From Azotobacter salinestris (GTDB taxonomy: Bacteria > Pseudomonadota > Gammaproteobacteria > Pseudomonadales > Pseudomonadaceae): DNA of 64,000 nucleotides. Below the pieces are notes generated by a model. That model worked only from the letters and a program-made list of their open reading frames with translations, made no database searches and was not told where the DNA came from. Positions 1 through 64,000 of the stretch are shown here, in pieces; within the stretch, counting starts at the first letter, position 1, and each line of letters begins with the position of its first letter. Made by a program: the position numbers and the translations under genes. The stretch lies in assembly GCF_009363155.1 (NCBI RefSeq), contig NZ_CP045302.1, positions 4,851,194-4,915,193 of the forward strand, read 5' to 3'.

Positions 1-319
1 CTGCAGGGCAAAATTGGCTACGAAGGGCGTCTGGGCAGACCAGAAACTTGCAAAGGAGGGGGCTTGATCCATGACGTTTATCCTGAAAAGCGTGCGAATT
101 CACGGACTGGACAGGATCCTGGTCCGTTGCCAATGGCAGACTGGCATCCTGAAGAGGACGTTGACTGCTTCAGCCCAGTCGCTCGTTGCCATAACCATTT
201 GCTTCTCGGAGCGAATCGTCAATTCAGGATGTCAGTTGGCAGCGCACGGATACGGATGACTCAGTGAGGTATTCATCCGTATCCATGCTACTAGTCGAAC
301 TGGTTTAAGTTGTCAGGAC
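1..319. other. Region downstream of phbA, no convincing gene; strong hairpin at 248-284
   Basis: No phbC start is visible in the 319 nt after phbA on the minus strand, although phbC follows phbA in Azotobacter. A plus-strand reading frame from a TTG at 64 to 267 has a good AGGAGG at about 54-59 but encodes nothing recognisable. A perfect 12-bp inverted repeat (arms 248-259 and 273-284, 13-nt loop) lies inside it, which speaks against a conserved protein. No T-run follows on either strand, so it is not a typical terminator; it may stabilise or separate the phbA mRNA. Confidence 0.4.
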
Positions 320-1498
320 TCAACGCTCCACTGCGAGGGCTACACCCTGTCCGCCACCGATACAGAGGGTTGCCAAGCCTTTCTTGACATCGCGCCTAAT
401 CATTTCATGCACCAAGCTGACCAGAATGCGGCAGCCGGAAGCTCCTATCGGGTGGCCGATAGCAATGGCACCACCATTCACATTGACTTTGCCGGCATCC
501 CAACCCAGTTCTTTGCCCACGCTCAGGGATTGAGCTGCGAAGGCTTCATTCGCTTCGATCAGATCCAGCTCATCCAAGCTCCAACCTGCTTTTTCCAAGC
601 AGCGACGAGTAGCTGAAACCGGACCGATGCCCATGATGGCAGGGTCGACAGCTGCACTGGCATAGGCCTTGATACGAGCCAGAACCGGCAAGCCGAGCGC
701 TTGGGCTTTTTCGGCGCTCATCAACAGCACGGCGGCAGCTCCGTCGTTGATACTGGAGGCGTTACCTGCAGTGACGGTTCCGTCTTTCTTGAAGGCCGGC
801 TTGAGTTTGCTCAGGGCTTCGAGGGTGGTTTCGGCACGCGGCTGTTCGTCGGTGTCGAAAACGATCGGGTCTCCCTTGCGTTGGGGAATTGATATCGGGG
901 TGATCTGGCTCCGGAAGTGGCCGGCCTCGATGGCTGCTACTGCCTTCTGCTGAGAGGCGGCGGCGAACGCATCCTGTTCTTCCCGGGAAATGCCGAATTT
1001 TTCGACGAGATTCTCCGCAGTGATACCCATGTGGTAGTTATTGAAGGCATCCCACAGACCGTCCTGGACCATGCTGTCGACCAGGTTGGCATGTCCCATG
1101 CGCAAGCCGGTGCGGGCCCCCGGAAGAACATAGGGAGAAAGGCTCATGTTCTCCTGGCCACCTGCGATGATCACGTCAGCATCGCCACAGCGAATGGCTT
1201 GAGTAGCCAAGTGCAGGGCCTTGAGGCCGGAACCGCAGACCTTGTTCAGCGTCATGGCAGGAACGGTATGAGGCAAACCTGCCTTGATCACGGCTTGGCG
1301 GGCCGGATTCTGACCTACGCCAGCAGTGAGTACCTGACCCAGGATGACCTCATCGACTTGGCTGCCATCCAGCTTGGTCTGTTCGAGCAGACGACGAATT
1401 ACAGCGGCGCCCAGTTCTGCAGCAGGAATGTTCGCCAAGGACCCTTGGAAGCTGCCTACTGCAGTTCGGGTTGCAGCGACGATTACAACCTCTTTCAT
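320..1498 (-). CDS. phbA: Acetyl-CoA acetyltransferase (beta-ketothiolase) for PHB synthesis
   Basis: Condenses two acetyl-CoA to acetoacetyl-CoA, the first step of polyhydroxybutyrate synthesis in the cytoplasm. The 392-aa protein is full length for biosynthetic thiolases. It has the acylated cysteine in [10 protein letters not shown] (about residue 89), the [14 protein letters not shown] block with the catalytic histidine near 348, and the second cysteine in [11 protein letters not shown] near 378. It lies 63 nt downstream of phbB on the same strand and is presumably co-transcribed from the phbB promoter. Assignment as PHB thiolase rather than degradative thiolase rests on the neighbours. 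Confidence 0.95.
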
Positions 1499-1561
1499 GA
1501 AGAAACTACCTCAAATGAATAGGGGGGCTGATCGGAAAGCCTAGCAGCTTCCCGAATGACG

Positions 1562-2305
1562 TCATTGCATGTTCAGACCGCCGTTGATGGAGAAGTCGGC
1601 ACCGGTGGCATAGGCCGCTTCTTCGGAGGCTAGCCAGGCAACCATGCTGGCGATTTCCTCGGGCTGGCCGAGACGGCCGACCGGGATGCCGGCAGCGATC
1701 TGCTCAAGAACTTCCGGTCGCATGGCGCCGGTCATTTCGGTGAGGATGTAGCCGGGGGAGATGGTGTTGACGGTTACGCCCTTGTTGGCCACTTCGCGAG
1801 CCAGGGCCATGGTGAAGCCATGAATGCCGGCTTTGGCCGCCGAGTAGTTTGTCTGACCGAACTGACCGCGTTGGCCGTTGATCGACGAAATGTTGATGAT
1901 GCGCCCCCAGCCCTTGCCGAGCATGTCTTCGACGACTTGCTTGGTGGTATTGAACATGCCGTTGAGGTTGGTGTTGATCACGGCATGCCAGTTTTCCGGG
2001 GTGAGCTTGCGAAAGCTGGCATCACGGGTAATGCCGGCGTTGTTGACCAGGACATCGATGCTCCCGATGCGTTCGCGCAGCTCGGCAAAGGCGCGCTGGG
2101 TGCTTTCCCAATCGGTTACATCATGCTCGCAGACCTCAAAGCTGAAGCCGCTATCGCGCTGGGCGGCGAGCCATCCATCCTTGCGCTTGGACTGTGGGGT
2201 ACATCCGACGACCACGGTGAAGTTTTCCTTGTAGAGGCGCCGGCTGATTGCAGTTCCGATTCCGCCCATGCCGCCCGTGACGAATGCAATTCGTTGATTG
2301 CTCAT
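1562..2305 (-). CDS. phbB: Acetoacetyl-CoA reductase (NADPH/NADH)
   Basis: Reduces acetoacetyl-CoA to (R)-3-hydroxybutyryl-CoA, the monomer for PHB synthase. It is a 247-aa short-chain dehydrogenase with the nucleotide-binding TGGMGGIGTA near residue 10, the NNAG motif, and the catalytic Ser in INISSINGQRG followed by YSAAK. An AAGGAAGGG ribosome site precedes the ATG at 2305. It is the first gene of the phbBA transcript. Two PhbR-type operators lie about 130-170 nt upstream. Confidence 0.95.
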   Translation of the reverse strand: MSNQRIAFVTGGMGGIGTAISRRLYKENFTVVVGCTPQSKRKDGWLAAQRDSGFSFEVCEHDVTDWESTQRAFAELRERIGSIDVLVNNAGITRDASFRKLTPENWHAVINTNLNGMFNTTKQVVEDMLGKGWGRIINISSINGQRGQFGQTNYSAAKAGIHGFTMALAREVANKGVTVNTISPGYILTEMTGAMRPEVLEQIAAGIPVGRLGQPEEIASMVAWLASEEAAYATGADFSINGGLNMQ

Positions 2306-2433
2306 AGATTTCCCTTCCTTATTGTCGGAGACCCTGGCAGTTCACGACTGTAAGAAGCAGCACGTAAGCTGCGCAGCGTCGGTCGTGTTGTGACTCGCAG
2401 GGACAGATTCTCAAGGTGTCTGCGGCTTTGGGC

Positions 2434-2472
2434 TAGTGCCCGTTGGTGACATCGTACTGGCTATCGGTGACA
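2434..2472 (-). promoter_or_regulatory. Two tandem PhbR-type operators upstream of phbB
   Basis: Read on the minus strand, 2451-2434 matches TGTCACCAA-N4-CACTA exactly, the sequence I recall as the Azotobacter vinelandii PhbR site. 2472-2455 is a close copy (TGTCACCGA-N4-CAGTA). The starts are 21 bp apart, two helical turns, so both sites face the same side of the DNA. The phbB start codon is 129 nt downstream, and divergent phbR lies on the other side. Confidence 0.8.
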
Positions 2473-2783
2473 TCCTCCGGAGGATTTCCCCGGTGACTTT
2501 TTGTCTGCGATATGACAAATCTTGTATTGCCGGTGTGAGAATGGGGAGGCGATGGAGGGCTGATATGCAGCTGGTGCGATCATGGATGACAGGCTGGATA
2601 GGGGCGGAGGTGAGTGATGAACGGTCACCCTGTCGTCGGATGCATGTGTTTTGATGAGGACGTTTCTCAGGCATGTGATGCATGAGGTGTGGCTCCCGGC
2701 TCGCTTCACGGGAGCGAAATCTGCTACGGGAACTAGAATGCTTGAGGCATTGGTTTCCCCACATGCGTTTGGTTTCTTGGCCC

Positions 2784-3854
2784 ATGGAAGAGAGCGTGAA
2801 AAGGGATATGTTTACAGTCAGTGTGAGTTATGCACGACTCGTCGAGGAGACGCTTAGGGCAGAGGGTTTGGAAATTGAAAATCTACTTAATGAGCTGGAT
2901 TTAAGCCCTGAAATTTTCAATGACATGGGCGGGTGTCGGGTCAAGGATCTTTCGAGAGTCCTGAGCCGGGCTGTGGTGCAGAGCGGCAACCCGGATATAG
3001 GCCTCAAGGCCTATGAGCTGGTCAAGCCCGGGATTTACGATGTCATGGGCTATGTGATGATGTCGAGTCCCGATCTGAAGTGTGCCCTGCAGCATTTTGT
3101 CCGTTACTGCTCGTTGATCGACAATGGCGTCGATTTTTCCCTTCGTCAGGAGGGTAGTGCCTATCGACTGTGTGGCGATCGCCATGGTGGTAGCAAAGGT
3201 ATACCGCGCCAGTTCTATGATATCGGCACAGCCACCTTGATCGCTTATCTCCGCTGGTTATGCGGAAATGCACGGTTCGCGCCGTTGTGTATCGAATACA
3301 TACATCCAGAGCCGGTTGATACGAAAGAATATCATCGTATTTTGCGGTGCCCCATTCAATTCAATTCTTCCCGGTACTCCATCCTGTTCGATGCAGCCCA
3401 GCTGGATTTTCCCCTGAGCACGGCAGATGCAGCCTTGGCCAGTATGCATGAACGTTTCGCCGAGCAGCGCCTGCATGAGCAGAACTCACAGCTGAGTACT
3501 TGGCGCGTCCAGCAGCTGATCATGGAGCGGCTGAGCAACGGCGAGCCGACCATCGAGGAGATAGCTGGAGCGCTTTGTGTCAGCAAGCGTACTCTTCAAC
3601 GCTGTTTGAAGAAGGAGGGCACGCAGTACAAGGACCTTTTGAACGAGACTCGGCGCGAGCAGGCCCACCTGTACCTGCGGCATTCGCATTTCAGCCTGCA
3701 GGAGGTTGCCTATCGTCTGGGGTTCCATGAGCAGAGCAGCTTCTTCCGTGCATGTTCGCGTTGGTTCGGCATGACTCCAGGCCAGTACCGGGCTCATAGG
3801 AGCTTTCTCCGAGCAGATACTCCAAAAGGCCATGCTGTTGCTGCATACGGATAG
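2784..3854 (+). CDS. phbR: AraC-family activator of PHB synthesis genes
   Basis: DNA-binding activator of the divergent phbBA operon. The N-terminal ~200 residues fit the arabinose-binding-like AraC domain. The C-terminal ~90 residues form the double helix-turn-helix (IEEIAGALCVSKRTLQRCLK, then LQEVAYRLGFHEQSSFFRAC and the closing MTPGQYR). The start is uncertain: ATGs at 2682, 2784 and 2808 are in frame. 2784 (356 aa) is given because the protein before it is unlike the family; 2808 has a purine-rich stretch only 2 nt upstream. Its targets are probably the two sites at 2434-2472. Confidence 0.88.
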   Translation: MEESVKRDMFTVSVSYARLVEETLRAEGLEIENLLNELDLSPEIFNDMGGCRVKDLSRVLSRAVVQSGNPDIGLKAYELVKPGIYDVMGYVMMSSPDLKCALQHFVRYCSLIDNGVDFSLRQEGSAYRLCGDRHGGSKGIPRQFYDIGTATLIAYLRWLCGNARFAPLCIEYIHPEPVDTKEYHRILRCPIQFNSSRYSILFDAAQLDFPLSTADAALASMHERFAEQRLHEQNSQLSTWRVQQLIMERLSNGEPTIEEIAGALCVSKRTLQRCLKKEGTQYKDLLNETRREQAHLYLRHSHFSLQEVAYRLGFHEQSSFFRACSRWFGMTPGQYRAHRSFLRADTPKGHAVAAYG

Positions 3855-3924
3855 CTGATTTGGGGGGTAAAGCACCAAGCCTGTAAGCCCGGGGGGGCAG
3901 TCGCGCTGTGCAGGGTTGTTATTG

Positions 3925-3936
3925 TGCGATGCAAAA
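3925..3936 (+). promoter_or_regulatory. PhbF/PhaR-like binding site, distal copy upstream of phbP
   Basis: TGCGATGCAAAA fits the TGC-N3-GCA-rich motif described for PhaR/PhbF repressors (recalled consensus TGCRNYGCASMA, one mismatch). It lies in the 343-nt gap between phbR and phbP, where autoregulated phasin control is expected. The same 12 bases recur at 4071. Confidence 0.55.
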
Positions 3937-4070
3937 AAATAAGCTTTGGCAGAGCTGCTCTCATGATGTTTAGCGCACCGTGGCAAGGGGGCTCTAATGG
4001 GCTTTAGAGTTAATCTAGCACAGAAAGCCTGGCCTTCCAGGCAGCTCAACCAAGAGCTGCAAGATTTTTT

Positions 4071-4114
4071 TGCGATGCAAAAAATGCTTGCAGAAATTGT
4101 TTTGCGGCGCAACA
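4071..4114 (+). promoter_or_regulatory. Pair of PhbF/PhaR-like binding sites in the phbP upstream region
   Basis: TGCGATGCAAAA at 4071-4082 and TGCGGCGCAACA at 4103-4114 both fit the TGC-N3-GCA motif and are spaced 32 bp start to start, about three helical turns. They lie 84-127 nt before the phbP start codon. PhbF, the presumed ligand, is encoded just beyond phbP. I found no convincing sigma-70 boxes between the sites and the gene. Confidence 0.6.
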
Positions 4115-4197
4115 ATGGCTCTGCCCGTTGAGTCCAAGAAGTTATCAGCAGCGGCGCGCCAGGCCGGTCCGGCCGTCACTATGCAGGAGATACCGTC

Positions 4198-4758
4198 ATG
4201 TCATTTTTTGATCTGGAAAAAATGGAAAGTGCTTCTAAATCCAATCTGGATGCCGTACAGCAACTGAGCAGCAAGATCTTCGAGAGTGCCGAAGAACTTT
4301 CCCGGCTGCAGTTCAAGACCATACGAGCTGCGGCTGATGACAATTTTGAAAGCCTGCGCAAGATGATGTCGGTCCGTGATCCGCAGGCTTTCTTGGAACT
4401 GCAAGCCTCCTTCTTCAAGCCAAACGAGCAGGCTGAGCGTCTCGTGGATTTCAGCCGTCAAACCTACGATCTCATTTCCCGTTTCCAAGCAGAGGTCACC
4501 AGGTTGACCGAGCGCCAGATTGAGATCGGTACCCAGCAGGCTCAGGAAATCGTTGAAGAGATCTGCAAGAATGCCCCGGCCAGCGCCGAGCCGGTCGTAT
4601 CCGTATTCAAGTCTGCCGTCGAAGGGGCCGGCAACGTCTACGAAAGCGCGCAGAGAGCAGCTAAGCAAGCATCCGAAATCACTGCGAGTGGCATCGAGGC
4701 GGCTGCCAACGCTGCAGGTCAGGCGACTGCCCAAGCCTCCGGCAAGAAGACTGCCTGA
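4198..4758 (+). CDS. phbP: Phasin, PHB granule-associated protein
   Basis: Coats PHB granules and controls their size and number. The 186-aa, largely helical protein has the phasin-2 layout: an N-terminal FDLEKMESASKSNLDAVQQL helix, a central LLQAS/PNEQAERLVDFSRQTYDL segment, and an Ala/Thr-rich C-terminus. The AGGAG at about 4185 sets the start. It is convergent with phbF. Putative PhbF sites upstream suggest repression when no PHB is available to titrate the regulator. Confidence 0.9.
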   Translation: MSFFDLEKMESASKSNLDAVQQLSSKIFESAEELSRLQFKTIRAAADDNFESLRKMMSVRDPQAFLELQASFFKPNEQAERLVDFSRQTYDLISRFQAEVTRLTERQIEIGTQQAQEIVEEICKNAPASAEPVVSVFKSAVEGAGNVYESAQRAAKQASEITASGIEAAANAAGQATAQASGKKTA

Positions 4759-4819
4759 CGGCAATTGGTGACCGCTGCACCACAGTTTCTACCTTCCTTG
4801 AGTCCTTCGGCGGTGAAAG

Positions 4820-5344
4820 TCAGTCCTGGCCTTCATCGCCATCTTTTTTTCCACCCGACTTGCCGGCAAAACCGGAGAAAATACCGAACATGTTCTGAGT
4901 GTTCAGGTAGAGCTTCTTGGATTGCTCGACATACTGGCGCATCAGGTCCTGCATCATTGGTGCCTGACTCTGCATGAAGTCTGTCCAGGCTTGAGTTGAC
5001 TGCACTCCGGCCTGAGTCTGTACGTCTATAACGCTTTGAATGCTTTTTTCCAGATAACTGGTGAGTACTCCCTGGAAGGGGCCATAGAAACGAATGATCC
5101 CTTTGAGCATTTCGCTCGAGAAAATAGGTTCGCCGTCACTTTCAGCTTCCTGGATGATTTGTAAGAGGATATTGCGGGTAAGGTCCTCTCCGGTTTTCGC
5201 ATCGACGACCTGGAAGGGCTCTTCGGTGAGCACTAACTGGCGAATATCGGCAAGCGTGATATGACTGCTGGTGCGGGTGTCATACAAACGGCGGTTTGGG
5301 TACTTCTTGATCAGACGAACATCGTTCCGGCCATTGGCTGACAT
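4820..5344 (-). CDS. phbF: PHB-responsive transcriptional regulator (PhaR family)
   Basis: Repressor that in this family binds both DNA upstream of phasin genes and PHB itself. The 174-aa product starts with the family hallmark RLIKKYPNRRLYDT, then the PHB accumulation regulatory domain (ITLADIRQLVL, FQVVDAKTGEDLTRNILLQI) and a C-terminal acidic tail. The frame is open to 5497, but the residues before the ATG at 5344 are unlike the family, so 5344 is chosen. No strong ribosome site is visible there. Confidence 0.9.
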   Translation of the reverse strand: MSANGRNDVRLIKKYPNRRLYDTRTSSHITLADIRQLVLTEEPFQVVDAKTGEDLTRNILLQIIQEAESDGEPIFSSEMLKGIIRFYGPFQGVLTSYLEKSIQSVIDVQTQAGVQSTQAWTDFMQSQAPMMQDLMRQYVEQSKKLYLNTQNMFGIFSGFAGKSGGKKDGDEGQD

Positions 5345-5507
5345 GCGTATATCTCGTTGTGTAACGGGGCCCATATGGTAGCCCAAACTGCGGCTGTCTG
5401 GCCGGCCGCGGACGAGGATGGCGCCTGAGGGGCGGCAAACTGTGCTTGGGCACCTTCCCATCAAGAGTACGCCCCGGCCGCTGCCGGACCAGGGCATACT
5501 CGCTGTT

Positions 5508-6053
5508 TCACTTGATCAAACTGAGAAATTCGCTGCGCGTGGCCGCATTGCTGCGGAAGTGACCAAGCATGACCGAAGTGACCATGGTGGAGTTTTGCTT
5601 TTCCACTCCACGCATCATCATGCACATGTGTTGCGCCTCGATCACCACCCCGACGCCCGAGGCTTCCGTAACCTGCTCCACCGCTTCGGCGATCTGGCGA
5701 GTGAGATTCTCCTGGATCTGCAGGCGTCGTGCATACATGTCCACGATTCGGGCGACCTTGGACAAGCCTAGAACCTTGCCGTTGGGAAGATAGGCCACGT
5801 GCGCCTTGCCGATGAACGGCAGCATGTGGTGCTCGCAGAGCGAATACAGCTCGATATTCTTGACCATCACCATTTCGCTGTTGTCCGAGCTGAACAGGGC
5901 GCCGTTGACAACCTCCTCGAGAGTCTGTTGATAGCCGCGGCAGAGGTACTGCATGGCCTTGGCCGCGCGCTTGGGCGTGTCGATCAGGCCTTCACGGGAA
6001 ACGTCCTCGCCGAGGTGGGCGAGAATCGCGGTGTACTGCTGTTCCAGGGACAT
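5508..6053 (-). CDS. folE: GTP cyclohydrolase I
   Basis: Converts GTP to 7,8-dihydroneopterin triphosphate, the entry step to tetrahydrofolate. The 181-aa protein has the zinc ligands in [10 protein letters not shown] and the second cysteine in [10 protein letters not shown], plus [18 protein letters not shown], so it is the Zn-dependent type IA enzyme. A CAGGA seven bases upstream supports the ATG at 6053 over one 42 nt upstream. It follows the Smr-domain gene on the same strand. Confidence 0.93.
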
Positions 6054-6146
6054 GGATATTCCTGCGAGAGCTTCTTTGATGTAATACACGGGCATGCAGG
6101 TTAGGGGGGGGCGACGAGGCTTGCAAGCACGTTGGCGGGAATCCAG

Positions 6147-6707
6147 CTATTCGTCGCGTCCCTCAAGCATGGTGCGTTTGAGCAGGACGTAGACGGCACC
6201 AGTGCCTCCATGGCGGGGCAGGCAGGAGGTGAAACCGAGTACCTGCGGATGCTGGCGCAGCCAGGTATTGACATGACTCTTGACCATGGGCCGCTTGCCA
6301 TCCAGGCGAGCAGCCTTGCCATGGGTGACACGTACGCAGCGCACTTCCAACTTGAGGGCTTCGGCAAGAAAGCTCCAGAGGGTTTCGCGGGCTTTCTCCA
6401 CGGTCATGCCATGCAGATCCAGGCTGCCCTCGAAGGCGATCTGTCCGGCCCGGAGCTTGCGCATTTGACCCTCCTGCACGCCATCACGTGCCCAATGGAG
6501 ATCGTCTTCGGCAGCCACATCGATAACGAACTGGTCGGACAGGCCGTCGACCTTCTGAGCCTCGACCTGTTTCATGGCTGCCTGGCGGCGGTTGGCAATC
6601 TGCCGATAGTCGCGCTGTCGAACGCCGGTATCGGCACGATTATCCTGGCGCAATGGTTTGACTCCGTGAACGGCAGATTGGAACAGGGCAAAATCATCAT
6701 CGGACAT
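6147..6707 (-). CDS. Smr-domain protein (MutS2 C-terminal-like endonuclease domain)
   Basis: 186 aa. The N-terminal half is unstructured and charged; the C-terminal ~85 residues are an Smr domain with LDLHGMTVEKA, a central VRVTHGKAA, and CLPRHGGTGAVYVLLK. Smr domains nick or cleave nucleic acid; in E. coli SmrB cleaves mRNA at collided ribosomes. Which activity applies here cannot be told from sequence. It lies upstream of folE on the same strand. Confidence 0.85.
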   Translation of the reverse strand: MSDDDFALFQSAVHGVKPLRQDNRADTGVRQRDYRQIANRRQAAMKQVEAQKVDGLSDQFVIDVAAEDDLHWARDGVQEGQMRKLRAGQIAFEGSLDLHGMTVEKARETLWSFLAEALKLEVRCVRVTHGKAARLDGKRPMVKSHVNTWLRQHPQVLGFTSCLPRHGGTGAVYVLLKRTMLEGRDE

Positions 6708-6761
6708 GGGCTGGCCTCCGCGAGGGGGGCTTCTAGTGTAACCAATGGATGCCCTCTGCCG

Positions 6762-7094
6762 TCATTTGTGCTTTTTCCGATGGAAAGTGGCAGAGCCGGG
6801 ATGCCGTGCGGCACGCAACCCACGCCGGCAGATGCGCCAGGCGCGGATGCCCGTCCACAGCAACAGGAGTCCGAGGATCAGGAGAAGTGCGGCGGAGGCG
6901 AAGGGGAGGCCGGGGGCATCGATATCTGGGCCGGGAGAAGGAGCCCGGCCAAGCAGGGAGGCGATGCCAGCCATTGCGAACAATATGCCTAAGGACGTGG
7001 CCAGTGCTGCAAGCGCCGCCCCGAAATGCCAGCGGCTGATCCGCAGCCTGCTGGCGCTTGGCTTGGAGGGGTTGGATTCGTCAGGCGACTTCAT
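6762..7094 (-). CDS. Small membrane protein, two transmembrane segments
   Basis: 110 aa from an ATG at 7094 with a GGGAGG seven bases upstream. Two hydrophobic spans (about residues 24-50 and 62-84) are separated by a Pro/Gly/Asp loop; the C-terminus is basic (RRGLRAARHPG, FHRKKHK) and probably cytoplasmic. I do not recognise the family. Confidence 0.7.
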   Translation of the reverse strand: MKSPDESNPSKPSASRLRISRWHFGAALAALATSLGILFAMAGIASLLGRAPSPGPDIDAPGLPFASAALLLILGLLLLWTGIRAWRICRRGLRAARHPGSATFHRKKHK

Positions 7095-7201
7095 TGAGAT
7101 TCCTCCCATTGAGGTCTTGGCCCAGGTCCGGCTCGGCAACCGGCAGTGCAGTCTGTCGCCGAGCATCGAATATCTTTTAGCAGCGCTGCGTTCTGGCTGA
7201 G

Positions 7202-7795
7202 CTAGAGCAACGCCTTTGCATCGGGTACTACAGCCGCGAAGTTGTCGGCGAGGCTGGCGATCTCGATGCGGTGGACCTGCTCCGCACTGATGGTGCCATT
7301 CGGGCTCGGCAGGTCGCGGGTAGCACAGGCGCGGTCCACCAGGGTACAGCGATATCCATAATCCTTGGTTGCACGCACGGTGCTGCTGACGCTGGAATGG
7401 GTCATGAAGCCACAGACGATCAGGTCCAGACGGCCGATCGCCTGCAACTGGTCATGCAGGTTGGTGCCGGAGAAGGCGTTCGGCAGGCGCTTCTCCACGA
7501 CGATTTCTCCCGGCAGCGGCGCGACTTCCGGAATGAGCTGGCCACGCGTACCCTGCGGATCGAGAAAGCCCCCGGGAATGCCGAGGTGTTTCACATGCAC
7601 CACCGGAGTGCCCGCGGCACGAGCGGCAGCCAGCAGGCTGGCGATTTCCGCAATCGCAGACTCGAGCCCGGGCAGGCGCAGGATGCCACTGCGATACTCC
7701 TCCTGCGCATCGATGACGAGCAGGGTGGCATTCTTTAAGTGGGTCGGTGCAAAGCTGCGGCCTGTGATCTGCATCACGGTTTGTGGTTGGGGCAT
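7202..7795 (-). CDS. Isochorismatase-family hydrolase, nucleophile position Ser
   Basis: 197 aa, start set by GGAGGAG five bases before the ATG at 7795. It has the isochorismatase-fold order: LLVIDAQEEY (catalytic Asp), VVHVKHL (Lys), then GFMTHSSVSSTVRA. In cysteine hydrolases of this superfamily that last block is normally GxxTxxCVxxT; here the cysteine position is Ser. EntB/PhzD-type isochorismatases also lack the Cys, so the protein may still be active on another substrate. It is monocistronic. Confidence 0.82.
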   Translation of the reverse strand: MPQPQTVMQITGRSFAPTHLKNATLLVIDAQEEYRSGILRLPGLESAIAEIASLLAAARAAGTPVVHVKHLGIPGGFLDPQGTRGQLIPEVAPLPGEIVVEKRLPNAFSGTNLHDQLQAIGRLDLIVCGFMTHSSVSSTVRATKDYGYRCTLVDRACATRDLPSPNGTISAEQVHRIEIASLADNFAAVVPDAKALL

Positions 7796-8137
7796 GGTGG
7801 CTCCTCCATGGAAAAACGGCGCAGATTGTCTCCTTCCTGCCCGCAGAAGTGAACAAATATCACCTTTAAGTTTATGAAGCGGAGTGATCGCGGGGCTTGG
7901 GGATGTCGATCGGGCCGGCAATGGCAGAGGCTGCAAGCTGGTTGCTCTTCGCCATGGATGCGTTCATCGCGGTACCTCATGCGCTTTGCAACCAGCCTGA
8001 TAGGTTTCATTGCATGCCGGTCTTCTGACCCGGAAGTAACCTGCCAGGCGTTCGAATTGCCATACAGGCATGGTCTGTTTCCGGCATGAGATCCTTGCTG
8101 CCTGTTAAAATGCCCGCTTTTTGGTCTGGAGATCCCC

Positions 8138-9058
8138 ATGGCAGCCATTCCGACCCGCCTGCGCACCCTGCGCGATTACATTCGCTGGGCGGTCAGCCGT
8201 TTTCATGCCGAGGGCCTGTACTTTGGTCACGGTACCGACAACGCCTGGGACGAGGCACGCCAACTGGTGCTCGGTGCCTTGCACCTGCCTTGGGAGATGG
8301 CCGACGGCTATCTGGACTGTCGTCTCGAAGAGGACGAATGCATGCATCTGGGGGCTCTACTCCAGCGCCGCATCGAGGAACGTATCCCGGCCGCCTATCT
8401 GCTCGGCGAGGCCTGGTTCTGCGGGTTGCCCTTTCTGGTCGACGAGCGGGTGCTGGTGCCGCGCTCGCCCATTGCCGAGCTGATTGGCCAACGCTTCGCT
8501 CCCTGGCTGCTACACGAGCCGATGCGGATTCTCGACCTCTGTACCGGCTCCGGCTGCATTGGCATCGCCTGTGCCTATGAGTTTCCCGAGGCCGAAGTGG
8601 TGCTGGCCGATCTGTCTTTCGACGCGCTCGAGGTGGCCAACCGGAACATCGAGCGCCATGGCCTGGACGAGCGCGTCTATACCGTGCAGGGCGATGGTTT
8701 CGTAGGACTGCCAGGGCAGCGCTTCGACTTGATCGTCTCCAATCCGCCCTATGTGGACGCCGAGGATTTTGCCGACATGCCGGAGGAGTACCACCATGAG
8801 CCGGCCATGGGGCTGGCCTGCGGCGAAGACGGCCTGGACCTGGTTCGGCGCATGCTGGCGGAGGCGGCCGACCATCTGACCGAGCGGGGCGTGCTGGTCG
8901 TCGAAGTGGGGAACAGCCAGGTGCATGTGGAGGCGCTCTATCCAGAGGTGGATTTTACCTGGCTGGAGTTCACTCGGGGCGGACATGGCGTCTTTCTGCT
9001 GAGCGCCGCCCAGTGCCGCGAGTATCAGGATCTGTTCCGCTCACGGCTTCGGGCCTGA
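8138..9058 (+). CDS. prmB: Ribosomal protein uL3 glutamine methyltransferase
   Basis: N5-glutamine methylation of ribosomal protein L3 using S-adenosylmethionine. 306 aa: an N-terminal helical substrate domain, then a Rossmann methyltransferase with [13 protein letters not shown] and the glutamine-binding VSNPPYVD. The longer helical N-terminus and [11 protein letters not shown] favour PrmB over PrmC. GGAG precedes the ATG at 8138. It converges on the alpha/beta hydrolase gene. Confidence 0.92.
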
Positions 9059-9079
9059 CCCCCTTTTGTCCGAACAGGT

Positions 9080-10033
9080 TTATCGAGGCGGCTCGTTCCG
9101 CAGGATGAAGTCGCCGACCGCCTGCTCCAGGGTGCGGGCCAGTGGCAGTTCCGGATTGTCGTAGGAGGGCAGCTGAAGCTGTACGTCCGCCGGGACGATG
9201 CGCAACACGTGATTCATGCCGTCGATCGCCAGCAGTTCGGCGTCGGGCTTGGCGGCCTTCAGGGCTTCGGCGTCCTGCATGCCGACCTGGATATCGTGGC
9301 GCCCCTGGACGATCAGTGCCGGAATGCGCAGCCGAGCAAAGGCTGCGGCTGGATCCTGGCGAAACAGCGAGATCAGGTAGGGTTGCACGCTCGGGCGAAA
9401 CAGCACCTCGAGCGGCTCGGGAATCCGCTCGTGGGTGCGTCCCGCCTTGAGCTCCTCGATCAGCGCCGCGCTGAAGGCCAGCAGGGGGGGCGGCAGGCGT
9501 GTGCTGAGTTGCTCCAGCAGTACCTGATCGATCGGGCGGCCGCTGCCAGCAATGGAGACCAAGGCGTCGGCACCGGCCTGTTCGGCGGCCAGGCTGGCGA
9601 TCAGTGCGCCCTCGCTGTGACCGATCAGCACCAGCCGAGAAAAGCGCGGGTCGGCGCCCAGCTTCTGCCCCCAGGCGGCAGCATCGGCAACGTAGCCTTC
9701 CACGCTCAGCATCCGCTCGTCCGGTGCGGCGGCCAGGCTGGCGGCGACGCCGCGCTTGTCGTAGCGCACGCTGGCGATGCCGCGTCTGGCCAGGGCCTCG
9801 GCCAGGCGCTTGAGACTGTCGTTGCGGCCGGCCGGATTGTTGCCATTGCGATCGGTGGGGCCGGAGCCGGCGATCAGCAGGGCCACGGGTACAGAATTGT
9901 CGCTTTGCGGCAGCAGCAGCGATCCGTACAGCACTCCACTCGAAGTCGCCAGCTCGATGGGCTGGTGCAGGATGGTCCAGGCATGGGCGGAGCCCGTCAC
10001 CAGGAGCAGAAGCAGCAGAAGTATTCGCAACAT
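9080..10033 (-). CDS. Exported alpha/beta hydrolase
   Basis: 317 aa beginning with a signal peptide (LRILLLLLLLVTGSAHA, cleavage likely after AHA). Mature part: oxyanion region LLIAGSGPTDRNGNN, nucleophile elbow GHSEGA, late Asp in GRHDIQVG and His in GMNHVLR. This resembles the serine hydrolase group often called alpha/beta fold hydrolase or dienelactone-hydrolase-like. Substrate unknown; periplasmic. Its start is divergent from aroC and only 112 nt away, so the promoters share that gap. Confidence 0.82.
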   Translation of the reverse strand: MLRILLLLLLLVTGSAHAWTILHQPIELATSSGVLYGSLLLPQSDNSVPVALLIAGSGPTDRNGNNPAGRNDSLKRLAEALARRGIASVRYDKRGVAASLAAAPDERMLSVEGYVADAAAWGQKLGADPRFSRLVLIGHSEGALIASLAAEQAGADALVSIAGSGRPIDQVLLEQLSTRLPPPLLAFSAALIEELKAGRTHERIPEPLEVLFRPSVQPYLISLFRQDPAAAFARLRIPALIVQGRHDIQVGMQDAEALKAAKPDAELLAIDGMNHVLRIVPADVQLQLPSYDNPELPLARTLEQAVGDFILRNEPPR

Positions 10034-10145
10034 CGTGGACAGCCATGGCGGCGCGCCGGCTGGCGCGGGGCGGAGGATGAACTGGCAGGGTCCCCTAGGT
10101 ATACTCGCACACCTTCGATCTGGCTGATTGTTCGCGGAGCCCTGC

Positions 10146-11237
10146 ATGTCCGGCAATACCTACGGCAAGCTGTTCACTGTCACCACGGCTGGCGAGAGCC
10201 ACGGCCCGGCTCTGGTCGCTATCGTCGACGGCTGTCCGTCCGGGCTGGAATTGTCGGCCGCCGACCTGCAGCGCGACCTCGACCGGCGCAAGCCGGGCAC
10301 CAGTCGCCACACGACCCAGCGTCAGGAAGACGATGCAGTGGAGATCCTCTCTGGGGTGTTCGAGGGCAGGACCACCGGCTGTCCGATCGGTCTGTTGATC
10401 CGCAACACGGATCAGAAATCCAAGGACTATTCGGCGATCAAGGACCTCTTCCGTCCGGCCCATGCCGACTACACCTACCACCACAAGTACGGCATCCGCG
10501 ACTATCGCGGCGGCGGTCGCAGCTCGGCGCGCGAGACCGCCATGCGCGTGGCGGCCGGAGCCATCGCCAAGAAGTATCTGGCGACCCAGGGCGTGGTCGT
10601 GCGCGGCTACATGAGCCAGCTCGGTCCGATCGAGATCCCCTTCAGGAGCTGGGCGTCGGTGGAGCAGAATGCTTTCTTCAGCGCCGATCCGGACAAGGTG
10701 TCCGAACTGGAGGCCTACATGGACCAGCTGCGTCGCGACCAGGATTCGGTCGGAGCCAGGATCACCGTGATCGCCGAAGGCGTGCCGCCGGGGCTCGGCG
10801 AGCCGATCTTCGACCGCTTGGATGCCGAGCTGGCCCACGCGCTGATGAGTATCAATGCGGTCAAGGGTGTGGAGATCGGCGCCGGCTTCGCCAGCATTGC
10901 CCAGCGCGGCACCGAGCACCGCGACGAGCTGACCCCGGATGGCTTCCTCTCCAACAATGCCGGCGGCATTCTTGGCGGGATCTCCTCGGGACAGCCGATC
11001 GTCGCCCATCTGGCTCTCAAGCCGACCTCCAGCATCACCACTCCGGGCCGCTCCATCGATATTCACGGCAATCCGGTCGAGGTGATCACCAAGGGACGTC
11101 ACGATCCCTGTGTCGGCATCCGTGCCACACCGATCGCCGAAGCCATGATGGCTCTGGTACTGATGGATCACCTGCTGCGCCACCGGGCACAGAATGCCGG
11201 TGTGCAGGTGAGCACTCCGGTGCTGTCGCAACTGTGA
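10146..11237 (+). CDS. aroC: Chorismate synthase
   Basis: Converts 5-enolpyruvylshikimate-3-phosphate to chorismate using reduced FMN, the last common step of aromatic amino-acid synthesis. 363 aa, typical length. Signatures: [32 protein letters not shown] and the C-terminal [18 protein letters not shown]. The start is taken at 10146 because MSGNTYGK is the usual N-terminus. The MFS gene follows after 94 nt. Confidence 0.97.
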
Positions 11238-11331
11238 GCCGGAGCGCAGGCCGGTCGAGACACCACGATTCCCGACAGCCGGCGCGCTGGCTGTCGTCCG
11301 GAACCTCGACCCGGCTCGCGTCCTACTAGTC

Positions 11332-12483
11332 ATGTTGCCCGCCTTGCCCTACTGGCGCCTTTCCGGTTTCTATTTCTTCTATTTCGCCCTGCTCGGTGCG
11401 ACGGCGCCGTTCTTCTCGCTTTATTTCGACCATCTGGGTTTTTCGGCCGCCCGCATTGGCGAATTGCTGGCCATCCCCATGCTGATGCGCTGTCTGGCGC
11501 CGAATCTGTGGGGCTGGCTGGGCGACATGAGCGGTCGGCGGCTGGCCATCGTGCGGCTCGGTGCGGTCTGCACCCTGGGCTCCTTCGCGCTGATCTTCGT
11601 CGGCCAGAGCTATGCCTGGCTGGTGCTGGTGATGGCTCTGCACGCCTTCTTCTGGCATGCCGTGCTGCCGCAGTTCGAGGTGATTACCCTGGCTCACCTG
11701 CGCGAGCAGTCGGCGCGCTACAGCCAGTTGCGCCTGTGGGGCAGCATCGGCTTCATCGCCGCGGTGGTCGGGCTCGGCCAACTGTTCGAGCGGCTCGGTC
11801 TGGGCGTCTTCCCCTGGGTGATCGTGCTGATCATGGGGGGAATCGTCCTCGGCAGCTTCTGGGTGCCCAATGCCCAGCCGGAGCCACGGGCCGGCCTGGA
11901 GGTGCAGGGCGGCTTCCTGGCCCAGTTGCGTCGTCCCGGAGTGCTGGCCTTCTATGCCGGTGTGGCGCTGATGCAGCTGAGCCATGGTCCCTATTACACC
12001 TTCCTCAGTATCCATCTGGAGGCCCTGGGCTACGGTCGCGGGCTGATCGGCCTGCTCTGGGCCCTCGGCGTGCTGGCGGAGATCCTGCTATTCCTGGCGA
12101 TGGCCGGGCTGCTGCGGCGTTTCTCCCTGCGCCAGCTGCTCATGGCCAGTTTCCTGCTGGCCGCACTGCGCTGGCTGCTGCTGGGCAATCTGGCCGACCA
12201 TCTACTCGTCTTGCTGCTGGCGCAGGTGATGCACGCGGCGACCTTCGGCTGCTTCCATGCCTCGGCCATCCACTTCGTGCAGCGCAGTTTCGGCGTCCGC
12301 CAGCAGGGACAGGGTCAGGCCCTGTATGCGACCCTGTCCGGCGTCGGCGGTGCCCTGGGGGCGCTGTATTCCGGCTACAGCTGGACGAGCCTCGGCCCGG
12401 CCTGGACCTTCGCCCTGGCCAGTCTGGCGGCGCTGGCCGCCGCCATCATCATCGCCACCTGTTTAAGAGAGGAGAGGCCATGA
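11332..12483 (+). CDS. MFS transporter, HcaT-like
   Basis: 383 aa with about 12 hydrophobic spans. The start LPYWRLSGFYFFYFALLGAT and the loop GWLGDMSGRR after the second or third helix are typical of the MFS_1-like/HcaT (phenylpropionate permease) group. Substrate not deducible. The TGA overlaps the mtnB ATG by four bases, so it may be translated with the methionine-salvage genes. Confidence 0.85.
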   Translation: MLPALPYWRLSGFYFFYFALLGATAPFFSLYFDHLGFSAARIGELLAIPMLMRCLAPNLWGWLGDMSGRRLAIVRLGAVCTLGSFALIFVGQSYAWLVLVMALHAFFWHAVLPQFEVITLAHLREQSARYSQLRLWGSIGFIAAVVGLGQLFERLGLGVFPWVIVLIMGGIVLGSFWVPNAQPEPRAGLEVQGGFLAQLRRPGVLAFYAGVALMQLSHGPYYTFLSIHLEALGYGRGLIGLLWALGVLAEILLFLAMAGLLRRFSLRQLLMASFLLAALRWLLLGNLADHLLVLLLAQVMHAATFGCFHASAIHFVQRSFGVRQQGQGQALYATLSGVGGALGALYSGYSWTSLGPAWTFALASLAALAAAIIIATCLREERP

Positions 12484-13100
12484 GCCTGACCCGTGCACAA
12501 CTTGCCCAGCAGATCATCGAGGCTGGACGCTTCCTGTACGGCCGCGGCTGGTCGCCGGCGACCAGCAGCAACTACTCGGTGCGGCTGTCGCCCCGCGAGG
12601 CGCTGCTCACCGTTTCCGGCAGGCACAAGGGCCAGCTCGGCGAGGACGATGTGCTGGCCACCGACATGGCCGGCAACAGCCTCGAGCCGGGCAAGAAACC
12701 TTCGGCCGAAACCCTGCTGCACACCCAGCTGTATAACTGGAAGGCAGAGATCGGTGCGGTGCTGCACACCCATTCGGTGAACGCCACCGTGCTCTCCCGG
12801 CTGACCCTGAGCGACTCCCTGGTGTTCGCCGACTACGAGCTGCAGAAGGCCTTCGCCGGCATCACCACCCATGAGTGCCAGGTCTGCGTGCCGATCTTCG
12901 ACAACGACCAGGACATCGCCCGCCTGGCCAGCCGGGTACAGCCCTGGCTGGACGAGCATTCCGACTGTGTCGGCTACCTGATCCGCGGCCATGGTCTCTA
13001 TACCTGGGGCGCCACCATGAGCGACGCGCTGCGCCAGGTGGAGGCCTTCGAGTTTCTCTTCGACTGCGAACTGCAAATGCGCGCCCTGCAGGGCCGCTGA
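12480..13100 (+). CDS. mtnB: Methylthioribulose-1-phosphate dehydratase
   Basis: Dehydrates methylthioribulose-1-phosphate in methionine salvage from methylthioadenosine. 206 aa, class II aldolase fold: SNYSVRLS, KKPSAETLLH, the zinc histidines in VLHTHSVNA and the later IRGHGLYTWG. It overlaps the upstream MFS gene by ATGA and is followed after about 53 nt by mtnD. Confidence 0.93.
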   Translation: MSLTRAQLAQQIIEAGRFLYGRGWSPATSSNYSVRLSPREALLTVSGRHKGQLGEDDVLATDMAGNSLEPGKKPSAETLLHTQLYNWKAEIGAVLHTHSVNATVLSRLTLSDSLVFADYELQKAFAGITTHECQVCVPIFDNDQDIARLASRVQPWLDEHSDCVGYLIRGHGLYTWGATMSDALRQVEAFEFLFDCELQMRALQGR

Positions 13101-13153
13101 GCCGAAAGGCCGCCGAGGCGACCCGCGGCCCCTACGAACAAGGAGATCTGCCC

Positions 13154-13699
13154 ATGAGTTCCCTGAGCGTCTATCGCGACGACCATCCCGCCCAGCCCTA
13201 CAAGATCCTCAATCATGGCGAGGACATCGCCGCCACCCTGGCCAGGATCGGCGTGCGCTTCGAGCGCTGGCAGGCCGAGGCGCCGATCGCTCCCGGCGCC
13301 AGCCAGGAGGAGGTGCTCGCGGCCTACCGTATGCAGATCGAACGGCTGAAGGCCGAGGGCGGCTACGTCGCCGTCGACGTCGTCAGCCTGAACGACAGGC
13401 ATCCGCAGAAGGACCAGCTGCGCGCCAAGTTTCTCGACGAGCACACCCATGGCGAAGACGAGGTGCGTTTCTTCGTCGCCGGGCGCGGGCTGTTCTCGCT
13501 GCATGTCGACAACGAGGTATATGCCGTGCTCTGCGAGCGCAACGACCTGATTTCGGTGCCTGCCGGCACGCGCCACTGGTTCGACATGGGCGAGCATCCG
13601 CATTTCGTCTGCATCCGGCTGTTCAACAACCCGGAAGGCTGGGTCGCCCAGTTCACCGGCGATTCCATCTCCCACCGTTTTCCCGAGCTGGAAGACTGA
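13154..13699 (+). CDS. mtnD: Acireductone dioxygenase
   Basis: Oxidises acireductone to the methionine keto-acid precursor and formate. 181 aa cupin; metal ligands are visible in [13 protein letters not shown] (H-x-H-x3-E) with a later His in [15 protein letters not shown] precedes the ATG at 13154. The Fe or Ni form decides whether the on-pathway reaction occurs; sequence cannot tell. Confidence 0.94.
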
Positions 13700-13700
13700 C

Positions 13701-14384
13701 ATGCCGATTCGCGCCATCCTCACCGACATCGAAGGCACCACCAGTGCGGTCAGCTTCGTCTTCGACGTGCTGTTCCCCTATGCCCGCGAACATCTGCCGG
13801 CGTTCGTCCGCCAGCATGCCACCGAGGCGGAGGTCGCCACCCAGCTCGAAGCCGTGCGTGCCGAGAGCGGCGAAGCGGACGCCGATATCGAACGGATCAT
13901 CGGGGTCCTGCTCGGCTGGATCGCCGAGGACCGCAAGGCCACGCCGCTCAAGGCCCTGCAGGGCATGGTCTGGGAGCAGGGCTATCGCGCCGGCGAACTC
14001 AAGGGGCATGTCTATCCGGATGCAGTGGATGCGCTGCAGCGCTGGAAGCGCAAGGGATACGAGCTCTACGTCTATTCCTCCGGCTCGATCCAGGCGCAGC
14101 GCCTGATCTTCGGCTGCTCGGAAGCCGGCGACCTGTCGCCGCTGTTCTCCGGCTACTTCGACACCACCAGCGGGCCCAAGCGCGAGGCGGCTTCCTATGC
14201 GCGCATCGCCAAAGCCATCGGCCGTGCGCCGGCAGAGATCCTGTTTCTTTCTGACGTGGTGCAGGAGCTCGACGCCGCCCGCGAGGCCGGCATGCGCACC
14301 TGCGGTCTGGCGCGCGAGGGAGGGGGGCTGGCTGGACATCCGACCGTGGCCAGCTTTGCGGCGATCGAGCCGGCGGCCTGCTGA
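13701..14384 (+). CDS. mtnC: Enolase-phosphatase E1
   Basis: Bifunctional HAD enzyme that enolises and dephosphorylates diketo-methylthiopentyl phosphate to acireductone, feeding MtnD. 227 aa. Motif [13 protein letters not shown], motif [12 protein letters not shown], motif III lysine in [11 protein letters not shown] and motif [14 protein letters not shown]. It starts one base after the mtnD stop codon. With mtnB and mtnD this forms a compact salvage operon; mtnA and the nucleosidase or phosphorylase must lie elsewhere. Confidence 0.94.
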
Positions 14385-14455
14385 GAGGTTGCTGAACCAT
14401 CGCCCGGCTGCGCCATCCTAACTAGATATCTGATCCTGGATAAGGAGTGCATCCG

Positions 14456-14656
14456 ATGGATATTCTTCGCGGCCTCTTGAGTCTGATCATCCTGGTGTTG
14501 GATATCTGGGCCATCGTCCACGTCGTGCGCAGCCGGACGGAAACCACCAAGAAAGTGCTCTGGGTGTTGCTGATTGCCGTTCTACCGGTCCTCGGTCTGA
14601 TCATCTGGGTATTTATGGGGCCGCGCAGCGCCAGCTCCAATATCGATCTGCGCTGA
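14456..14656 (+). CDS. PLDc_N-type small membrane protein
   Basis: 66 aa. ATG at 14456 with AAGGAG eight bases upstream. Two hydrophobic helices flank RSRTETTKKVLW, followed by PVLGLIIWVFMGPR. This is the short cardiolipin-synthase N-terminal-like (PLDc_N) domain found alone in many proteobacteria. Inner membrane; function unknown. Confidence 0.8.
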   Translation: MDILRGLLSLIILVLDIWAIVHVVRSRTETTKKVLWVLLIAVLPVLGLIIWVFMGPRSASSNIDLR

Positions 14657-14779
14657 GCCGGCGGTGGCGCCGGTCCGCCTGTGGCCGAGCGGCCCGCGCT
14701 CCTGCCGGGGTTGCCCTTTCTGAGCCCTGTTCGGAGGCCAGGCTGTCGCATGCGAGCCGGCATGGGGCTGCTGTGAGTC

Positions 14780-15313
14780 ATGGCGTTGCTGCTGGGCGGT
14801 TCGCTGCATGTCGTTGCCGATTCCGCCTGGGATGCCTTGCGCGATGGGCGCGCGTTGCTTCTTCTGCGGCATGCCACTGCCCCCGGTCTCGGTGACCCGC
14901 CCGGCTTCGTGCTCGACGATTGCCGCAGCCAGAGAAACCTCGACGAGCGCGGACGCCAGGAGGCCAGGCGCTGGGGCGAACTGCTGCGCCGGCAGTGGAT
15001 CGAGCGGCCGCGGCTTTACAGCAGCCGCTGGTGCCGCGCGCTGGATACCGCCCGGGAGATGCGGCTGGGAGCCGTCCAGCCACTTCCGGCACTGGATTCC
15101 TTCTTCGAGAACGTCGAGGGCGCCGAATGGCAGACCCGCGCGCTGTGCGAGGCGATCAACGCGCTGCCGCGCGGCGCTCCGCTGGTGCTGGTGTCGCATC
15201 AGGTCAACATCACGGCGCTGAGCGGTGTCTATCCCGTCTCCGGCGAGGGGCTGATCCTGGCGCTGCCTCTGACGGTGCCGGCCAGGGTGCTGGCGCGGAT
15301 TCCACCGCCCTGA
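14780..15313 (+). CDS. SixA-like histidine phosphatase, signal peptide interrupted by a stop
   Basis: 177 aa from the first ATG after an in-frame TGA. Histidine-phosphatase features: [10 protein letters not shown] with the phospho-acceptor His, CRALDTA with the conserved Arg, and [11 protein letters not shown] with the second His. An in-frame ATG at 14750 has GGAGG upstream and reads MRAGMGLL before the TGA at 14774-14776; downstream residues [14 protein letters not shown] complete a plausible signal peptide. So either export was lost by one base change or the gene is a recent pseudogene. The ATG at 14780 has no ribosome site. Confidence 0.65.
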
Positions 15314-15488
15314 GCGCAGCGGTCTTTTCGACCGGCAGTAGGTTGCCGGATGCTCGGCGGCTTCGCCGATGCCGATCGCTCGCTAGGATACATGACGGGG
15401 TTTCGCACGCAGGCCTTTGGGCGGGAAATGCTGTAGGGCTACGGATCTCCAGGAGCGTTCGCTCCGTTCGGCTGCGGAGCGGCAAGGT

Positions 15489-15517
15489 TTCAACTGTCAT
15501 CCCGATCAACGTAAAAT
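15489..15517 (+). promoter_or_regulatory. Possible sigma-70 promoter for speE
   Basis: TTCAAC at 15489-15494 and TAAAAT at 15512-15517 are separated by 17 bp, about 80 nt before the speE start codon. The rest of the 284-nt gap before speE shows no gene. Confidence 0.4.
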
Positions 15518-15597
15518 GCGCCCCTTTGCGTGCGGGCCTGGTCGGAAGAGCCGGACAGCCGCGTTCGAATCAGCCAGCTTCAGGGGGAAAGCGAGCC

Positions 15598-16458
15598 ATG
15601 GGCGACTATCAGGAAACTCTCTACGAGGGCTACGGCCAGCGTTTTCGCATGGACAGGCTGCTCCATGAAGTGCGCACCGAGCATCAGCACCTGGTGATTT
15701 TCGAGAACGCCCGCATGGGCCGGGTGATGGCCCTGGACGGGGTGATCCAAACCACCGAGGCCGACGAGTTCATCTACCACGAGATGCTCACCCATGTGCC
15801 GATTCTCGCCCATGGCGCGGCGCGGCGCGTGCTGATCATCGGCGGCGGCGATGGCGGCATCCTGCGCGAGGTGTGCCGGCATCGGAGCGTCGAGCAGATC
15901 ACCATGGTCGAGATCGATGCCACCGTGGTGGAGATGTGCAAGGAGTTCCTGCCCAACCATTCCCGGGGCGCCTTCGAGGACCCGCGCCTGAACCTGGTGA
16001 TCGACGACGGCATGCGTTTCGTCGCCACTACCGAGGACAAGTTCGACGTCATCATCTCCGACTCCACCGACCCCATCGGGCCGGGCGAGGTGCTGTTTTC
16101 CGAGAACTTCTACCAGGCCTGCCGGCGCTGCCTGAACGATGGCGGCATCCTGGTCACCCAGAACGGCACGCCCTTCATGCAACTGGGCGAGGTGCAGACC
16201 ACCGCGCAGCGGATGAACGGCCTGTTCGCCGACTGGCACTTCTACCAGGCTGCGGTGCCGACCTATATCGGCGGCGCCATGACCTTTGCCTGGGGGGCCT
16301 GCGACAGCGCCTCGCGTCGCGTGCCGCTGGACATCCTGCGCCAGCGTTTCGTCGGCAGCGGCATCGTGACTCGCTACTACAACCCGGAAATCCACCAGGG
16401 CGCCTTCGCCCTGCCGCAGTACGTGCTGCAGGCCATCGGCAAGCCCGGCAACTGCTGA
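15598..16458 (+). CDS. speE: Spermidine synthase (polyamine aminopropyltransferase)
   Basis: Transfers aminopropyl from decarboxylated S-adenosylmethionine to putrescine. 286 aa: N-terminal beta-domain with LYEGYGQRF, Rossmann core [15 protein letters not shown], active-site [13 protein letters not shown], and [19 protein letters not shown] precedes the ATG at 15598; the same frame is open far upstream in another gene, which is not meaningful. No speD neighbour is seen. Confidence 0.95.
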
Positions 16459-16653
16459 TATCGTTCTGCTGGCAAAATCTGTTGGAAAGCTTCGCTGGCA
16501 GTCGGGATGAGGCTATTCTGATGAAACGGCAGTGGTTTCCCGCTGCCGTGTCTTTCCAGGGCATGGACAGCGGATGCGCTTTCCGTGTCCCTGAGCAGTT
16601 TTCCCCCGCAATAACATTCATCAACCGATTCATCATTGAGAGGGGGTCGTTTC

Positions 16654-16998
16654 ATGAGCAACAACACCTTCCCGGATGATGTCAGCGGCATCGTACTGCG
16701 CCGCATGAAGGAGGGCGGGTTCGACTTTACCCGTATTCACCCCATCGATTTCTACGCCATCTTTCCCGACGAGGAGCGGGCCCGCATGGCGGCCAGAAAT
16801 TTTCGTGGCGAGTCCCTGAGGACGGAGGTATCCGCCCGCGACGATGGTGCCTGGCACCTGCAGGTGAGCAAGGTGATGTACGCCACCTATGCCGGCATCG
16901 ACACCTTCGAGCATGACCTCGAGTCCGTAGTGCTGCCGTTGGGCGGCGTGCTTGATGGCTGGGGGGTTACCCAGGAGGCCGCCCATCTGGGCCTTTAG
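16654..16998 (+). CDS. RraB-type regulator of ribonuclease E
   Basis: 114 aa, RraB/DUF1260 fold: FPDDVSGIVLRRMKEGGFDF, DFYAIFPDEERARMAA, YATYAGIDTFEHDLE, GGVLDGWGV. In E. coli RraB binds RNase E and alters mRNA decay. GAGAGGGGG precedes the ATG at 16654. It is convergent with the cytochrome gene. Confidence 0.85.
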   Translation: MSNNTFPDDVSGIVLRRMKEGGFDFTRIHPIDFYAIFPDEERARMAARNFRGESLRTEVSARDDGAWHLQVSKVMYATYAGIDTFEHDLESVVLPLGGVLDGWGVTQEAAHLGL

Positions 16999-17008
16999 GT
17001 CCTTCGCT

Positions 17009-17027
17009 CCGGCCGGTTTCCGGCCGG
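17009..17027. terminator. Hairpin between convergent rraB and cytochrome genes
   Basis: CCGGCCGG-TTT-CCGGCCGG, a very stable 8-bp hairpin 10 nt after the rraB stop and 43 nt after the cytochrome stop. No clear T-run on either side, so a bidirectional terminator is likely but not certain. Confidence 0.45.
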
Positions 17028-17070
17028 CGCTTCAGTTTCGCTCGATGCTTCCCGGTACCAGTCCATCCAC

Positions 17071-17877
17071 TCAAGGGAGCACGGCCTTGCGCCCGGCCAT
17101 GTGGCGCAGATAGGCGAGCAAGTGATCCAGCTCCTGTTCGGCGAGAGCCTCCGCGGAAAAGCCCGGCATCCGTCCCTGCGGCCAATGGCGCAAAGCCTGC
17201 GGATCGCGAATGTAACGACGCAGGAATGCCTCGTGGAAATACTCGGTGGGGTTGTACGGCAGGTTCAGATCCGGCCCGAACCGGGCGTCGCCCTGGCCAT
17301 TCAGGCGGTGGCAGGCCAGGCAGTGTTTCTGGAACAGCGCGAAGCCGGCCTGGATGGCGGCCTTGGCGTCGGCGGCCGGCAGCAGTGCAGGGAAGCGCTC
17401 GGCGACTGAGGCGAGCAGGCGAATCCGGGCGATCTGGAAAGGCCACTGCTCGGGGCCTATGTCGCCCGCCTGGGGATTGCTCCAGACCAGATAGAAGGGG
17501 CCGGCGCTGGCCTTGTGTCCAGCCAGCGCCGGCCAGGGAGCGGCAGGGTCCTCGATGGCCAGCCAGGCGCGTGCGCCGTCCTCGCGCAACAGGGGAGCTG
17601 CGGGCAGTTCGGCGGCAAAGCCATCCAGCGCCAGGGCCTGCAAGTGATCGCCGGGAAGCACGCCCTCGAGCAGCACGGCCAAGGGCAGTGCGCGATAATG
17701 CATCTCCCGCCGGTAGGCCGGATCGCCGGGAATCGGCAGGCTGCGTGTCTGCGGATGGGCGAGCAGCTCGGCGCTGGACCAGCGGCGCGAGCCTGCGGGC
17801 AGTTCGAGGGTCAGTTCGGCGGCGGCAAGCGGCAGGCTGGCGAGCAGCAGGAAGGCAAGGGTGGTTGAGCGGCGCAT
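17071..17877 (-). CDS. Exported monohaem cytochrome c with N-terminal sulfite-oxidase-like domain
   Basis: 268 aa from the ATG at 17877 (AAGGA eight bases upstream). Signal peptide RRSTTLAFLLLASLPLAAA. Residues about 20-150 resemble a molybdopterin-oxidoreductase-type fold without visible cofactor ligand. The C-terminal ~100 residues are a class I cytochrome c with CLACH for haem attachment and MPGFSAEAL supplying the axial Met. Periplasmic electron carrier; partner unknown. Confidence 0.82.
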   Translation of the reverse strand: MRRSTTLAFLLLASLPLAAAELTLELPAGSRRWSSAELLAHPQTRSLPIPGDPAYRREMHYRALPLAVLLEGVLPGDHLQALALDGFAAELPAAPLLREDGARAWLAIEDPAAPWPALAGHKASAGPFYLVWSNPQAGDIGPEQWPFQIARIRLLASVAERFPALLPAADAKAAIQAGFALFQKHCLACHRLNGQGDARFGPDLNLPYNPTEYFHEAFLRRYIRDPQALRHWPQGRMPGFSAEALAEQELDHLLAYLRHMAGRKAVLP

Positions 17878-18027
17878 GGGAGCATCCTTGAAGTGGTGGC
17901 CGGTCCAGGGGAGGCGCATTCTTCTCATCATCGGCAAGCAGGACGCGGAAGCCGGAGTGATACCGGCCTCTTGCCAGCGAGCCTGGTGGCTGGATAGATA
18001 CAGGAATCCCGGAGTCATTCAAAGCGC

Positions 18028-19674
18028 ATGGCTGACGCCCGTCTCACCTTGCCCCGGTCTCTCGTCGACCCTTTCTATTATCTGGCGAACTTCCAGCAGG
18101 TCCTCGATTGGGTCGGCGCCTGTCACGGCGATCTGCTCGATGCGACCGAAAAGGCCTTCCTCGAACGCTTTCCGCTGCTGCCCAGAGCTTCGCGTGCCCT
18201 GCTGGTGCGCATGGCGATGCGCAAGGGCTCGCTGTTTCGCACGGGCAAGCTGCGTTATGGGGAAATCGGCTGTCCTCTGCAGGCGGCCGCACCGCTGATC
18301 GAACTGGGCTGGGTCGACCATGCTCCCCGGCTTGCGCTCGAGGAGCTGTTCGATCTTTTGACCAAGCAAGAGATCGCTCAGGCCTTCGGACTTCCGGCCG
18401 GCCTGACCAAGACAGCATTGCTGGCGCGGCTGCACCCGGCTCATGAAGAGGCACGCTGTCTGGCCGACTGGTGCCCGCAACTGGACGAGCGGGTATTGCA
18501 GCTGCGTGTCGATGGGGTGTGCGAGCGGCTGCGCCTGATGTTCTTCGGCAACCTCAGGCAGGACTGGAGCGAGTTCGTCCTCGCCGACCTGGGTGTCCAC
18601 CGTTACGAGCGGGTGGATCTTTCCCGGGAGTCGAGAGCGTTTCACAGTCGTGACGAAGTGGATGCCTATCTGCACCTGCATCTCTGCCGCGAGCGCTTCG
18701 AGGCTGGTGTGACGGCCAGTGGCGTGCTCGCCGACATGCCGATTGTCCCTTACGCCAGCATCTGGCTGGAGAGCCGACGCGGCCAACTGCTGTTGCAGCT
18801 CGCCCAGCAGCTCGAGCGCGAGGGGAGGCTGTCCGATGCGCTGCGCCTGCATGCCGGCAATCCCCATCCCGGTGCGCGGGAGAGGGCGATCCGGGTGCTG
18901 GAGCGCTGCGGACAGCCGGAGGCGGCACTCGAGCTGGCAATGTCCGCCGCCGCTGCACCGGAAAGCGAGGAGGAAGGCCAGCAACTGGAGCGTATCCTGC
19001 CGCGACTGCGCCGTACGCTCGGGCTGGAGGCGCTGCCGTGCCGAAAGGCTGCCGCGTTCGAACGGCTCGATCTGCTCCTGCCGAGGTCGGAGGGTCCAGT
19101 CGAGCAGGCCGTGCTCGGGCAATTGAGCCGGCCGGAGGCGCCCGTGCATTATGTGGAGAACGCGTTGATCGGTTCGCTGTTCGGCCTGCTCTGCTGGGAG
19201 GCGATCTTCGCTTCGCTGCCTGGCGCCTTCTTCCATCCGTTTCACTCCGCCCCCGCCGATCTCGGTCGGGCGGATTTCCAGGTACGCCGTGCCGACCTGT
19301 TCGGCCAGTGTCTGGGGCTTCTGGATCGTGACGAGCATGTCCAGGCAATCCGCCGCACCTTCCGGGAGAAGCGCGGCCTGCAATCGCCCTTCGTTGCCTG
19401 GGAGCTGCTCGACGAGGCCTTGCTGGCCCGGGCCCTGAGCTGTATCCCCGGAGCGCACCTGCGGCTGTTCTTCGAGCGCATCCTGCGCGACATCCCGGCG
19501 AATCGCTCGGGACTGCCGGACCTCATCCAGTTCTGGCCGGCCGAACGGCGCTACCGGATGATCGAGGTGAAGGGGCCTGGCGATCGCCTGCAGGACAATC
19601 AGCGCCGCTGGCTCGACTATGCTGCGACCCATGGCTTGCCTGTCACGGTGTGCCATGTGTGCTGGGTGGAGTAG
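18028..19674 (+). CDS. FAN1-type VRR-NUC structure-specific nuclease
   Basis: 548 aa, matching bacterial FAN1 homologues, 5'-flap nucleases able to unhook DNA interstrand crosslinks. N-terminal SAP-like helices (YYLANFQQVLDWV, LTKTALLARL), central TPR-like helices, and a C-terminal VRR-NUC domain with ENALIGSLFGLLCWE, RSGLPDLIQF and the PD-(D/E)XK residues in RMIEVKGPGDRLQDNQ. Monocistronic, convergent with the ZapE-like gene. Confidence 0.9.
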   Translation: MADARLTLPRSLVDPFYYLANFQQVLDWVGACHGDLLDATEKAFLERFPLLPRASRALLVRMAMRKGSLFRTGKLRYGEIGCPLQAAAPLIELGWVDHAPRLALEELFDLLTKQEIAQAFGLPAGLTKTALLARLHPAHEEARCLADWCPQLDERVLQLRVDGVCERLRLMFFGNLRQDWSEFVLADLGVHRYERVDLSRESRAFHSRDEVDAYLHLHLCRERFEAGVTASGVLADMPIVPYASIWLESRRGQLLLQLAQQLEREGRLSDALRLHAGNPHPGARERAIRVLERCGQPEAALELAMSAAAAPESEEEGQQLERILPRLRRTLGLEALPCRKAAAFERLDLLLPRSEGPVEQAVLGQLSRPEAPVHYVENALIGSLFGLLCWEAIFASLPGAFFHPFHSAPADLGRADFQVRRADLFGQCLGLLDRDEHVQAIRRTFREKRGLQSPFVAWELLDEALLARALSCIPGAHLRLFFERILRDIPANRSGLPDLIQFWPAERRYRMIEVKGPGDRLQDNQRRWLDYAATHGLPVTVCHVCWVE

Positions 19675-19686
19675 TGTTGACAGGCC

Positions 19687-20880
19687 CTAACTGCCGAAGC
19701 GTTGCAGCTGCATCTCCTGCAGACGGCTCAGGGTGCGGCGAAACGGGAAGGACAGGTAGCCCTCGGTATAGAGCGCTTCCAGGGCCACTGCGGCCTCCAG
19801 GTAGAGCGGTATTCGGCGGTCGTAGCACTCATCCACCAGGGCGATGAAGCGCCGCACCCCATCGTCGTGCACGGAGAGCGCCGGCAGTTGGCGATCGCCA
19901 GTCACCACCCGCTCGACCCCGTCCTCGGTTCCGCGGGCGATGCGGGCCTCGCGCTGGCGGCCGCCCAGGTTTGGCACGGCACCCAGCAGAATGGCCGGGA
20001 AACGGTCACACAGGGCGATGAAGTCGAAGGCGGAGAAGGGTTGTTCACAGAGCTCGGCATAGGTGCACCAGACCGCCGCCGCGCCATGGCGCACCACGGA
20101 CAGGTTGCGGTGCTCCAGCTGGACGGGAGTGCTGGCAGTCGGCATGCCCCGGTTGAGTCGTGCAAAGACTTCGCCGAGAGCGCTCGCCTGGCCCGGACAG
20201 GCGACCCAGTAGCGCTGCTGGCGCGCGCCGGGATGCAGGCGGTGGTCCTGGTCACCATCCACGGATGCCGTCTGCATGTGCCTTTCGATGGCGGCGATGG
20301 CCGGCAGAAAGCGCTGGCGGTTGAATCCGTCGGCATACAGCTGCGATGGCGGCTGGTTGGAAGTGGCGACCACGACCACGCCCTCCTCGAACACTGCCTG
20401 CAGCAGCGGGCCCAGCAGCATGGCATCGCCGATGTCGCTGACGAACAGCTCGTCGAAGCACAGCACCCGCAGCTCTCCGGCCAGCTCCCTGGCCAGCAGG
20501 CGCAGGGGATCGGCAGAGCCGGTCAGTTGGAACAGCCGCCGGTGTACCCAGCGCATGAAGTGGTGGAAGTGCTGGCGCCGGGCAGGTACGCGCAGGCTGC
20601 GATGAAAGCAGTCCATCAGCCAGGTCTTGCCGCGCCCGACCGGCCCCCAGAGATAGACGCCGGCCACCGGCTGTCGGCATCCCGTCCGGTGCAGGGCCTG
20701 GTGACAATCCTCCAGTAGCAGGGCCGCCTGGCGCTGGGCTTCGTCCGGCTGAAAGCCGTCTCTCTCGATAGCCCGGTGGTAAGCCGTGAGGGGGGAGGGG
20801 GAGGAAAGGCAGGTGTCGATGGCGAGGACTCCAGCGGGTTGCGCTATGGTGAGCGCCGGTGCGATGTCTGTCAGTGGGAT
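19687..20880 (-). CDS. ZapE/AFG1-like ATPase, no canonical start codon
   Basis: About 397 aa. P-loop LWGPVGRGKTWLMD, Walker B LCFDELFVSDIGDA, sensor VVVATSNQPPSQLY, and the C-terminal FIALVDECYDRRIPLYLEA typical of ZapE, a division-associated ATPase. Homology begins near PLTAYHRAIERDGFQPDEA. Between the upstream stop and that point there is no ATG, GTG or TTG in frame. An ATC at 20880-20878 sits at a good distance from AAGGA and is used as a tentative start; CTG at 20874 is the other option, and a GTG at 21021 lies inside the preceding gene. Confidence 0.75.
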   Translation of the reverse strand: MPLTDIAPALTIAQPAGVLAIDTCLSSPSPLTAYHRAIERDGFQPDEAQRQAALLLEDCHQALHRTGCRQPVAGVYLWGPVGRGKTWLMDCFHRSLRVPARRQHFHHFMRWVHRRLFQLTGSADPLRLLARELAGELRVLCFDELFVSDIGDAMLLGPLLQAVFEEGVVVVATSNQPPSQLYADGFNRQRFLPAIAAIERHMQTASVDGDQDHRLHPGARQQRYWVACPGQASALGEVFARLNRGMPTASTPVQLEHRNLSVVRHGAAAVWCTYAELCEQPFSAFDFIALCDRFPAILLGAVPNLGGRQREARIARGTEDGVERVVTGDRQLPALSVHDDGVRRFIALVDECYDRRIPLYLEAAVALEALYTEGYLSFPFRRTLSRLQEMQLQRFGS

Positions 20881-20954
20881 GGTGGGGCGTCCTTGCCCGA
20901 GTGGGGAGTCCCTGCCTGTAGCCCGGGGAGGATCTGCCGGCGGCCGGGCGGGGC

Positions 20955-21407
20955 TTATGCCGCTACCGGATCCATGGCCAGGGGGCGACCGGCGCGTTCG
21001 AGGAAGTCGAGGGCGGCCCACTTGGCCTTCTCCACCGCCTGACGATGCCGTTCTCCGGCGTTCAGGCTTTCCCGCAAAGTGCGGCTGAACTCGGACTGCA
21101 GATCGGCCAGCAGCCGGCGCTGTTCGCTGGTCAGGATGGCGGGACGGCCACTGGCAAAACCCATCACCGAATCGATCGCCTTGGCGACATCGAGGTGAAA
21201 GCTTCGCTCCGAGCCTCCGCAGATGCAGCTTTCGGCGCGCAGGGCCAGCACTTTCACCTTCTCGCGCAGTTCCCGATACAGCGGAATGAATTGCAGATCG
21301 GCGACAGCGGTACGCTCCATCGCGTTCCGCCTGTTCAGCGGCCTTGCCGCAGGATGCGAGTCCGCTCGGGACTCTGCTCTGGCCGAAATGACTCCCCAAT
21401 CGTTCAT
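20955..21407 (-). CDS. Uncharacterised 150-aa protein
   Basis: Start ATG at 21407 has GAGGAGG six bases upstream. Predicted all-helical, with charged helices (FIPLYRELREKVKVLALRAE, LADLQSEFSRTLRESL) and a CICGG motif near the middle. I recognise no family. It precedes the ZapE-like gene by 74 nt and may be co-transcribed with it. Confidence 0.65.
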   Translation of the reverse strand: MNDWGVISARAESRADSHPAARPLNRRNAMERTAVADLQFIPLYRELREKVKVLALRAESCICGGSERSFHLDVAKAIDSVMGFASGRPAILTSEQRRLLADLQSEFSRTLRESLNAGERHRQAVEKAKWAALDFLERAGRPLAMDPVAA

Positions 21408-21426
21408 GCTGCAGCCTCCTCTTCAA

Positions 21427-21729
21427 GGGCTGGCCGCCTGCCGGGACGGGTCCTGAACCGGCGGGCAGGTTCGCCCAGATCGCTGATGCTCCGGCGGATC
21501 GGCGCCGGGAATGCTCTTCATCGAATCTTTCATGGGCTGCGGTCGTTCGTCGCAGCCCCCATGGCGAATGGATAACCGATTGTTAGGGAGTTAATCAACT
21601 GTCACATTGCAGAATGCCACTCGCTAAAGGTTGTAGATGCGCTCGTTTGCATGACAGCTGGCGGGTTGGCCAAAGCCCTGGCAGAGGGGCTAGGATGTGC
21701 GGCTTCCCGTCGATCTCAAGGAAAGGCCC
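21427..21729. other. Non-coding gap with a hairpin, upstream of the AEC transporter
   Basis: 303 nt between divergent genes. GGGCTGCG (21534-21541) pairs with CGCAGCCC (21551-21558). A TTAATCAACTGTCACATTGC stretch follows. No gene is seen; promoters for both neighbours must lie here but none is clear. Confidence 0.4.
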
Positions 21730-22620
21730 ATGCTGGCTGAGTTGTTCGCCGTGATGGCGCCCATTTTCATCGTGGCTGGAGTCGGTTACTGCTGGGTGCG
21801 CTTTGGCCATGTCTATCCCACCGACTTCGTCACCCGCCTGATCCTCAACATCGGCACGCCCTGTCTGGTGCTGTCCACCCTGAGCAACTCGGAAATCGAT
21901 CCGCGGGCCTTCGGCCAGATGGCTGCCGCCTGCGTGGCGGTGACCTGCTGCATGGGGCTGGTCGGCCTGTCGCTCAGTAGACTGCTGCACTACGACTGGA
22001 AGGTACTGGTGCCCGCCTACCTGTTCCCCAACTCCGGCAACATGGGCTTGCCGATCAGCCTCTACGCCTTCGGCGAGGAGGGGCTGGCACTGGCAGTGGC
22101 CTTTTTTCTGGTGCTTTCGGTAGGGCATTTCACGGTGGGCATGATGCTCTCCGGGGCCGAGCATTCCTTCAGAAAACTGTTGATCAACCCGATTATCATC
22201 AGTCTCGGACTGGCCCTGCCGATCCTGCTGCTCGACCTCGAGCTGCCGCGCTGGCTGGGCAATACCGTGCAACTGCTCGGTGGCATGACCATTCCGCTGA
22301 TGCTGGTCACGCTCGGCGTGTCACTGGCGAGCATCCGCACCCGACAGCTTGGCCAAGGCATGCTGCTCGGCGCGCTGCGGCTTCTCTGCGGGGCTGGCGT
22401 GGCCTGGGGGGTCGGTCTGGCACTGGGGCTGTCGCCCTTGGCACAGGGAGTGCTGATCATGCAGTCGGCCATGCCGGTGGCGGTACTCAACTACCTGTTC
22501 GCCGTACGGGCTGGACGATCTCCGGAGCAGGTGGCGAGCCTGGTGCTGTGCTCGACCTTTCTGGCGTTCGGTTTTCTTCCGCTGCTGCTGGCGTGGTGGC
22601 GGCTGTCGACCGTGCTCTGA
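21730..22620 (+). CDS. AEC-family transporter (auxin efflux carrier-like permease)
   Basis: 296 aa, about ten transmembrane segments in two inverted halves. Typical pieces: FIVAGVGYCWVRFG in helix 1, LFPNSGNMGLPI (Asn/Gly-rich functional helix), and ILIMQSAMPVAV in the second half. Bacterial members export or take up small organic anions; the substrate is not evident. AAGGAAAGG precedes the ATG at 21730. Confidence 0.88.
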   Translation: MLAELFAVMAPIFIVAGVGYCWVRFGHVYPTDFVTRLILNIGTPCLVLSTLSNSEIDPRAFGQMAAACVAVTCCMGLVGLSLSRLLHYDWKVLVPAYLFPNSGNMGLPISLYAFGEEGLALAVAFFLVLSVGHFTVGMMLSGAEHSFRKLLINPIIISLGLALPILLLDLELPRWLGNTVQLLGGMTIPLMLVTLGVSLASIRTRQLGQGMLLGALRLLCGAGVAWGVGLALGLSPLAQGVLIMQSAMPVAVLNYLFAVRAGRSPEQVASLVLCSTFLAFGFLPLLLAWWRLSTVL

Positions 22621-22664
22621 CATCCAGGGATGTCCCACGCAATGCAATGTCCCACGCAATGCAG

Positions 22665-22763
22665 CTAGCCCATCAGGTGCCCCAGGTTGGGTAGGATCAG
22701 AAGCATCATGATGGCAAAAACGACGAGGCCGACTTGCCTGATTTTTTGCGGAGGTCTGAACAT
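22665..22763 (-). CDS. Tiny single-pass membrane protein (32 aa)
   Basis: Reads MFRPPQKIRQVGLVVFAIMM and continues through a short hydrophobic end LLILPNLGHLMG. A basic N-terminus followed by one helix fits an inner-membrane microprotein. AAAGG lies six bases before the ATG at 22763; an in-frame ATG at 22793 would add ten polar residues but has no ribosome site. Function unknown. Confidence 0.6.
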   Translation of the reverse strand: MFRPPQKIRQVGLVVFAIMMLLILPNLGHLMG

Positions 22764-22820
22764 GCTCTGCCTTTCTTGTTCTTGGTATGACATGGGTCAT
22801 TTTTTATGCTGCATGTTTCG

Positions 22821-22859
22821 CGCCAGAAGCATCTTCAGGCTTCGAAAGATGTGCTGGCG
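22821..22859. other. Long imperfect hairpin upstream of the 32-aa gene
   Basis: CGCCAG (22821-22826) pairs with CTGGCG (22854-22859), then GCATCTT (22829-22835) with AAGATGT (22846-22852) across a small internal loop. It could be a leader structure or a small RNA end. Confidence 0.4.
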
Positions 22860-23188
22860 TCTAGAAAACTCTAAGCGATTTCGCACGGATATTTAGAAAT
22901 CTTTTTCGTGAGCTTTCTATTTTTTATATCATTTGGCAGTTATAGCCGGTCTTCGATACGACCTTGCTCGTTGCATTAGAGCGCTTTTCGAAGTAATTCC
23001 CGGTTATTGCCGTCTGTCCAAATACCCTTGAAGCGCGTGGGATCGAGAGGGCCATGTGCATCGCCACTCAAAGGGATTCGATTTCGCCCCGTTAATGTGC
23101 GGTGCATTGAATTTTTGGCAGAAGCGATTGGCTGTGCTGTTGCCCTCGCAGTACGGTGGGGTATTCCTGAGCGAAAGGAGGCACGCCG
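22860..23188. other. Gap with no gene recognised
   Basis: 329 nt with AT-rich stretches around 22905-22935 that could hold promoters. I see no supported coding or RNA gene. A 110-codon minus-strand frame here has no ribosome site. Confidence 0.4.
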
Positions 23189-23410
23189 ATGACTCGGTGC
23201 AAACTTTCCAGCGCGTCTACCGGGGCCTGCCTGGCCGGTCTGGCGCTTGTGGCTTTGATTGGCTTGGCACTGGCTCCGGTGAGCCACAACCCTTGGGGCG
23301 TGCTGCAACTGTTCTTCAGCAGCCTCTTCGTTTCTCTAGCGCTGGCTTGGCCAATGATGACGCCGCTTCGTCATGGCGGGCGCTGGTTGCGGATTGGCTC
23401 CTCGGGCTAA
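23189..23410 (+). CDS. Small two-helix membrane protein (73 aa)
   Basis: AAAGGAGG seven bases before the ATG is one of the best ribosome sites in the window. Two hydrophobic spans (about residues 11-30 and 36-56) with a short SHNPWG turn; the C-terminus is basic. Inner membrane, function unknown. It ends 92 nt before the tRNA gene. Confidence 0.7.
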   Translation: MTRCKLSSASTGACLAGLALVALIGLALAPVSHNPWGVLQLFFSSLFVSLALAWPMMTPLRHGGRWLRIGSSG

Positions 23411-23502
23411 ACGCATGAATTTTTTGAAAAAAGCTTTGCTTTCTGGCTGTCGTTCGGATAAATTGCGCGCCGTCGACGGGCAAGAAGGTCCGAAGATTAT
23501 CC

Positions 23503-23592
23503 GGTGGGGTGTCCGAGCGGTTGAAGGAGCACGCCTGGAAAGTGTGTATACGGGAAACCGTATCGAGGGTTCGAATCCCTCCTCCACCGCCA
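23503..23592 (+). tRNA. tRNA-Ser (anticodon GGA), prophage attachment site
   Basis: 90 nt including CCA. Acceptor arms GGTGGGG and CTCCACC, discriminator G; anticodon stem CACGC/GTGTG around loop CTGGAAA gives anticodon GGA (serine TCC/TCT); long class II variable arm; T-arm GGGTTCGAATCCC. The integrase gene lies 110 nt beyond, so the tRNA 3' end is the likely att core, restored at this end. The other att copy must lie beyond 64000. Confidence 0.95.
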
Positions 23593-23610
23593 TATAGCAG
23601 AATCGCTAAG

Positions 23611-23643
23611 CCCCTGAGTCTATTGAAGATTTCAGGGGTTTTT
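23611..23643. terminator. Rho-independent terminator after tRNA-Ser and integrase
   Basis: CCCCTGA (23611-23617) pairs with TCAGGGG (23632-23638), followed by TTTTT on the plus strand. On the minus strand it could also end integrase transcription. Confidence 0.75.
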
Positions 23644-23701
23644 CGTTTTTAGCGGAGCGGTTTAGGACAAAATTAGGACAAAAACGGCCCTCTCCACGCC
23701 G

Positions 23702-24943
23702 TTATAGGCCGCCCTGGCCTGCTTCGAACCCCATCATTTGCGAAACCATGCTGGCCATGCTCTTAGTGTCAGAGGGTATCCAGCGACCGTAGTGTTTCTT
23801 CACCATCGTTGTGTCGGTGTGGCCAAGCTGGCGGGCTACCCACTCGACAGGGACATAGCTCGATAGCGCTTGGCTGGCGAATGTATGCCGACATTGGTTT
23901 GGGCCGCGATGGCGAACGCCGGCTCGCTTTAAATGCCCGGTAAACCAGCGCAACACGCTGGAGGCATGCCAAGGCTCACCGCTTGCTCCATTGCGGAATA
24001 TGAACCGCACCGACTCCTTCTTGATGGTCACGTTGTCGCGTTGAACAACCTCAACTGGTACCGGCGGCAAGTTTCCGGTAACGTGGAACTGCTTGCGCAG
24101 CTGCTCCAGAGCAGGAGTGATCAGTTCGACCGATCGCGCCCGCACCTTCTCCTTCGGCACCTTGTACTCGCTCTCGACCCTGGCACGCCGAACTTTCACG
24201 ACTCCCGCCGCGAAATCCACATCATCCCAGCCCAGAGCAATCAGTTCCGATAGCGATAAGCCAGCCCAGCAGTCGAACAAAATCATGGTGATATCCTGCT
24301 GTCGGGTCGTCTCCACCTTGCGAATCTTTTCCAACTCATCCCGGGTGAAGGGGTCAGCCATATCGTCGCCGTGATCACGCTCGATGTTCTTTACTCGTTC
24401 GAGCGGATTGATCTTGAGGATGCCATCGGCGAAGGCATCACCCCAGACGCCTCGGACCACGGTAAAGATATCGTTGACCGTTTTCGGCGACAGCCCCTGC
24501 TTGAGCAACTGCGCCTGAAACAGCTCAAGGTCTGATTTGCCCACGTCGACGATCCTGCGCCGGCCGAACTTGTCCACGACATGCTTGGCCTTGTGCCCGT
24601 AGTTCCGGCTGGTGCTGGTGGCTTTCTTCGCTCGCTGGACCTCCATCCATTTCTCGACGCCCTCGACGACTGTGCGATTGATGCCAGGCCCGCCGACGCC
24701 AGAGAACATCGCTGCTCGTGGCGACTCTGGGAAGTGGGCAGCATAGTCGAACCGCCCCTCCTTGATCTCGGCCAGGATTGTCCGCCGCTTGTTGTCGGCA
24801 TAGGCAATGCTGGCCTTGTTGATCTTCGATATGCCGGGCAGGGGCTCCCGGCAACGCTGGCCATGGAGCATGAACGAGATGCGCAGCTGCTTCCCGTTGA
24901 TCTCCACGCCCGGAGGGAGCTTTACAGCTGGCCGCCCATCCAT
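23702..24943 (-). CDS. int: Prophage tyrosine-recombinase integrase
   Basis: Site-specific integrase acting at tRNA-Ser. 413 aa: N-terminal arm-type DNA-binding region (GVEINGKQLRISF), SAM-like core-binding domain (about 90-190), then the catalytic domain with CRHTFASQALS (second Arg), LGHTDTTMVKKHYGRW (His and nucleophile Tyr). The first catalytic Arg block, normally GLRxSEL, reads AGLSLSELIALGWDD, and the HxxR block reads NQCR. The gene overlaps xis by 22 nt. Confidence 0.9.
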   Translation of the reverse strand: MDGRPAVKLPPGVEINGKQLRISFMLHGQRCREPLPGISKINKASIAYADNKRRTILAEIKEGRFDYAAHFPESPRAAMFSGVGGPGINRTVVEGVEKWMEVQRAKKATSTSRNYGHKAKHVVDKFGRRRIVDVGKSDLELFQAQLLKQGLSPKTVNDIFTVVRGVWGDAFADGILKINPLERVKNIERDHGDDMADPFTRDELEKIRKVETTRQQDITMILFDCWAGLSLSELIALGWDDVDFAAGVVKVRRARVESEYKVPKEKVRARSVELITPALEQLRKQFHVTGNLPPVPVEVVQRDNVTIKKESVRFIFRNGASGEPWHASSVLRWFTGHLKRAGVRHRGPNQCRHTFASQALSSYVPVEWVARQLGHTDTTMVKKHYGRWIPSDTKSMASMVSQMMGFEAGQGGL

Positions 24944-25137
24944 GCCTCAATCTCCTGACGGTTGTAGACGACCCGGTTTGCTGGGTCTTTTTTCCAGTGC
25001 TTGCCTTCCAGCCAGAGTCCGCCGGAGCGGTACTTGCGGGCAGCTTCTGCTGTGATTCCGAAATGCGGAAACAGAAGTTCCTGGCGGAACCAAAGACCCG
25101 GCATTATCTGAAATTCGATCTTCTCTGCTGTGCTCAT
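24922..25137 (-). CDS. xis: Excisionase-like DNA-binding protein
   Basis: 71 aa from the ATG at 25137 (AGGAG nine bases upstream). Winged-helix excisionase pattern: FGITAEAARKYRSGGLWLEG followed by DPANRVVYNRQEIEAWM. It directs integrase to excision. Position immediately upstream of int and overlapping it supports the role. Confidence 0.8.
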   Translation of the reverse strand: MSTAEKIEFQIMPGLWFRQELLFPHFGITAEAARKYRSGGLWLEGKHWKKDPANRVVYNRQEIEAWMGGQL

Positions 25138-25209
25138 GGCAAACGTCTCCTGTCCGGCCAAGCCGGGGAGTGGGAAGTGTTTGGATAGGGGAGGAGAAGG
25201 CTGCTTGGC

Positions 25210-25326
25210 CTACCGCTGACGTTCAGCGGCTCGCGACTGCTCGCGGGTGACGCCCTTGCGGAAGGACTCCATCAGGGCTCCGAACGGCATGCCAAGTTTG
25301 GGCTTTGGCGGGTCGTCGGTTTTCAT
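25210..25326 (-). CDS. 38-aa phage protein
   Basis: Starts at ATG 25326 inside the stop of the upstream gene (ATGA overlap), with GAGG eight bases before. The product is polar and basic (KPKLGMPFGALMESFRKGV). Not recognised. Part of a chain of overlapping small early genes. Confidence 0.55.
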   Translation of the reverse strand: MKTDDPPKPKLGMPFGALMESFRKGVTREQSRAAERQR

Positions 25327-25514
25327 GCTGTTTTCCTCTTCGCCATTGGCTTGGCGTACCGCCGGCCCAGGTAGAACCATCCGTTAGCCTGGAACTCGGC
25401 GCGCTCCTCCTTCGGTATCCAGCGCTGGCCCCTGGCCAAGCAGCGCGTGCAGAGGATGTGACCAGGAGTCGTGAATACCCAGTCGTGCTGATCGGGAGGG
25501 CAAGGGCTGGTCAT
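25323..25514 (-). CDS. Small Cys-rich phage protein (63 aa)
   Basis: Contains CPPDQHDW and CTRCLARG, a likely single zinc-binding knuckle, then a basic C-terminus. Overlaps both neighbours by ATGA. Function unknown. Confidence 0.6.
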   Translation of the reverse strand: MTSPCPPDQHDWVFTTPGHILCTRCLARGQRWIPKEERAEFQANGWFYLGRRYAKPMAKRKTA

Positions 25515-25723
25515 CGGCCGGCCTCCACCACTGCAGTGTCGTACTCGTCCAGGGCATCGCGCAGACGCTCAGCGCTCGACGCCAGGCTGTAGATGCCGCC
25601 CGGCCTGATAAGGGCACCGGTCGTGAAGGCTCGGCCGCCAACGATCACCCTGGCATGCTGTGCGACGACACCGGCCAGCCTGCGCAGCTCGCGCAGACGG
25701 GCGATTTCCTCTTGCTCTGTCAT
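25511..25723 (-). CDS. Phage protein of 70 aa
   Basis: Helical N-terminus (EQEEIARLRELRRLAG), then a beta-rich GRAFTTGALIRPGG and an acidic end. Overlaps both neighbours by ATGA, consistent with translational coupling. Not recognised. Confidence 0.6.
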   Translation of the reverse strand: MTEQEEIARLRELRRLAGVVAQHARVIVGGRAFTTGALIRPGGIYSLASSAERLRDALDEYDTAVVEAGR

Positions 25724-26364
25724 CGGCTGGCCTCCAGTGCGGCAGCCAGCGTTGCAATGTCTTGCTGAGCGTCGCGCAGCAGGTAGTAGACGGCCGCCTG
25801 ACTTGATGTGCGCGAGACGTGCTGCGGGTCGAGCTTCGACCACCGCTCTGGCGTGCGGCTCAGCTTTTCCAGCAGCACCTTCACTGTGTCCTGCTCGGCC
25901 TGCTCCGGCGCTGCGGTGTCGCCGGAAGCGTTGAGCATTGCTGCCCGGCAATCATTCCAGCCGGCGCGATAGCCGCTGGCCTGGTTGCGGAGATCATCCG
26001 GCACGCGGTTGATATCCAGAAGCTCCGGCATCCACTGGCGCTGCTGCGCTGGCGGGGCTGCGATGTCATTGTGGGTGGCCGGTATTTGCTCAAACACGCA
26101 TTCGGCGATCAGCTCTGCGCTGATCTCATGCAGTGCCTGGACGCCGTTGAGCAGTGTGGCGAGCTGCTCTTGGCTGATGATGGCCGGCCGCGGCCCGGCC
26201 TGCTCCGCTTCATGCGCCGCAGCCAGTTCGGCGGCAGCGTGGCGGGCGTCTCGGTGGCCTGACTTGTAGGCGAGCATCTGGTTGATATTGGCGTCTTTCG
26301 GCGGCGTACACGGCAGCCGCATGATCCGATCGTGCAGGCTCTCGGCCTTGGTGGTGTCGGTCAT
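25720..26364 (-). CDS. Phage protein of 214 aa
   Basis: N-terminal RLPCTPPKDANINQMLAYKSG and GYRAGWNDCRAA resemble the short ead-type phage segments (YxxGxxD) seen in proteins of unknown role in Pseudomonas phages. The rest is helical. Ends by ATGA overlap with the next gene. Function unknown. Confidence 0.6.
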   Translation of the reverse strand: MTDTTKAESLHDRIMRLPCTPPKDANINQMLAYKSGHRDARHAAAELAAAHEAEQAGPRPAIISQEQLATLLNGVQALHEISAELIAECVFEQIPATHNDIAAPPAQQRQWMPELLDINRVPDDLRNQASGYRAGWNDCRAAMLNASGDTAAPEQAEQDTVKVLLEKLSRTPERWSKLDPQHVSRTSSQAAVYYLLRDAQQDIATLAAALEASR

Positions 26365-26468
26365 TGCTTCTTTTCCTTCGGCTTGGCCGGCGCAATCGGC
26401 CGGCAGCGATAACAGTCGCAGGTACCGATCCGCTCGCCGGTGGTCCTACAGTAAGTTGGGCGGTTCAT
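26361..26468 (-). CDS. 35-aa Cys-rich phage protein
   Basis: Four cysteines arranged C-x9-C-x-C-x2-C (CRTTGERIGTCDCYRC), probably a zinc site, then a basic tail. Overlaps both neighbours by four bases. Confidence 0.55.
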   Translation of the reverse strand: MNRPTYCRTTGERIGTCDCYRCRPIAPAKPKEKKQ

Positions 26469-26602
26469 GAGATCTCCCAGAGCAGTTTCTGCCCCTGGTT
26501 CGGTGTTTCCACGCGCGGGCGGCTGGGGCAGTTCCAACTACCGCCGCCGCGGGTGCCGACCAAGTGCCAGCCGCTGATGCGCAGGCTAGGGGCAAAGCTC
26601 AC
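26465..26602 (-). CDS. 45-aa phage protein with GTG start
   Basis: GTG at 26602 lies inside the end of the upstream gene in a different frame. The product contains ISGWHLVGTRGGGSWNCPSR. The stop overlaps the next ATG by four bases, in line with the operon pattern. Start uncertain. Confidence 0.4.
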   Translation of the reverse strand: MSFAPSLRISGWHLVGTRGGGSWNCPSRPRVETPNQGQKLLWEIS

Positions 26603-26810
26603 CGAGCAGTCCGGCGGGCGCCGTAATATCAACCGTTCCCCGGCCATCTTTGCGCTCGGCCTTCCAGCCGCTACGGAAGAGCGGCGAGGGCTGTATGTTC
26701 TTTGCCTCCCTGCGCGTGACCGTCTTCCTGCCCTCAAGGATGGCGCGCACCACCGGCGCACTGAACAGGATGGGCCGCTCGCGAGGCGCGGATTGGTTTT
26801 CTGTGGGCAT
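26586..26810 (-). CDS. Short form of a phage ASCH-like protein
   Basis: 74 aa starting with RERPILFSAPVVRAILEGRK, the N-terminus of a ~200-aa phage family whose members continue with a GDRLWVRE block. Here the frame stops after GLLGELCP, so this is a truncated copy or a short variant. AAGGA six bases upstream of the ATG at 26810. Confidence 0.6.
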   Translation of the reverse strand: MPTENQSAPRERPILFSAPVVRAILEGRKTVTRREAKNIQPSPLFRSGWKAERKDGRGTVDITAPAGLLGELCP

Positions 26811-26916
26811 GAGAAGTCCTTGCAGGCCGTATGTCGGCCAGCATATTTGGCGGTGATAGGTGGACTACGTTGGTTATCTAGTCGGATGGGCGATATGAAA
26901 TCATCCGGAGGAAATC

Positions 26917-27216
26917 ATGGCGCTCTATATCGTTGCGAAGGCTCGTATCAACAATAAAGATGAAGTCGAGGGCTTTATGTGGGCTTTGGCTAATGGATCA
27001 AACAACTTTCTCGAGGAGTTGCACGAAGTAACTGTTGAGGAGGTCATCAAGGCGATAGACCGCGGTGATGTTGTCGAGATGGTGTTTGAGGCTGACCATA
27101 GGCGGCTAGTCTCTGGTGGTGAGCTTCTGAAAGCAGAGCTGCCAGGAGGCGGAGAAACTGTTATTGAAGAGCGTGGTTATCCGGAGAGAAAGATTCGAGA
27201 TTTACCAAGATTTTAA
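26917..27216 (+). CDS. 99-aa protein, opposite to the early operon
   Basis: GGAGGAAATC precedes the ATG. Sequence ends PERKIRDLPRF and has a VEMVFEADHRRLVSGGEL core, loosely like DUF3892 proteins. Divergent from the leftward phage genes, so it has its own promoter and behaves like a moron. Function unknown. Confidence 0.65.
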   Translation: MALYIVAKARINNKDEVEGFMWALANGSNNFLEELHEVTVEEVIKAIDRGDVVEMVFEADHRRLVSGGELLKAELPGGGETVIEERGYPERKIRDLPRF

Positions 27217-27312
27217 GTTGCAGAGCTGATTAGCAGGAGAGATTCAATCTATGCCAACAATCGGGCAAGGGTGGGCCGGAAGGCTTACGCCTCCTGCCCC
27301 CAAGTCACACGA

Positions 27313-27471
27313 TTAGCCATCCTGCCGGCGGATCGTTCTAGCCCGGCGCTGTCCTCGCTCGACCGTGTAGCCGAGCTGCTGCCAGTGCCAGTCCATAGGT
27401 GTCAGGCCAGCAGACGCTGCTGAGCCTGCAGCTCTTCGGCGAAGAGTGCGAAGATAGAAGCGTAGAGCCAT
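27313..27471 (-). CDS. Possible 52-aa basic phage protein
   Basis: Reads through TPMDWHWQQLGYTVERGQRR to a stop at 27313. Composition is protein-like but there is no ribosome site before the ATG at 27471. The surrounding 27217-27525 otherwise shows nothing. Confidence 0.3.
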   Translation of the reverse strand: MALRFYLRTLRRRAAGSAASAGLTPMDWHWQQLGYTVERGQRRARTIRRQDG

Positions 27472-27525
27472 CAATCTGTAAGTAGGATGGCCATCTGATT
27501 GATGCCTGCTTTTGGAGTAAAAAGG

Positions 27526-27828
27526 ATGCGCACTTTCGCCGCGCTATTTCTCGTTGCGAGCCTCTTTTCTGTCGGTGCTCTCGCCCGGCAAGCAGGCCCT
27601 ACAGACGATGAGATCGCTCAGATTCTGATCGATGAATCCATTGCCAGTTATCCTGGCCCTTGTGCCTGCCCATACAACACTGCACGGAATGGCAGTAGCT
27701 GCGGCCGCCGGAGTGCATACAGCAAGCAGGGAGGCTATTCGCCTCTTTGCTACCGTGAGGATGTGTCAGACCAGGAAATTCAGCAGTATCGTCGGCGATA
27801 CGGGGTAGATTGGCAGGCGGATGAATGA
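27526..27828 (+). CDS. Small secreted Cys-rich protein
   Basis: 100 aa with signal peptide RTFAALFLVASLFSVGALA and four cysteines in PCACPYN, SSCGRRSAYS and SPLCYRED. GGAG nine bases upstream. Similar PCPCPYN/CGxRSAY secreted proteins occur in proteobacterial prophages, function unknown. Rightward orientation within the leftward operon suggests a moron. Confidence 0.7.
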   Translation: MRTFAALFLVASLFSVGALARQAGPTDDEIAQILIDESIASYPGPCACPYNTARNGSSCGRRSAYSKQGGYSPLCYREDVSDQEIQQYRRRYGVDWQADE

Positions 27829-27885
27829 CAGGCCTACGGGGAGCGAATAGCGCGGAGATTAGTGCGGGCATCGGCGGTGGGCATC

Positions 27886-28740
27886 TCAGGCGCTTGCCTC
27901 TTTCTCCGCTGCCTCTACGTAGGCTCTTAACTCCTCGTTCTTGGTTTTCCCATGCGCACCGTGGTGAATCTCTCGATGACAAGACGGGCAGATAGCGCCG
28001 ATATACTGCGGATGATCCAAGCCTCCGTCCGATAGCCGGTTAATGTGGTGCGGCTCGAGGTACGGGCTGCCGTCCTTACGCTTGAAGGGCGCTGGCTTCC
28101 GGCAGGATTCACAGATTCCATTTGCGCGCATTAGTACGTATTCGCGGACTTGCTCGCTGCGGCGGTAAAGACGTCGGACCGAGCTGCCTGGCTCGACTTC
28201 CGTGCTAGCGCTGGCAGCTTGAATGGCTAGGTGGCGCGCCTCACTGAGGCTAGTTGGCTTCGGAAGTGATTCGGCTTCGCCCGGCAGAGCTTCCTCAACG
28301 ACACGGTCAACTGGCACCAGGCGGAAAACAATCACATTCCGGTCATTACCTTCTCGGTCCGGTCCGCGGGCCCAGGAGTAGCCGGCACAGGCGAACTCGC
28401 CCATATACTGCTGGCCCTTGCCCTTGCCTAACGCTTTGAACAGGTGGAGTGCTTTTCCATTGGCAGCATGATTCGTGATGGCGGCGTTTCCACCGGTGAG
28501 GGTCATATCGCCTATCTGGCCTTCGCCTGTGTAGGAGAACACGCCGTGCTCGTCCAACGCATCTCGGTAGCCGTATTGTTCCCCTGAGTCGCCTGTAAAG
28601 AGGAACACTACCGGTGCCTGTGCGGAACTCGCTATCCCGCTCTGCCAGCTGCCACCGAACTGAGGATGCAGGTCTTTTTGGCGGTGGTAGATTTTTCCGA
28701 TCTCAAATTTCAGCTCAGCTGGTGCTGTTACAGCTTCCAT
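27886..28740 (-). CDS. SRA-like plus HNH endonuclease (McrA-type)
   Basis: 284 aa. Residues about 10-165 (FEIGKIYHRQKDLHPQFGGS, VVFLFTGDSGEQYGY, FSYTGEGQIGDM) resemble the SRA-like modified-base reader of Streptomyces McrA-type enzymes. The C-terminus is a zinc HNH nuclease: CESCRKPAP, LEPHHINRLSDGG, ICPSCHREIHHG. Such enzymes cut modified DNA (type IV restriction). It lies next to a DndC-like gene on the same strand. The modification recognised cannot be deduced. Confidence 0.8.
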   Translation of the reverse strand: MEAVTAPAELKFEIGKIYHRQKDLHPQFGGSWQSGIASSAQAPVVFLFTGDSGEQYGYRDALDEHGVFSYTGEGQIGDMTLTGGNAAITNHAANGKALHLFKALGKGKGQQYMGEFACAGYSWARGPDREGNDRNVIVFRLVPVDRVVEEALPGEAESLPKPTSLSEARHLAIQAASASTEVEPGSSVRRLYRRSEQVREYVLMRANGICESCRKPAPFKRKDGSPYLEPHHINRLSDGGLDHPQYIGAICPSCHREIHHGAHGKTKNEELRAYVEAAEKEASA

Positions 28741-28904
28741 CAACGCTGCGTCCCTGTGTCCTGTTTTGAGGTTGGGAACTTTACTCGTTGAGGCATTTAG
28801 TTGATATGGCCGCCAGATCCGAGTAGCTCGCCTGGTTCTCGGCAAGCCATGCAGTCGGCGGATCTTTCTTGCCAAGTGCTGGCTGCACTCGAGTGTGTAG
28901 CCAA

Positions 28905-30134
28905 TCAGGCGAACAACAGCGGCTGAACCGCGCCGTCAGCGAAGACTTTGTCGAGAGGGGTAGTGGCGACCGGCTCGTCGCCGTCCCAGCCATCCGGCCA
29001 AGTGCCGACGGCGATCAGCTCGCGGATGCGGCCCTCCTCATCGGCGGCGATCAGGTCGATGCGCGGGCGTCCAAGGCGTTCGGCAGCCACGTTGCACTCG
29101 GCCTGGATGGCAAGTACACGCTCCAGGGCCATCAGCCGAGACTCCAGCAGGATCGGCCCCATGCGCTGAGGGTTGGCGGCGATGCTTCCATCCTTCAGGC
29201 GCTCGATGCCGGCCTTGCGCAGGCGGTGCTGGGGCTCGCGCAGTTCACGCCAGATCGCCTTGATGCCGCGCAGCGGCGTTAGGTAGGCCCAGGCGGGATT
29301 CTGCAGGACAGTCTCCAGCGCCTTCTCCTCGCTGGCCAGCGGGCAGCCAATGCAACCGGTGCGGGCGTTGATTTCCTCAGCCTCGTCGCCACCGTAGGCG
29401 TCGGCAATGGTAGCGGTGGACCAGTCGCCGAACTCAGCCTCGGGTGCCCAGTGCTTCAGCCACTCCCAGACATGGCAGACCCGCCAGTGCAGCAGCGGGG
29501 CGAGGGTGGCAAGCCGGCCGTGTAGCCCCTTCGCTTCTGGCAGGACCTTCTGATACCAGCCCTGGCCACATTCGGCCCCGTCCTTTCCGCAGCTCATCTC
29601 GATGCGCTTGTCGCGGATGGCGCTCTCGCCCTGGCGCACACCGGTGATCATCAGGACATTGCCGTCCAGCTCGGCCAGCCGCTGCTCGAGCGCGTGCTGC
29701 ATCGGGTCGATCTTGATCTGGCGAGTGCACCAGCGGAGCGTATTGTTGTTCGGCGGCGGCACGCCGCGACCGAGGATGTAGACCATGAAGCGCTTGTCCA
29801 GCGGTGCGGTGACCACCTCGACGTGTACGCCGCGCTCCTCGAGCTCGTCCATGATCTGGCGAGCCGCGATAGCCAGCGGCGGCAGCTCCTGGCGTGTGTC
29901 GGCGTAGAACACCGTCAGGCTTTTCGGCCTCTGGATCTTGCCGGAGTCCAGCAGGTACATGAGCAGAGTCAGGGTCGCACTGCTGTCCTTCCCGCCGGAC
30001 CAGGCTATGCCCCAGTGCTCATGGGTAGGGCCGTAGGCCTGGAGGGACTGGATGGTGAGCTCGATGCTCTCGGTCATCTGCAGGCGCTGGGCGCCGACGG
30101 CGAAGATGTCGCCCTGGCGAAGGTGGTGAGCCAT
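28905..30134 (-). CDS. DndC/PAPS-reductase-like PP-loop protein
   Basis: 409 aa, PP-loop ATP pyrophosphatase: AWSGGKDSSATL at about 45, then WCTRQIK and GCIGCPLASEEKAL with cysteines that could hold an Fe-S cluster as in DndC. Typical members are phosphoadenosine-phosphosulfate reductases or DNA phosphorothioation enzymes; phage homologues are common and their role is unclear. No dndB, dndD or dndE homologue is present in the window. Confidence 0.8.
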   Translation of the reverse strand: MAHHLRQGDIFAVGAQRLQMTESIELTIQSLQAYGPTHEHWGIAWSGGKDSSATLTLLMYLLDSGKIQRPKSLTVFYADTRQELPPLAIAARQIMDELEERGVHVEVVTAPLDKRFMVYILGRGVPPPNNNTLRWCTRQIKIDPMQHALEQRLAELDGNVLMITGVRQGESAIRDKRIEMSCGKDGAECGQGWYQKVLPEAKGLHGRLATLAPLLHWRVCHVWEWLKHWAPEAEFGDWSTATIADAYGGDEAEEINARTGCIGCPLASEEKALETVLQNPAWAYLTPLRGIKAIWRELREPQHRLRKAGIERLKDGSIAANPQRMGPILLESRLMALERVLAIQAECNVAAERLGRPRIDLIAADEEGRIRELIAVGTWPDGWDGDEPVATTPLDKVFADGAVQPLLFA

Positions 30135-30146
30135 GTGGTTGGTTCC

Positions 30147-30350
30147 CTAGAAAAGGCTGAACTGCACCTTGTCGCAGGCCTCTTTGCCGTGCGGCAGGGG
30201 CGGGAGAGGGGTTGTGGTCGGCGCCTCGGCCGGCGCGTTGCGCGCCTTGCGACGTCGTTTGACTGGCTGGCGCCGTGTGCTGGCGATGCACATGACGGGG
30301 CAGTCGTAAAGGCTGTAGGAGAAGTCATGCTCATCACAGTCGACCACCAC
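30147..30350 (-). CDS. 67-aa phage protein, GTG start
   Basis: Starts with VDCDEHDFSYSLYDCPVMC and ends in a basic, proline-rich tail. The frame is open further upstream, but those residues look like a shadow of the other strand. It precedes the DndC-like gene by 12 nt. Unknown function. Confidence 0.45.
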   Translation of the reverse strand: MVVDCDEHDFSYSLYDCPVMCIASTRRQPVKRRRKARNAPAEAPTTTPLPPLPHGKEACDKVQFSLF

Positions 30351-30528
30351 CTTGGCCGCGCCTGCGGATGGTGAAGTTCTTGCCGCCCGGCTCGCCCTCA
30401 AGCCGGGTGCCGTAGAGCCGGCCGATGATGCTCCAGACAAACGGTGCCGCCCGAACTCAAACGGCTGAAATCAAAAAGAACTTCTGTGGTCCAACACGTC
30501 CGGCCCAAATTTTCAGGAGGAGAATCTT

Positions 30529-30744
30529 GTGAGCCGAGTGGTGAGAAACATCCGCAAAACTTTGGATTCAGTGGCCGCCAACAATGAGGCGGCTGCGATT
30601 GAGGTCATGCGAGCGATTGAGCAGCTCGATAACGAATTGCTTCGCCAGCGGCTACTGAGGGTGGTCCATGATCTGAACCAGGATGCCGGCGAGTTACATG
30701 CTCTTCGGCATGTCGTGCCGGAGCAGAAAATCCGGCGAGCGTAG
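30529..30744 (+). CDS. 71-aa helical protein, opposite to the early operon
   Basis: GTG start with AGGAGGAG upstream. Entirely helical and charged (IEVMRAIEQLDNELLRQRLL). Rightward, between leftward genes, so independently expressed. Not recognised. Confidence 0.6.
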   Translation: MSRVVRNIRKTLDSVAANNEAAAIEVMRAIEQLDNELLRQRLLRVVHDLNQDAGELHALRHVVPEQKIRRA

Positions 30745-30853
30745 TGGCGTGTTCACCCTATCGTCGTGACAGGTAGGCGTGACAGCTACGGCAGGCGGGT
30801 CAGCTCGGCCAGGGCAGCGTCGCGGAGGTGGTCGGCGTTGTTCGTGGCCAAGC

Positions 30854-31036
30854 TCAGCTCCTTCTGCTGCCGGTATCGTGTTCTTCTGTGGCCTCTCTCC
30901 AGCCCATCAGGAATCCTTGCCAAGCATCTTCAACGATGGCGCTGCAGTAGTGCTTTCCGCTGCGCTCGAAAACTCTGTATCCGCGCAGGCGCATGGCGGA
31001 TTCGAATTTCTGGCGTTTCTGTTCGAGTTGCGTCAT
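30854..31036 (-). CDS. 60-aa phage protein
   Basis: AGAGGA before the ATG at 31036. Contains EDAWQGFLMGWREAT, a short segment (WxGWxxA type) common in small proteins of siphophage early operons. Function unknown. Confidence 0.6.
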   Translation of the reverse strand: MTQLEQKRQKFESAMRLRGYRVFERSGKHYCSAIVEDAWQGFLMGWREATEEHDTGSRRS

Positions 31037-31085
31037 GGATTTTCCTCTTGGTTGGGCCGGTGATACGGCCCAGCGTCCGGGCGGA

Positions 31086-32930
31086 TTAGGCGGCCTGCTG
31101 TTGGCTGATGCTGGCGACGATCGATCCCTCGGCTATCCAGACTGACTGGATCCCCATGGGAACTTTTGCCATGAGCTCTTTCATCGTCCCCGCGAGGATC
31201 GCAGTATCGAGGTCTCCGCCCTGCGTCAGCGTCCGCAGCAGACCGAGGATCTGTGGCCGCGCAGACGGCTGCAGGACGTCGAATCGATCCAGGGTGACGA
31301 AGCGCAGACCGGACAGCCGTGCGATGGCGATGGCCAGCAGGGCGTCGCAGCGCCACTTCTCCGATTCGCTCAGCAGGCCATAGGCGCGACCGCCGTAGGC
31401 GATGTCGATATCCGGGTTGATCTGAACCGGCGCCCAATTCGCGGCGGCCGACTGGATGGCCAGCAGGTTGTTCACTGGCTCGAGCGCGCCGGTCAGGATC
31501 TCGGCAGGGATACCATCCGGAGCCAGGGTATCGGCGATCAGCGACCACTCAATCACGTCGCGATGATGGCCGGCCGCAGTAGCTTTCAACTGCTCGAATT
31601 GCTGGGCAGTCGTGAGTGCATCGCGCAGCGACTCGACCTTGGCGCGTAGCCGATCACGCTGCTGGCGCAAATCGGCGATGACCTGCTCTGCATTGGCGAT
31701 GGCCTCGGCGCTCGGTACGCTAGCAGCCTGAGCCTGCAACTCGGCCAACTGGCCGGCAGCCTGTTCGGCGGCAGCCAGGTCGCGCCGATCGTTCTCGACG
31801 GCACGGGCCAGGTTGTCGACGTAGGTGCGGAACTCCGGCGCGCGCCTGGCCAGGTTCTGGTCTGCCTGGGCGCCGGCTTCGGCCAGGGAGCCGTGCTCCT
31901 GAACGTAGCGATCCAGCAGCAGCCTGGTGCAGTCCAGCGTGTCGACGGTGTGCCATGGCGAGAGGAGGCTGTTTTCCTCCTCCGCGCCGGTGGAGCGCTC
32001 GGCCAGCGCCTGCCAGTCGGACAGATTGCGGGCCATGTCGTGGATCAGGCCCTGCTTGCCGCCGGTGGCAGCCGCTTCGGCAGCGGCGAGCTGCTCCTGC
32101 CAGTGCTTGAGGTCGGCGCTGTCGTTGCTCAGCTTGTGCTGCCGGCGCGTCACTAGCGCGGCGAGCTCCTGCAGCTCGGCGATGCGCGCGGCGCGGCCGG
32201 CTTCGGCGTCCCGGTTGGCCTTGTGGGCGCCGAGCGTCTGCTGGGCTTCCTCGAGGTCCGCCTCCAGATCCACCAGTTCGGTCGAGGCGGCGTCCAGATC
32301 AGCCTGGCTGACATCGACCGGAGGGCGCTCCGGAGCCCAGGTCTCGGCTTTCTGGCTGCCGTAGGCCTCACCGGTGACAGCCTTCCAGGCTCCACGCGCC
32401 TCGGCGGCGTGCTCCTTGGCCTGGTCGGCCGCGGCCGGAAATCCGGCGCGCAGCATGGGCTTGATCTTCTCGACCAGTGCCGCGTCGGCGCCGCGGTCGG
32501 TCAGACGCTTGGCGATCTCGTTCGGGCTGGCGCTGGCGCCGGTCAGCTCGAACAGCACTTGGCGGCGTTCCTTGCCGTCCAGCCCGGCGAACCGGGCCGC
32601 ATCAAGGACGAAGGGCAGAAACGGCGCGTCGACCAGCGGCGCGGTCTTGCCGGTCGGCAGCATGACCCATGCGGCCTGCTCTTCGCCGGCGGCGTCGATG
32701 TAGGTGACGTGGGCCTCGCCCTTTTTCTGGCCCTCGGCGACCAGTTGGGCAATGTCCTTTTTCCTTGCCACTCGCCGCGGCTCGCCGGTGAAGGCCATGG
32801 AGATGGCGTCCAGAAGTGACGATTTTCCAGCGCCGTTCGCGCCGGACACCAGCAGCACTGGCTCAGAAAGCGCAAGGGCCGCATGACGCAGCCCTTGGAA
32901 GTTGGTGACGGTGATTTTCGTGAGGCGCAT
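31086..32930 (-). CDS. SMC/SbcC-like ATPase of the phage recombination module
   Basis: 614 aa. N-terminal RecF-type ATPase half with ITVTNFQGLRH and P-loop SGANGAGKSSLLDAI; about 330 residues of heptad-rich coiled coil; C-terminal half with LLSESEKWRCDALLAIA (signature) and RFVTLDRFDVL (Walker B region). Resembles the SbcC/Rad50 nucleotide cycle and probably loads or assists the nearby exonuclease and RecT-like protein. Six bases after the upstream gene. Confidence 0.8.
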   Translation of the reverse strand: MRLTKITVTNFQGLRHAALALSEPVLLVSGANGAGKSSLLDAISMAFTGEPRRVARKKDIAQLVAEGQKKGEAHVTYIDAAGEEQAAWVMLPTGKTAPLVDAPFLPFVLDAARFAGLDGKERRQVLFELTGASASPNEIAKRLTDRGADAALVEKIKPMLRAGFPAAADQAKEHAAEARGAWKAVTGEAYGSQKAETWAPERPPVDVSQADLDAASTELVDLEADLEEAQQTLGAHKANRDAEAGRAARIAELQELAALVTRRQHKLSNDSADLKHWQEQLAAAEAAATGGKQGLIHDMARNLSDWQALAERSTGAEEENSLLSPWHTVDTLDCTRLLLDRYVQEHGSLAEAGAQADQNLARRAPEFRTYVDNLARAVENDRRDLAAAEQAAGQLAELQAQAASVPSAEAIANAEQVIADLRQQRDRLRAKVESLRDALTTAQQFEQLKATAAGHHRDVIEWSLIADTLAPDGIPAEILTGALEPVNNLLAIQSAAANWAPVQINPDIDIAYGGRAYGLLSESEKWRCDALLAIAIARLSGLRFVTLDRFDVLQPSARPQILGLLRTLTQGGDLDTAILAGTMKELMAKVPMGIQSVWIAEGSIVASISQQQAA

Positions 32931-32936
32931 CGGCTG

Positions 32937-33662
32937 TTACTCCATGTCGATCTCGTCGGGCGCCTTGATGACGCGGTAGACGTTCTGCTCGGGCGTCTCG
33001 CCCTCGGTTTCCAGTTCGATGACTCCGTCGTCGAGCAGCAGCAGGATCACCCGCGTGGCCTGTTCGCTGCTGAGCGCGAAGCGGCTCTGCAGGTATGCCT
33101 GGTCGATGGAGCTTTTCTTGGTGGTGATGGAGAGGGCCAACTCGTTCAGCGTATGGTCGCCGAACTTCTCCACGAGCATCGTGAACTCGGCATCCTGGGC
33201 TTCGCCGTCCCAAGCGCCTGGCTCGCTCATGTCGGCGTCGCCGCCGTTCAGGTCGAGCGGATTCTGGTCGGGATCGGCCTGCACCTCGTCGGTGCCATGC
33301 AGGAATTCCGCGGCGCCGCCGATGATCAGCAGGCAGTCCTGGTTCACCGCGTCGAGCAGGTCGTGCTTGTGCGGGCTGCTGGGATTCACGACCAGCACGG
33401 CTTTCATCTTGTCCTTGACCGCGACCGACTCCAGCTTGCCGTAGACGGTTTCGCGTTCGCCGCCGGCGATGGTGTGGACGGCGATGGTTGCGGCGTTGCG
33501 CACCTGGCGTTCCAGGCGTTCGATCACCTCGGTTTGCTTCTTCTCCGGGATCTTCTGCCAGACATCGGGCAGGATGCGAATTTCCTGGATCAACCCCTGA
33601 AGGAGGCTCTTGCCGAGGGTGTCGGCGGTCATCGTCAGGAAGTGCGGGTTGTGCTGGCTCAT
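32937..33662 (-). CDS. Phage protein with FtsK-gamma-like winged helix
   Basis: 241 aa. The last ~70 residues (KSSIDQAYLQSRFALSSEQA, then RVILLLLDDGVIELE) look like the DNA-binding gamma domain of FtsK. The N-terminal half (ILPDVWQKIPEKKQTEVIER, VLVVNPSSPHKHDLLDA) is a phage-specific domain. It is encoded between the RecT-like protein and the SMC-like ATPase, so a recombination role is inferred. Confidence 0.65.
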   Translation of the reverse strand: MSQHNPHFLTMTADTLGKSLLQGLIQEIRILPDVWQKIPEKKQTEVIERLERQVRNAATIAVHTIAGGERETVYGKLESVAVKDKMKAVLVVNPSSPHKHDLLDAVNQDCLLIIGGAAEFLHGTDEVQADPDQNPLDLNGGDADMSEPGAWDGEAQDAEFTMLVEKFGDHTLNELALSITTKKSSIDQAYLQSRFALSSEQATRVILLLLDDGVIELETEGETPEQNVYRVIKAPDEIDME

Positions 33663-33674
33663 CGGCCGGGGTCC

Positions 33675-33875
33675 TCACTGGTTGGCAATCCGCTCGAGCT
33701 GCTCGAGCTGGGCGTCGCTGATATAGGTGTGGGCGCCATAGCGCTGGAAGTTGCTGCGAAGGTCGGCGATGAACGACTCGTCCCATTCGGTAGAGGCGCT
33801 GAGCTCAGCCGCCCCGAGCAGAGCGCTGAACTCTTCCACATGGTCGAACCGTTCGATGACGGTTAGGTTCGGCAT
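33675..33875 (-). CDS. 66-aa phage protein
   Basis: Polar, helical (ERFDHVEEFSALLGAAELS). GGAG ten bases before the ATG. Lies between the RecT-like gene and the FtsK-gamma-like gene. Unknown. Confidence 0.6.
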   Translation of the reverse strand: MPNLTVIERFDHVEEFSALLGAAELSASTEWDESFIADLRSNFQRYGAHTYISDAQLEQLERIANQ

Positions 33876-33882
33876 GGCATGG

Positions 33883-34755
33883 TCACTCCATGCTCAGGTC
33901 GCCGAGGTCGCTTTGCTGCTGTTGCGGCTCGGTCTGGCGCGCCTGGCGGGACTGCCGCGGCGCGGTGGCAGCGGGCTCCGGCTGGGGCTCCTGCTCGGTG
34001 CGGGTAATCTCGCCAGACACGGTATCGAGGCGTTCGCCGGGCTGATGGTCCAGGGCTGCCTGGTCGATGATTTCGCCGGTTTCCTTGTTCACCTGCGGAT
34101 CGTCGTTGGTCTGCCGCAAGCTCCCCAGGTCGACGGAGAAGCTGCCGTTCATGTCGGCCTGCGCGTCGTACACGTCGCCCATCTCATCGGCGGTGTGAAG
34201 GCCCATCGATAGCTCCGGCGCAAAAGCGCGAGTCCACCAACTTCCCGCGCGGTACATCAGCATCTGCTGAGGCATGGTTTTCCACTTGCTGCCGTTCTTG
34301 CCATACCAGCCTTCGGATTTGGCGATGCCGATGGTGATGTCAGATCCGACCAGCTTCTCACCGGTGGCCTTCTCGATCGCCCAAGCGCGGCAGCCCCAGT
34401 CGTCAGAACCACGCTCGCCGAAGAACTCGAAGCGCAACGCGGAAAACCGGCCGCTGGTGTTGACGGTAGCGATCAGGAATTGGCTTGACCAAGTCGGTCG
34501 GCCGTGCACGATGACCAGGTTCTGCATTACCTGAAGCGGATCGGCACCGATGCGCTGCGCCATGTTCAGGGCGATGACACAGTTCGGCATGTTGCCCTGG
34601 TATTCCTTCGGCACCAGGCTGGATGCGGCCAGCAGCTTGGCGGCGCGCTGAGCGAGTTCGAAGCCCTGCAGGTTGGTCATGCTGACAGCGACGTGGCTCT
34701 GATCGCGGTGCTGGGCGGGCTGCTGGAGAGATTGGAGTGTGGCTGTCTGGCTCAT
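33883..34755 (-). CDS. RecT-like single-strand annealing protein
   Basis: 290 aa from the ATG at 34755 (AAGGAG upstream). Core NCVIALNMAQRIGADPLQVM, HGRPTWSSQFLIATVN, then MLMYRAGSWWTRAF. This phage family is related to RecT and sits beside a PD-(D/E)XK exonuclease, as expected for a two-component recombinase. The C-terminal ~60 residues are Gln/Glu-rich and disordered. Overlaps the upstream gene by ATGA. Confidence 0.75.
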   Translation of the reverse strand: MSQTATLQSLQQPAQHRDQSHVAVSMTNLQGFELAQRAAKLLAASSLVPKEYQGNMPNCVIALNMAQRIGADPLQVMQNLVIVHGRPTWSSQFLIATVNTSGRFSALRFEFFGERGSDDWGCRAWAIEKATGEKLVGSDITIGIAKSEGWYGKNGSKWKTMPQQMLMYRAGSWWTRAFAPELSMGLHTADEMGDVYDAQADMNGSFSVDLGSLRQTNDDPQVNKETGEIIDQAALDHQPGERLDTVSGEITRTEQEPQPEPAATAPRQSRQARQTEPQQQQSDLGDLSME

Positions 34756-34967
34756 GCCGTTTGCTCCTTGTAGCACATGAACTTGCGGTAGTCGGCTTCG
34801 GTGGCGACCTCGACGTGGCGGACGTCGTTGCCTTTGGCCTTGCGTTCGTGGGTGTCGCGCTGGGCCTCAAGGAAGCGCTGGCGGTCCCATACGCGGTGGT
34901 AGCTGATGATTGAGGCGTGCTTGCCAATCGGGTCGACCAGGCGGATGTAGAGGTCTTGGCTTTTCAT
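34752..34967 (-). CDS. 71-aa phage protein between exonuclease and RecT-like genes
   Basis: Basic and polar (YHRVWDRQRFLEAQRDTHER). Overlaps the RecT-like gene by four bases. Function unknown. Confidence 0.6.
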   Translation of the reverse strand: MKSQDLYIRLVDPIGKHASIISYHRVWDRQRFLEAQRDTHERKAKGNDVRHVEVATEADYRKFMCYKEQTA

Positions 34968-34971
34968 TGGG

Positions 34972-35781
34972 TTAGCCGTCCTTATATGGGCACGCGCCCC
35001 AACGGGCGCAGTATTTGGGGTTGCAGGTGAAGCTCTGTGGGTTTGGCGGGAACAGCCCGCTACGGAACATGTCGGCGCCGATCTGGATCAGGCCGGGGAA
35101 CTGGTCATTGCCGACCATCAGCTCACGCGCGCCGTGGATCTCGCCGGTAGCAGCCACCGGCTTGCCCTTCGTCTTGAGGCCGATGATCTCGGCCGGCGCC
35201 GTGCAGGGCTCGCCAGTGGTGTGCTCGTAGAGCAGTTCGTACGTGCCGACTTGCGGGCGGTGCCCCTTGGTCTTCGCCACGCCCTCGCTGGTCACTGCAG
35301 CGGTTCCAGTCTTCAGGTCGGCAATACCCACGCCGCCGGCGTCGCGCTTGATGCGTGCCCGATCAAGCGTGCCGGTCAGCCGCACGATGACGCCGCCGCC
35401 GCAGTCGATCTCCAGGGGCCTGGTCTCCAACTCGACAGCGACGTAGTGGTAGCGCGGGCTGATCTCATCGCAGTAGCGTGTATGCAGCGCCAGGCCTGTG
35501 ACTTCGGCTTCACGGGGCGTGATGTCGGCTCCGCGCCAGTCAACGTCGAACTCGGGGTGGCGTAGGGTCTGCACCAGGTGCTCGGCAGCGTCGAAGGTCG
35601 ACAGCTTCTCGCCGGTGACCCGGGCGGCATCGAACGCCGCGGTGCTGGCGTGGATGGCGGTGCCGAGCAGGGCGCGCGGGCTACTGGGGCTCTTGATGCC
35701 CAGCAAGTGGACGCCCTCCCAGCGGAACCCACAGTCGAATAGTGAGCCCCAGGACGAGGCCCGCACAGTGATGGTTTTCAT
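34972..35781 (-). CDS. PD-(D/E)XK exonuclease with C-terminal Cys cluster (Cas4/RecB-like)
   Basis: 269 aa from the ATG at 35781 (AGGA eight bases upstream). RecB-type nuclease: SSWGSLFDCGFRWEGV, ALLGTAIHAS, LTGTLDRARI, GIADLKTGTAAV (catalytic Asp and Lys), and a C-terminal CNPKYCARWGACPY that with an early Cys can hold an Fe-S cluster, as in Cas4 and AddB. Presumed 5'-3' exonuclease that makes substrate for the RecT-like protein. Confidence 0.82.
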   Translation of the reverse strand: MKTITVRASSWGSLFDCGFRWEGVHLLGIKSPSSPRALLGTAIHASTAAFDAARVTGEKLSTFDAAEHLVQTLRHPEFDVDWRGADITPREAEVTGLALHTRYCDEISPRYHYVAVELETRPLEIDCGGGVIVRLTGTLDRARIKRDAGGVGIADLKTGTAAVTSEGVAKTKGHRPQVGTYELLYEHTTGEPCTAPAEIIGLKTKGKPVAATGEIHGARELMVGNDQFPGLIQIGADMFRSGLFPPNPQSFTCNPKYCARWGACPYKDG

Positions 35782-35795
35782 GGTGGTAGTCCTGA

Positions 35796-35900
35796 TCAGG
35801 CGAGAAGGGCGCCCAAGGTGGTGAAGGCAGTCCAGATGACGAGGGCGATGGCGAAGCCACGCCAGAAGATGCGGCGCCGGGCGCGCTGGTAACGGCTCAT
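35796..35900 (-). CDS. 34-aa single-pass membrane protein
   Basis: A basic start RYQRARRRIFWRG followed by one hydrophobic helix. Starts within the ATGA overlap of the upstream gene. Unknown. Confidence 0.5.
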   Translation of the reverse strand: MSRYQRARRRIFWRGFAIALVIWTAFTTLGALLA

Positions 35901-36052
35901 GCCGCACACCTCGCTTCCAGAGCTGCAATTGCTTTGATGTGCCGCCAGTAATCGGCGCGGCACATGGCAGGGGTAGTCCCAGTTGTGACGATGCGGATGG
36001 AGCCGCCTGCCTTGCACCAGGCCAGAGCGGTGCGTGGGTCTCTGGTGATCAT
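35897..36052 (-). CDS. 51-aa phage protein
   Basis: Reads ITRDPRTALAWCKAGGSIRI onward with three cysteines. GGAG seven bases upstream, ATGA overlaps at both ends. Unknown. Confidence 0.5.
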   Translation of the reverse strand: MITRDPRTALAWCKAGGSIRIVTTGTTPAMCRADYWRHIKAIAALEARCAA

Positions 36053-36297
36053 GCTGCCGCTCCGATCTTTACGTTGACGCTCTTCCAGTGCGCTTCCTTG
36101 ACCCGTTTCAGGTGCCGCTTCCAGTACTGAACGCCCACATCATTAAGATGCCCGGTCGTGTAGGCCATCGCGATCAGCCCCTCGCAAAATGACTCGGTGG
36201 GCCAGCCATTGCTGCCGTTGCGCTCGAGCATTTCGACGTAACGGCGGATGGTCTTTTCGGCTCGAGCCTTTGCGGCCTCAAACTGTGAGGTGTTCAT
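36049..36297 (-). CDS. 82-aa phage protein
   Basis: Helical (FEAAKARAEKTIRRYVEMLE). ATGA overlaps on both sides put it in the same translational chain. Unknown. Confidence 0.6.
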   Translation of the reverse strand: MNTSQFEAAKARAEKTIRRYVEMLERNGSNGWPTESFCEGLIAMAYTTGHLNDVGVQYWKRHLKRVKEAHWKSVNVKIGAAA

Positions 36298-36530
36298 GCT
36301 GCACGCTCCTCCTGTGAGGCCAGGCGGTTGATGCAGCGCTGCCTGGCCAGCTCTTCGTGGCCGAGGCGCTCGATTTCAAAGGCGTCGCAATCCAGCAGCT
36401 TGCCGAGCTCACGAACGTCATACGGAGCGTCGGCCAGTTCAATACCAGTGACGGTGAACAGGTCTACGCCGCCCTCGCTGTAAACCTCCAGCGTCAGCTG
36501 GAGCCCCCGGTGCTCAATGGCGATTTCCAT
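36294..36530 (-). CDS. 78-aa phage protein
   Basis: Small beta-strand start (IEHRGLQLTLEVYSEGGVDL) and helical end. Overlaps both neighbours. Unknown. Confidence 0.6.
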   Translation of the reverse strand: MEIAIEHRGLQLTLEVYSEGGVDLFTVTGIELADAPYDVRELGKLLDCDAFEIERLGHEELARQRCINRLASQEERAA

Positions 36531-36876
36531 GCTGCTCTCCTGCCTGCATTTGCGATGCGCCAGGTATGCGCTCGAAGATCCTCCAGGCTTCGCCGGGATC
36601 GATGCGGGAGGGGCCGACGTGGCGCAGTTTGGTGCCGTCGGGCAGCTCCAGGAGGATGACGGGCTCTACCAGCGCCTGGTCGCTGGTGTTGACGGCGGTC
36701 GCCACTGCCCAAGAGTCGTGGGCGGTGTCCAGGATCTGCACGTTCCGCAGGGTGACGTCCGGCGCCGGAAGCTCGGCGCCCTGGGCCTCGTGGGTGGCCA
36801 GGGCTCCGGCAGCAAAGATCAGCAGGGTAGAGGCCGCGGCGACGCCGGCCGATTGCACTATGTCGATCAGCTTCAT
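36514..36876 (-). CDS. Exported or membrane-anchored phage protein
   Basis: 120 aa. Hydrophobic N-terminus (SAGVAAASTLLIFAAGALA) ends in a plausible signal-peptidase site, followed by a beta-rich domain (VTLRNVQILDTAHDSWAVAT) that resembles small immunoglobulin-like FxLYD folds. Overlaps the next gene by 17 nt. Confidence 0.55.
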   Translation of the reverse strand: MKLIDIVQSAGVAAASTLLIFAAGALATHEAQGAELPAPDVTLRNVQILDTAHDSWAVATAVNTSDQALVEPVILLELPDGTKLRHVGPSRIDPGEAWRIFERIPGASQMQAGEQHGNRH

Positions 36877-36984
36877 GTGAGGGTTCTCGTTTGGTCGGGG
36901 GTGGGTGTCGCGCGCGCATGAGGAAGCCGCCTCGGAGCGGAGGGGGCTTTCTGATGAGGACGGGGATCTGGAGAAAGAGGGGGC

Positions 36985-37223
36985 GGCCGGTTACGCCGGC
37001 CAGGCGGGCACTCTGTCGCCACTGGCGTGCCTGCCAGCAAGGGGAGGAAGATACCTGACTTGCGGATTACTCGAACCGACTGGTGCGTCTTGCCGGGGAC
37101 ATGAAACCCAGCGTGGCCATTGCAGGAATGGCCGACTCACGCTGTCGGCATGCCGATCCGCCGACGGTGTTTGCAGGGTAGGCTACGAGATATACAGCCA
37201 GCCAAGCGGCTGGCTCTCTGCAA
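36985..37223 (+). ncRNA. Structured RNA unit 1 of a three-unit tandem array
   Basis: Conserved order of hairpins: H1 GGCCGG-ttacg-CCGGCC (36985-37001); H2 GGCAC (37007-37011) with GTGCC (37027-37031), 15-nt loop; a conserved CTTGCGGATTACT segment; H3 GGCCATT-5nt-AATGGCC (37115-37133); H4 GCCG (37152-37155) with CGGT (37165-37168). The tail adds TTGCAG/CTGCAA enclosing an 8-bp AGCCAGCC/GGCTGGCT hairpin (37196-37215). G-U pairs in H2 and H4 only make sense on the plus strand. No conserved reading frame across units. Confidence 0.65.
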
Positions 37224-37253
37224 GACAGAAGGTAGGCAAGGAGGATTGGGAAT

Positions 37254-37465
37254 GGCCGGTTACGCCGGCCAGGCGGTCACTCTGTTGACGCCTGCGTGAC
37301 TACAGGCGGGGACGGTGTCACGAACTTCCGTGTCTTGCAGATTATTCAAACCGGCTACGCGCTTTGCAGGGGGACAAGGTGCCCTGGCGTGGCCATTAGG
37401 AATGGCCAGCTGACGCTGCCAGCATGCCGATCTGCCGACGGCTCCTTGCAGATGCCTATTGCAAG
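37254..37465 (+). ncRNA. Structured RNA unit 2 of a three-unit tandem array
   Basis: Same order as unit 1: H1 37254-37270 (identical arms); H2 is GTCAC (37276-37280) with GTGAC (37296-37300), a compensatory change from GGCAC/GTGCC, again with a 15-nt loop; conserved CTTGCAGATTATT; H3 GGCCATT-agg-AATGGCC (37391-37407); H4 GCCG/CGGC (37426-37442), where unit 1 has a G-U pair. Tail hairpin CTTGCA/TGCAAG (37445-37465), followed by another, TACTCCC/GGGAGTA (37473-37497). Confidence 0.65.
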
Positions 37466-37623
37466 TATGAAGTACTCCCCTCAGCTGACAGGGAGTAATA
37501 AGTAAGGTAGCTATCGGGTAGCTCTTTACAAACCCAGCGGTAGGAAGGTCCTTCCCTGCGCTATTCACAGGACTCATGCAGCACATGTGCTACCGGGTCT
37601 TCTTGAAAAAAGGTTGGAAGTGT

Positions 37624-37841
37624 GGCCGGTTACGCCGGCCAAGCGGGCACTCTGTTGCCGCTGGCGTGCCTACCAGGAGGAGAGGGCTGATGAGCTTCCC
37701 CCGGCTTGCAGATTACTTTTACAGGCCGCGCGCCTTGCCGGTGCCGTGAGACCCGGCGTGGCCATTGTGGGCAATGGCCGGCTGACGCGGCTTGCATACC
37801 GATCTGCCTACGGTGTGCCTTTTATCATATGCAAATGATAA
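37624..37841 (+). ncRNA. Structured RNA unit 3 of a three-unit tandem array
   Basis: H1 37624-37640; H2 GGCAC/GTGCC (37646-37670, 15-nt loop); conserved CTTGCAGATTACT; H3 extended by one pair, GGCCATTG-4nt-CAATGGCC (37760-37779); H4 ACCG/CGGT (37798-37814), where unit 2 has GCCG/CGGC. Tail TTATCAT-6nt-ATGATAA (37822-37841) followed by an AT-rich run that could end transcription. Confidence 0.65.
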
Positions 37842-37849
37842 TTATTATC
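37831..37849. promoter_or_regulatory. Fur-box-like sequence
   Basis: GCAAATGATAATTATTATC matches the 19-bp Fur consensus at 16 positions. It overlaps the tail hairpin of RNA unit 3 and is not in front of an obvious gene, so the match may come from AT-rich hairpin sequence. Confidence 0.3.
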
Positions 37850-37889
37850 AAATTGTCCGCGACGAATGGCATCAATGCACACTGCCAGG

Positions 37890-38153
37890 CTACCTGGTGC
37901 GGATGCCGGCAGCGTGGATGGCAGTGCGGCATTTGTCCCATGCCGGCGTCCCTGAGATGTGGTACTTCATGTCCTCCCTTGGAGGCAGCTCGATCACCAG
38001 CGCCTCACGCGAAGCCTTCCAGGCTGCAAAGGCCATGTTCAGCTTGTCCCACTCGTAGATTTCGCCGTCCCGCTCTAGGTCAGTTGGCGTCACGTCTACA
38101 ACTGTACGGTAGACCCACGACTCGAACTCGGCGCGGAGCTTTGTCTCGTCCAT
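37890..38153 (-). CDS. 87-aa phage protein
   Basis: Second gene of the leftward early operon. Contains WDKLNMAFAAWKASREALV, a short segment shared by many small early proteins of Pseudomonas phages, and ends in PAWDKCRTAIHAAG. AGGAG ten bases upstream. Unknown. Confidence 0.6.
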   Translation of the reverse strand: MDETKLRAEFESWVYRTVVDVTPTDLERDGEIYEWDKLNMAFAAWKASREALVIELPPREDMKYHISGTPAWDKCRTAIHAAGIRTR

Positions 38154-38201
38154 ATTGATCGCTCTCCTGCAGGCACCCTGTTGCCAGGGCGCCCATTGTG
38201 G

Positions 38202-38381
38202 TCAAGCAGCGCTCAGCCTGCTCGGCCGAACCTTCAGGATCTTCCCATCGACCTCGACCTGGGCGTAGATGCCCTGGCCGCGGCCGATACCGGTGTTGAT
38301 CTCGCCGCGGTATGTGCCGGTTTTCACCTGCTGACGCGGGTTGGTGAACTTCACGGCCTGGCCGGCCTTGAACTCGCTCAT
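38202..38381 (-). CDS. 59-aa KOW/SH3-like protein, first gene of the early operon
   Basis: Reads FKAGQAVKFTNPRQQVKTG, then GTYRGEINTGIGRGQG and VEVDGKILKVRPSRL, the pattern of a small KOW or SH3-like beta barrel. AAGGA seven bases before the ATG at 38381. It is the first gene after the boxA-containing leader, so a role in RNA binding or antitermination is possible but unproven. Confidence 0.6.
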   Translation of the reverse strand: MSEFKAGQAVKFTNPRQQVKTGTYRGEINTGIGRGQGIYAQVEVDGKILKVRPSRLSAA

Positions 38382-38793
38382 GGAGGTTTCCTTCTGTTGG
38401 TGATTTCCCGGATGTCCCTCGGGAGAAGGACATCAAGGAAATCAGTGTTCCTGGCCACGCTCACCTACTGGGCTCTTGCGCGGCAAAATCTCGTCAATGT
38501 CAGTTCACAGGCCGCGGCGTCGATTCCGCACGGCGCAGCCTGATTCCTGCCCCATTTCCGCCGGGGCGTGGCGGGGCGCATTGCATGCCGGGTCGTTCGC
38601 GCGGTTTAGCGTTTCGCTTCGATCCGCCGTCGAGGTTGTTCCTCGCGTGGGCAGGCTTTCTGACCTGTCGGATCGCCGGTCGCCGGTAGAGGCAATGCGG
38701 TCTGTTTTCGTATTGCGGTGACTTGTTAAAGAGCGTTCCGGCTGGGCCGAGGCATCGCTGCCTGTCGGGCGCGGTGTGCGCGTCGATGGATTA
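38382..38793 (-). other. Untranslated leader of the early operon
   Basis: About 410 nt between the pL-like promoter and the first gene, GC-rich and hairpin-prone. The only recognised element is the boxA at 38724-38735. No gene seen. Confidence 0.5.
38724..38735 (-). promoter_or_regulatory. boxA antitermination element in the pL leader
   Basis: Minus strand CGCTCTTTAACA, identical in its core to the boxA of rRNA leaders and of lambdoid nut sites. It lies about 60 nt downstream of the pL-like promoter. A CCGG-rich hairpin follows but no clear boxB was identified. Confidence 0.6.
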
Positions 38794-38836
38794 ACAATAC
38801 GAAAGCGTATTGGAATGGTCAATACGTAAATGCATT
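38794..38836 (-). promoter_or_regulatory. pL-like promoter with two repressor operators (oL)
   Basis: On the minus strand TTGACC (38822-38817), 17 bp, TATTGT (38799-38794). Operator AATACG-AAAG-CGTATT at 38796-38811 covers the -10 and spacer; AATACG-TAAA-TGCATT at 38821-38836 covers the -35. Both follow the AATRCG-N4-CGYATT pattern found beside the repressor gene 6 kb away. Confidence 0.8.
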
Positions 38837-38853
38837 GAATTTTTGGCCACCAT

Positions 38854-38878
38854 GAAAAAAGCCCGCGCTCGGCGGGCT
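38854..38878 (-). terminator. Terminator of the first DUF1654 gene
   Basis: AGCCCGC-5nt-GCGGGCT (38860-38878), followed on the minus strand by TTTTTT. Stops leftward transcription before it reaches pL. Confidence 0.75.
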
Positions 38879-38896
38879 CTCTTTCAGCTTGGATTG

Positions 38897-39163
38897 CTAG
38901 TTGGTCTGGGGGGCGGGCTCGATATACCAGGAAAGGCGCACGCGCCCGTCGTCCTGCGGTGTCACATGCACTCCTTCGGTATCTCTGATCTCGTCCAGCA
39001 GCCTTTCCCAGTCCTGAGGTGACTCATCCAGCCTTCGGCTGATCACCGTTTGCTGCGCGGCTTGGGCACTAGGCGTGCTGATCGCATCCCTGATGCGCAG
39101 AGCCAGCCGCTCGTAGCTGGAGATTTGTGGTTGATTTGAAGGCTTGACCCTTGCTCGCGACAT
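38897..39163 (-). CDS. DUF1654 protein, copy 1
   Basis: 88 aa from the ATG at 39163 (AAGGAG upstream). SSYERLALRIRDAISTPSAQ and ESPQDWERLLDEIRDTEGV are the DUF1654 signature, a small Pseudomonas family that often lies near phage regulators; function unknown. Two related genes lie at 41179 and 41876. Confidence 0.75.
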   Translation of the reverse strand: MSRARVKPSNQPQISSYERLALRIRDAISTPSAQAAQQTVISRRLDESPQDWERLLDEIRDTEGVHVTPQDDGRVRLSWYIEPAPQTN

Positions 39164-39416
39164 ACAACATCTCCTTACCGCTTCGCTGTATGTCCATACA
39201 GTAGTAATGGCTAATCGCCGGATCAAGTGATTCGGAGTTGCCTCTCTGGCGATATGTAAACTTTTTGAGCAGGTTCAGCCTGCTTCAAGATCCCAGAGAA
39301 GCTGCTGGTTGGCTTGAAACAGAAAGTGTCATTTTAATGGCGTATTGACCTTGCCTGATACCAAAGTGCCAGAAAAATGATATTTTAGGTTCCAGGATGC
39401 CCAGGGAGCAGTAGCG

Positions 39417-39692
39417 ATGACATTCGACGCAATCCTATTTTTCGCATTGGCGGGCTGTGGCTTGTTTGCCATAGGCCTCTACATCGAGGAATGGACACGT
39501 CCCAAAGATGAGCGCGCTCCGGATCCGGACGAGATGGCGGACGATGAGCTTCTTTTCATTGGCTGGGACTGGCTCACGCCGGCTGCCAGACGGCAGCGCT
39601 TGGCGTTGTACCAACGGCGCGTGCAGACCAAGATCGCTAAGCAGGAGAGGGCTTGGCTTCGGGAGCGGCCAAGCGCGTGTGCGAAAAGGTGA
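39417..39692 (+). CDS. Small membrane protein array, member 1
   Basis: 91 aa. One N-terminal transmembrane helix (ILFFALAGCGLFAIGLYIEE), an acidic linker, then the family's shared helix: WDWLTPAARRQRLALYQRR and KQERAWLRER. AGGGAG before the ATG. Related to the next five genes or remnants. Location between pL and the repressor, where lambda carries rex, suggests an exclusion or immunity role by position only. Confidence 0.65.
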   Translation: MTFDAILFFALAGCGLFAIGLYIEEWTRPKDERAPDPDEMADDELLFIGWDWLTPAARRQRLALYQRRVQTKIAKQERAWLRERPSACAKR

Positions 39693-39794
39693 CATGAAGA
39701 ACGTGTGGGGAAAGCTGTGACCCGTAGCTTTGAGTTTGCCTCGATGCCGGATTAGGATTACCGACTGACTTTTGCCAAGCCAAGGAGGGCGCTG

Positions 39795-40064
39795 ATGGTC
39801 ATTGAAGTCGTTGTTGTAGTCGTGGTGCTGGGCTGCTGCCTAGTCGCGCTTTTGAAGCATCCTGGGGAAAAGCTGCCGCGGCCGGATCTTGAAGCCAGCC
39901 TGGAAACTGTCGACGACACCGGTCTGTTCCGCGGTTGGGATGAACTCACCAGCAGCGAGCAGAAGAGGCGCCTAGCAATCTATCAGCAGCGCGTGCGGGC
40001 CCGGATCGCAGAGCAGGAGAGGGAGTGGCTGCGGGAGAGGCTGAGGGTGGTTGCGAAAGGATGA
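39795..40064 (+). CDS. Small membrane protein array, member 2
   Basis: 89 aa with a Val-rich membrane helix, linker, then WDELTSSEQKRRLAIYQQRV and AEQEREWLRERL. AAGGAGG six bases upstream. The C-terminal helix is close to those of members 1 and 6, the membrane part is not. Confidence 0.65.
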   Translation: MVIEVVVVVVVLGCCLVALLKHPGEKLPRPDLEASLETVDDTGLFRGWDELTSSEQKRRLAIYQQRVRARIAEQEREWLRERLRVVAKG

Positions 40065-40169
40065 GACGAAAAGCCCCATGCTAGACAGGCCTGTTGGTCA
40101 GTAGACCTTCTCAAGGCGAGATCGCCTGCTACAGTGATTAAAAAATCACCAAGCCATGGAGGGCATCCT

Positions 40170-40418
40170 ATGTGGACGATCAGCACTATTTTTTTCCTTG
40201 CGCTATTGAGTTGCAGCCTATTCGCCTTGGGGCTGTGGCTGAATGCACAATCAAAAGACCCGCATGACTTTGACGACGCTGTTCTGGAGAACATGCGCAA
40301 CGATCAGGGGCTGCTCTGCAACTGGAAAGGGCTCACGCCCTTTGAGCAGAAGATGCGGCTCGCGCTGTATCAGCAGCATGCGCGCGATCAGGTCGCCGAG
40401 GAGCAGAAAAGGGCCTAG
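40170..40418 (+). CDS. Small membrane protein array, member 3, truncated by a stop
   Basis: 82 aa: membrane helix TISTIFFLALLSCSLFALGL, then WKGLTPFEQKMRLALYQQH. A TAG at 40416-40418 replaces the codon before LQDRLGECAKG, the family's usual C-terminus, which is still encoded in frame after it. GGAGG seven bases upstream; a hairpin (40134-40149) lies before the ribosome site. Confidence 0.6.
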   Translation: MWTISTIFFLALLSCSLFALGLWLNAQSKDPHDFDDAVLENMRNDQGLLCNWKGLTPFEQKMRLALYQQHARDQVAEEQKRA

Positions 40419-40561
40419 CTGCAAGATCGGCTGGGGGAGTGCGCGAAGGGGTGATGCGAAAAGCCCCGAGCTAGATAGCGCTCTGCTGGTCCGTAAGCCT
40501 TCTCAAGGTGAAATCGCCTGCTACAGTGGTTACAAGACCACTAAGCCATGGAGGGTAATCT

Positions 40562-40735
40562 ATGTGGGCGATCAACACCGTTTCTCTTCTCGCGCTTTTG
40601 AGCTGTGGGCTGTTTGCTTTGGAATGTATTTGATTGTGCGATCAAAGAGCCTGCATGATTTTGCCAACACTATGCCAGATAATGTGAGTGACGATCAGGG
40701 GGCTTGGTAGCTGGAAAGGTCTCATGCTTTCTGAG
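40562..40735 (+). pseudogene. Small membrane protein array, member 4 (broken)
   Basis: ATG at 40562 with GGAGGG reads WAINTVSLLALLSCGLFALE then a stop; a +1 frame continues with YLIVRSKSLHDF and DDQGAW as in member 3. A frameshift and loss of the C-terminal helix make it a remnant. The upstream sequence (40498-40561) duplicates that of member 3. Confidence 0.65.
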
Positions 40736-40806
40736 GAAAAACATGCCAAGTAAACTGCAGCCACTCTGCTACAGTTACAACATCACCATGCCATGGAGGG
40801 TGATCT

Positions 40807-41016
40807 ATGTTGACCAACAATGCTCTTTCCCTTGCGCTGTTGTTCTGCGGTTTGTTCGTCCTGAGGCTGTATTTGAACAAATGGATACGATTGAAAGAGT
40901 TGCGTAGGTTTGACGGCGTGCCGAGCGATATGCTGGACAAGTTCGCCGAGCAAGAGCGGGTTTGGCTGCGGTTGAAGCGGTTGGAGAGCGGACTTGGAGG
41001 TCAGAAAGGAAGGTAA
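40807..41016 (+). CDS. Small membrane protein array, member 5, internal deletion
   Basis: 69 aa: membrane helix SLALLFCGLFVLRLYLNK, then directly KFAEQERVWLRLKRLE, so the LTPxEQ segment of the other members is missing. GGAGG seven bases upstream. Whether it is functional is unclear. Confidence 0.55.
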   Translation: MLTNNALSLALLFCGLFVLRLYLNKWIRLKELRRFDGVPSDMLDKFAEQERVWLRLKRLESGLGGQKGR

Positions 41017-41021
41017 AGAAA

Positions 41022-41050
41022 AAGCCCACCGACTTCAGGCTGGTGGGCTT
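41022..41050. terminator. Terminator-like hairpin after array member 5
   Basis: AAGCCCACC-11nt-GGTGGGCTT, right after the stop of member 5. T-run stronger on the minus strand, where it would end the DUF1654 gene at 41179. Confidence 0.5.
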
Positions 41051-41178
41051 CAAATGGTGCTTCTTCTTCAAGAAGCCTGAACATTGTGCCCCTGCCACAG
41101 TGAAGATTTTATGACGGGCTGAGATGAAAAGCCCCGCGCGGGGTAGGCCCGGATTGCCATTCTGGAACGGGGGCAGGG

Positions 41179-41430
41179 TTAGTCGGCCGGCACGGTCCAA
41201 GTAAGCCGAACACCATCGCCCTCGACGTATTCGACCCTGACATTCTCAGCCTCGGCAACCTCCTCGATGAAGCGCGACCAGTCTGCTGCCGATTCTTCCG
41301 GCAGGCGGTGGACTGTCACATCCCTGGCCTGCTGCGCCTTCGGTGAGTTGATGAGCTTCTGAATGCGAGCGCCCATCAGCTCATAGCTTGAGGACTGGCG
41401 GACGGCGGTTTTCTTGCCTGGCTTGGCCAT
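41179..41430 (-). CDS. DUF1654 protein, copy 2
   Basis: 83 aa: SSYELMGARIQKLINSPKAQ and EESAADWSRFIEEVAEAENV. AGGAG nine bases before the ATG at 41430. Same family as the gene at 38897. Confidence 0.75.
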   Translation of the reverse strand: MAKPGKKTAVRQSSSYELMGARIQKLINSPKAQQARDVTVHRLPEESAADWSRFIEEVAEAENVRVEYVEGDGVRLTWTVPAD

Positions 41431-41581
41431 AGAGCTTGCTCCTATCTGTATCTATATACAGCATACAGCAAGGCGATATGGCAGGTGCTTGGTTGCTCGC
41501 ATGCCGTTCATCAGGAACTCATGACATTCCCGACTAAAGCGCTATGTTTTTATAAAAGACACAACAATTCAGGGAAGAAAC

Positions 41582-41839
41582 ATGACACCTACCATGCTTC
41601 TTTTTGCGCTGGCCGGCTTTCTTCTATCCGTTGTTTGTGCAGCCCTCGGCATGTGGGTACGCCAGCATGCAGCCGCCGAGGCAGACCAATCTGCTGATCT
41701 TTTCCACGACTGGAATCGGTTTACGCCTGAAGAACGCAGGAGAATTCTGGCGGGTCATCGGAGGCGCGTTCTAGCCCGACTCGCCGATCAGGAGAAGGCC
41801 TGGCTGCGAGAGCGGCTGGGGGAGTGTGCGAAGGGGTGA
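41582..41839 (+). CDS. Small membrane protein array, member 6
   Basis: 85 aa: membrane helix FALAGFLLSVVCAALGMWV, then WNRFTPEERRRILAGHRRRV and ADQEKAWLRERLGECAKG. Intact version of the family pattern. AGGGAAG upstream of the ATG. Confidence 0.65.
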   Translation: MTPTMLLFALAGFLLSVVCAALGMWVRQHAAAEADQSADLFHDWNRFTPEERRRILAGHRRRVLARLADQEKAWLRERLGECAKG

Positions 41840-41875
41840 GAAAAACGCGATGACGGTGTCTCGTTGACCACAGCT

Positions 41876-42292
41876 TCACGCTCTGGGCTGCGAGAACTCG
41901 CCTGCCGCCCAGAGCTGTTCAAACTCTTTTCGGAATCGTGCTTCTCGAGCCGTGTAGACATCAACGCGAGCTTGAGATTCAGGGAGTTCGCAGGCCTGGG
42001 CGGGGGTGTAGAAGCGCTCCCATGCTTCATTCTTCTGCCGCTCTTGCTCGGCACGTTGGCGCATCGCCTCCTTTTGCTGAGCGACTCGCTCACGTTCAAG
42101 CTGGATCTCTTGAGCTGACAAAGAGGAGTTGATCGCGACCTTATCGCTCTCGACGATTGCATCGAGGAAGTGTTCCCAACCAGCCTCGAATTTAGCTGAT
42201 AGGAGTTGGATGATCGCTTCCCCTGCCATCTGGGTGGCCAACGAGCTGATGATCTTCTGGATTCGAGTGCCCTCTGTACCGTGCCAACTCAT
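41876..42292 (-). CDS. DUF1654-like protein, copy 3, with coiled-coil extension
   Basis: 138 aa. The N-terminal ~50 residues (TRIQKIISSLATQMAGEAII, GWEHFLDAIVESDKV) align with the other two DUF1654 genes; then a Glu/Gln/Arg coiled coil (LERERVAQQKEAMRQRAEQE) and a new C-terminus. The usual SSYE start is missing; a TTG at 42322 is another possible start. The IS4 element lies 121 nt upstream. Confidence 0.6.
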   Translation of the reverse strand: MSWHGTEGTRIQKIISSLATQMAGEAIIQLLSAKFEAGWEHFLDAIVESDKVAINSSLSAQEIQLERERVAQQKEAMRQRAEQERQKNEAWERFYTPAQACELPESQARVDVYTAREARFRKEFEQLWAAGEFSQPRA

Positions 42293-42412
42293 CTTCCAGC
42301 GCCCCAATAAAGCCTGCCCCAACAGCTTCTAGCATATCAGCAAAATCAAGTTGCACGCCGACGGCGCCACTGTAAACGACCGGCTCGACCGTCAACAGAT
42401 GGGGTTTATGGA

Positions 42413-43938
42413 CTTTCAATTACCCATATCTGCGACCGGTCCATATGAGCTTGTGACAAGAGGCCGCCACATGATTCATTGGAGGCACCGAAACGCATAG
42501 CCGAGGTGTCCCATGGACCGCTCTGTTTTGGCTGACGCCTCCTGGATTGAACAGGAACTCGCCGGCTCGACGTTCCGGGACGAACGCCTTGGCCGGCGGC
42601 TGCGCAAGCTGCTGCTGCAAATGGCGAATGCCGTGGGAGAACCCATCCCGCTGGCCTGCCAGGACTGGGCGAATACCAAGGCGGCCTACCGCTTCCTTTC
42701 CAACACGGCAGTAGACGAGGCGCGGATTCTGGCCGGGCATTTCCAGTCGACGCGTATTCGCGCTGCTGCCGTCGACGGTCCCCTGCTGGTCCTTCAGGAT
42801 ACGACCGAGTTTTCGTACAAGCGGGCGCACCCCGAGCAGATCGGCACGCTTACCACCATCCCCGGCCGGAAAACCGATGGCCGCAGGCCCATGCATACGC
42901 TCTGTGGCCTGCTGATGCATTCCAGCCTGGTCGTCACGCCGGAGGGGCTCCCCCTGGGACTGGCCGCAATCCGCTTCTGGACACGCTCGAAGTTCAGGGG
43001 AGTGACGGCTCTCAAGCGCCGGATCAATCCGACCCGCGTGCCGATCGAGCACAAGGAGAGCGTCCGCTGGCTGGAAAACCTGCGCGATGCTACCGCGCTG
43101 CTCGGCGATCCGGCACGGCTGGTCCATGTCGGGGACCGGGAAAACGATATCTATGAGTTCTTCTGTGCGGCACGCTCTGCCGGTACCCATTTCCTTGTCA
43201 GGACCTGTGTCGACCGCCTGGCCGGCAGCGGCAAACAGACGATTGCCGACCAGATGAGCGAGGTTGCCGTCCAGGGACTTCATGACGTCCTGGTCGAAGA
43301 GGGCAGGAAAACCACCCGAGCCATCGTCGAGCTTCGTTATCGTCGTATCCACGTGCTACCGCCGATCGGCAAGCAGAAACGTTATTCGGCCATCGACCTG
43401 ACCGTGATCCAGGCGCGGGAGCGTGGGGAGCCGAGCGGCAGGCCGGCCATCGACTGGCAACTCATCACCGACTTGCCGGTCACCTCGCCGCAGGAGGCGA
43501 TCGAGAAGCTTGACTGGTATGCCCTGCGCTGGAAGATCGAGTCGTTCCACAAGATCCTGAAATCCGGCTGCCGTGCGGAGGAAGCCAGGCTCAGGACGGC
43601 CGAGCGTCTGGTCAATCTCATAGCCTTGTTCTGCATCATTGCCTGGCGTCTGTTCTGGATGACCATGCTCAACCGCACCGAGCCCGAGGCCTCTCCCCGC
43701 ATTGCCTTGACCCGGGACGAAATTGGCCTGCTTGACCGGATGATCGACGCCACCGGCCAACCTCCTCCATCGAGGACACTTTCCGACTACCTGATTCACA
43801 TTGCGAGGCTTGGCGGCTATCTCGCCCGTGCCTCGGATCCGCCACCCGGCAATGTCGTTCTCTGGCGAGGCTGGTGCCGTCTCATGGACATCAAGCTGGG
43901 AGCACTACTCGTCGCTTCCCGCTATGGGTAATTGAAAG
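42413..43938 (+). mobile_element. IS4-family insertion sequence (1526 bp)
   Basis: Perfect 16-bp terminal inverted repeats CTTTCAATTACCCATA (42413-42428 and 43923-43938). Flanked by 9-bp direct repeats GTTTATGGA (42404-42412 and 43939-43947). One transposase gene fills it. It is complete and may be active. Confidence 0.92.
42513..43931 (+). CDS. IS4-family (Tn5/IS50-like) transposase
   Basis: 472 aa DDE transposase. First Asp in VLQDTTEFSY, second in VGDRENDIYEF, Glu in the YREK-type signature YALRWKIESFHKILK. N-terminal GSTFRDERLGRRL and ACQDWANTKAAYRFL match the Tn5 transposase DNA-binding domain. The stop lies inside the right inverted repeat. Confidence 0.92.
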   Translation: MDRSVLADASWIEQELAGSTFRDERLGRRLRKLLLQMANAVGEPIPLACQDWANTKAAYRFLSNTAVDEARILAGHFQSTRIRAAAVDGPLLVLQDTTEFSYKRAHPEQIGTLTTIPGRKTDGRRPMHTLCGLLMHSSLVVTPEGLPLGLAAIRFWTRSKFRGVTALKRRINPTRVPIEHKESVRWLENLRDATALLGDPARLVHVGDRENDIYEFFCAARSAGTHFLVRTCVDRLAGSGKQTIADQMSEVAVQGLHDVLVEEGRKTTRAIVELRYRRIHVLPPIGKQKRYSAIDLTVIQARERGEPSGRPAIDWQLITDLPVTSPQEAIEKLDWYALRWKIESFHKILKSGCRAEEARLRTAERLVNLIALFCIIAWRLFWMTMLNRTEPEASPRIALTRDEIGLLDRMIDATGQPPPSRTLSDYLIHIARLGGYLARASDPPPGNVVLWRGWCRLMDIKLGALLVASRYG

Positions 43939-43940
43939 GT

Positions 43941-44072
43941 TTATGGATCGCTTACGATCTTCCAGGCAATCTCCTTGGCCTCGCGGAAGGTGCGGGGCGC
44001 TTCGGAAGGCTGGAGGGCCAGGGCGAGTGGGGAGGCGAGGGCGAGCAGCAGGACTGCGAGCGTGGAGCGCAT
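43941..44072 (-). pseudogene. Remnant of a secreted endonuclease I-like gene
   Basis: 43 codons: signal peptide RSTLAVLLLALASPLALA, then PRTFREAKEIAWKIVSDP and a stop within the IS target duplication. The mature start resembles EndA-type nucleases (AKxxAWKIY, then YCGC), the rest of which is missing. The stop belongs to the target site itself, so the gene was already broken before the IS landed. Confidence 0.5.
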
Positions 44073-44148
44073 TGGGCTTCCTTGCGTAGATAGTAGTTAT
44101 GGTGGGTGGATTGCATCTGGATCTTGCTCGGCGGGCAGACGGCGCTGG

Positions 44149-44811
44149 CTAAAACCGTTGTTTCGCTTCCTTCACGACCCCAATCAGGCGGCAATTCCCG
44201 TCGATGGGGATCATCCGATAGGCTGGGTTCAGAGGCTTCAGGTAGAGCTGCCCGGCATCGGAAACCAACTTCTTGAAAGTTGCTCGGTCTTCGGTATCGA
44301 GCTTGGCCACAACAAGATCGCCAGGCTGCGGGATAAGGCCAGTATCCACCAAGATGAAATGTCCTTCGGGAATGCTGGGTGGCACTGGTGAGGTCATTGA
44401 ATCGCCAGTAACCTCCAGCCAAAAGGCTGGGCCCCTGGCCTGGTAATCGGTCAGTTCAAAGCGGTCCTCGGCCCCTGGCTCATATGGCTGGACAGCCTCA
44501 GTCCATGCTCCGGCCTGCACTTCGCTGACAACCGGATAGCGATAGAGCCTGTCCGGCTGAGCTGCTGGAGAGACGTTGTCAATACCGACCAGATCACTCA
44601 ATGGCTGTGCTCCTTCGCCGCGCCACAGCCATTCCGGAGTGACGCCAAGGGCCTTGGCTATTTTTTCCACGTTTGCCTGTCGGGGGCTCTTGGAGTCTCC
44701 GGTGATGATGCGGTGAATCGTCGGCTGATTCACGCCTGATCGCCTTCCAAGCTCACCCTCAGAAATCCCCAGGCGCAGCATCTCTGCGGCGATTCGCTCA
44801 CCGATCTTCAT
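44149..44811 (-). CDS. cI: Phage repressor, XRE plus S24 LexA-like protease domain
   Basis: 220 aa. N-terminal helix-turn-helix LGRRSGVNQPTIHRIITGDS; Ala-Gly cleavage site in SEVQAGAW; catalytic Ser in LEVTGDSMTSP and Lys in VVAKLDTEDRATFKKL. So it should self-cleave on RecA activation and hold lysogeny otherwise. AGGAG six bases before the ATG at 44811. Operators of one sequence type flank it (44821-44896) and lie at pL (38796-38836). Confidence 0.93.
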   Translation of the reverse strand: MKIGERIAAEMLRLGISEGELGRRSGVNQPTIHRIITGDSKSPRQANVEKIAKALGVTPEWLWRGEGAQPLSDLVGIDNVSPAAQPDRLYRYPVVSEVQAGAWTEAVQPYEPGAEDRFELTDYQARGPAFWLEVTGDSMTSPVPPSIPEGHFILVDTGLIPQPGDLVVAKLDTEDRATFKKLVSDAGQLYLKPLNPAYRMIPIDGNCRLIGVVKEAKQRF

Positions 44812-44820
44812 CGGAACTCC

Positions 44821-44896
44821 TATTCGTATACGTATTGAAAGTCTATTGCGGGTGTCAATGCGTGTGCGTATGATCATTTCAATACGCAAACGCATT
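44821..44896. promoter_or_regulatory. oR region: three repressor operators, pR and leftward repressor promoter
   Basis: Operators: TATTCG-TATA-CGTATT (44821-44836), AATGCG-TGTG-CGTATG (44857-44872), AATACG-CAAA-CGCATT (44881-44896). pR: TTGCGG (44846-44851), 17 bp, TATGAT (44869-44874), overlapped by the middle operator. On the minus strand a perfect TTGACA -35 lies at 44859-44854 for the repressor gene, with a weak -10. Confidence 0.8.
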
Positions 44897-44907
44897 GGAG
44901 AGCGCCT

Positions 44908-45096
44908 ATGTCCATCCAGCAGATGCTGGCCAACCTGATCGAGTGGGGTTACTCCCAAAAGTCCATCGCCGAAAAGGTGGGTACCAGTCAGCCGAACATC
45001 CATCGGGCCCTGAAAGGCTCGAAGGTTTCCTACACCATCGGAAAAGCCATCGAGAATCTGCATCGAGTGGCTCTCGAAGCTCAGTCGGCAGCCTAA
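44908..45096 (+). CDS. cro: Cro-like repressor
   Basis: 62 aa single helix-turn-helix: MLANLIEWGYSQKSIAEKVG, TSQPNIHRALKGSKVSY. First gene of the rightward operon, divergent from the S24 repressor, so Cro by position. GGAGAG upstream of the ATG. Confidence 0.85.
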   Translation: MSIQQMLANLIEWGYSQKSIAEKVGTSQPNIHRALKGSKVSYTIGKAIENLHRVALEAQSAA

Positions 45097-45098
45097 TC

Positions 45099-45407
45099 AT
45101 GGCCACGACCCAATTGAGCCAGGAGCAGGCCGCAAGGGCTCGCAAGAACTTCATCATCCTCATGCAGAGGCTTGCGTCGGTCGGCAACGCACCAGTCGCG
45201 CTTGCGGTCGGCTGCGACGAGGCGACGATCAGCAGGATGAAGCCGGAGAAGTTCCAGCAGTTCGCCGAGATCTTGGCGGTGCTGGATCTGAAGGTCGTGC
45301 CCAGTGAGATGCGCTGCTTCAACGAGCGGGACATCGAGATGTTCATCCACGGATCGAAGCGCTGGATGGAGCACATCCAGGGCGTCGATCAGCTTGAGGC
45401 GGACTGA
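45099..45407 (+). CDS. cII: CII-like transcriptional activator
   Basis: 102 aa: LMQRLASVGNAPVALAVGCD and EATISRMKPEKFQQFAEILA followed by LKVVP match phage CII. It should promote repressor and integrase transcription early after infection. Two bases after cro. Confidence 0.8.
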   Translation: MATTQLSQEQAARARKNFIILMQRLASVGNAPVALAVGCDEATISRMKPEKFQQFAEILAVLDLKVVPSEMRCFNERDIEMFIHGSKRWMEHIQGVDQLEAD

Positions 45408-45635
45408 TGGCCACCGAGGTGATCAGCCCTGTCCTCGGTCGGGTGCTTGCGTGCTTTGCCGCGCCAATCCCTGTCCCGGCCGGTAGCCAGGAATTCCATC
45501 AGGCAATAGCCATGCGAGCTGCCCAGCTCGTGCACCAGCGCCTTAGCGATGAAGCCCGGAAGAGGATGAAGCAGGAGTGCATCGCGCACCTGCGAGCGTC
45601 GCTGCTCAACAACGAACCGCATTTTGGAGGCAGCA

Positions 45636-45649
<14 letters not shown>
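45407..45649 (+). CDS. 80-aa phage protein between CII and the replication initiator
   Basis: Helical C-terminal half (AQLVHQRLSDEARKRMKQE). ATG overlaps the cII stop by one base; its end overlaps the next gene. Function unknown. Confidence 0.6.
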
Positions 45650-46632
<983 letters not shown>

Positions 46633-46640
<8 letters not shown>

Positions 46641-48042
46641 CCCGTTCAGCCTGGAGGCCGAGCACGGCGCTCTGGGTGCCATGCTGCTGCGCAACGAGCT
46701 CATCGACGTGCTGTCCGCCGAGCTCACGGCGGAGGATTTCTATTGGCCCGAGAACGGCGATCTTTACCGTGGCATCCTGGCGCTGCACGGTGAGGGGAAA
46801 CCGGTCGACGCCGTCACCCTGGGGGATTACCTGGGCACGGTCGTGACCGAGAACGGTCCAGAGTCGGCCCTGTACCTGGCGGGCCTGATCGCCAAGAACG
46901 TTCCATCGGCGGCCAACGGTATGACCTACGCCGAGACAGTGCGGCAGCGGGCGGTGGACCGTTCGCTGATCTCCGCCGGTGACCGCCTGCGCGAACTGGC
47001 CTACAGCGACGCCAGCCAGGCCGACAAGGTCGGTGCCGCCCAGGCCATGGTCATGGGGCTGGATTCCAAGACCTCAGCCCATGAGGTCCGTCATGCTGCC
47101 GACGTGCTGATCGACCACCTTGACGAGCTGCAACGCCGGTCCGATCTGGGCGGAAAACTCGACGGCCTGTCCACTGGCATCGGCGACCTGGACGACAGGC
47201 TCATGGGCCTGAAGCCGGGCGACATGGTCGTGATCGCCGGGCGCCCAGCGATGGGCAAGACCGCGCTGGCGATCAACATCGCCGAGCATGCCGCGTGCTG
47301 CGCCGGGCTGCCGGCGCTGGTGGTGTCGCTGGAGATGACCAACGGCGGCCTGATGGACCGCATCCTGGCGTCTCTGGGGCGCATCCCGCTGACCGCGATC
47401 AAGAACGGCTCCGCTCCTGCCGACTTCGGTACCGAGCTGGCGGCTGCCGCGTCGAAGGTCAAGTGCTCGAAGTTGTTCATGGCCGACCGCCCTGGGCTGA
47501 CTGCGGCCAGGCTGCGCGCCCTGGCCCGACGGCACAAGCGCCGCCATGGGCTCAGCCTGCTGGTGGTGGACTACCTGCAACTGCTCGAAGGCTCCGGCAA
47601 GGGCAGCCGGGTCGAGGATGTCAGTGACATGTCGCGTCAGTGCAAGCTGCTCGCCATGGAGCTGGGCATTCCGGTCATCGTGCTGTCCCAGCTCAACCGC
47701 TCGCTGGAGCAGCGCCCGAACAAGCGCCCGATGATGTCCGACCTGCGCGAGTCAGGGGCTATCGAACAGGACGCCGACGTGATCATGTTCGTGTACCGCG
47801 ACGAGGTGTATCACCCGGACACCCAGTACAGGGGGATCGCCGAGATCATCATCGGCAAGCACCGCAATGGCGAACCCAGCACGGTCAGGTGCGCGTTCCT
47901 GGGCAAGTATTCGCGCTTCGAGCAACTGGCACCTGGCGCTCTTGATGAGCTCGACTTCGACGAGCAGAGGCCCGCTCAGACCAAAGTCACCAGCATGGCT
48001 GATCGGTACCGGAACATGAGGGGAGGGAAGGCCAATGGCTGA
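46633..48042 (+). CDS. Phage replicative DNA helicase (DnaB family)
   Basis: 469 aa. N-terminal domain SLEAEHGALGAMLL; RecA fold with P-loop IAGRPAMGKTALAIN, Walker B LLVVDYLQLLEG, DLRESGAIEQDADVIMFVYR and the arginine-rich end. Replaces lambda P by bringing its own helicase. Confidence 0.93.
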
Positions 48043-48484
48043 CTTCGCCCCCGTCGTGTTCGTTGTGCCGGGCGAGCCGGTAGGGAAGGGTAGGCCTCGC
48101 ATCGGCAAGGTTGGGCAGCATGCCCGCATGTTCACGCCGCAGAAGACGGCCAACTACGAGGGGCTGGTGGCAATGGCTGCCCAAGAGGCGCTGGCTGGCC
48201 GGCCGCTCATCGTCGGGCCGGTGCTGATGGAACTCCGCATGTTCCACCCGGTTCCGCGCTCCTGGTCCAAGAAGCGCCAGGCGATGGCGCTGGCCGGCGA
48301 GGTAATGCCCACCGTCAAGTGTGATGCCGACAACTGCCTGAAGGCAGTCTGCGACGCGCTGAACGGCGTTGTCTGGCGGGACGACACCCAAGTGGTGAAT
48401 GTGTTCTTGGCCAAGCGCTACGCCGAGAACCCGAGGGTCGAGGTCAAGGTTGTCCCGCTGCAAGCGGAAGGAGCGCAGAGGTGA
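48035..48484 (+). CDS. RusA-type Holliday junction resolvase
   Basis: 149 aa: VPGEPVGKGRPRIG at the start, and the metal-binding Asp cluster KCDADNCLKAVCDALNGVVW followed by DDTQVV. Processes branched recombination or replication intermediates before packaging. Overlaps the helicase gene by eight bases. Confidence 0.9.
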   Translation: MADFAPVVFVVPGEPVGKGRPRIGKVGQHARMFTPQKTANYEGLVAMAAQEALAGRPLIVGPVLMELRMFHPVPRSWSKKRQAMALAGEVMPTVKCDADNCLKAVCDALNGVVWRDDTQVVNVFLAKRYAENPRVEVKVVPLQAEGAQR

Positions 48485-48536
48485 TGGCCCGTGAAGTGCG
48501 GATGCGTTTTCAAAATTCGAAGTGGGGGAAAGCAGC

Positions 48537-49100
48537 GTGACCATCTACCGTGACGTATTGAGTGCCGTTGTTCGCTGCCTGGCAGCCGAATGCATCGACA
48601 ACACGGCCAAGCAGGCCTGGCAGACGCTGTACCAGGCTGGCGATCTGACAGCGGCGGGTGGGAGGGTGCTGAGCGCCCGGGAAATGCTGGACATGGATTG
48701 CCTGGTGCACGCGCGCCTGCACAGCCAGCTGCCGCCACGGCTATGGGATGCACTGGTGGCCAAGTACAGCACCCACAAGGGGCGCAAGGTGGATGCCATC
48801 GGCTACCTGGTGCTGCTGGTGGAGTCGCCGGCTCCTCAGCTGTTCCGCTACAAGGCGGTCACGGCTTGGGCAATTCCGCCGCTGAAGGGGAAGGAGGGCA
48901 AGCGCTCGACCGACATGCTCGTGCTGCCGGCCAGCTTTTACGATATGAGCACCTGGGATCCGGAGGCGCGGCCGGAGCGCACTCGCCGGCGTTGGCGGGC
49001 GGATATCTGCAAGAGCCTGGAGGCCATGGTAAACGAGGCGTTGGTCGAGGCGCAGGAGATCCTTCAGGCCGAGGGCGTGCTGGTCGAGCAGGCTGCTTGA
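48537..49100 (+). CDS. Phage protein, possible late regulator (Q position)
   Basis: 187 aa from a GTG. Contains VAKYSTHKGRKVDAIGYLVL and a helical C-terminus (ADICKSLEAMVNEALVEAQE). It follows rusA at the end of the early right operon, where Q-type antiterminators lie, but I see no family signature. Confidence 0.5.
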   Translation: MTIYRDVLSAVVRCLAAECIDNTAKQAWQTLYQAGDLTAAGGRVLSAREMLDMDCLVHARLHSQLPPRLWDALVAKYSTHKGRKVDAIGYLVLLVESPAPQLFRYKAVTAWAIPPLKGKEGKRSTDMLVLPASFYDMSTWDPEARPERTRRRWRADICKSLEAMVNEALVEAQEILQAEGVLVEQAA

Positions 49101-49237
49101 CTAGGCTTGTAACAGTCGAGTTGGGGCGTATCCGTCGGTCTGGTTTACGGGCGGAGGCTGGAGGCTATTCGATAGGACGTACTCACTGCTGTACGGATCA
49201 TTGAAGGCCGAGCAGTGAGGGGGATGCGGGAGAAGTA

Positions 49238-49354
49238 ATGGTTGTGTCCGGTGATGGAGGCTGGCAACAACCCAAGGCCAGATCGATTCTTTGTGTCTTG
49301 ATTTTTGTCATCTTATTTCCGCTTTGCGATGGGATAATGCCAATTTGGCATTAA
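49238..49354 (+). CDS. 38-aa single-pass membrane protein
   Basis: GGGAG before the ATG. One hydrophobic segment (SILCVLIFVILFPLCDGIM). Ends 19 nt before the nuclease-like gene. Unknown; the last codons form a perfect 17-bp palindrome (49336-49352). Confidence 0.4.
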   Translation: MVVSGDGGWQQPKARSILCVLIFVILFPLCDGIMPIWH

Positions 49355-49373
49355 CGTCCCAATAGGAAATTTC

Positions 49374-49931
49374 ATGCGCTTTAAGTTGTTCGCATCTTCA
49401 TTGCTATCTGGCGTAACTACGTTTGCCTCCGCTCATCCAACTTTCTGCACAGTAGTCGGCATTGGGGATGGAGCTAACTTTAGCTGCCTGACTGACGCCA
49501 AGCAGCCGGTCAATGTAACGTTGGCCAAGATGAAAACGCCCAACCTTCAGGAGCCCTACGGCATCATCTCTAAACAGGTGTTGAGAGATTTGGTGCTTGG
49601 GAAACGGGTTATGGTTGAAGTGCAAACAACCGACCAATATGGCCGCTTAGTAGGGCGCGTTTATGTCGACAACATTGATGTAAGTGCCAAGATGGTTAAC
49701 ATGGGGGCGGCTTGGGTTTATCGGCTGCATAACATTGACAAGAGCCTGCTCGCGCTCGAGGCACAGGCACGTACGGCCAGGCGTGGCTTGTGGGCTTTGC
49801 CTGAATCCAAGCGATTTCCTCCGTGTGATTGGGGAAGCGCCGCCCAAGTTCTGCGTCGAGAAAAGGATGATGGATCCCCTGTACGTGCGCCCGGCCTGCT
49901 TATGTCTTTGGGGAGCAGAACTTTCCTATAG
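49374..49931 (+). CDS. Secreted staphylococcal-nuclease-like protein lacking catalytic residues
   Basis: 185 aa with signal peptide (KLFASSLLSGVTTFASA). SNase fold pieces: VVGIGDGANFSCL, VNVTLAKMKTPN, DQYGRLVGRVYV, MGAAWVYRLH. In active enzymes the first reads DGDT and the second VRLxxIDAPE; here Asp, Arg, Asp and Glu are Asn, Thr, Lys and Asn. Only the third-block Arg remains. So it is probably a non-catalytic binding protein. AGGA upstream of the ATG. Confidence 0.75.
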   Translation: MRFKLFASSLLSGVTTFASAHPTFCTVVGIGDGANFSCLTDAKQPVNVTLAKMKTPNLQEPYGIISKQVLRDLVLGKRVMVEVQTTDQYGRLVGRVYVDNIDVSAKMVNMGAAWVYRLHNIDKSLLALEAQARTARRGLWALPESKRFPPCDWGSAAQVLRREKDDGSPVRAPGLLMSLGSRTFL

Positions 49932-49974
49932 TTGCTTGATGCGCAAGCTGTTGTGCCGCTGAGGATGAGTTACG

Positions 49975-50003
49975 AAGCCCCGTCTTGAGCGGGGCTTTCT
50001 GTT
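49975..50003. terminator. Rho-independent terminator
   Basis: AAGCCCCG (49975-49982), 7-nt loop, CGGGGCTT (49990-49997), then TCTGTTTC. Ends the rightward transcript. Confidence 0.75.
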
Positions 50004-50079
50004 TCTGTGGTAAGACTAACTAAAGTGTCTGGGCCGCTGCTTCTAAACTAGCCTCTAATATGCCTTGTGTGGCCTAAGG

Positions 50080-50634
50080 CTAAGTCATTCTTCGCGCAAC
50101 CTGCTTGAGGTGGCTTGTGTTTTTCTTCTGGTTATTAGCTTGCTCCTGGCGCTTTCTCCGAGCCTGAGTGCGCTTTTCTGATTGGGGGCGTGCGGGAATC
50201 ATCCTGCGGAATCCGTTCCCAATACGAGCAGACTCGCAGAGTAAGGTATCGACAAAGTCCCTTTGCCAAAGCCACCAAACTTCAAACGTCAACACTGGGA
50301 GCATGTAGAAAAAGAAGAGAACTACTTGCACGACAAAGGGGCGCCCTTGGGTGGTAAGTAGCAATAGCCCTAGAGATGTGGCCACACTAATTGAAAAGGC
50401 AGTGAACAAAGCCCCCTCTTTAGTAATTTGTCGTTGTATGGCAAGGGGATCTGTTCGCAGCTTTTTTGCTTTCCATAGTTCTTTCGCTCGTAGCCTGCGC
50501 AGCAGGCCAAGCATTGAAAGAAGGGTAGAAATCCCGACCTTCTTTAAGCCCCAATAAATCGCTGTGATCAATATGGGAGCGATAAGGTCTTTTAGCGTGG
50601 GGATATAGTCTGCGAGAGGGATTGATTCGGACAT
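50080..50634 (-). CDS. Membrane protein of 184 aa
   Basis: Three or four hydrophobic spans (IAPILITAIYWGL, FTAFSISVATSLGLLLL, VVLFFFYMLPVLTFEVWWLW) and a basic cytoplasmic tail (EKRTQARRKRQEQANNQKK). Lower GC than its neighbours, suggesting separate acquisition. Not recognised. Confidence 0.6.
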   Translation of the reverse strand: MSESIPLADYIPTLKDLIAPILITAIYWGLKKVGISTLLSMLGLLRRLRAKELWKAKKLRTDPLAIQRQITKEGALFTAFSISVATSLGLLLLTTQGRPFVVQVVLFFFYMLPVLTFEVWWLWQRDFVDTLLCESARIGNGFRRMIPARPQSEKRTQARRKRQEQANNQKKNTSHLKQVARRMT

Positions 50635-50741
50635 GAGCAGGCCTTGGAGGTGGGGTAGGGTTTATTCATGGCCTCATACACTCGTACAGGGCGAGGTTGG
50701 ATGAGTGGGGCGGAGTAATAGGATCTCCGCCCTTTGCCAAA

Positions 50742-51218
50742 TCAGGGCTTAGAATTGCTCAAAGAACTGCCAATTATCCATTCAGGAGCTACGCCTTCCG
50801 GAGAGATCCGGACCCAGCCTGAGCTGATCTCGTAAGCGTGCACGCTGTCGCCCTTCTTGAGCTGCTTCAGCACCTTGCCGGCAGTCGATTCCTCGCTGCG
50901 GACATTCAGCGTCGGGACCGAAACGTAGTAGTTATTGTCGGCTGCCAGAGCAAGGCCGGCGGCTCCAACAGCTGCCGTGCCGGCTGCTGCAGCTGCTGCT
51001 GTACGAGCAGTTGACGAGCCAATATGGCACGTCTTATCTGCCGCTATGTATGAGTCTCCACACGGCTTTCCCTTTGGTGTGTAGCTGGGCGTATAGCTCT
51101 TATATGAAGAGGATGAATAGGAGCGGTAAGACTTGCTGCTGCCTCCACGTCTCCTGGCATCTGCGTCTGTGGCGAGAGCGGCTGCGGCAATGAACATCAT
51201 GACTACAGGGATACGCAC
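50742..51218 (-). CDS. Exported SH3-domain protein
   Basis: 158 aa from GTG at 51218 (AAGGAG six bases upstream). Signal peptide RIPVVMMFIAAAALATDADA, a Ser/Tyr-rich low-complexity region, an Ala-rich helix, then a C-terminal bacterial SH3 domain (VSVPTLNVRSEESTAGKVLK, GDSVHAYEISSGWVRI). Envelope or wall binding inferred. Confidence 0.7.
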   Translation of the reverse strand: MRIPVVMMFIAAAALATDADARRRGGSSKSYRSYSSSSYKSYTPSYTPKGKPCGDSYIAADKTCHIGSSTARTAAAAAAGTAAVGAAGLALAADNNYYVSVPTLNVRSEESTAGKVLKQLKKGDSVHAYEISSGWVRISPEGVAPEWIIGSSLSNSKP

Positions 51219-51328
51219 GTTGTCTCCTTGATTGAAGGGTGCCGGTCTGATGCCGGCTCCTTCCATGGGGGCTGGTGAACAGGGGGATTTATGTCGAAAT
51301 GCTACTGCTTTGGAAGGGACGGCGGTAG

Positions 51329-51480
51329 TGGGGTTCTGTACAGGAGGCCGAGGCGCTGAAGGCGATGCGGGAGCTTGATATCCTGGCCGCCAATGAGCTG
51401 CTTCAGATCGTCCAAGCAAAGCCCAGTTCGCTGACTACCTCTGGAGCACGAATAAAGTCTCATCCTTACAAATCGAGCGA
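51329..51480 (+). pseudogene. C-terminal fragment of a phage gene
   Basis: Open frame reading EAEALKAMRELDILAANELL and QIVQAKPSS with no start and no ribosome site. Looks like the 3' end of a gene cut off when the accessory segment entered. The rest of 51219-51604 shows nothing. Confidence 0.35.
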
Positions 51481-51604
51481 GGGGACGTGCGCACTGACGA
51501 GGTGCCGCCGCGTCCCCAAGCGACCCGCTGCAACAGGCAGAAACCGGCCAAGAGCGGTCAGTTGGAGCTATAGACCGGATGACCGGTTTGTGCTTCGTCC
51601 ACCT

Positions 51605-54193
51605 CTAGCGTTGGTACTTCATGCGCAACGCGGATTTGTACAGCCGGCCAGCACGCCACTGACCAGGCCGGTTCGGGTGCGCCTCAAAAATTCCTACGTC
51701 TCGCATGCGCTGAAGCGCAGCTCGAACCTTGTTTTGGTCAATACCACCTATGGATCTCGATACTATCTGGGCCGTCTCTTCAAACTTGAAGGGGGTCGTG
51801 AGACCTTCAAAGGAATCAATCATCTGTTTAACCAATTCAGCATTCCTCCGAGCGTCTTCATCCAACTCCAAGGAGCCATGTAGTTCTTGCGTGACCCCAT
51901 CAATGAAGGTTTGGGTGGCCTCCGCATGCGCTTCTAGAACCACTCCGTGCATAAGCCGACCGTTTTCGAGAAAGTCCTGATTCTTGTCCTCCCTTGCTTG
52001 AGATATCTGAGCAATATTATGCACAAACTCTTCAAACAGGCGCGGGTAGAAAGACGCGCCTTCCTTGCTATCGCCTCCTGCATCCGAAAAGTACGAATCG
52101 AAGAAGGTGATTGTCTGAATATTGTTACGGCGGAGCTTTTTAGGGAATATTGATAATAGCAAGGGCTCGTACTCGCTTGGCCCTAGTCGTCCAGCCCGGA
52201 TATCATCTAGTTTTTCGCCAATTAGATGACATACTTGAGAGAAGTGCTTATTGAACCATGCCGACTGCTCAATCCTTGCCAGCACGAAGTTAAATATCCC
52301 ATCACTGTCCCAGCGAAGTTCGAGCCTTCTCAAACTTGTCTGTTGCTCGATATTTTGAGTGGATGCTTGAAGAAGGTCTGCGCGAAGGAAAAGACGTACG
52401 AAAACGACCGCTGAAAGCTTGGAGTCAGATTGGATAGTAAGCATGAAGAGCAACAACTCTTCAACAAACTCTCTCAGTCGCGAGGAAGGTACAGCTGTCT
52501 CAATCCCATCGATGAGGAATACTCTCTTTGATCTCCCTGCGTATGCCTTGCTCGCATAATATGACGTGGACCTTTCGTCTCTCTGGGCTTGAGGAAGATT
52601 GCACCAGTCAGTGACAAGCTGCTCCCAACCCTCTTGAGCTTCGGTATCCCCTGATGGGCTTTCGAGACAAATTCCAAGGAGCGCCCACCAAAACTTGCGG
52701 AAGTCCCCTCCGCATGCATCCAGAAGTTTATGCTGGAGTGGGCTGTTACTTAAAATGCCACCACCTTGAAAATCAGCTGCGGAGAACATGGGTTCGCCAA
52801 GGCCACGTTTAACCATCTCTTTATGAATGCGCGTCTTTCCCGTGCCCTTTCGCCCAGTGACATAACTAATCGTAGAATTGGGAAGGAAGAGACGATTAAT
52901 TTCTGGTGTTTCGATAAACCAGCCTTGGTCCACGGCGCCGCTAGGAGACCGAGGCCTATACTCTCGCGAACTAGTCATCGCAGATAGGTCTACCGCCTTT
53001 GTTATCCCAAGCACATCGCGCAGCTGGCGCAAGGAGTCAAGATTGACTTTAAGCAGCATTTCTACTTGAGGAGATACGCTGGTGAGGAGTGCCCGATCTG
53101 CGTACCAAGAGACCCAGTAGTTCTCAAGAGACTCAGGAGGAAGTAATTCCAGTTCGAAGGCGTCGGCTTCGGCTCCGCGTGCAATTGCTTCTGATAGCGT
53201 TTGTAGCAATTGCTGAACCGATGCGAGTGCGAGATTTCGCTTGGCTGTTTTCCCTTCGTCAAAGTCCAAGGAAAAAGAGACGAATGCTCCCGGATTCTCC
53301 GGATTCTGTGAAAATAGAGACGCAAAAGTGTTCTCGGCCTGCATGGAAAGGCCGTCCGGCCTAACAAATACTACGGTCGGTCCGCGCCATTCTCGAAGGA
53401 CCGGTAGAACAGAAGGTGCAATTCCGGTCCGATGGTCAAAGAGAACCAAGTCGTAGCGCTGTTCGACGGACATATCCAAAACATGTCGTTTTAGTTTGGC
53501 TATTCCCTCGCGGATGATTGAGATATCTAGTGACGCACGTACCGCGAATGCCGCGAAGTCCATGTCATAGTTTTCGGACCGCGGACGACAGGCGATTACG
53601 TCAATTTTTCCTTCCTTGCCGAGCGGTGCGAACGCTGTCACTGGCTCAACAGTATCGCTCCAACCGCAAAGCCCCATTAACGTTGTTCCGACGTCAAATG
53701 CGACAGAATCGAACAAGAGGTCTAAAGATGGAGCTTCAATATCGACGTCTACCACGAGAATTTTATATCCCTCGGACGCTAGCAGTTTTGCCAAGAGCGC
53801 CAGAACAGTTGAACGTGCCTGGCCACCTTTGAATCCATAAAAATGGATCGCGCTAACCTGCTCTGGTTCAAGCACGGGAAGACTATTTCTAACTTGCTCG
53901 TCTATTAGAGGCAGCCAATGGGTGTCCTTCTCGCGCCCACTCAAGAAGGAAAGTTCAAACTCGAACTCGGCCTCTGAAACCAGTTCGACAGATACCCCAG
54001 AGCTGTTTTCCAGCTTTGTCAGCTCAAACTCCTCGAGTTCAATGCTTGCGAGAAGCTTACTCCTTCGGGCCTCTTCACTTTTGCCGTCTAAGGAGTTATC
54101 AATCACGATTATATATAATGTAGGATGCGCGTACTTTACTTCTACCCGATTAAATTTTTCCCGACACAATCGAAGGAGTTCGCTCACTGTCAT
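51605..54193 (-). CDS. 862-aa protein with two P-loop domains (ParA/MinD-like plus STAND-like)
   Basis: Residues ~1-100 unknown; ~115-370 a MinD/ParA-like domain (IHFYGFKGGQARSTVLALLA, LVVDVDIEAPSLDLLF, YDLVLFDHRTG) whose P-loop reads KGGQARST, with Arg for the signature Lys of KGGVGKT; ~440-640 a second ATPase with ISYVTGRKGTGKTRIHKEM and RVFLIDGIETAV; C-terminus a winged-helix-like segment (NKVRAALQRMRDVGIFEAHP). Resembles the KGGVGR-variant ATPases seen in defence-like loci. AGGAG upstream; ATGA overlap with the next gene. Confidence 0.6.
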   Translation of the reverse strand: MTVSELLRLCREKFNRVEVKYAHPTLYIIVIDNSLDGKSEEARRSKLLASIELEEFELTKLENSSGVSVELVSEAEFEFELSFLSGREKDTHWLPLIDEQVRNSLPVLEPEQVSAIHFYGFKGGQARSTVLALLAKLLASEGYKILVVDVDIEAPSLDLLFDSVAFDVGTTLMGLCGWSDTVEPVTAFAPLGKEGKIDVIACRPRSENYDMDFAAFAVRASLDISIIREGIAKLKRHVLDMSVEQRYDLVLFDHRTGIAPSVLPVLREWRGPTVVFVRPDGLSMQAENTFASLFSQNPENPGAFVSFSLDFDEGKTAKRNLALASVQQLLQTLSEAIARGAEADAFELELLPPESLENYWVSWYADRALLTSVSPQVEMLLKVNLDSLRQLRDVLGITKAVDLSAMTSSREYRPRSPSGAVDQGWFIETPEINRLFLPNSTISYVTGRKGTGKTRIHKEMVKRGLGEPMFSAADFQGGGILSNSPLQHKLLDACGGDFRKFWWALLGICLESPSGDTEAQEGWEQLVTDWCNLPQAQRDERSTSYYASKAYAGRSKRVFLIDGIETAVPSSRLREFVEELLLFMLTIQSDSKLSAVVFVRLFLRADLLQASTQNIEQQTSLRRLELRWDSDGIFNFVLARIEQSAWFNKHFSQVCHLIGEKLDDIRAGRLGPSEYEPLLLSIFPKKLRRNNIQTITFFDSYFSDAGGDSKEGASFYPRLFEEFVHNIAQISQAREDKNQDFLENGRLMHGVVLEAHAEATQTFIDGVTQELHGSLELDEDARRNAELVKQMIDSFEGLTTPFKFEETAQIVSRSIGGIDQNKVRAALQRMRDVGIFEAHPNRPGQWRAGRLYKSALRMKYQR

Positions 54194-54639
54194 AATTTTT
54201 CTCCTGTCGCCTTATGCAAGGTGTAGATGATTTGCTTTGATATTATAAGAACTCCGTTTAGTTCATCATCTGTTGATGCGGAGCTGTTCCAGTCTGAATC
54301 GTGCCTCAGGTACCGGATATATGGATAGGAATTGCTGGGTACGGGTGAGGCGTTGCCGTCTTTACCTTTGCACCAAAGGTTGGACAGCTTTGTAGATAGT
54401 TGCAAAGCCATACTTGAAATTGGCCCGGAGTGTTTCACTCCTAAATGCCCTGCAAGGGTCTTAAGCAACTTTGGAATATCGTGGTTGGCGGGAACGGAGG
54501 CCACATACAGGGTAAGTTGGTCCTTTAGGAATAGCTCTAAGGCGACTAAAGTGGCATATGCGCCAAGAAGTGGCGAGCACGGCTGGTCCGGAGCCATGAC
54601 GGGCGCACGAAAGGCTGAGCGGTTGTATGTGAAGGTCAT
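54190..54639 (-). CDS. Possible HEPN-domain protein
   Basis: 149 aa: long helices with VALELFLKDQLTLYVA, NHDIPKLLKTLAGHLG and a late SYPYIRYLRHDSDWN, a pattern common in HEPN proteins, which are often RNases. The canonical R-x4-6-H motif is not exact (RYLRH). Directly upstream of and coupled to the 862-aa gene by ATGA. Confidence 0.45.
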   Translation of the reverse strand: MTFTYNRSAFRAPVMAPDQPCSPLLGAYATLVALELFLKDQLTLYVASVPANHDIPKLLKTLAGHLGVKHSGPISSMALQLSTKLSNLWCKGKDGNASPVPSNSYPYIRYLRHDSDWNSSASTDDELNGVLIISKQIIYTLHKATGEKL

Positions 54640-54751
54640 TAATTGTACTACTCCCCCAGGAATCGAACGTCAAGTCTATCGCATAAGGCGTGGCAGGTGC
54701 CGTCGTAACGCTTATCAACTTCGAGGACACGCACTAGCTTGGCGGTGTCAT

Positions 54752-55435
54752 CTACGCGGTTCCTCGCTCCTCAAGCTTGGCGGCACGCGCCTCTGACGCC
54801 TTGAGCTGGTACGGGCCGGTTGGCCCAATGAACGCTCCTTTCACATCTAGCCAGCCATCTTCATCCTCAGGATACAGGGATGACCACGAGTCCGACTCGG
54901 CAAAGAGCAACTTTGGGCCAGTGCGAGAGACGAAGAGATCTTGGATGGCTCCGGATTGCGCAATCAGTTTCTCGCAAATCCACACCTTCGAGAGCGCTCC
55001 GTTTAGTGTGGCAGCGACTTCGCCGATCGTACCAGACTGCAACTCCTTGTATTTGAAGTCAGACGTCAGTCTGCGGATCACGATTGCGGTTGCGCTGGAT
55101 AGTTCGAGCTCCGCGCGCAACGCGCGGACGAGATCAGCGTTCTTCGCCAAGCCATTCTCACGTCCAATTCGAAATTGCGCGCGATACCCAGTCTGAGCAT
55201 TGAAGAACCAGTCGAAGAGTGGCCGCCCAAGGGGAAACTGCACAACTCCGCGAAGGTCTTTGGGATTTCTGCCAGATTCGTCCATCCCAAACCTTACGTT
55301 GTTTGCCTGAAGTGCATTACTTAACGCACAGCGTACCGCTCGAACCAAGTCAGCCCAGGGCGGAGCGGCACGGAGAAATTGATCCCGCTCCGGCTCGTGT
55401 TTAGCAAAGTCGTCGAACGTCCAGAGGCTACCCAT
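54752..55435 (-). CDS. 227-aa protein of unknown function, first gene of the module
   Basis: From the ATG at 55435 (GTG at 55438 also possible). Mixed alpha/beta, with FDWFFNAQTGYRAQFRIGRE and TSDFKYKELQSGTIGEVAAT, and a C-terminal FIGPTGPYQLKASEARAAKL. No family recognised. Same strand and order as the HEPN-like and 862-aa genes. Confidence 0.5.
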   Translation of the reverse strand: MGSLWTFDDFAKHEPERDQFLRAAPPWADLVRAVRCALSNALQANNVRFGMDESGRNPKDLRGVVQFPLGRPLFDWFFNAQTGYRAQFRIGRENGLAKNADLVRALRAELELSSATAIVIRRLTSDFKYKELQSGTIGEVAATLNGALSKVWICEKLIAQSGAIQDLFVSRTGPKLLFAESDSWSSLYPEDEDGWLDVKGAFIGPTGPYQLKASEARAAKLEERGTA

Positions 55436-55439
55436 CACA

Positions 55440-55923
55440 CGGAATCCCAGTCTCGATAATGCCTAACGCCAAAATTTTACCGGCGGCCATTAGCGGATCA
55501 AAGCGAATGCCCGACACCAATGATCGCTTACGGACGGCATTTCGCTCATGCATCGAAAGGCTGCAAGGGGTCGATCTGTGCCGGTGGTGTCCGGCTCAGT
55601 CCGCCAGAAAGCGGTCATCGTTCGAAAGGATCGCCGGTGCAGCTTCATCGGCGAACCTGAAGGCGCTCCAAGACTGCCAGGCCAAGCGGTTGAGGGCAGG
55701 GGAGGCCTCAGCACAGGTACATTGGCTCGGTTCGACTCGATCTGGAGTTGCTGCCAGGCGAAGTGGCTTGACTCGCTTGGCCGGATGGCCGAATATTTGG
55801 CCATCATGTGGCTATTACGCGTACAGGATGATGAATCCTAAAGCGCAGGCACAGATCGACTTTATGAATGACTTAAAGCCCGCCTCGAGCGGGCTTTGTC
55901 GGATTGGACTCTGGAGAAATGCC
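55440..55923. other. Gap with no gene; terminator-like hairpin 55875-55897
   Basis: Several reading frames are open on both strands but none has a ribosome site or a recognisable product. AAAGCCCGC-5nt-GCGGGCTTT at 55875-55897 looks like a bidirectional terminator. The sequence may be left over from an older insertion. Confidence 0.45.
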
Positions 55924-56148
55924 ATGGACCGATCCGAACGACGTCATCACGAACAGCGCATCAAAGCGCGCTTCTATCGCAAACAGCATGGCTACGAACG
56001 CTGGCCGACCGATAAACGCCATGCAGGCCTATTTGCCCATCATGGAAAGGTCTGCTCCTGCTGGATGTGTGGCAATCCTCGCCGGTACTGGGGTGAGCTG
56101 ACCATGCAGGAGCGTAGAGCCAATTTGGAATTGAAGGCTTGGCCATAG
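55924..56148 (+). CDS. Small zinc-ribbon-like protein
   Basis: 74 aa. GGAG eight bases upstream. KVCSCWMCGNPRRYWGELTM is the hallmark of a small conserved family with a CxCxxC site; the rest is basic. Function unknown. Confidence 0.65.
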   Translation: MDRSERRHHEQRIKARFYRKQHGYERWPTDKRHAGLFAHHGKVCSCWMCGNPRRYWGELTMQERRANLELKAWP

Positions 56149-56223
56149 TGCCGAGCTTTCGTTTCTGGCCCCTCCAATCCGTTGCTTCCCGGCTGGAGTA
56201 ACACAGGGGCCGCCAGATGCCTC

Positions 56224-56537
56224 TCATAGGTCAAGCAAGTCGGCATTGATCCCAAACGCTGCTGCGATCTTTGCTCGGGTGGCCTTGCGAGGCTTGGACG
56301 CTGCCTCCTGCTGTGCGTATGCAGCCTGGGATATGCCGATGCGTGAAGCTACCTCGGCCTGGGTAAGGCCAAGGTGTTTCCGCCAGGCGCCGACAGCGGT
56401 CAGGCCTTCCTTGACCATGTAGCCGGCAACCTCGTTTGGCACCAAGTCTTCCCGCGGATGGGTTGCCACATAGTCTGCATAAGGGATAACCACGAAGGCC
56501 GGATTTCCATCCGGCCCGTTGATGATCTGGACGTTAT
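56224..56537 (-). pseudogene. XRE-family regulator, 3' part (gene split by two IS630 elements)
   Basis: Encodes NVQIINGPDGNPAFVVIPYA, a linker, then the helix-turn-helix LTQAEVASRIGISQAAYAQQ. Homologous HigA-type proteins start a few residues earlier. The missing start (ATG AGC ACA CCT ACT AT) lies at 58760-58744 beyond both insertion sequences; joining at the TA target restores the frame. An internal GTG at 56493 could still give a shorter protein. Confidence 0.8.
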
Positions 56538-56539
56538 TA

Positions 56540-57633
56540 AGGTGGCCCTTAAATAGACGTCTAGTTAGACTTCAGGCATGGAAAAGATCGACGCCCGCAA
56601 ACTGACCGCAGAGAGTCGCAAGCTGCTTCGCCAGATAGTGATTCGCCTGCGCCAGCAGTCCAACATGAAAGTCGAGGAGTTGGCCTCGGTCACCGGTGTG
56701 CATCCGACCACCATCAAGACTTGGCTGACCCGTGCCAACCGCGAGGGCGCGCAAGCCCTGGAGGAAAAGCGTCGGGGGCGCCCGGCGGGCGCCTGCCGCA
56801 AGCTGACGCCGGCCGACGAGCAGTGGCTGCGCGAGCAAATCGTCGAGCAACCCCCGCAGCAGCTGCAGTTGCCGTTTGCCCTGTGGACGCGCCCGGCCAT
56901 CAAGGCGCTGGCCAGGGAACGCCTCGGGATCGAGCTGCAGGACCGGTTGATCGGCAAGTATCTCAAGCGCTGGGGGTTTACGCCTCAGCGTCCCGTGAAG
57001 CGGGCGCAGGAGCAGCGGCCGGAGGACATCGAGCGCTGGCTGAAGCAGACCTACCCCCAGGTCAAGGCGCGCGCCGCTGCCGAAGGAGCGGTGATTCACT
57101 GGGGGGACGAAACCGCAGTCAAGGAGGATGCGAACTGGATACGCGGCTACGCCCCCAGGGGCCAGACGCCAGTGCTGGCGACGCCCACTCGCTGGCACAA
57201 GCTGTCGATGATCTCCGCAATTTCGCCCCGTGGCGAGGTGGCCTTCCAGATCGTCGAAGGCAGTATCAACGCGCTGCGTTTCATCGACTTCCTGAGCCGC
57301 CTCGTTGAAGGGACACCGCAGAAGATCTTCCTGGTGGTCGATAACCTGCGCGTCCACCATGCCAAGGTGGTCAGCGAGTGGCTCAGTGACAAGCAGGACA
57401 GGATCGAACTGGTGTTCCTACCACCCTATGCGCCCGAGTCCAATCCCGACGAGTACCTGAATCGGGATTTCAAGACGGCGCTGCGCAGCGGCCCGGTCAG
57501 CCATGACAAGGCCAGCCTGCTGGACAAGGCGATGGCTTTCATGAACACACTCGGCAGCTTGCCCGACAAGGTCATGGCCTATTTCCAGCATCCTGCAGCA
57601 CGCTATGCCATGGCGTGAATTTAAGGGCCTGAT
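56540..57633 (+). mobile_element. IS630-family element A (1094 bp)
   Basis: Ends with short inverted repeats centred on GGCCCTTAAAT; flanked by TA at 56538-56539 and 57634-57635, the target IS630 elements duplicate. One transposase gene inside. Confidence 0.75.
56578..57618 (+). CDS. IS630-family transposase A
   Basis: 346 aa: N-terminal double helix-turn-helix (VEELASVTGVHPTTIKTWL), then DDE domain with IHWGDETAV, FLVVDNLRVHH and PPYAPESNPDEYLNRDFK. About the same length and plan as transposase B. Confidence 0.92.
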   Translation: MEKIDARKLTAESRKLLRQIVIRLRQQSNMKVEELASVTGVHPTTIKTWLTRANREGAQALEEKRRGRPAGACRKLTPADEQWLREQIVEQPPQQLQLPFALWTRPAIKALARERLGIELQDRLIGKYLKRWGFTPQRPVKRAQEQRPEDIERWLKQTYPQVKARAAAEGAVIHWGDETAVKEDANWIRGYAPRGQTPVLATPTRWHKLSMISAISPRGEVAFQIVEGSINALRFIDFLSRLVEGTPQKIFLVVDNLRVHHAKVVSEWLSDKQDRIELVFLPPYAPESNPDEYLNRDFKTALRSGPVSHDKASLLDKAMAFMNTLGSLPDKVMAYFQHPAARYAMA

Positions 57634-57635
57634 TA

Positions 57636-58741
57636 TTAATCCGGCAATCCAATAGGGCATAATCGCCATTTTTCCCGATGACCAGTGACGCTAGAAGCCT
57701 CAGCCCCTTGGAACAGCGCGAAAAACGCGCCATTGCCCTTCGCATGCGCGAGCAGGGGTATACCTACAGAGCCATCGGCGAAGCCGTTGGCGTTCATCTG
57801 CGCACCGTGGCGCACTGGGTCGAGGTGGCGCAGCACCAAGGCAAGTCGGCCGCCATTGAGGGTGGCCAGCGCGGGTCACTGCCAGGAGAGCGCCGCAGCC
57901 TCAGCCCGGAGCAGGAGGCACTGATTCGCACGCTATTGCTCGACACCATGCCAGACCAGTTGAAGCTCGCTTTCGCGCTCTGGACTCGGGATGCGGTACA
58001 AGCCCTGATCGCCCTGCACTGCGGTCTTCAGATGCCGATCCGGACAGTCGGTGAATACCTCAAGCGTTGGGGCTATACCCCACAACGGCCGCTGAAGCGC
58101 GCTTATCAGCAGCAGCCCGAGGCGATACAGCGCTGGTTGAAGAGCGAGTACCCGAAGATCGAGCGGCGCGCCAAGGCCGAGGGCGGCGAGATTCACTGGG
58201 GCGATGAAACCGGCTTGCGCAGCGATAGCCACGCGGGGCGCAGCTACGCCCCGGCAGGGCGAACGCCAGTCCGCGAGGTCAGTGGGAGCCGCTTTGCTTC
58301 GAACATGATTTCGACAGTGACCAACCGGGGCAAGCTGCGCTTCATGCTGTATCGGGAAACCATGACGGCGACCGTGCTGATCCGCTTCCTGGGGCGGCTG
58401 ATCCGGGACACCCAGGGGCGCAAGGTCTTCCTGATTCTGGACAACCTGCGCGTGCATCACAGCAAGAAAGTGAAAGCCTGGCTGGATGAGCGTCGAGAGC
58501 GGATCGAAGTGTTCTTTCTGCCGGCCTACGCTCCGGAGCTTAATCCGGACGAGTACCTGAATGGCGACCTCAAGCAGCAAGTGCGCAGCGGGCCAAGCGT
58601 GAGAAGCCGGGAGGCTCTGGAAGGACGGGTTCGTTCGGTCATGCGCCGCCTGCAATCAAAGCCCGAGCGAATTCGCTCGTACTTCAGGCACCCCAAAATT
58701 GCCTATGCGGCATGATTTGAGGTATTGGATTGCCGGATTAA
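57636..58741 (+). mobile_element. IS630-family element B (1106 bp)
   Basis: Terminal inverted repeats TTAATCCGGCAATCCAATA at both ends, flanked by TA at 57634-57635 and 58742-58743. The left TA is shared with element A, so one element inserted exactly at the other's boundary. Confidence 0.88.
57678..58715 (+). CDS. IS630-family transposase B
   Basis: 345 aa: helix-turn-helix GYTYRAIGEAVGVHLRTVAH, DDE domain with IHWGDETGL, FLILDNLRVHH and PAYAPELNPDEYLNGDLK. Intact. Confidence 0.92.
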   Translation: MTSDARSLSPLEQREKRAIALRMREQGYTYRAIGEAVGVHLRTVAHWVEVAQHQGKSAAIEGGQRGSLPGERRSLSPEQEALIRTLLLDTMPDQLKLAFALWTRDAVQALIALHCGLQMPIRTVGEYLKRWGYTPQRPLKRAYQQQPEAIQRWLKSEYPKIERRAKAEGGEIHWGDETGLRSDSHAGRSYAPAGRTPVREVSGSRFASNMISTVTNRGKLRFMLYRETMTATVLIRFLGRLIRDTQGRKVFLILDNLRVHHSKKVKAWLDERRERIEVFFLPAYAPELNPDEYLNGDLKQQVRSGPSVRSREALEGRVRSVMRRLQSKPERIRSYFRHPKIAYAA

Positions 58742-58760
58742 TAATAGTAGGTGTGCTCAT
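58742..58760 (-). pseudogene. 5' end of the split XRE regulator gene
   Basis: ATG at 58760 with GAGG five bases upstream encodes the first five residues and part of the sixth codon before the TA at which the IS630 elements begin. Confidence 0.75.
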
Positions 58761-58938
58761 GACTGCCTCGCTGTTTGCGAGGCAAACATAAGTATTTATA
58801 TAAGTATCTTCAAGTAATTTCCCGAGGAAATATCAAGAGGAATACTTATATGCTTATTTTTTGAATGTTGCCCGATCCGATCATCTTCTTTGCGGTGGTG
58901 GCGGCGTTCTCTAATACCCCGCGCGGGGATGTCGAGAC
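58761..58938. promoter_or_regulatory. AT-rich upstream region of the XRE gene
   Basis: Contains repeats of AAGTAT and its complement around 58788-58855 (AAGTATTTATATAAGTAT, ATACTTATAT) that could be autoregulatory operators for the split XRE gene, which reads leftward from here. No coding gene. Confidence 0.4.
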
Positions 58939-59262
58939 ATGAAAATGCCCGAGAAAAACCCAGGCACCTGGGCGGAGTTGTTCGCCTGGGCTGCCCAGCT
59001 CGCCCCTCACATTTATGCCCCTGCACTGTCCGTCGTCATCGCCGGCCTCCGTGTGCTCTATGGCGGCGGTACCTGGCGGCAGGTGTGGCTGGAGGGCGCC
59101 CTGTGCGGCGCGGCCACCCTGGCAATCAAGCCGGTGCTGATCTGGCTCGGCATGCCGGCCGATCTGGCGGTGTTCATCGGCGCCTGCTTCGGCTTCGTCG
59201 GTGTCGAGAAGCTGCGCGAGCGGGCTGACCAGGTGCTCGGACGGAGGGTCGAGGAACAGTGA
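58939..59262 (+). CDS. Phage holin
   Basis: 107 aa with three hydrophobic helices (ALSVVIAGLRVLYGGG, ALCGAATLAIKPVLIWLG, LAVFIGACFGFVGVEKL) and a charged C-terminus, as in lambda-like holins of Pseudomonas phages. Makes the membrane hole that starts lysis. The next 72 nt could encode the start of a very small protein that I could not confirm. Confidence 0.8.
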   Translation: MKMPEKNPGTWAELFAWAAQLAPHIYAPALSVVIAGLRVLYGGGTWRQVWLEGALCGAATLAIKPVLIWLGMPADLAVFIGACFGFVGVEKLRERADQVLGRRVEEQ

Positions 59263-59334
59263 TGGCCTGCGCTTCATGCCGGCGAAGGCTAGAGCGGCTC
59301 TGGAGGCAGGCAAAGGCGCTGCGGGGAATGCTCA

Positions 59335-60081
59335 ATGGTAGTGAAGATCGACGCGCGGCCCGAGCTGAAGGAGCTGTCCAGGGCCTTCTCCGAACTGGGG
59401 AGCAAACAGCTTCCGTTCGCCATGGCGCTGGCGGCCACGCGCATGGCACAGCGCATCAAGAAGGGCGAACTGAGCGTCATGCGCCAGCGGCTCGACAACC
59501 CGATCCAGCAAACCCTGAACAGCCTCTACGTGAAGGCGGCGACCAAGCAGAACCTGCAGGCTCACGTCTGGTTCAAGGACCAGTGGTCCTCGGGGATTCC
59601 TGCCGACCGATACCTGCAGCCTGTCGTGCAGGGCGGCACACGCCGGCATAAGCGATTCGAACGCGCCCTGATCGCCAGGGGCATCATGCGATCCAGCCAA
59701 TACGCCACGCCCACGCCCGCCTTGCTCGACAGACACGGCAACGTGAAGGGCAGCATGATCATGAAGATCCTCTCTGGCCTTGACGCGGCCGAGACCGTCA
59801 GCGGCTACCAGGCCAACGCGACCGGCAGCAGGCGCAGCCGCAAGAAGGGCAACGCACATCGCTTCTTCGCCGCGGAGATCGAGGGAACCATGGGTGTATG
59901 GGAGCGGCGCAGTACAGCATGGGGCGATGCTATTCGCCCAGTGTTCGTCTTCGTGGATCGGCCACCTCGCTATCGAGTACGGTTCCCGTTCTTCCAGGTA
60001 GCCGAGAACATGGTGAAGGCGAACTACGCGGCTGAATTCCAGAGCGCCCTCGACTACGCCATCGCAACAGCCAGCCGCTGA
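59335..60081 (+). CDS. Phage structural or head-completion-like protein
   Basis: 248 aa, basic. FAMALAATRMAQRIKKGELS and VVQGGTRRHKRFERALIARG resemble the minor tail/neck proteins that come before terminase in related siphophage genomes. Exact role unknown. Confidence 0.55.
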   Translation: MVVKIDARPELKELSRAFSELGSKQLPFAMALAATRMAQRIKKGELSVMRQRLDNPIQQTLNSLYVKAATKQNLQAHVWFKDQWSSGIPADRYLQPVVQGGTRRHKRFERALIARGIMRSSQYATPTPALLDRHGNVKGSMIMKILSGLDAAETVSGYQANATGSRRSRKKGNAHRFFAAEIEGTMGVWERRSTAWGDAIRPVFVFVDRPPRYRVRFPFFQVAENMVKANYAAEFQSALDYAIATASR

Positions 60082-60186
60082 CCCCCCGTCTTGGGTCCTT
60101 CCTATACCCCCGGCGGCTGCGGGTAATTCGCGCCCCGCCCGCAAAATATGTATGACCAAATTTCGGAGGTTGGTTGTTGTTTTGTC

Positions 60187-60732
60187 ATGGCCGAAAAAGA
60201 AACAACCAAGCAGCGTGGATGGTTGAACAAATCCGAGATGGCTTCGAGCCTTGGGATTTCGCCTCAAGCCTTTGAAAAATGGGGAGTTCAGCCGGTTGCC
60301 AGGATCGGCCGCGAGGCGTTCTATCGAGTGCAAGACGTCGTTCAGAATCGCCTCGATCACGCCACCCGGAAACAACAACCTGGCGGCGTGGACGTGGAAG
60401 GTATCGATCCGCTGGCAGAGCACAAGCTGACACAGGAGAAGCTGAGGTTGACCCGGGCCCAGGCCTACGCCCAGGAGCAGAAGAACCAGGTCAATGATCG
60501 GCAACTGGTGCCGGTGCCGTTCGCAACCTTCGCGCTGGCCAGGATTTCCGCCCAGATCGGGTCGAAACTCGAAACCGTCTGCAAGACCGTGAGCCGCCGG
60601 CATCCCGATATCGATCCGCGCGTACTGGAGAGCTTCGAACGGGAGATCGCCCTGGCGCGCAACGTCACCGCGCAGTTCGGCGACGACCTTCCGGAAATCC
60701 TCGATGAGTATCTTGCAACCCTGGATCAATGA
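60187..60732 (+). CDS. Terminase small subunit (Nu1-like, DUF1441)
   Basis: 181 aa from the ATG at 60187. N-terminal helix-turn-helix GWLNKSEMASSLGISPQAFE that should bind the packaging site, then a charged helix (RLTRAQAYAQEQKN). Overlaps the large subunit by 29 nt. Confidence 0.82.
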   Translation: MAEKETTKQRGWLNKSEMASSLGISPQAFEKWGVQPVARIGREAFYRVQDVVQNRLDHATRKQQPGGVDVEGIDPLAEHKLTQEKLRLTRAQAYAQEQKNQVNDRQLVPVPFATFALARISAQIGSKLETVCKTVSRRHPDIDPRVLESFEREIALARNVTAQFGDDLPEILDEYLATLDQ

Positions 60733-62635
60733 CCTACGGGCAGCGGTCAAACTAGGATTGCAGGGGTTGTACAAAGAGCCGCCGATGACGGCGGTGGAGT
60801 GGGCCGACAAGCATTTCTACATGTCGGCCGAGTCCTCCTACAACGAGGGCAAGTGGACTACCGACCCCTTCCAGGCCGCAATCCTCAACGCGATGGGGAA
60901 CGACCTGATCTCGGTGGTCAATTTCGTGAAGTCGGCGCGTATCGGCTACACGAAACTGCTGATGGCGAACATCGGCTACAAGATTCAGCACAAGCGCCGC
61001 AACGTGATGATGTGGAGTCCGACCGACCCGGACGCTGCAGACATCAGCAAGAGCCACGTCAATGGCCTGATTCGCGACGTGCCAGTGATTCTGGAGCTTG
61101 CACCCTGGTTCGGTCGCAAGCACAGCGACAACACGCTGGACCAGAAGGTCTTCTCGAACCGCCGCAACCTGTGGATTCGCGGTGGTAAGGCTTCCCGCAA
61201 CTTTCGGGAGAAGTCGGCCGACGAGGTAATTTACGACGAGCTCTCAAACTTCGATTCCGACGTCGAAGGGGAGGGCGACCCGGTAACTCTGGGTGATAAG
61301 CGCCTGGATGGGGCGGTTTACCCGAAGTCCATCAGGGGGTCGACGCCGAAGAAGGCCGAGAGCTGCCAGATCACCAAGGCGGCCAGCGAGTCGCCGTACA
61401 AGCTGCGCTTCCACATCGCCTGCCCGCATTGCCACAAGGAACAGACCCTGAAATGGGGCGGCAAGGATTGCGAGTACGGGCTGAAGTGGGAAAAGAACGC
61501 GCTCGGCGAGGCGGAAAAGGCCTGGTACGTGTGTGAGCACTGCGCCGCCATCTTCCTCCACCAGAATATGGTCGAGGCCTCCAAAACAGGCCGGTGGATC
61601 TGCGAAGAGACCGGCATCTGGACCCGAGATGCCATGGAATGGTTCGGGGCGGACAACGAGCCGATCAGAACACCGCGCTCGATCACTTTCTACTGCTGGG
61701 CCATCTATAGCACCTGGACCACCTGGCTGAAGCTGGTCGACGAGTGGCTGAAGGTGAAGGGCGATCGGGAAAAGCTGATCACCTTCATCAACACCACTCG
61801 CGGCGAGGTGTGGGAAGACGATCAGGGCGAGAAGGTCGACTGGGAAGCGCTCTATGGGCGCCGCGAGGTCTACCCACAGGTGCCCGAGCGTGCCCTGGTG
61901 TTGGTCGGCGGCATCGACACCCAGGACGACCGCTATGAAGGCCGTGTCTGGGCATTCGGCCAGGGCGAAGAGAGTTGGCTGGTGGACCGCTGGATTCTGC
62001 ACGGAGACCCTGCCAGCGAAGAGCTGCGCCGCAAAGTGGGCCTCAAGCTCCACCAGCAATACACCCGGGCCGATGGCCTGCTGATGAAGGTAGAGCGCTG
62101 GTGCTGGGACTCCGGCGGCCACTACACCGATGAGGTCTACACCGAGAGCCGCAAGCACGGCGTGACCTGGATTGTGCCGATCAGGGGCGCGAATCAGTAC
62201 GGCAAGCCCATCGCCAATTTCCCCAGGCAGCGTGCCAAAGGCAGCAAGGTCTACCTGACCGAGGTCGGCACCGACAACGCCAAGGAGCTGATCTACAGCC
62301 GGCTCAAGCTCCAGCCGCAACCGGGCGTCCCAGTTCCTGGCTGCATTCACCTGCCGGCCAACGATGAAATCTGCGACGAAACCGAGCTCAGGCAACTCAC
62401 TGCCGAGCGCAAGCTTTTGAAGATCGAGAAGGGCCAGCGCGTCTACCGCTGGGATGCCGGCGGTCGGCGCAACGAGGCGCTGGACTGCTTCGTCTACGCC
62501 CTCGCCGCGCTGCGGATCAGCCAGCAGCGCTTCGGCCTCGACCTCGACGCCCTGGCTGCCGCGCCGCCAGCAGATACCCCGACAACCAATGAACGCCCAC
62601 GCCGGCGCTCGTCCTATTGGGAGAAACGCACCTGA
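60704..62635 (+). CDS. Terminase large subunit (lambda gpA type)
   Basis: 643 aa. ATPase part with FVKSARIGYTKLLMANIG (P-loop region) and MMWSPTDPDAADIS; a zinc site CPHCHKE and CEHCAAI in the middle; nuclease part with VGGIDTQDDRYEG and WDSGGHYTDEVY. Cuts and packages phage DNA at cos-type sites. Confidence 0.92.
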   Translation: MSILQPWINDLRAAVKLGLQGLYKEPPMTAVEWADKHFYMSAESSYNEGKWTTDPFQAAILNAMGNDLISVVNFVKSARIGYTKLLMANIGYKIQHKRRNVMMWSPTDPDAADISKSHVNGLIRDVPVILELAPWFGRKHSDNTLDQKVFSNRRNLWIRGGKASRNFREKSADEVIYDELSNFDSDVEGEGDPVTLGDKRLDGAVYPKSIRGSTPKKAESCQITKAASESPYKLRFHIACPHCHKEQTLKWGGKDCEYGLKWEKNALGEAEKAWYVCEHCAAIFLHQNMVEASKTGRWICEETGIWTRDAMEWFGADNEPIRTPRSITFYCWAIYSTWTTWLKLVDEWLKVKGDREKLITFINTTRGEVWEDDQGEKVDWEALYGRREVYPQVPERALVLVGGIDTQDDRYEGRVWAFGQGEESWLVDRWILHGDPASEELRRKVGLKLHQQYTRADGLLMKVERWCWDSGGHYTDEVYTESRKHGVTWIVPIRGANQYGKPIANFPRQRAKGSKVYLTEVGTDNAKELIYSRLKLQPQPGVPVPGCIHLPANDEICDETELRQLTAERKLLKIEKGQRVYRWDAGGRRNEALDCFVYALAALRISQQRFGLDLDALAAAPPADTPTTNERPRRRSSYWEKRT

Positions 62636-62838
62636 TGGCTTACACCCTGGAGCAGTACACCGCCCTGCAGGCTGCCATCGCTGAAGGGGCGCTCACCGTC
62701 CGTTATCAGGACAAGAGCGTCACCTACCGATCGCTGGACGAGATGATGCGGATTCTCAAGTCGATGGCCAGCGAACTGGGCCTGAACGCCAGCAATGCCG
62801 GCGGCCGCCGCTATTCCAGCTTCAGCAAGGGCTACTGA
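62635..62838 (+). CDS. Head-tail joining protein gpW
   Basis: 67 aa: YTLEQYTALQAAIAEGALTV and VTYRSLDEMMRILKSM are the gpW pattern. The ATG overlaps the terminase stop by one base. Confidence 0.85.
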   Translation: MAYTLEQYTALQAAIAEGALTVRYQDKSVTYRSLDEMMRILKSMASELGLNASNAGGRRYSSFSKGY

Positions 62839-62839
62839 C

Positions 62840-64000
62840 ATGGGGATCATCGACACGCTGTTCCCCAAGCGGGCAGCGCAGCGCGCCGAGCTGAAACTGC
62901 AGCGTCGCAAGGCCGAGCTGAAATTGGAGTTGCTCGAGCGGCGCTTCGAAGGTGCCGCATTGGGCCGCCGCAACGACGGGTGGCGCAGCACGGGTGCCGA
63001 TGCCAACACCGAAAACGCCCCGGCGCTGGCCAGGCTACGCAACCGCGCCCGCGACCAGCGCCGCAACAATCCCTACGCCGAGCGAGCCATCACCGGCATC
63101 GCCGATAACGTCGTAGGGGCTGGCGTCGTGCCGCGCCCGCGAGCCAGCAGCAACCGCAGCAACAAGAGGCTGACCGACCTCTGGGCGGCCTGGGGGGAAA
63201 CCACCGACTGCGATGCCGACGGCCTCGAGAGCTTCTACGGTCTGCAGCACAAGATCATGGAAACCGTGGTCGAGGCCGGCGAATGTCTGGTGAGGCGGCG
63301 CCGCCGATTCTCCAGCGACGGCCTGCCTGTCCCCCTGCAACTGCAGGTGCTGGAGCCGGACTTCCTCGACGAGAGCAAGGACGGCGACATCGCCGGAACC
63401 CAGAATCGCATCATCCAGGGCGTCGAGTTCGACGCGCTGGGCCGGCGGGTGGCCTATTGGCTCCACGACCAGCACCCGGGCGCGAACAACACCTGGCGCA
63501 CGCTGGAATCCAAGCGCGTGCCGGCCGAAGACGTCATTCACGTCTTCCTGCCGAAACGCCCTGGGCAGGCCCGCGGCTATAGCTGGCTGGCTCCGGTACT
63601 GCAACGCCTGCGCAACTTCGACGAGATGGAAGACGCGATCATCGAGCAGGCCAAGATCGCTGCCTGCTTCGCTGCCTTCGTCTCCAAGGATGATGCGGTG
63701 GGGGGAAGCCGGGAGCAGCCCCCGCTGATCGAGCGCATGGAGCCCGGCATCGTGCAGGAGTTGGGCGTCGGCGAGGAAATCAACTTCGGTACCCCGCCGA
63801 CCTTCAACGGCTACCAGGCCTATTCCTGGCAGGCGTTGCACGCCGTTGCCGTGGGACTCGGCGTCCCCTACGAACTGCTGACCGGCGACCTCAAGGGCGT
63901 CAACTTCTCCAGCGGCCGCATGGGCTGGCTGCATTTCGCCCGCCGCGTGGACGTCTGGCAGTGGCGCATGCTGATCCCGCAACTGTGCGAGCGGGCCTGG
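62840..64000 (+). CDS. Portal protein (lambda gpB type), cut by window end
   Basis: 387 codons seen. N-terminal basic helix, ARLRNRARDQRRNNPYAERA, IMETVVEAGECLVRRRRRFS, AEDVIHVFLPKRPGQARGYS, and GVPYELLTGDLKGVNFSSGR, all typical of lambda-type portals. Forms the dodecameric ring DNA passes through. The 3' end lies beyond 64000. Confidence 0.92.
   Translation, partial: MGIIDTLFPKRAAQRAELKLQRRKAELKLELLERRFEGAALGRRNDGWRSTGADANTENAPALARLRNRARDQRRNNPYAERAITGIADNVVGAGVVPRPRASSNRSNKRLTDLWAAWGETTDCDADGLESFYGLQHKIMETVVEAGECLVRRRRRFSSDGLPVPLQLQVLEPDFLDESKDGDIAGTQNRIIQGVEFDALGRRVAYWLHDQHPGANNTWRTLESKRVPAEDVIHVFLPKRPGQARGYSWLAPVLQRLRNFDEMEDAIIEQAKIAACFAAFVSKDDAVGGSREQPPLIERMEPGIVQELGVGEEINFGTPPTFNGYQAYSWQALHAVAVGLGVPYELLTGDLKGVNFSSGRMGWLHFARRVDVWQWRMLIPQLCERAW

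Follow-up and report, generated by a model that had tools for sequence, protein, structure and literature searches.

PrrF and ArrF are Fur-regulated small RNAs (sRNAs) of Pseudomonas and Azotobacter, and PrrF has a model in Rfam. The RNA units described here, three of which lie in tandem in a prophage of the nitrogen-fixing soil bacterium Azotobacter, resemble them in the tandem arrangement of related copies, in the closeness of the host groups and in the putative Fur-box-like palindrome that seven of 51 units have at their promoters. However, neither the array nor 11 related loci match Rfam, most copies are without the palindrome, and the long-range and pseudoknot fold, the arrays in prophages and the lack of any U-run terminator in our scan also set them apart. 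The CsrA-titrating sRNAs RsmX/Y/Z and CsrB likewise occur in several copies per genome, and five of the eight copies of the new RNA in other genera adjoin a csrA-type gene. CsrA-sponge sRNAs carry several GGA motifs, whereas GGA is depleted in the new units (mean 1.6 per unit versus 3.7 expected, over 51 units on the minus strand), which argues against CsrA as the partner; a role as CsrA sponge was set aside.

GOLLD and ROOL are, like the present family, complex conserved structured RNAs of unclear role found partly in phages, but the units studied here are much shorter, have no Rfam match and also occupy fixed sites in host chromosomes. Type III antitoxin RNAs consist of tandem pseudoknot repeats of about 35 nt, with a ToxN-type toxin gene adjoining the array. 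Here, in contrast, the units measure about 190 nt and the linkers 28 nt or more. The two genes flanking the window array have no Pfam match.

The array and its prophage

The window, that is the whole 64-kb stretch of DNA analysed (G000:C2:4851194-4915193, from a genome of 5.29 Mb), contains three RNA units according to the covariance model R1 (Table 1). An earlier note, made from the sequence alone, had described three tandem units with identical arms of a hairpin H1 and a hairpin H2 of the form GGCAC/GTGCC, or GTCAC/GTGAC in unit 2, with a loop of 15 nt, separated by linkers that differ; all these features are present, H1 being GGCCGG/CCGGCC. The host element is a prophage whose integrase gene adjoins a tRNA-Ser gene, and it also encodes a PD-(D/E)XK nuclease, a protein whose weak match to RecT falls short of the curated cut-off, and a pair of proteins matching DUF1654.

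Two groups of paralogous genes were observed near the array. Three small phage proteins are encoded on the minus strand at 38897-39226, 41179-41430 and 41876-42322, and it is the first two of these that match DUF1654. In a comparison of 25 loci, 12 had members of this cluster. On the plus strand, 39417-41016 holds four tandem ORFs of 69-94 aa with a hydrophobic start, a fifth being visible by eye near 41582; relatives of these ORFs (cluster 1) are found at other loci of the set.

Table 1. Coordinates of the RNA units, putative promoter elements and neighbouring genes in the window
Feature	Position	Strand	Details
Downstream gene next to the array	36514-36876	minus	120 aa; no Pfam match; same strand
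RNA unit 1	36983-37169	minus (predicted)	R1 187.4 bits; strand predicted from unpaired-base composition, promoter scan and neighbours
Pseudoknot of unit 1	37007-37038	minus (predicted)	S1 37007-37011/37027-37031; S2 37021-37025/37034-37038; both helices covary over 59 units
Weak promoter-like site of unit 1, TTGGCT-19-TACCCT	37175-37205	minus	32/100 shuffles as high; not significant alone
RNA unit 2, GTCAC/GTGAC subtype	37252-37443	minus (predicted)	R1 185.4 bits
RNA unit 3	37622-37815	minus (predicted)	R1 192.8 bits; clusters with chromosomal ettA-site copies, tree support 94/84
Predicted unit 3 promoter, TTGATA-16-TATGAT	37824-37851	minus	two independent scans; score 16.4; 2/100 shuffles as high
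Perfect palindrome TGATAATTATTATCA, Fur-box-like	37836-37850	.	overlaps unit 3 -35; G000:C2:4889029-4889043; one of three perfect sites in the genome
Upstream gene next to the array	37890-38153	minus	87 aa; no Pfam match; same strand

Distribution of the family

From the R1 searches and the loci fetched we collected 59 units: 34 in four Azotobacter genomes (16 in G000, 4 in G001, 9 in G002 and 5 in G003), 17 in three viral contigs and eight single copies in other genera of the same taxonomic family. Two of the viral contigs are nearly alike and carry seven tandem units each, and one unit of the third is cut at the contig end. In keeping with the assignment of the genus, the NifH of G003 is identical over 272 residues to a PDB chain named nitrogenase iron protein 1, which is that of A. 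vinelandii. Genome searches with a covariance model, a check proposed in the earlier note, returned homologues in the genus, in viral contigs and in other genera that keep the pairing.

A DNA search of 57 genomes gave matches confined to the four genomes of the genus. Among 398 genomes of the taxonomic family, 17 matched at E 1e-4 or better. Besides the genomes of the genus itself, all four of which are included, we took eight to be genuine (177-193 nt, 42-84 bits) and put five down to chance. With a second model, R2, two of 293 genomes of the order matched, namely the window genome and G601, which belongs to a different family, while the window genome alone matched among 369 genomes of the class and G601 alone among 38 genomes around G601; scans over 40 genomes used stricter filters and lose weak matches. 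Five of six viral stretches bearing the motif hold the RNA, and a second viral pattern yielded one chance match and nothing else new. In collections that may omit the window genome itself or its near kin, neither a distant blastn search of phage records nor a search of plasmid records found relatives of the array, and of the 86 stretches from a contig pattern scan, 80 were run with R1 and none contains the RNA (best 17.1 bits).

Several candidates were discarded or merged. Of 43 matches to R1 within the genus, nine (18.8-30.1 bits) were dropped before counting, and those in G061, G127, G209, G216 and G361 were dropped as well, all appearing by eye to be H1 only in coding-like DNA; L094 (16.8 bits) and L213 (8.0 bits, inside a predicted gene) are chance matches. 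The viral contigs L091 and L093, whose scores are exactly those of G113 and G105, were counted once.

The earlier note knew of no matching phage RNA, and no family is matched in Rfam 15 either, where cmscan gave a tRNA as the sole match in the window and nothing in the 11 related loci. Even at E up to 10 the array produced only seven sub-threshold hits (best E 0.57), which lie far below the gathering scores and are due to chance. A literature search with thin coverage of subscription journals found no paper on these RNAs. They form an uncatalogued multi-copy structured RNA family common to Azotobacter and prophages.

Fold and covariation

In the set of 28 units, pairing holds in 93.2% of 1219 cells, and two-sided changes occur at 20 of the 44 pairs. 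None of 500 shuffles reached the observed value on four of five measures, and five did so on the remaining one, the number of further pair types. The enlarged set of 59 units gave 92.8% of 2503 cells paired and 37 of 44 pairs changing on both sides, with no shuffle out of 500 reaching the observed value on any of the five measures, in an alignment that was fitted to R1 and so favours nested pairs; sliding the partners lowered pairing to 22-44%. The proposal that these units are structured RNAs under selection, beyond chance, is thus upheld on both sets. The pseudoknot helix (GCTGG/CCAGC type), which is absent from R1, shows two-sided changes at every one of its five pairs.

The fold, which like the family itself is a computed result, would consist of three parts: a long-range stem, in whose conserved internal loop UUCGAGUA stands opposite CGGCAUG; a junction bearing two hairpins; and a 3' pseudoknot, the loop of which is GGCGACAGA. 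Among the genus and viral rows, UUCGAGUA and the opposite CGGCAUG are each found in 33 of 51, compared with four and three of the eight rows of other genera, respectively. On the minus strand, the pseudoknot loop GGCGACAGA occurs in 25 of 51 and four of eight rows, and TTCGAGTA in 33 of 51 and four of eight. The stretch UUCGAGU presumably resembles a T-loop. We also weighed by eye whether the pseudoknot loop pairs with the 3' end, and dropped the idea since subtypes break such a pairing. RNAalifold, which cannot draw pseudoknots, keeps S2 and puts a 3-bp hairpin in the place of S1, which means that S1 and S2 may be alternatives to each other. In window unit 1 the outer pair of S2 is A-C.

One part of the first description has to be revised. 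Compensatory changes had been reported for a hairpin H4, whose three inner pairs never vary over 28 units and whose outer pair fits 21 of them without covariation. The H4 bases belong instead to one strand of a covarying long-range helix (GCAGAT/ATCTGC, GCGGAT/ATCCGC, GCCGTT/AACGGC). The long-range domain, the pseudoknot and the other copies of the family were missing from that description.

Which strand is transcribed

The units had first been read on the plus strand, against the phage operon, on the grounds that G-U pairs fit this strand only. On 28 units we counted 35 G-U and 44 A-C pairs, nearly equal numbers that are odd for an RNA of either strand; the larger alignment gave 52 G-U versus 74 A-C in genus and viral rows and 19 versus 10 in the eight rows of other genera. 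On the main set the wobble pairs therefore give no support to the plus strand.

Other evidence points to the minus strand. We scanned 51 units for sigma-70-like sites with approximate score weights and with L092 left out of the scan as nearly the same phage as L089; the best site scored higher before the minus 5' end in 39 units (36 of 43 from the genus and viruses, three of the eight others). Two of the seven genus and viral exceptions (L089 U5 and L034 U5) are sites in the palindrome of the neighbouring unit. On the minus strand, 25 of the 43 genus and viral units have their best -10 ending 5-8 nt short of the unit boundary, versus six on the plus strand. At 15 phage-type loci we looked at the nearest ORFs for which another locus holds a homologue (L043 had no such ORF); 13 of 14 downstream and 11 of 13 upstream are co-directional with the minus strand, and within 3 kb the majority of ORFs with a homologue elsewhere are so oriented, by 74 to 20. 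Unpaired positions on the plus strand contain more U (774) than A (537), so that on the minus strand unpaired A exceeds U. The consensus structure is more stable on the minus strand in 23 of 28 units, and the 20 nt that follow H1 on this strand are 75% pyrimidine, versus 53% in the next 20 nt (43 units). From promoters, neighbour direction, unpaired-base composition, stability of the consensus structure and the pyrimidines of the 3' flank, we conclude that the RNA is very probably transcribed from the minus strand; it would therefore run with the phage operon and not opposite to it.

Regulatory RNAs on the plus strand are, on these data, quite improbable. Unconstrained folding is slightly lower on that strand in 19 of 28 units (mean -85.5 versus -82.1), plus-strand promoter scores are as high or higher in five of the eight rows of other genera, and the same rows show the G-U excess given above, albeit in an alignment fitted to a plus-strand model. 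Yet the G-U and A-C counts of the genus set, the greater minus-strand stability of the consensus structure, the promoters in the genus, the neighbours and the loops all speak against the plus strand. The equality of G-U and A-C counts, together with copies that are both dispersed and tandem, could also be expected of an element acting as DNA, such as a mobile repeat or a folded single-stranded site. Such an element is very improbable in view of the covariation of the long-range helix and the pseudoknot, of promoters sited at the unit edge and of an orthologous copy conserved along with its promoter.

Promoters and a Fur-box-like palindrome

The predicted promoter of unit 3, TTGATA-16-TATGAT, overlaps the perfect palindrome TGATAATAATTATCA, called Fur-box-like here on the basis of the Fur consensus. 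This arrangement recurs: in seven of the 51 units TTGATA-16-TAT(A/G/T)AT ends 5-8 nt before the unit, with 0-2 of 100 shuffles scoring as high, and every one of these strong promoters overlaps TGATAATNATTATCA, either exact or with a single mismatch. Outside them most sites are not significant singly, and the median shuffle p over all 51 units is 0.38 on the minus and 0.48 on the plus strand. In the window, the promoter scan found no promoter at the usual place for unit 2, and the -10 of the weak site of unit 1 lies at the commonest -10 position in the family. The scan for intrinsic terminators, including those with a U-run or of the U-rich Hfq-binding kind, found none.

In the whole genome the perfect palindrome occurs at three places, all of them promoters of these RNAs: one belongs to the copy at the ettA site, one to an array of a different prophage and one to unit 3 of the window. 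A reversed control pattern has no perfect hit. By this computation the perfect palindrome is unique to the promoters of the family. Allowing up to two mismatches adds six sites (two for the reversed control), three of which lie near a ferritin gene, a gene for an MbtH protein and an ECF sigma/FecR pair. The other three lie by an ABC ATPase of unstated substrate, behind the gene of an outer membrane efflux protein and by no clear gene. Because the perfect palindromes all lie in promoters of the RNA, and in view of the genes by the weaker sites, control of the palindrome-type promoters by Fur is likely.

Two further recurring stretches were noticed near the predicted 5' ends. Units with a GTCTTTC-type H1 loop (L032, L035, L038 and L041) share by eye another palindrome, imperfect and rich in AT (ATGTTGTTTTAATAATAACAT-like), which precedes a TATCAT box; it lies after the last unit on the plus strand, roughly 45-70 nt upstream of the minus 5' end, and is perhaps the site of another regulator. 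The linkers of many units (e.g. window 37170-37230) contain, past the minus 5' end, a second stretch with the hairpin AGCCAAGCGGCT followed by a TTAAAYGCAG-like run. This stretch was noticed only within the genus, and RNAalifold draws no consensus hairpin there.

Chromosomal copies and exchange between units

The family extends beyond phages, with copies next to core genes at two places in the chromosome. Three genomes have the RNA upstream of thrS-infC-rpmI-rplT, and all four have it near an ABC-F gene (these gene names, and that of the ettA-like ABC-F gene, are those we take the sequences to represent). At the ettA site, identity between G000 and G003 is 0.89 and 0.86 in the two windows covering the unit and 0.62 in the promoter window, versus 0.30-0.45 in nine 100-column windows downstream. 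The values of 0.13 and 0.00 just before the promoter reflect a gap in G003; farther upstream, diverged windows are interspersed with others that are conserved (0.70-0.89). G001 is too near G000 to add much, and G002 has kept the unit (0.78-0.83) with a different promoter and two extra units. A stand-alone host copy is therefore conserved at an orthologous chromosomal site amid diverged DNA.

In a tree of 52 units, from which L092 was also excluded, the last two units of the thrS-site array cluster according to their position across three species, whereas unit 3 of the window falls together with the units of the ettA site and a single further unit from a prophage (support 94/84). Rows of other genera form long branches and their placement is unsure. 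The prophage units L089 U4 and L034 U4 group with the GTCAC type and have a promoter side of the palindrome type, which suggests that promoter and pseudoknot halves have been shuffled between units.

In L034, an insert of 2.5 kb (8821-11304) splits the array between units 2 and 3, and the linker of unit 2 resumes beyond it. The insert is bounded by an 8-base direct repeat and looks by eye like an insertion sequence.

Gene neighbours in other genera

In the other genera the RNA is single and mostly packed between genes. A csrA-type gene precedes it by 10-232 nt at L083, L084, L086 and L088. At L189 the order is the RNA, a gap of 42 nt, a csrA-type gene and then a GerE (LuxR-type) gene, and a GerE gene follows directly after 22 nt in L085 and 10 nt in L202. 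L087 and L188 have neither gene beside the RNA.

Such positions directly between genes, ending 10-42 nt before or standing shortly downstream of a regulator gene, and the common direction of the minus strand and the operon would suit a cis-acting element of the early operon mRNA, for instance an attenuator or riboswitch-like leader controlling the next gene, such as csrA or a LuxR-type regulator. We consider this explanation unlikely for the family, as chromosomal copies beside core genes lie away from the operon, arrays place up to seven units ahead of a single gene, the units of the genus have putative promoters of their own and the following genes vary by locus. The copies in the other genera may nevertheless be cis elements.

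csrA was also rejected as an obligate partner, because nine csrA-bearing records fetched out of 85 (five of them P. aeruginosa or Pseudomonas phages and one a chromosome-like contig) contain no convincing RNA, the best match having 8.6 bits and E 0.45. In phi297 and PP9W, csrA, the nuclease and RecT follow the same order as in the RNA-bearing prophages, yet the RNA was not found. Phage csrA genes are already known in print, and the passages on them in that paper do not mention this RNA (PMC7366521). In the Vibrio phages L211 and L212, csrA is followed by about 400 nt of similar-looking DNA with no annotated gene, in which inverted repeats are seen by eye; R2 gave no match in this gap.

A model for the RNA and its significance

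Since the host has copies outside the operon, units have promoters of their own and the paralogues of an array differ in theirs, we favour stand-alone structured sRNA genes on the minus strand, with one promoter type under Fur, which probably act in trans on a common partner; the chance that this reading is right seems to us about even. Each unit would be its own gene for a structured sRNA of about 190-200 nt, read in the direction of the leftward early operon of the phage, with a 5' end near CCGTCGGCAGAT and a 3' end at the H1 hairpin followed by a pyrimidine-rich stretch. Paralogous units would have different promoters, that of the unit 3 type having the Fur-box-like palindrome over its -35, so that iron would repress it and iron starvation would turn it on. 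The host genus would retain copies at fixed chromosomal sites while prophages carry arrays of up to seven, so that copy number and promoter variety could set dose and timing. The RNAs may then bind a common partner, a protein or RNP, and titrate or modify it. Unlike the family and its fold, which were computed, this trans action is something that we infer, as are the strand and the Fur control.

Trans action appears the likeliest mode because fold and loops are kept and linear segments vary. A family of base-pairing sRNAs, whose C/U-rich single-stranded segments would bind the ribosome-binding sites of target mRNAs, can be imagined from the pyrimidine-rich 3' flank, from runs resembling an anti-Shine-Dalgarno sequence in 20 of 43 units and from the variation among units of the segment before the pseudoknot. 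We regard it as rather improbable, given that conservation lies in the fold and loops and that no terminator of the Hfq-binding type came out of the scan; a protein or RNP partner would fit this conservation better than base-pairing.

A broader version of the trans-acting sRNA model, which we put forward only tentatively and hold to be more doubtful than not, sees in the family a new class of structured RNA that serves host and prophage alike as an interchangeable regulator. The phage would bank up to seven paralogues with their own sensor promoters and shuffled promoter and pseudoknot halves, coupling lysogen physiology (iron starvation, for one promoter type) to the dosing of a common RNA-binding target.

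The present work adds a well-supported structured RNA family with no match in Rfam 15, present in temperate phages as well as chromosomally in a genus that fixes nitrogen, and the covariation model and the exact promoter make this family directly testable. If the iron control is true, iron starvation would be tied to a prophage-borne RNA in a bacterium whose nitrogenase is itself an iron enzyme.
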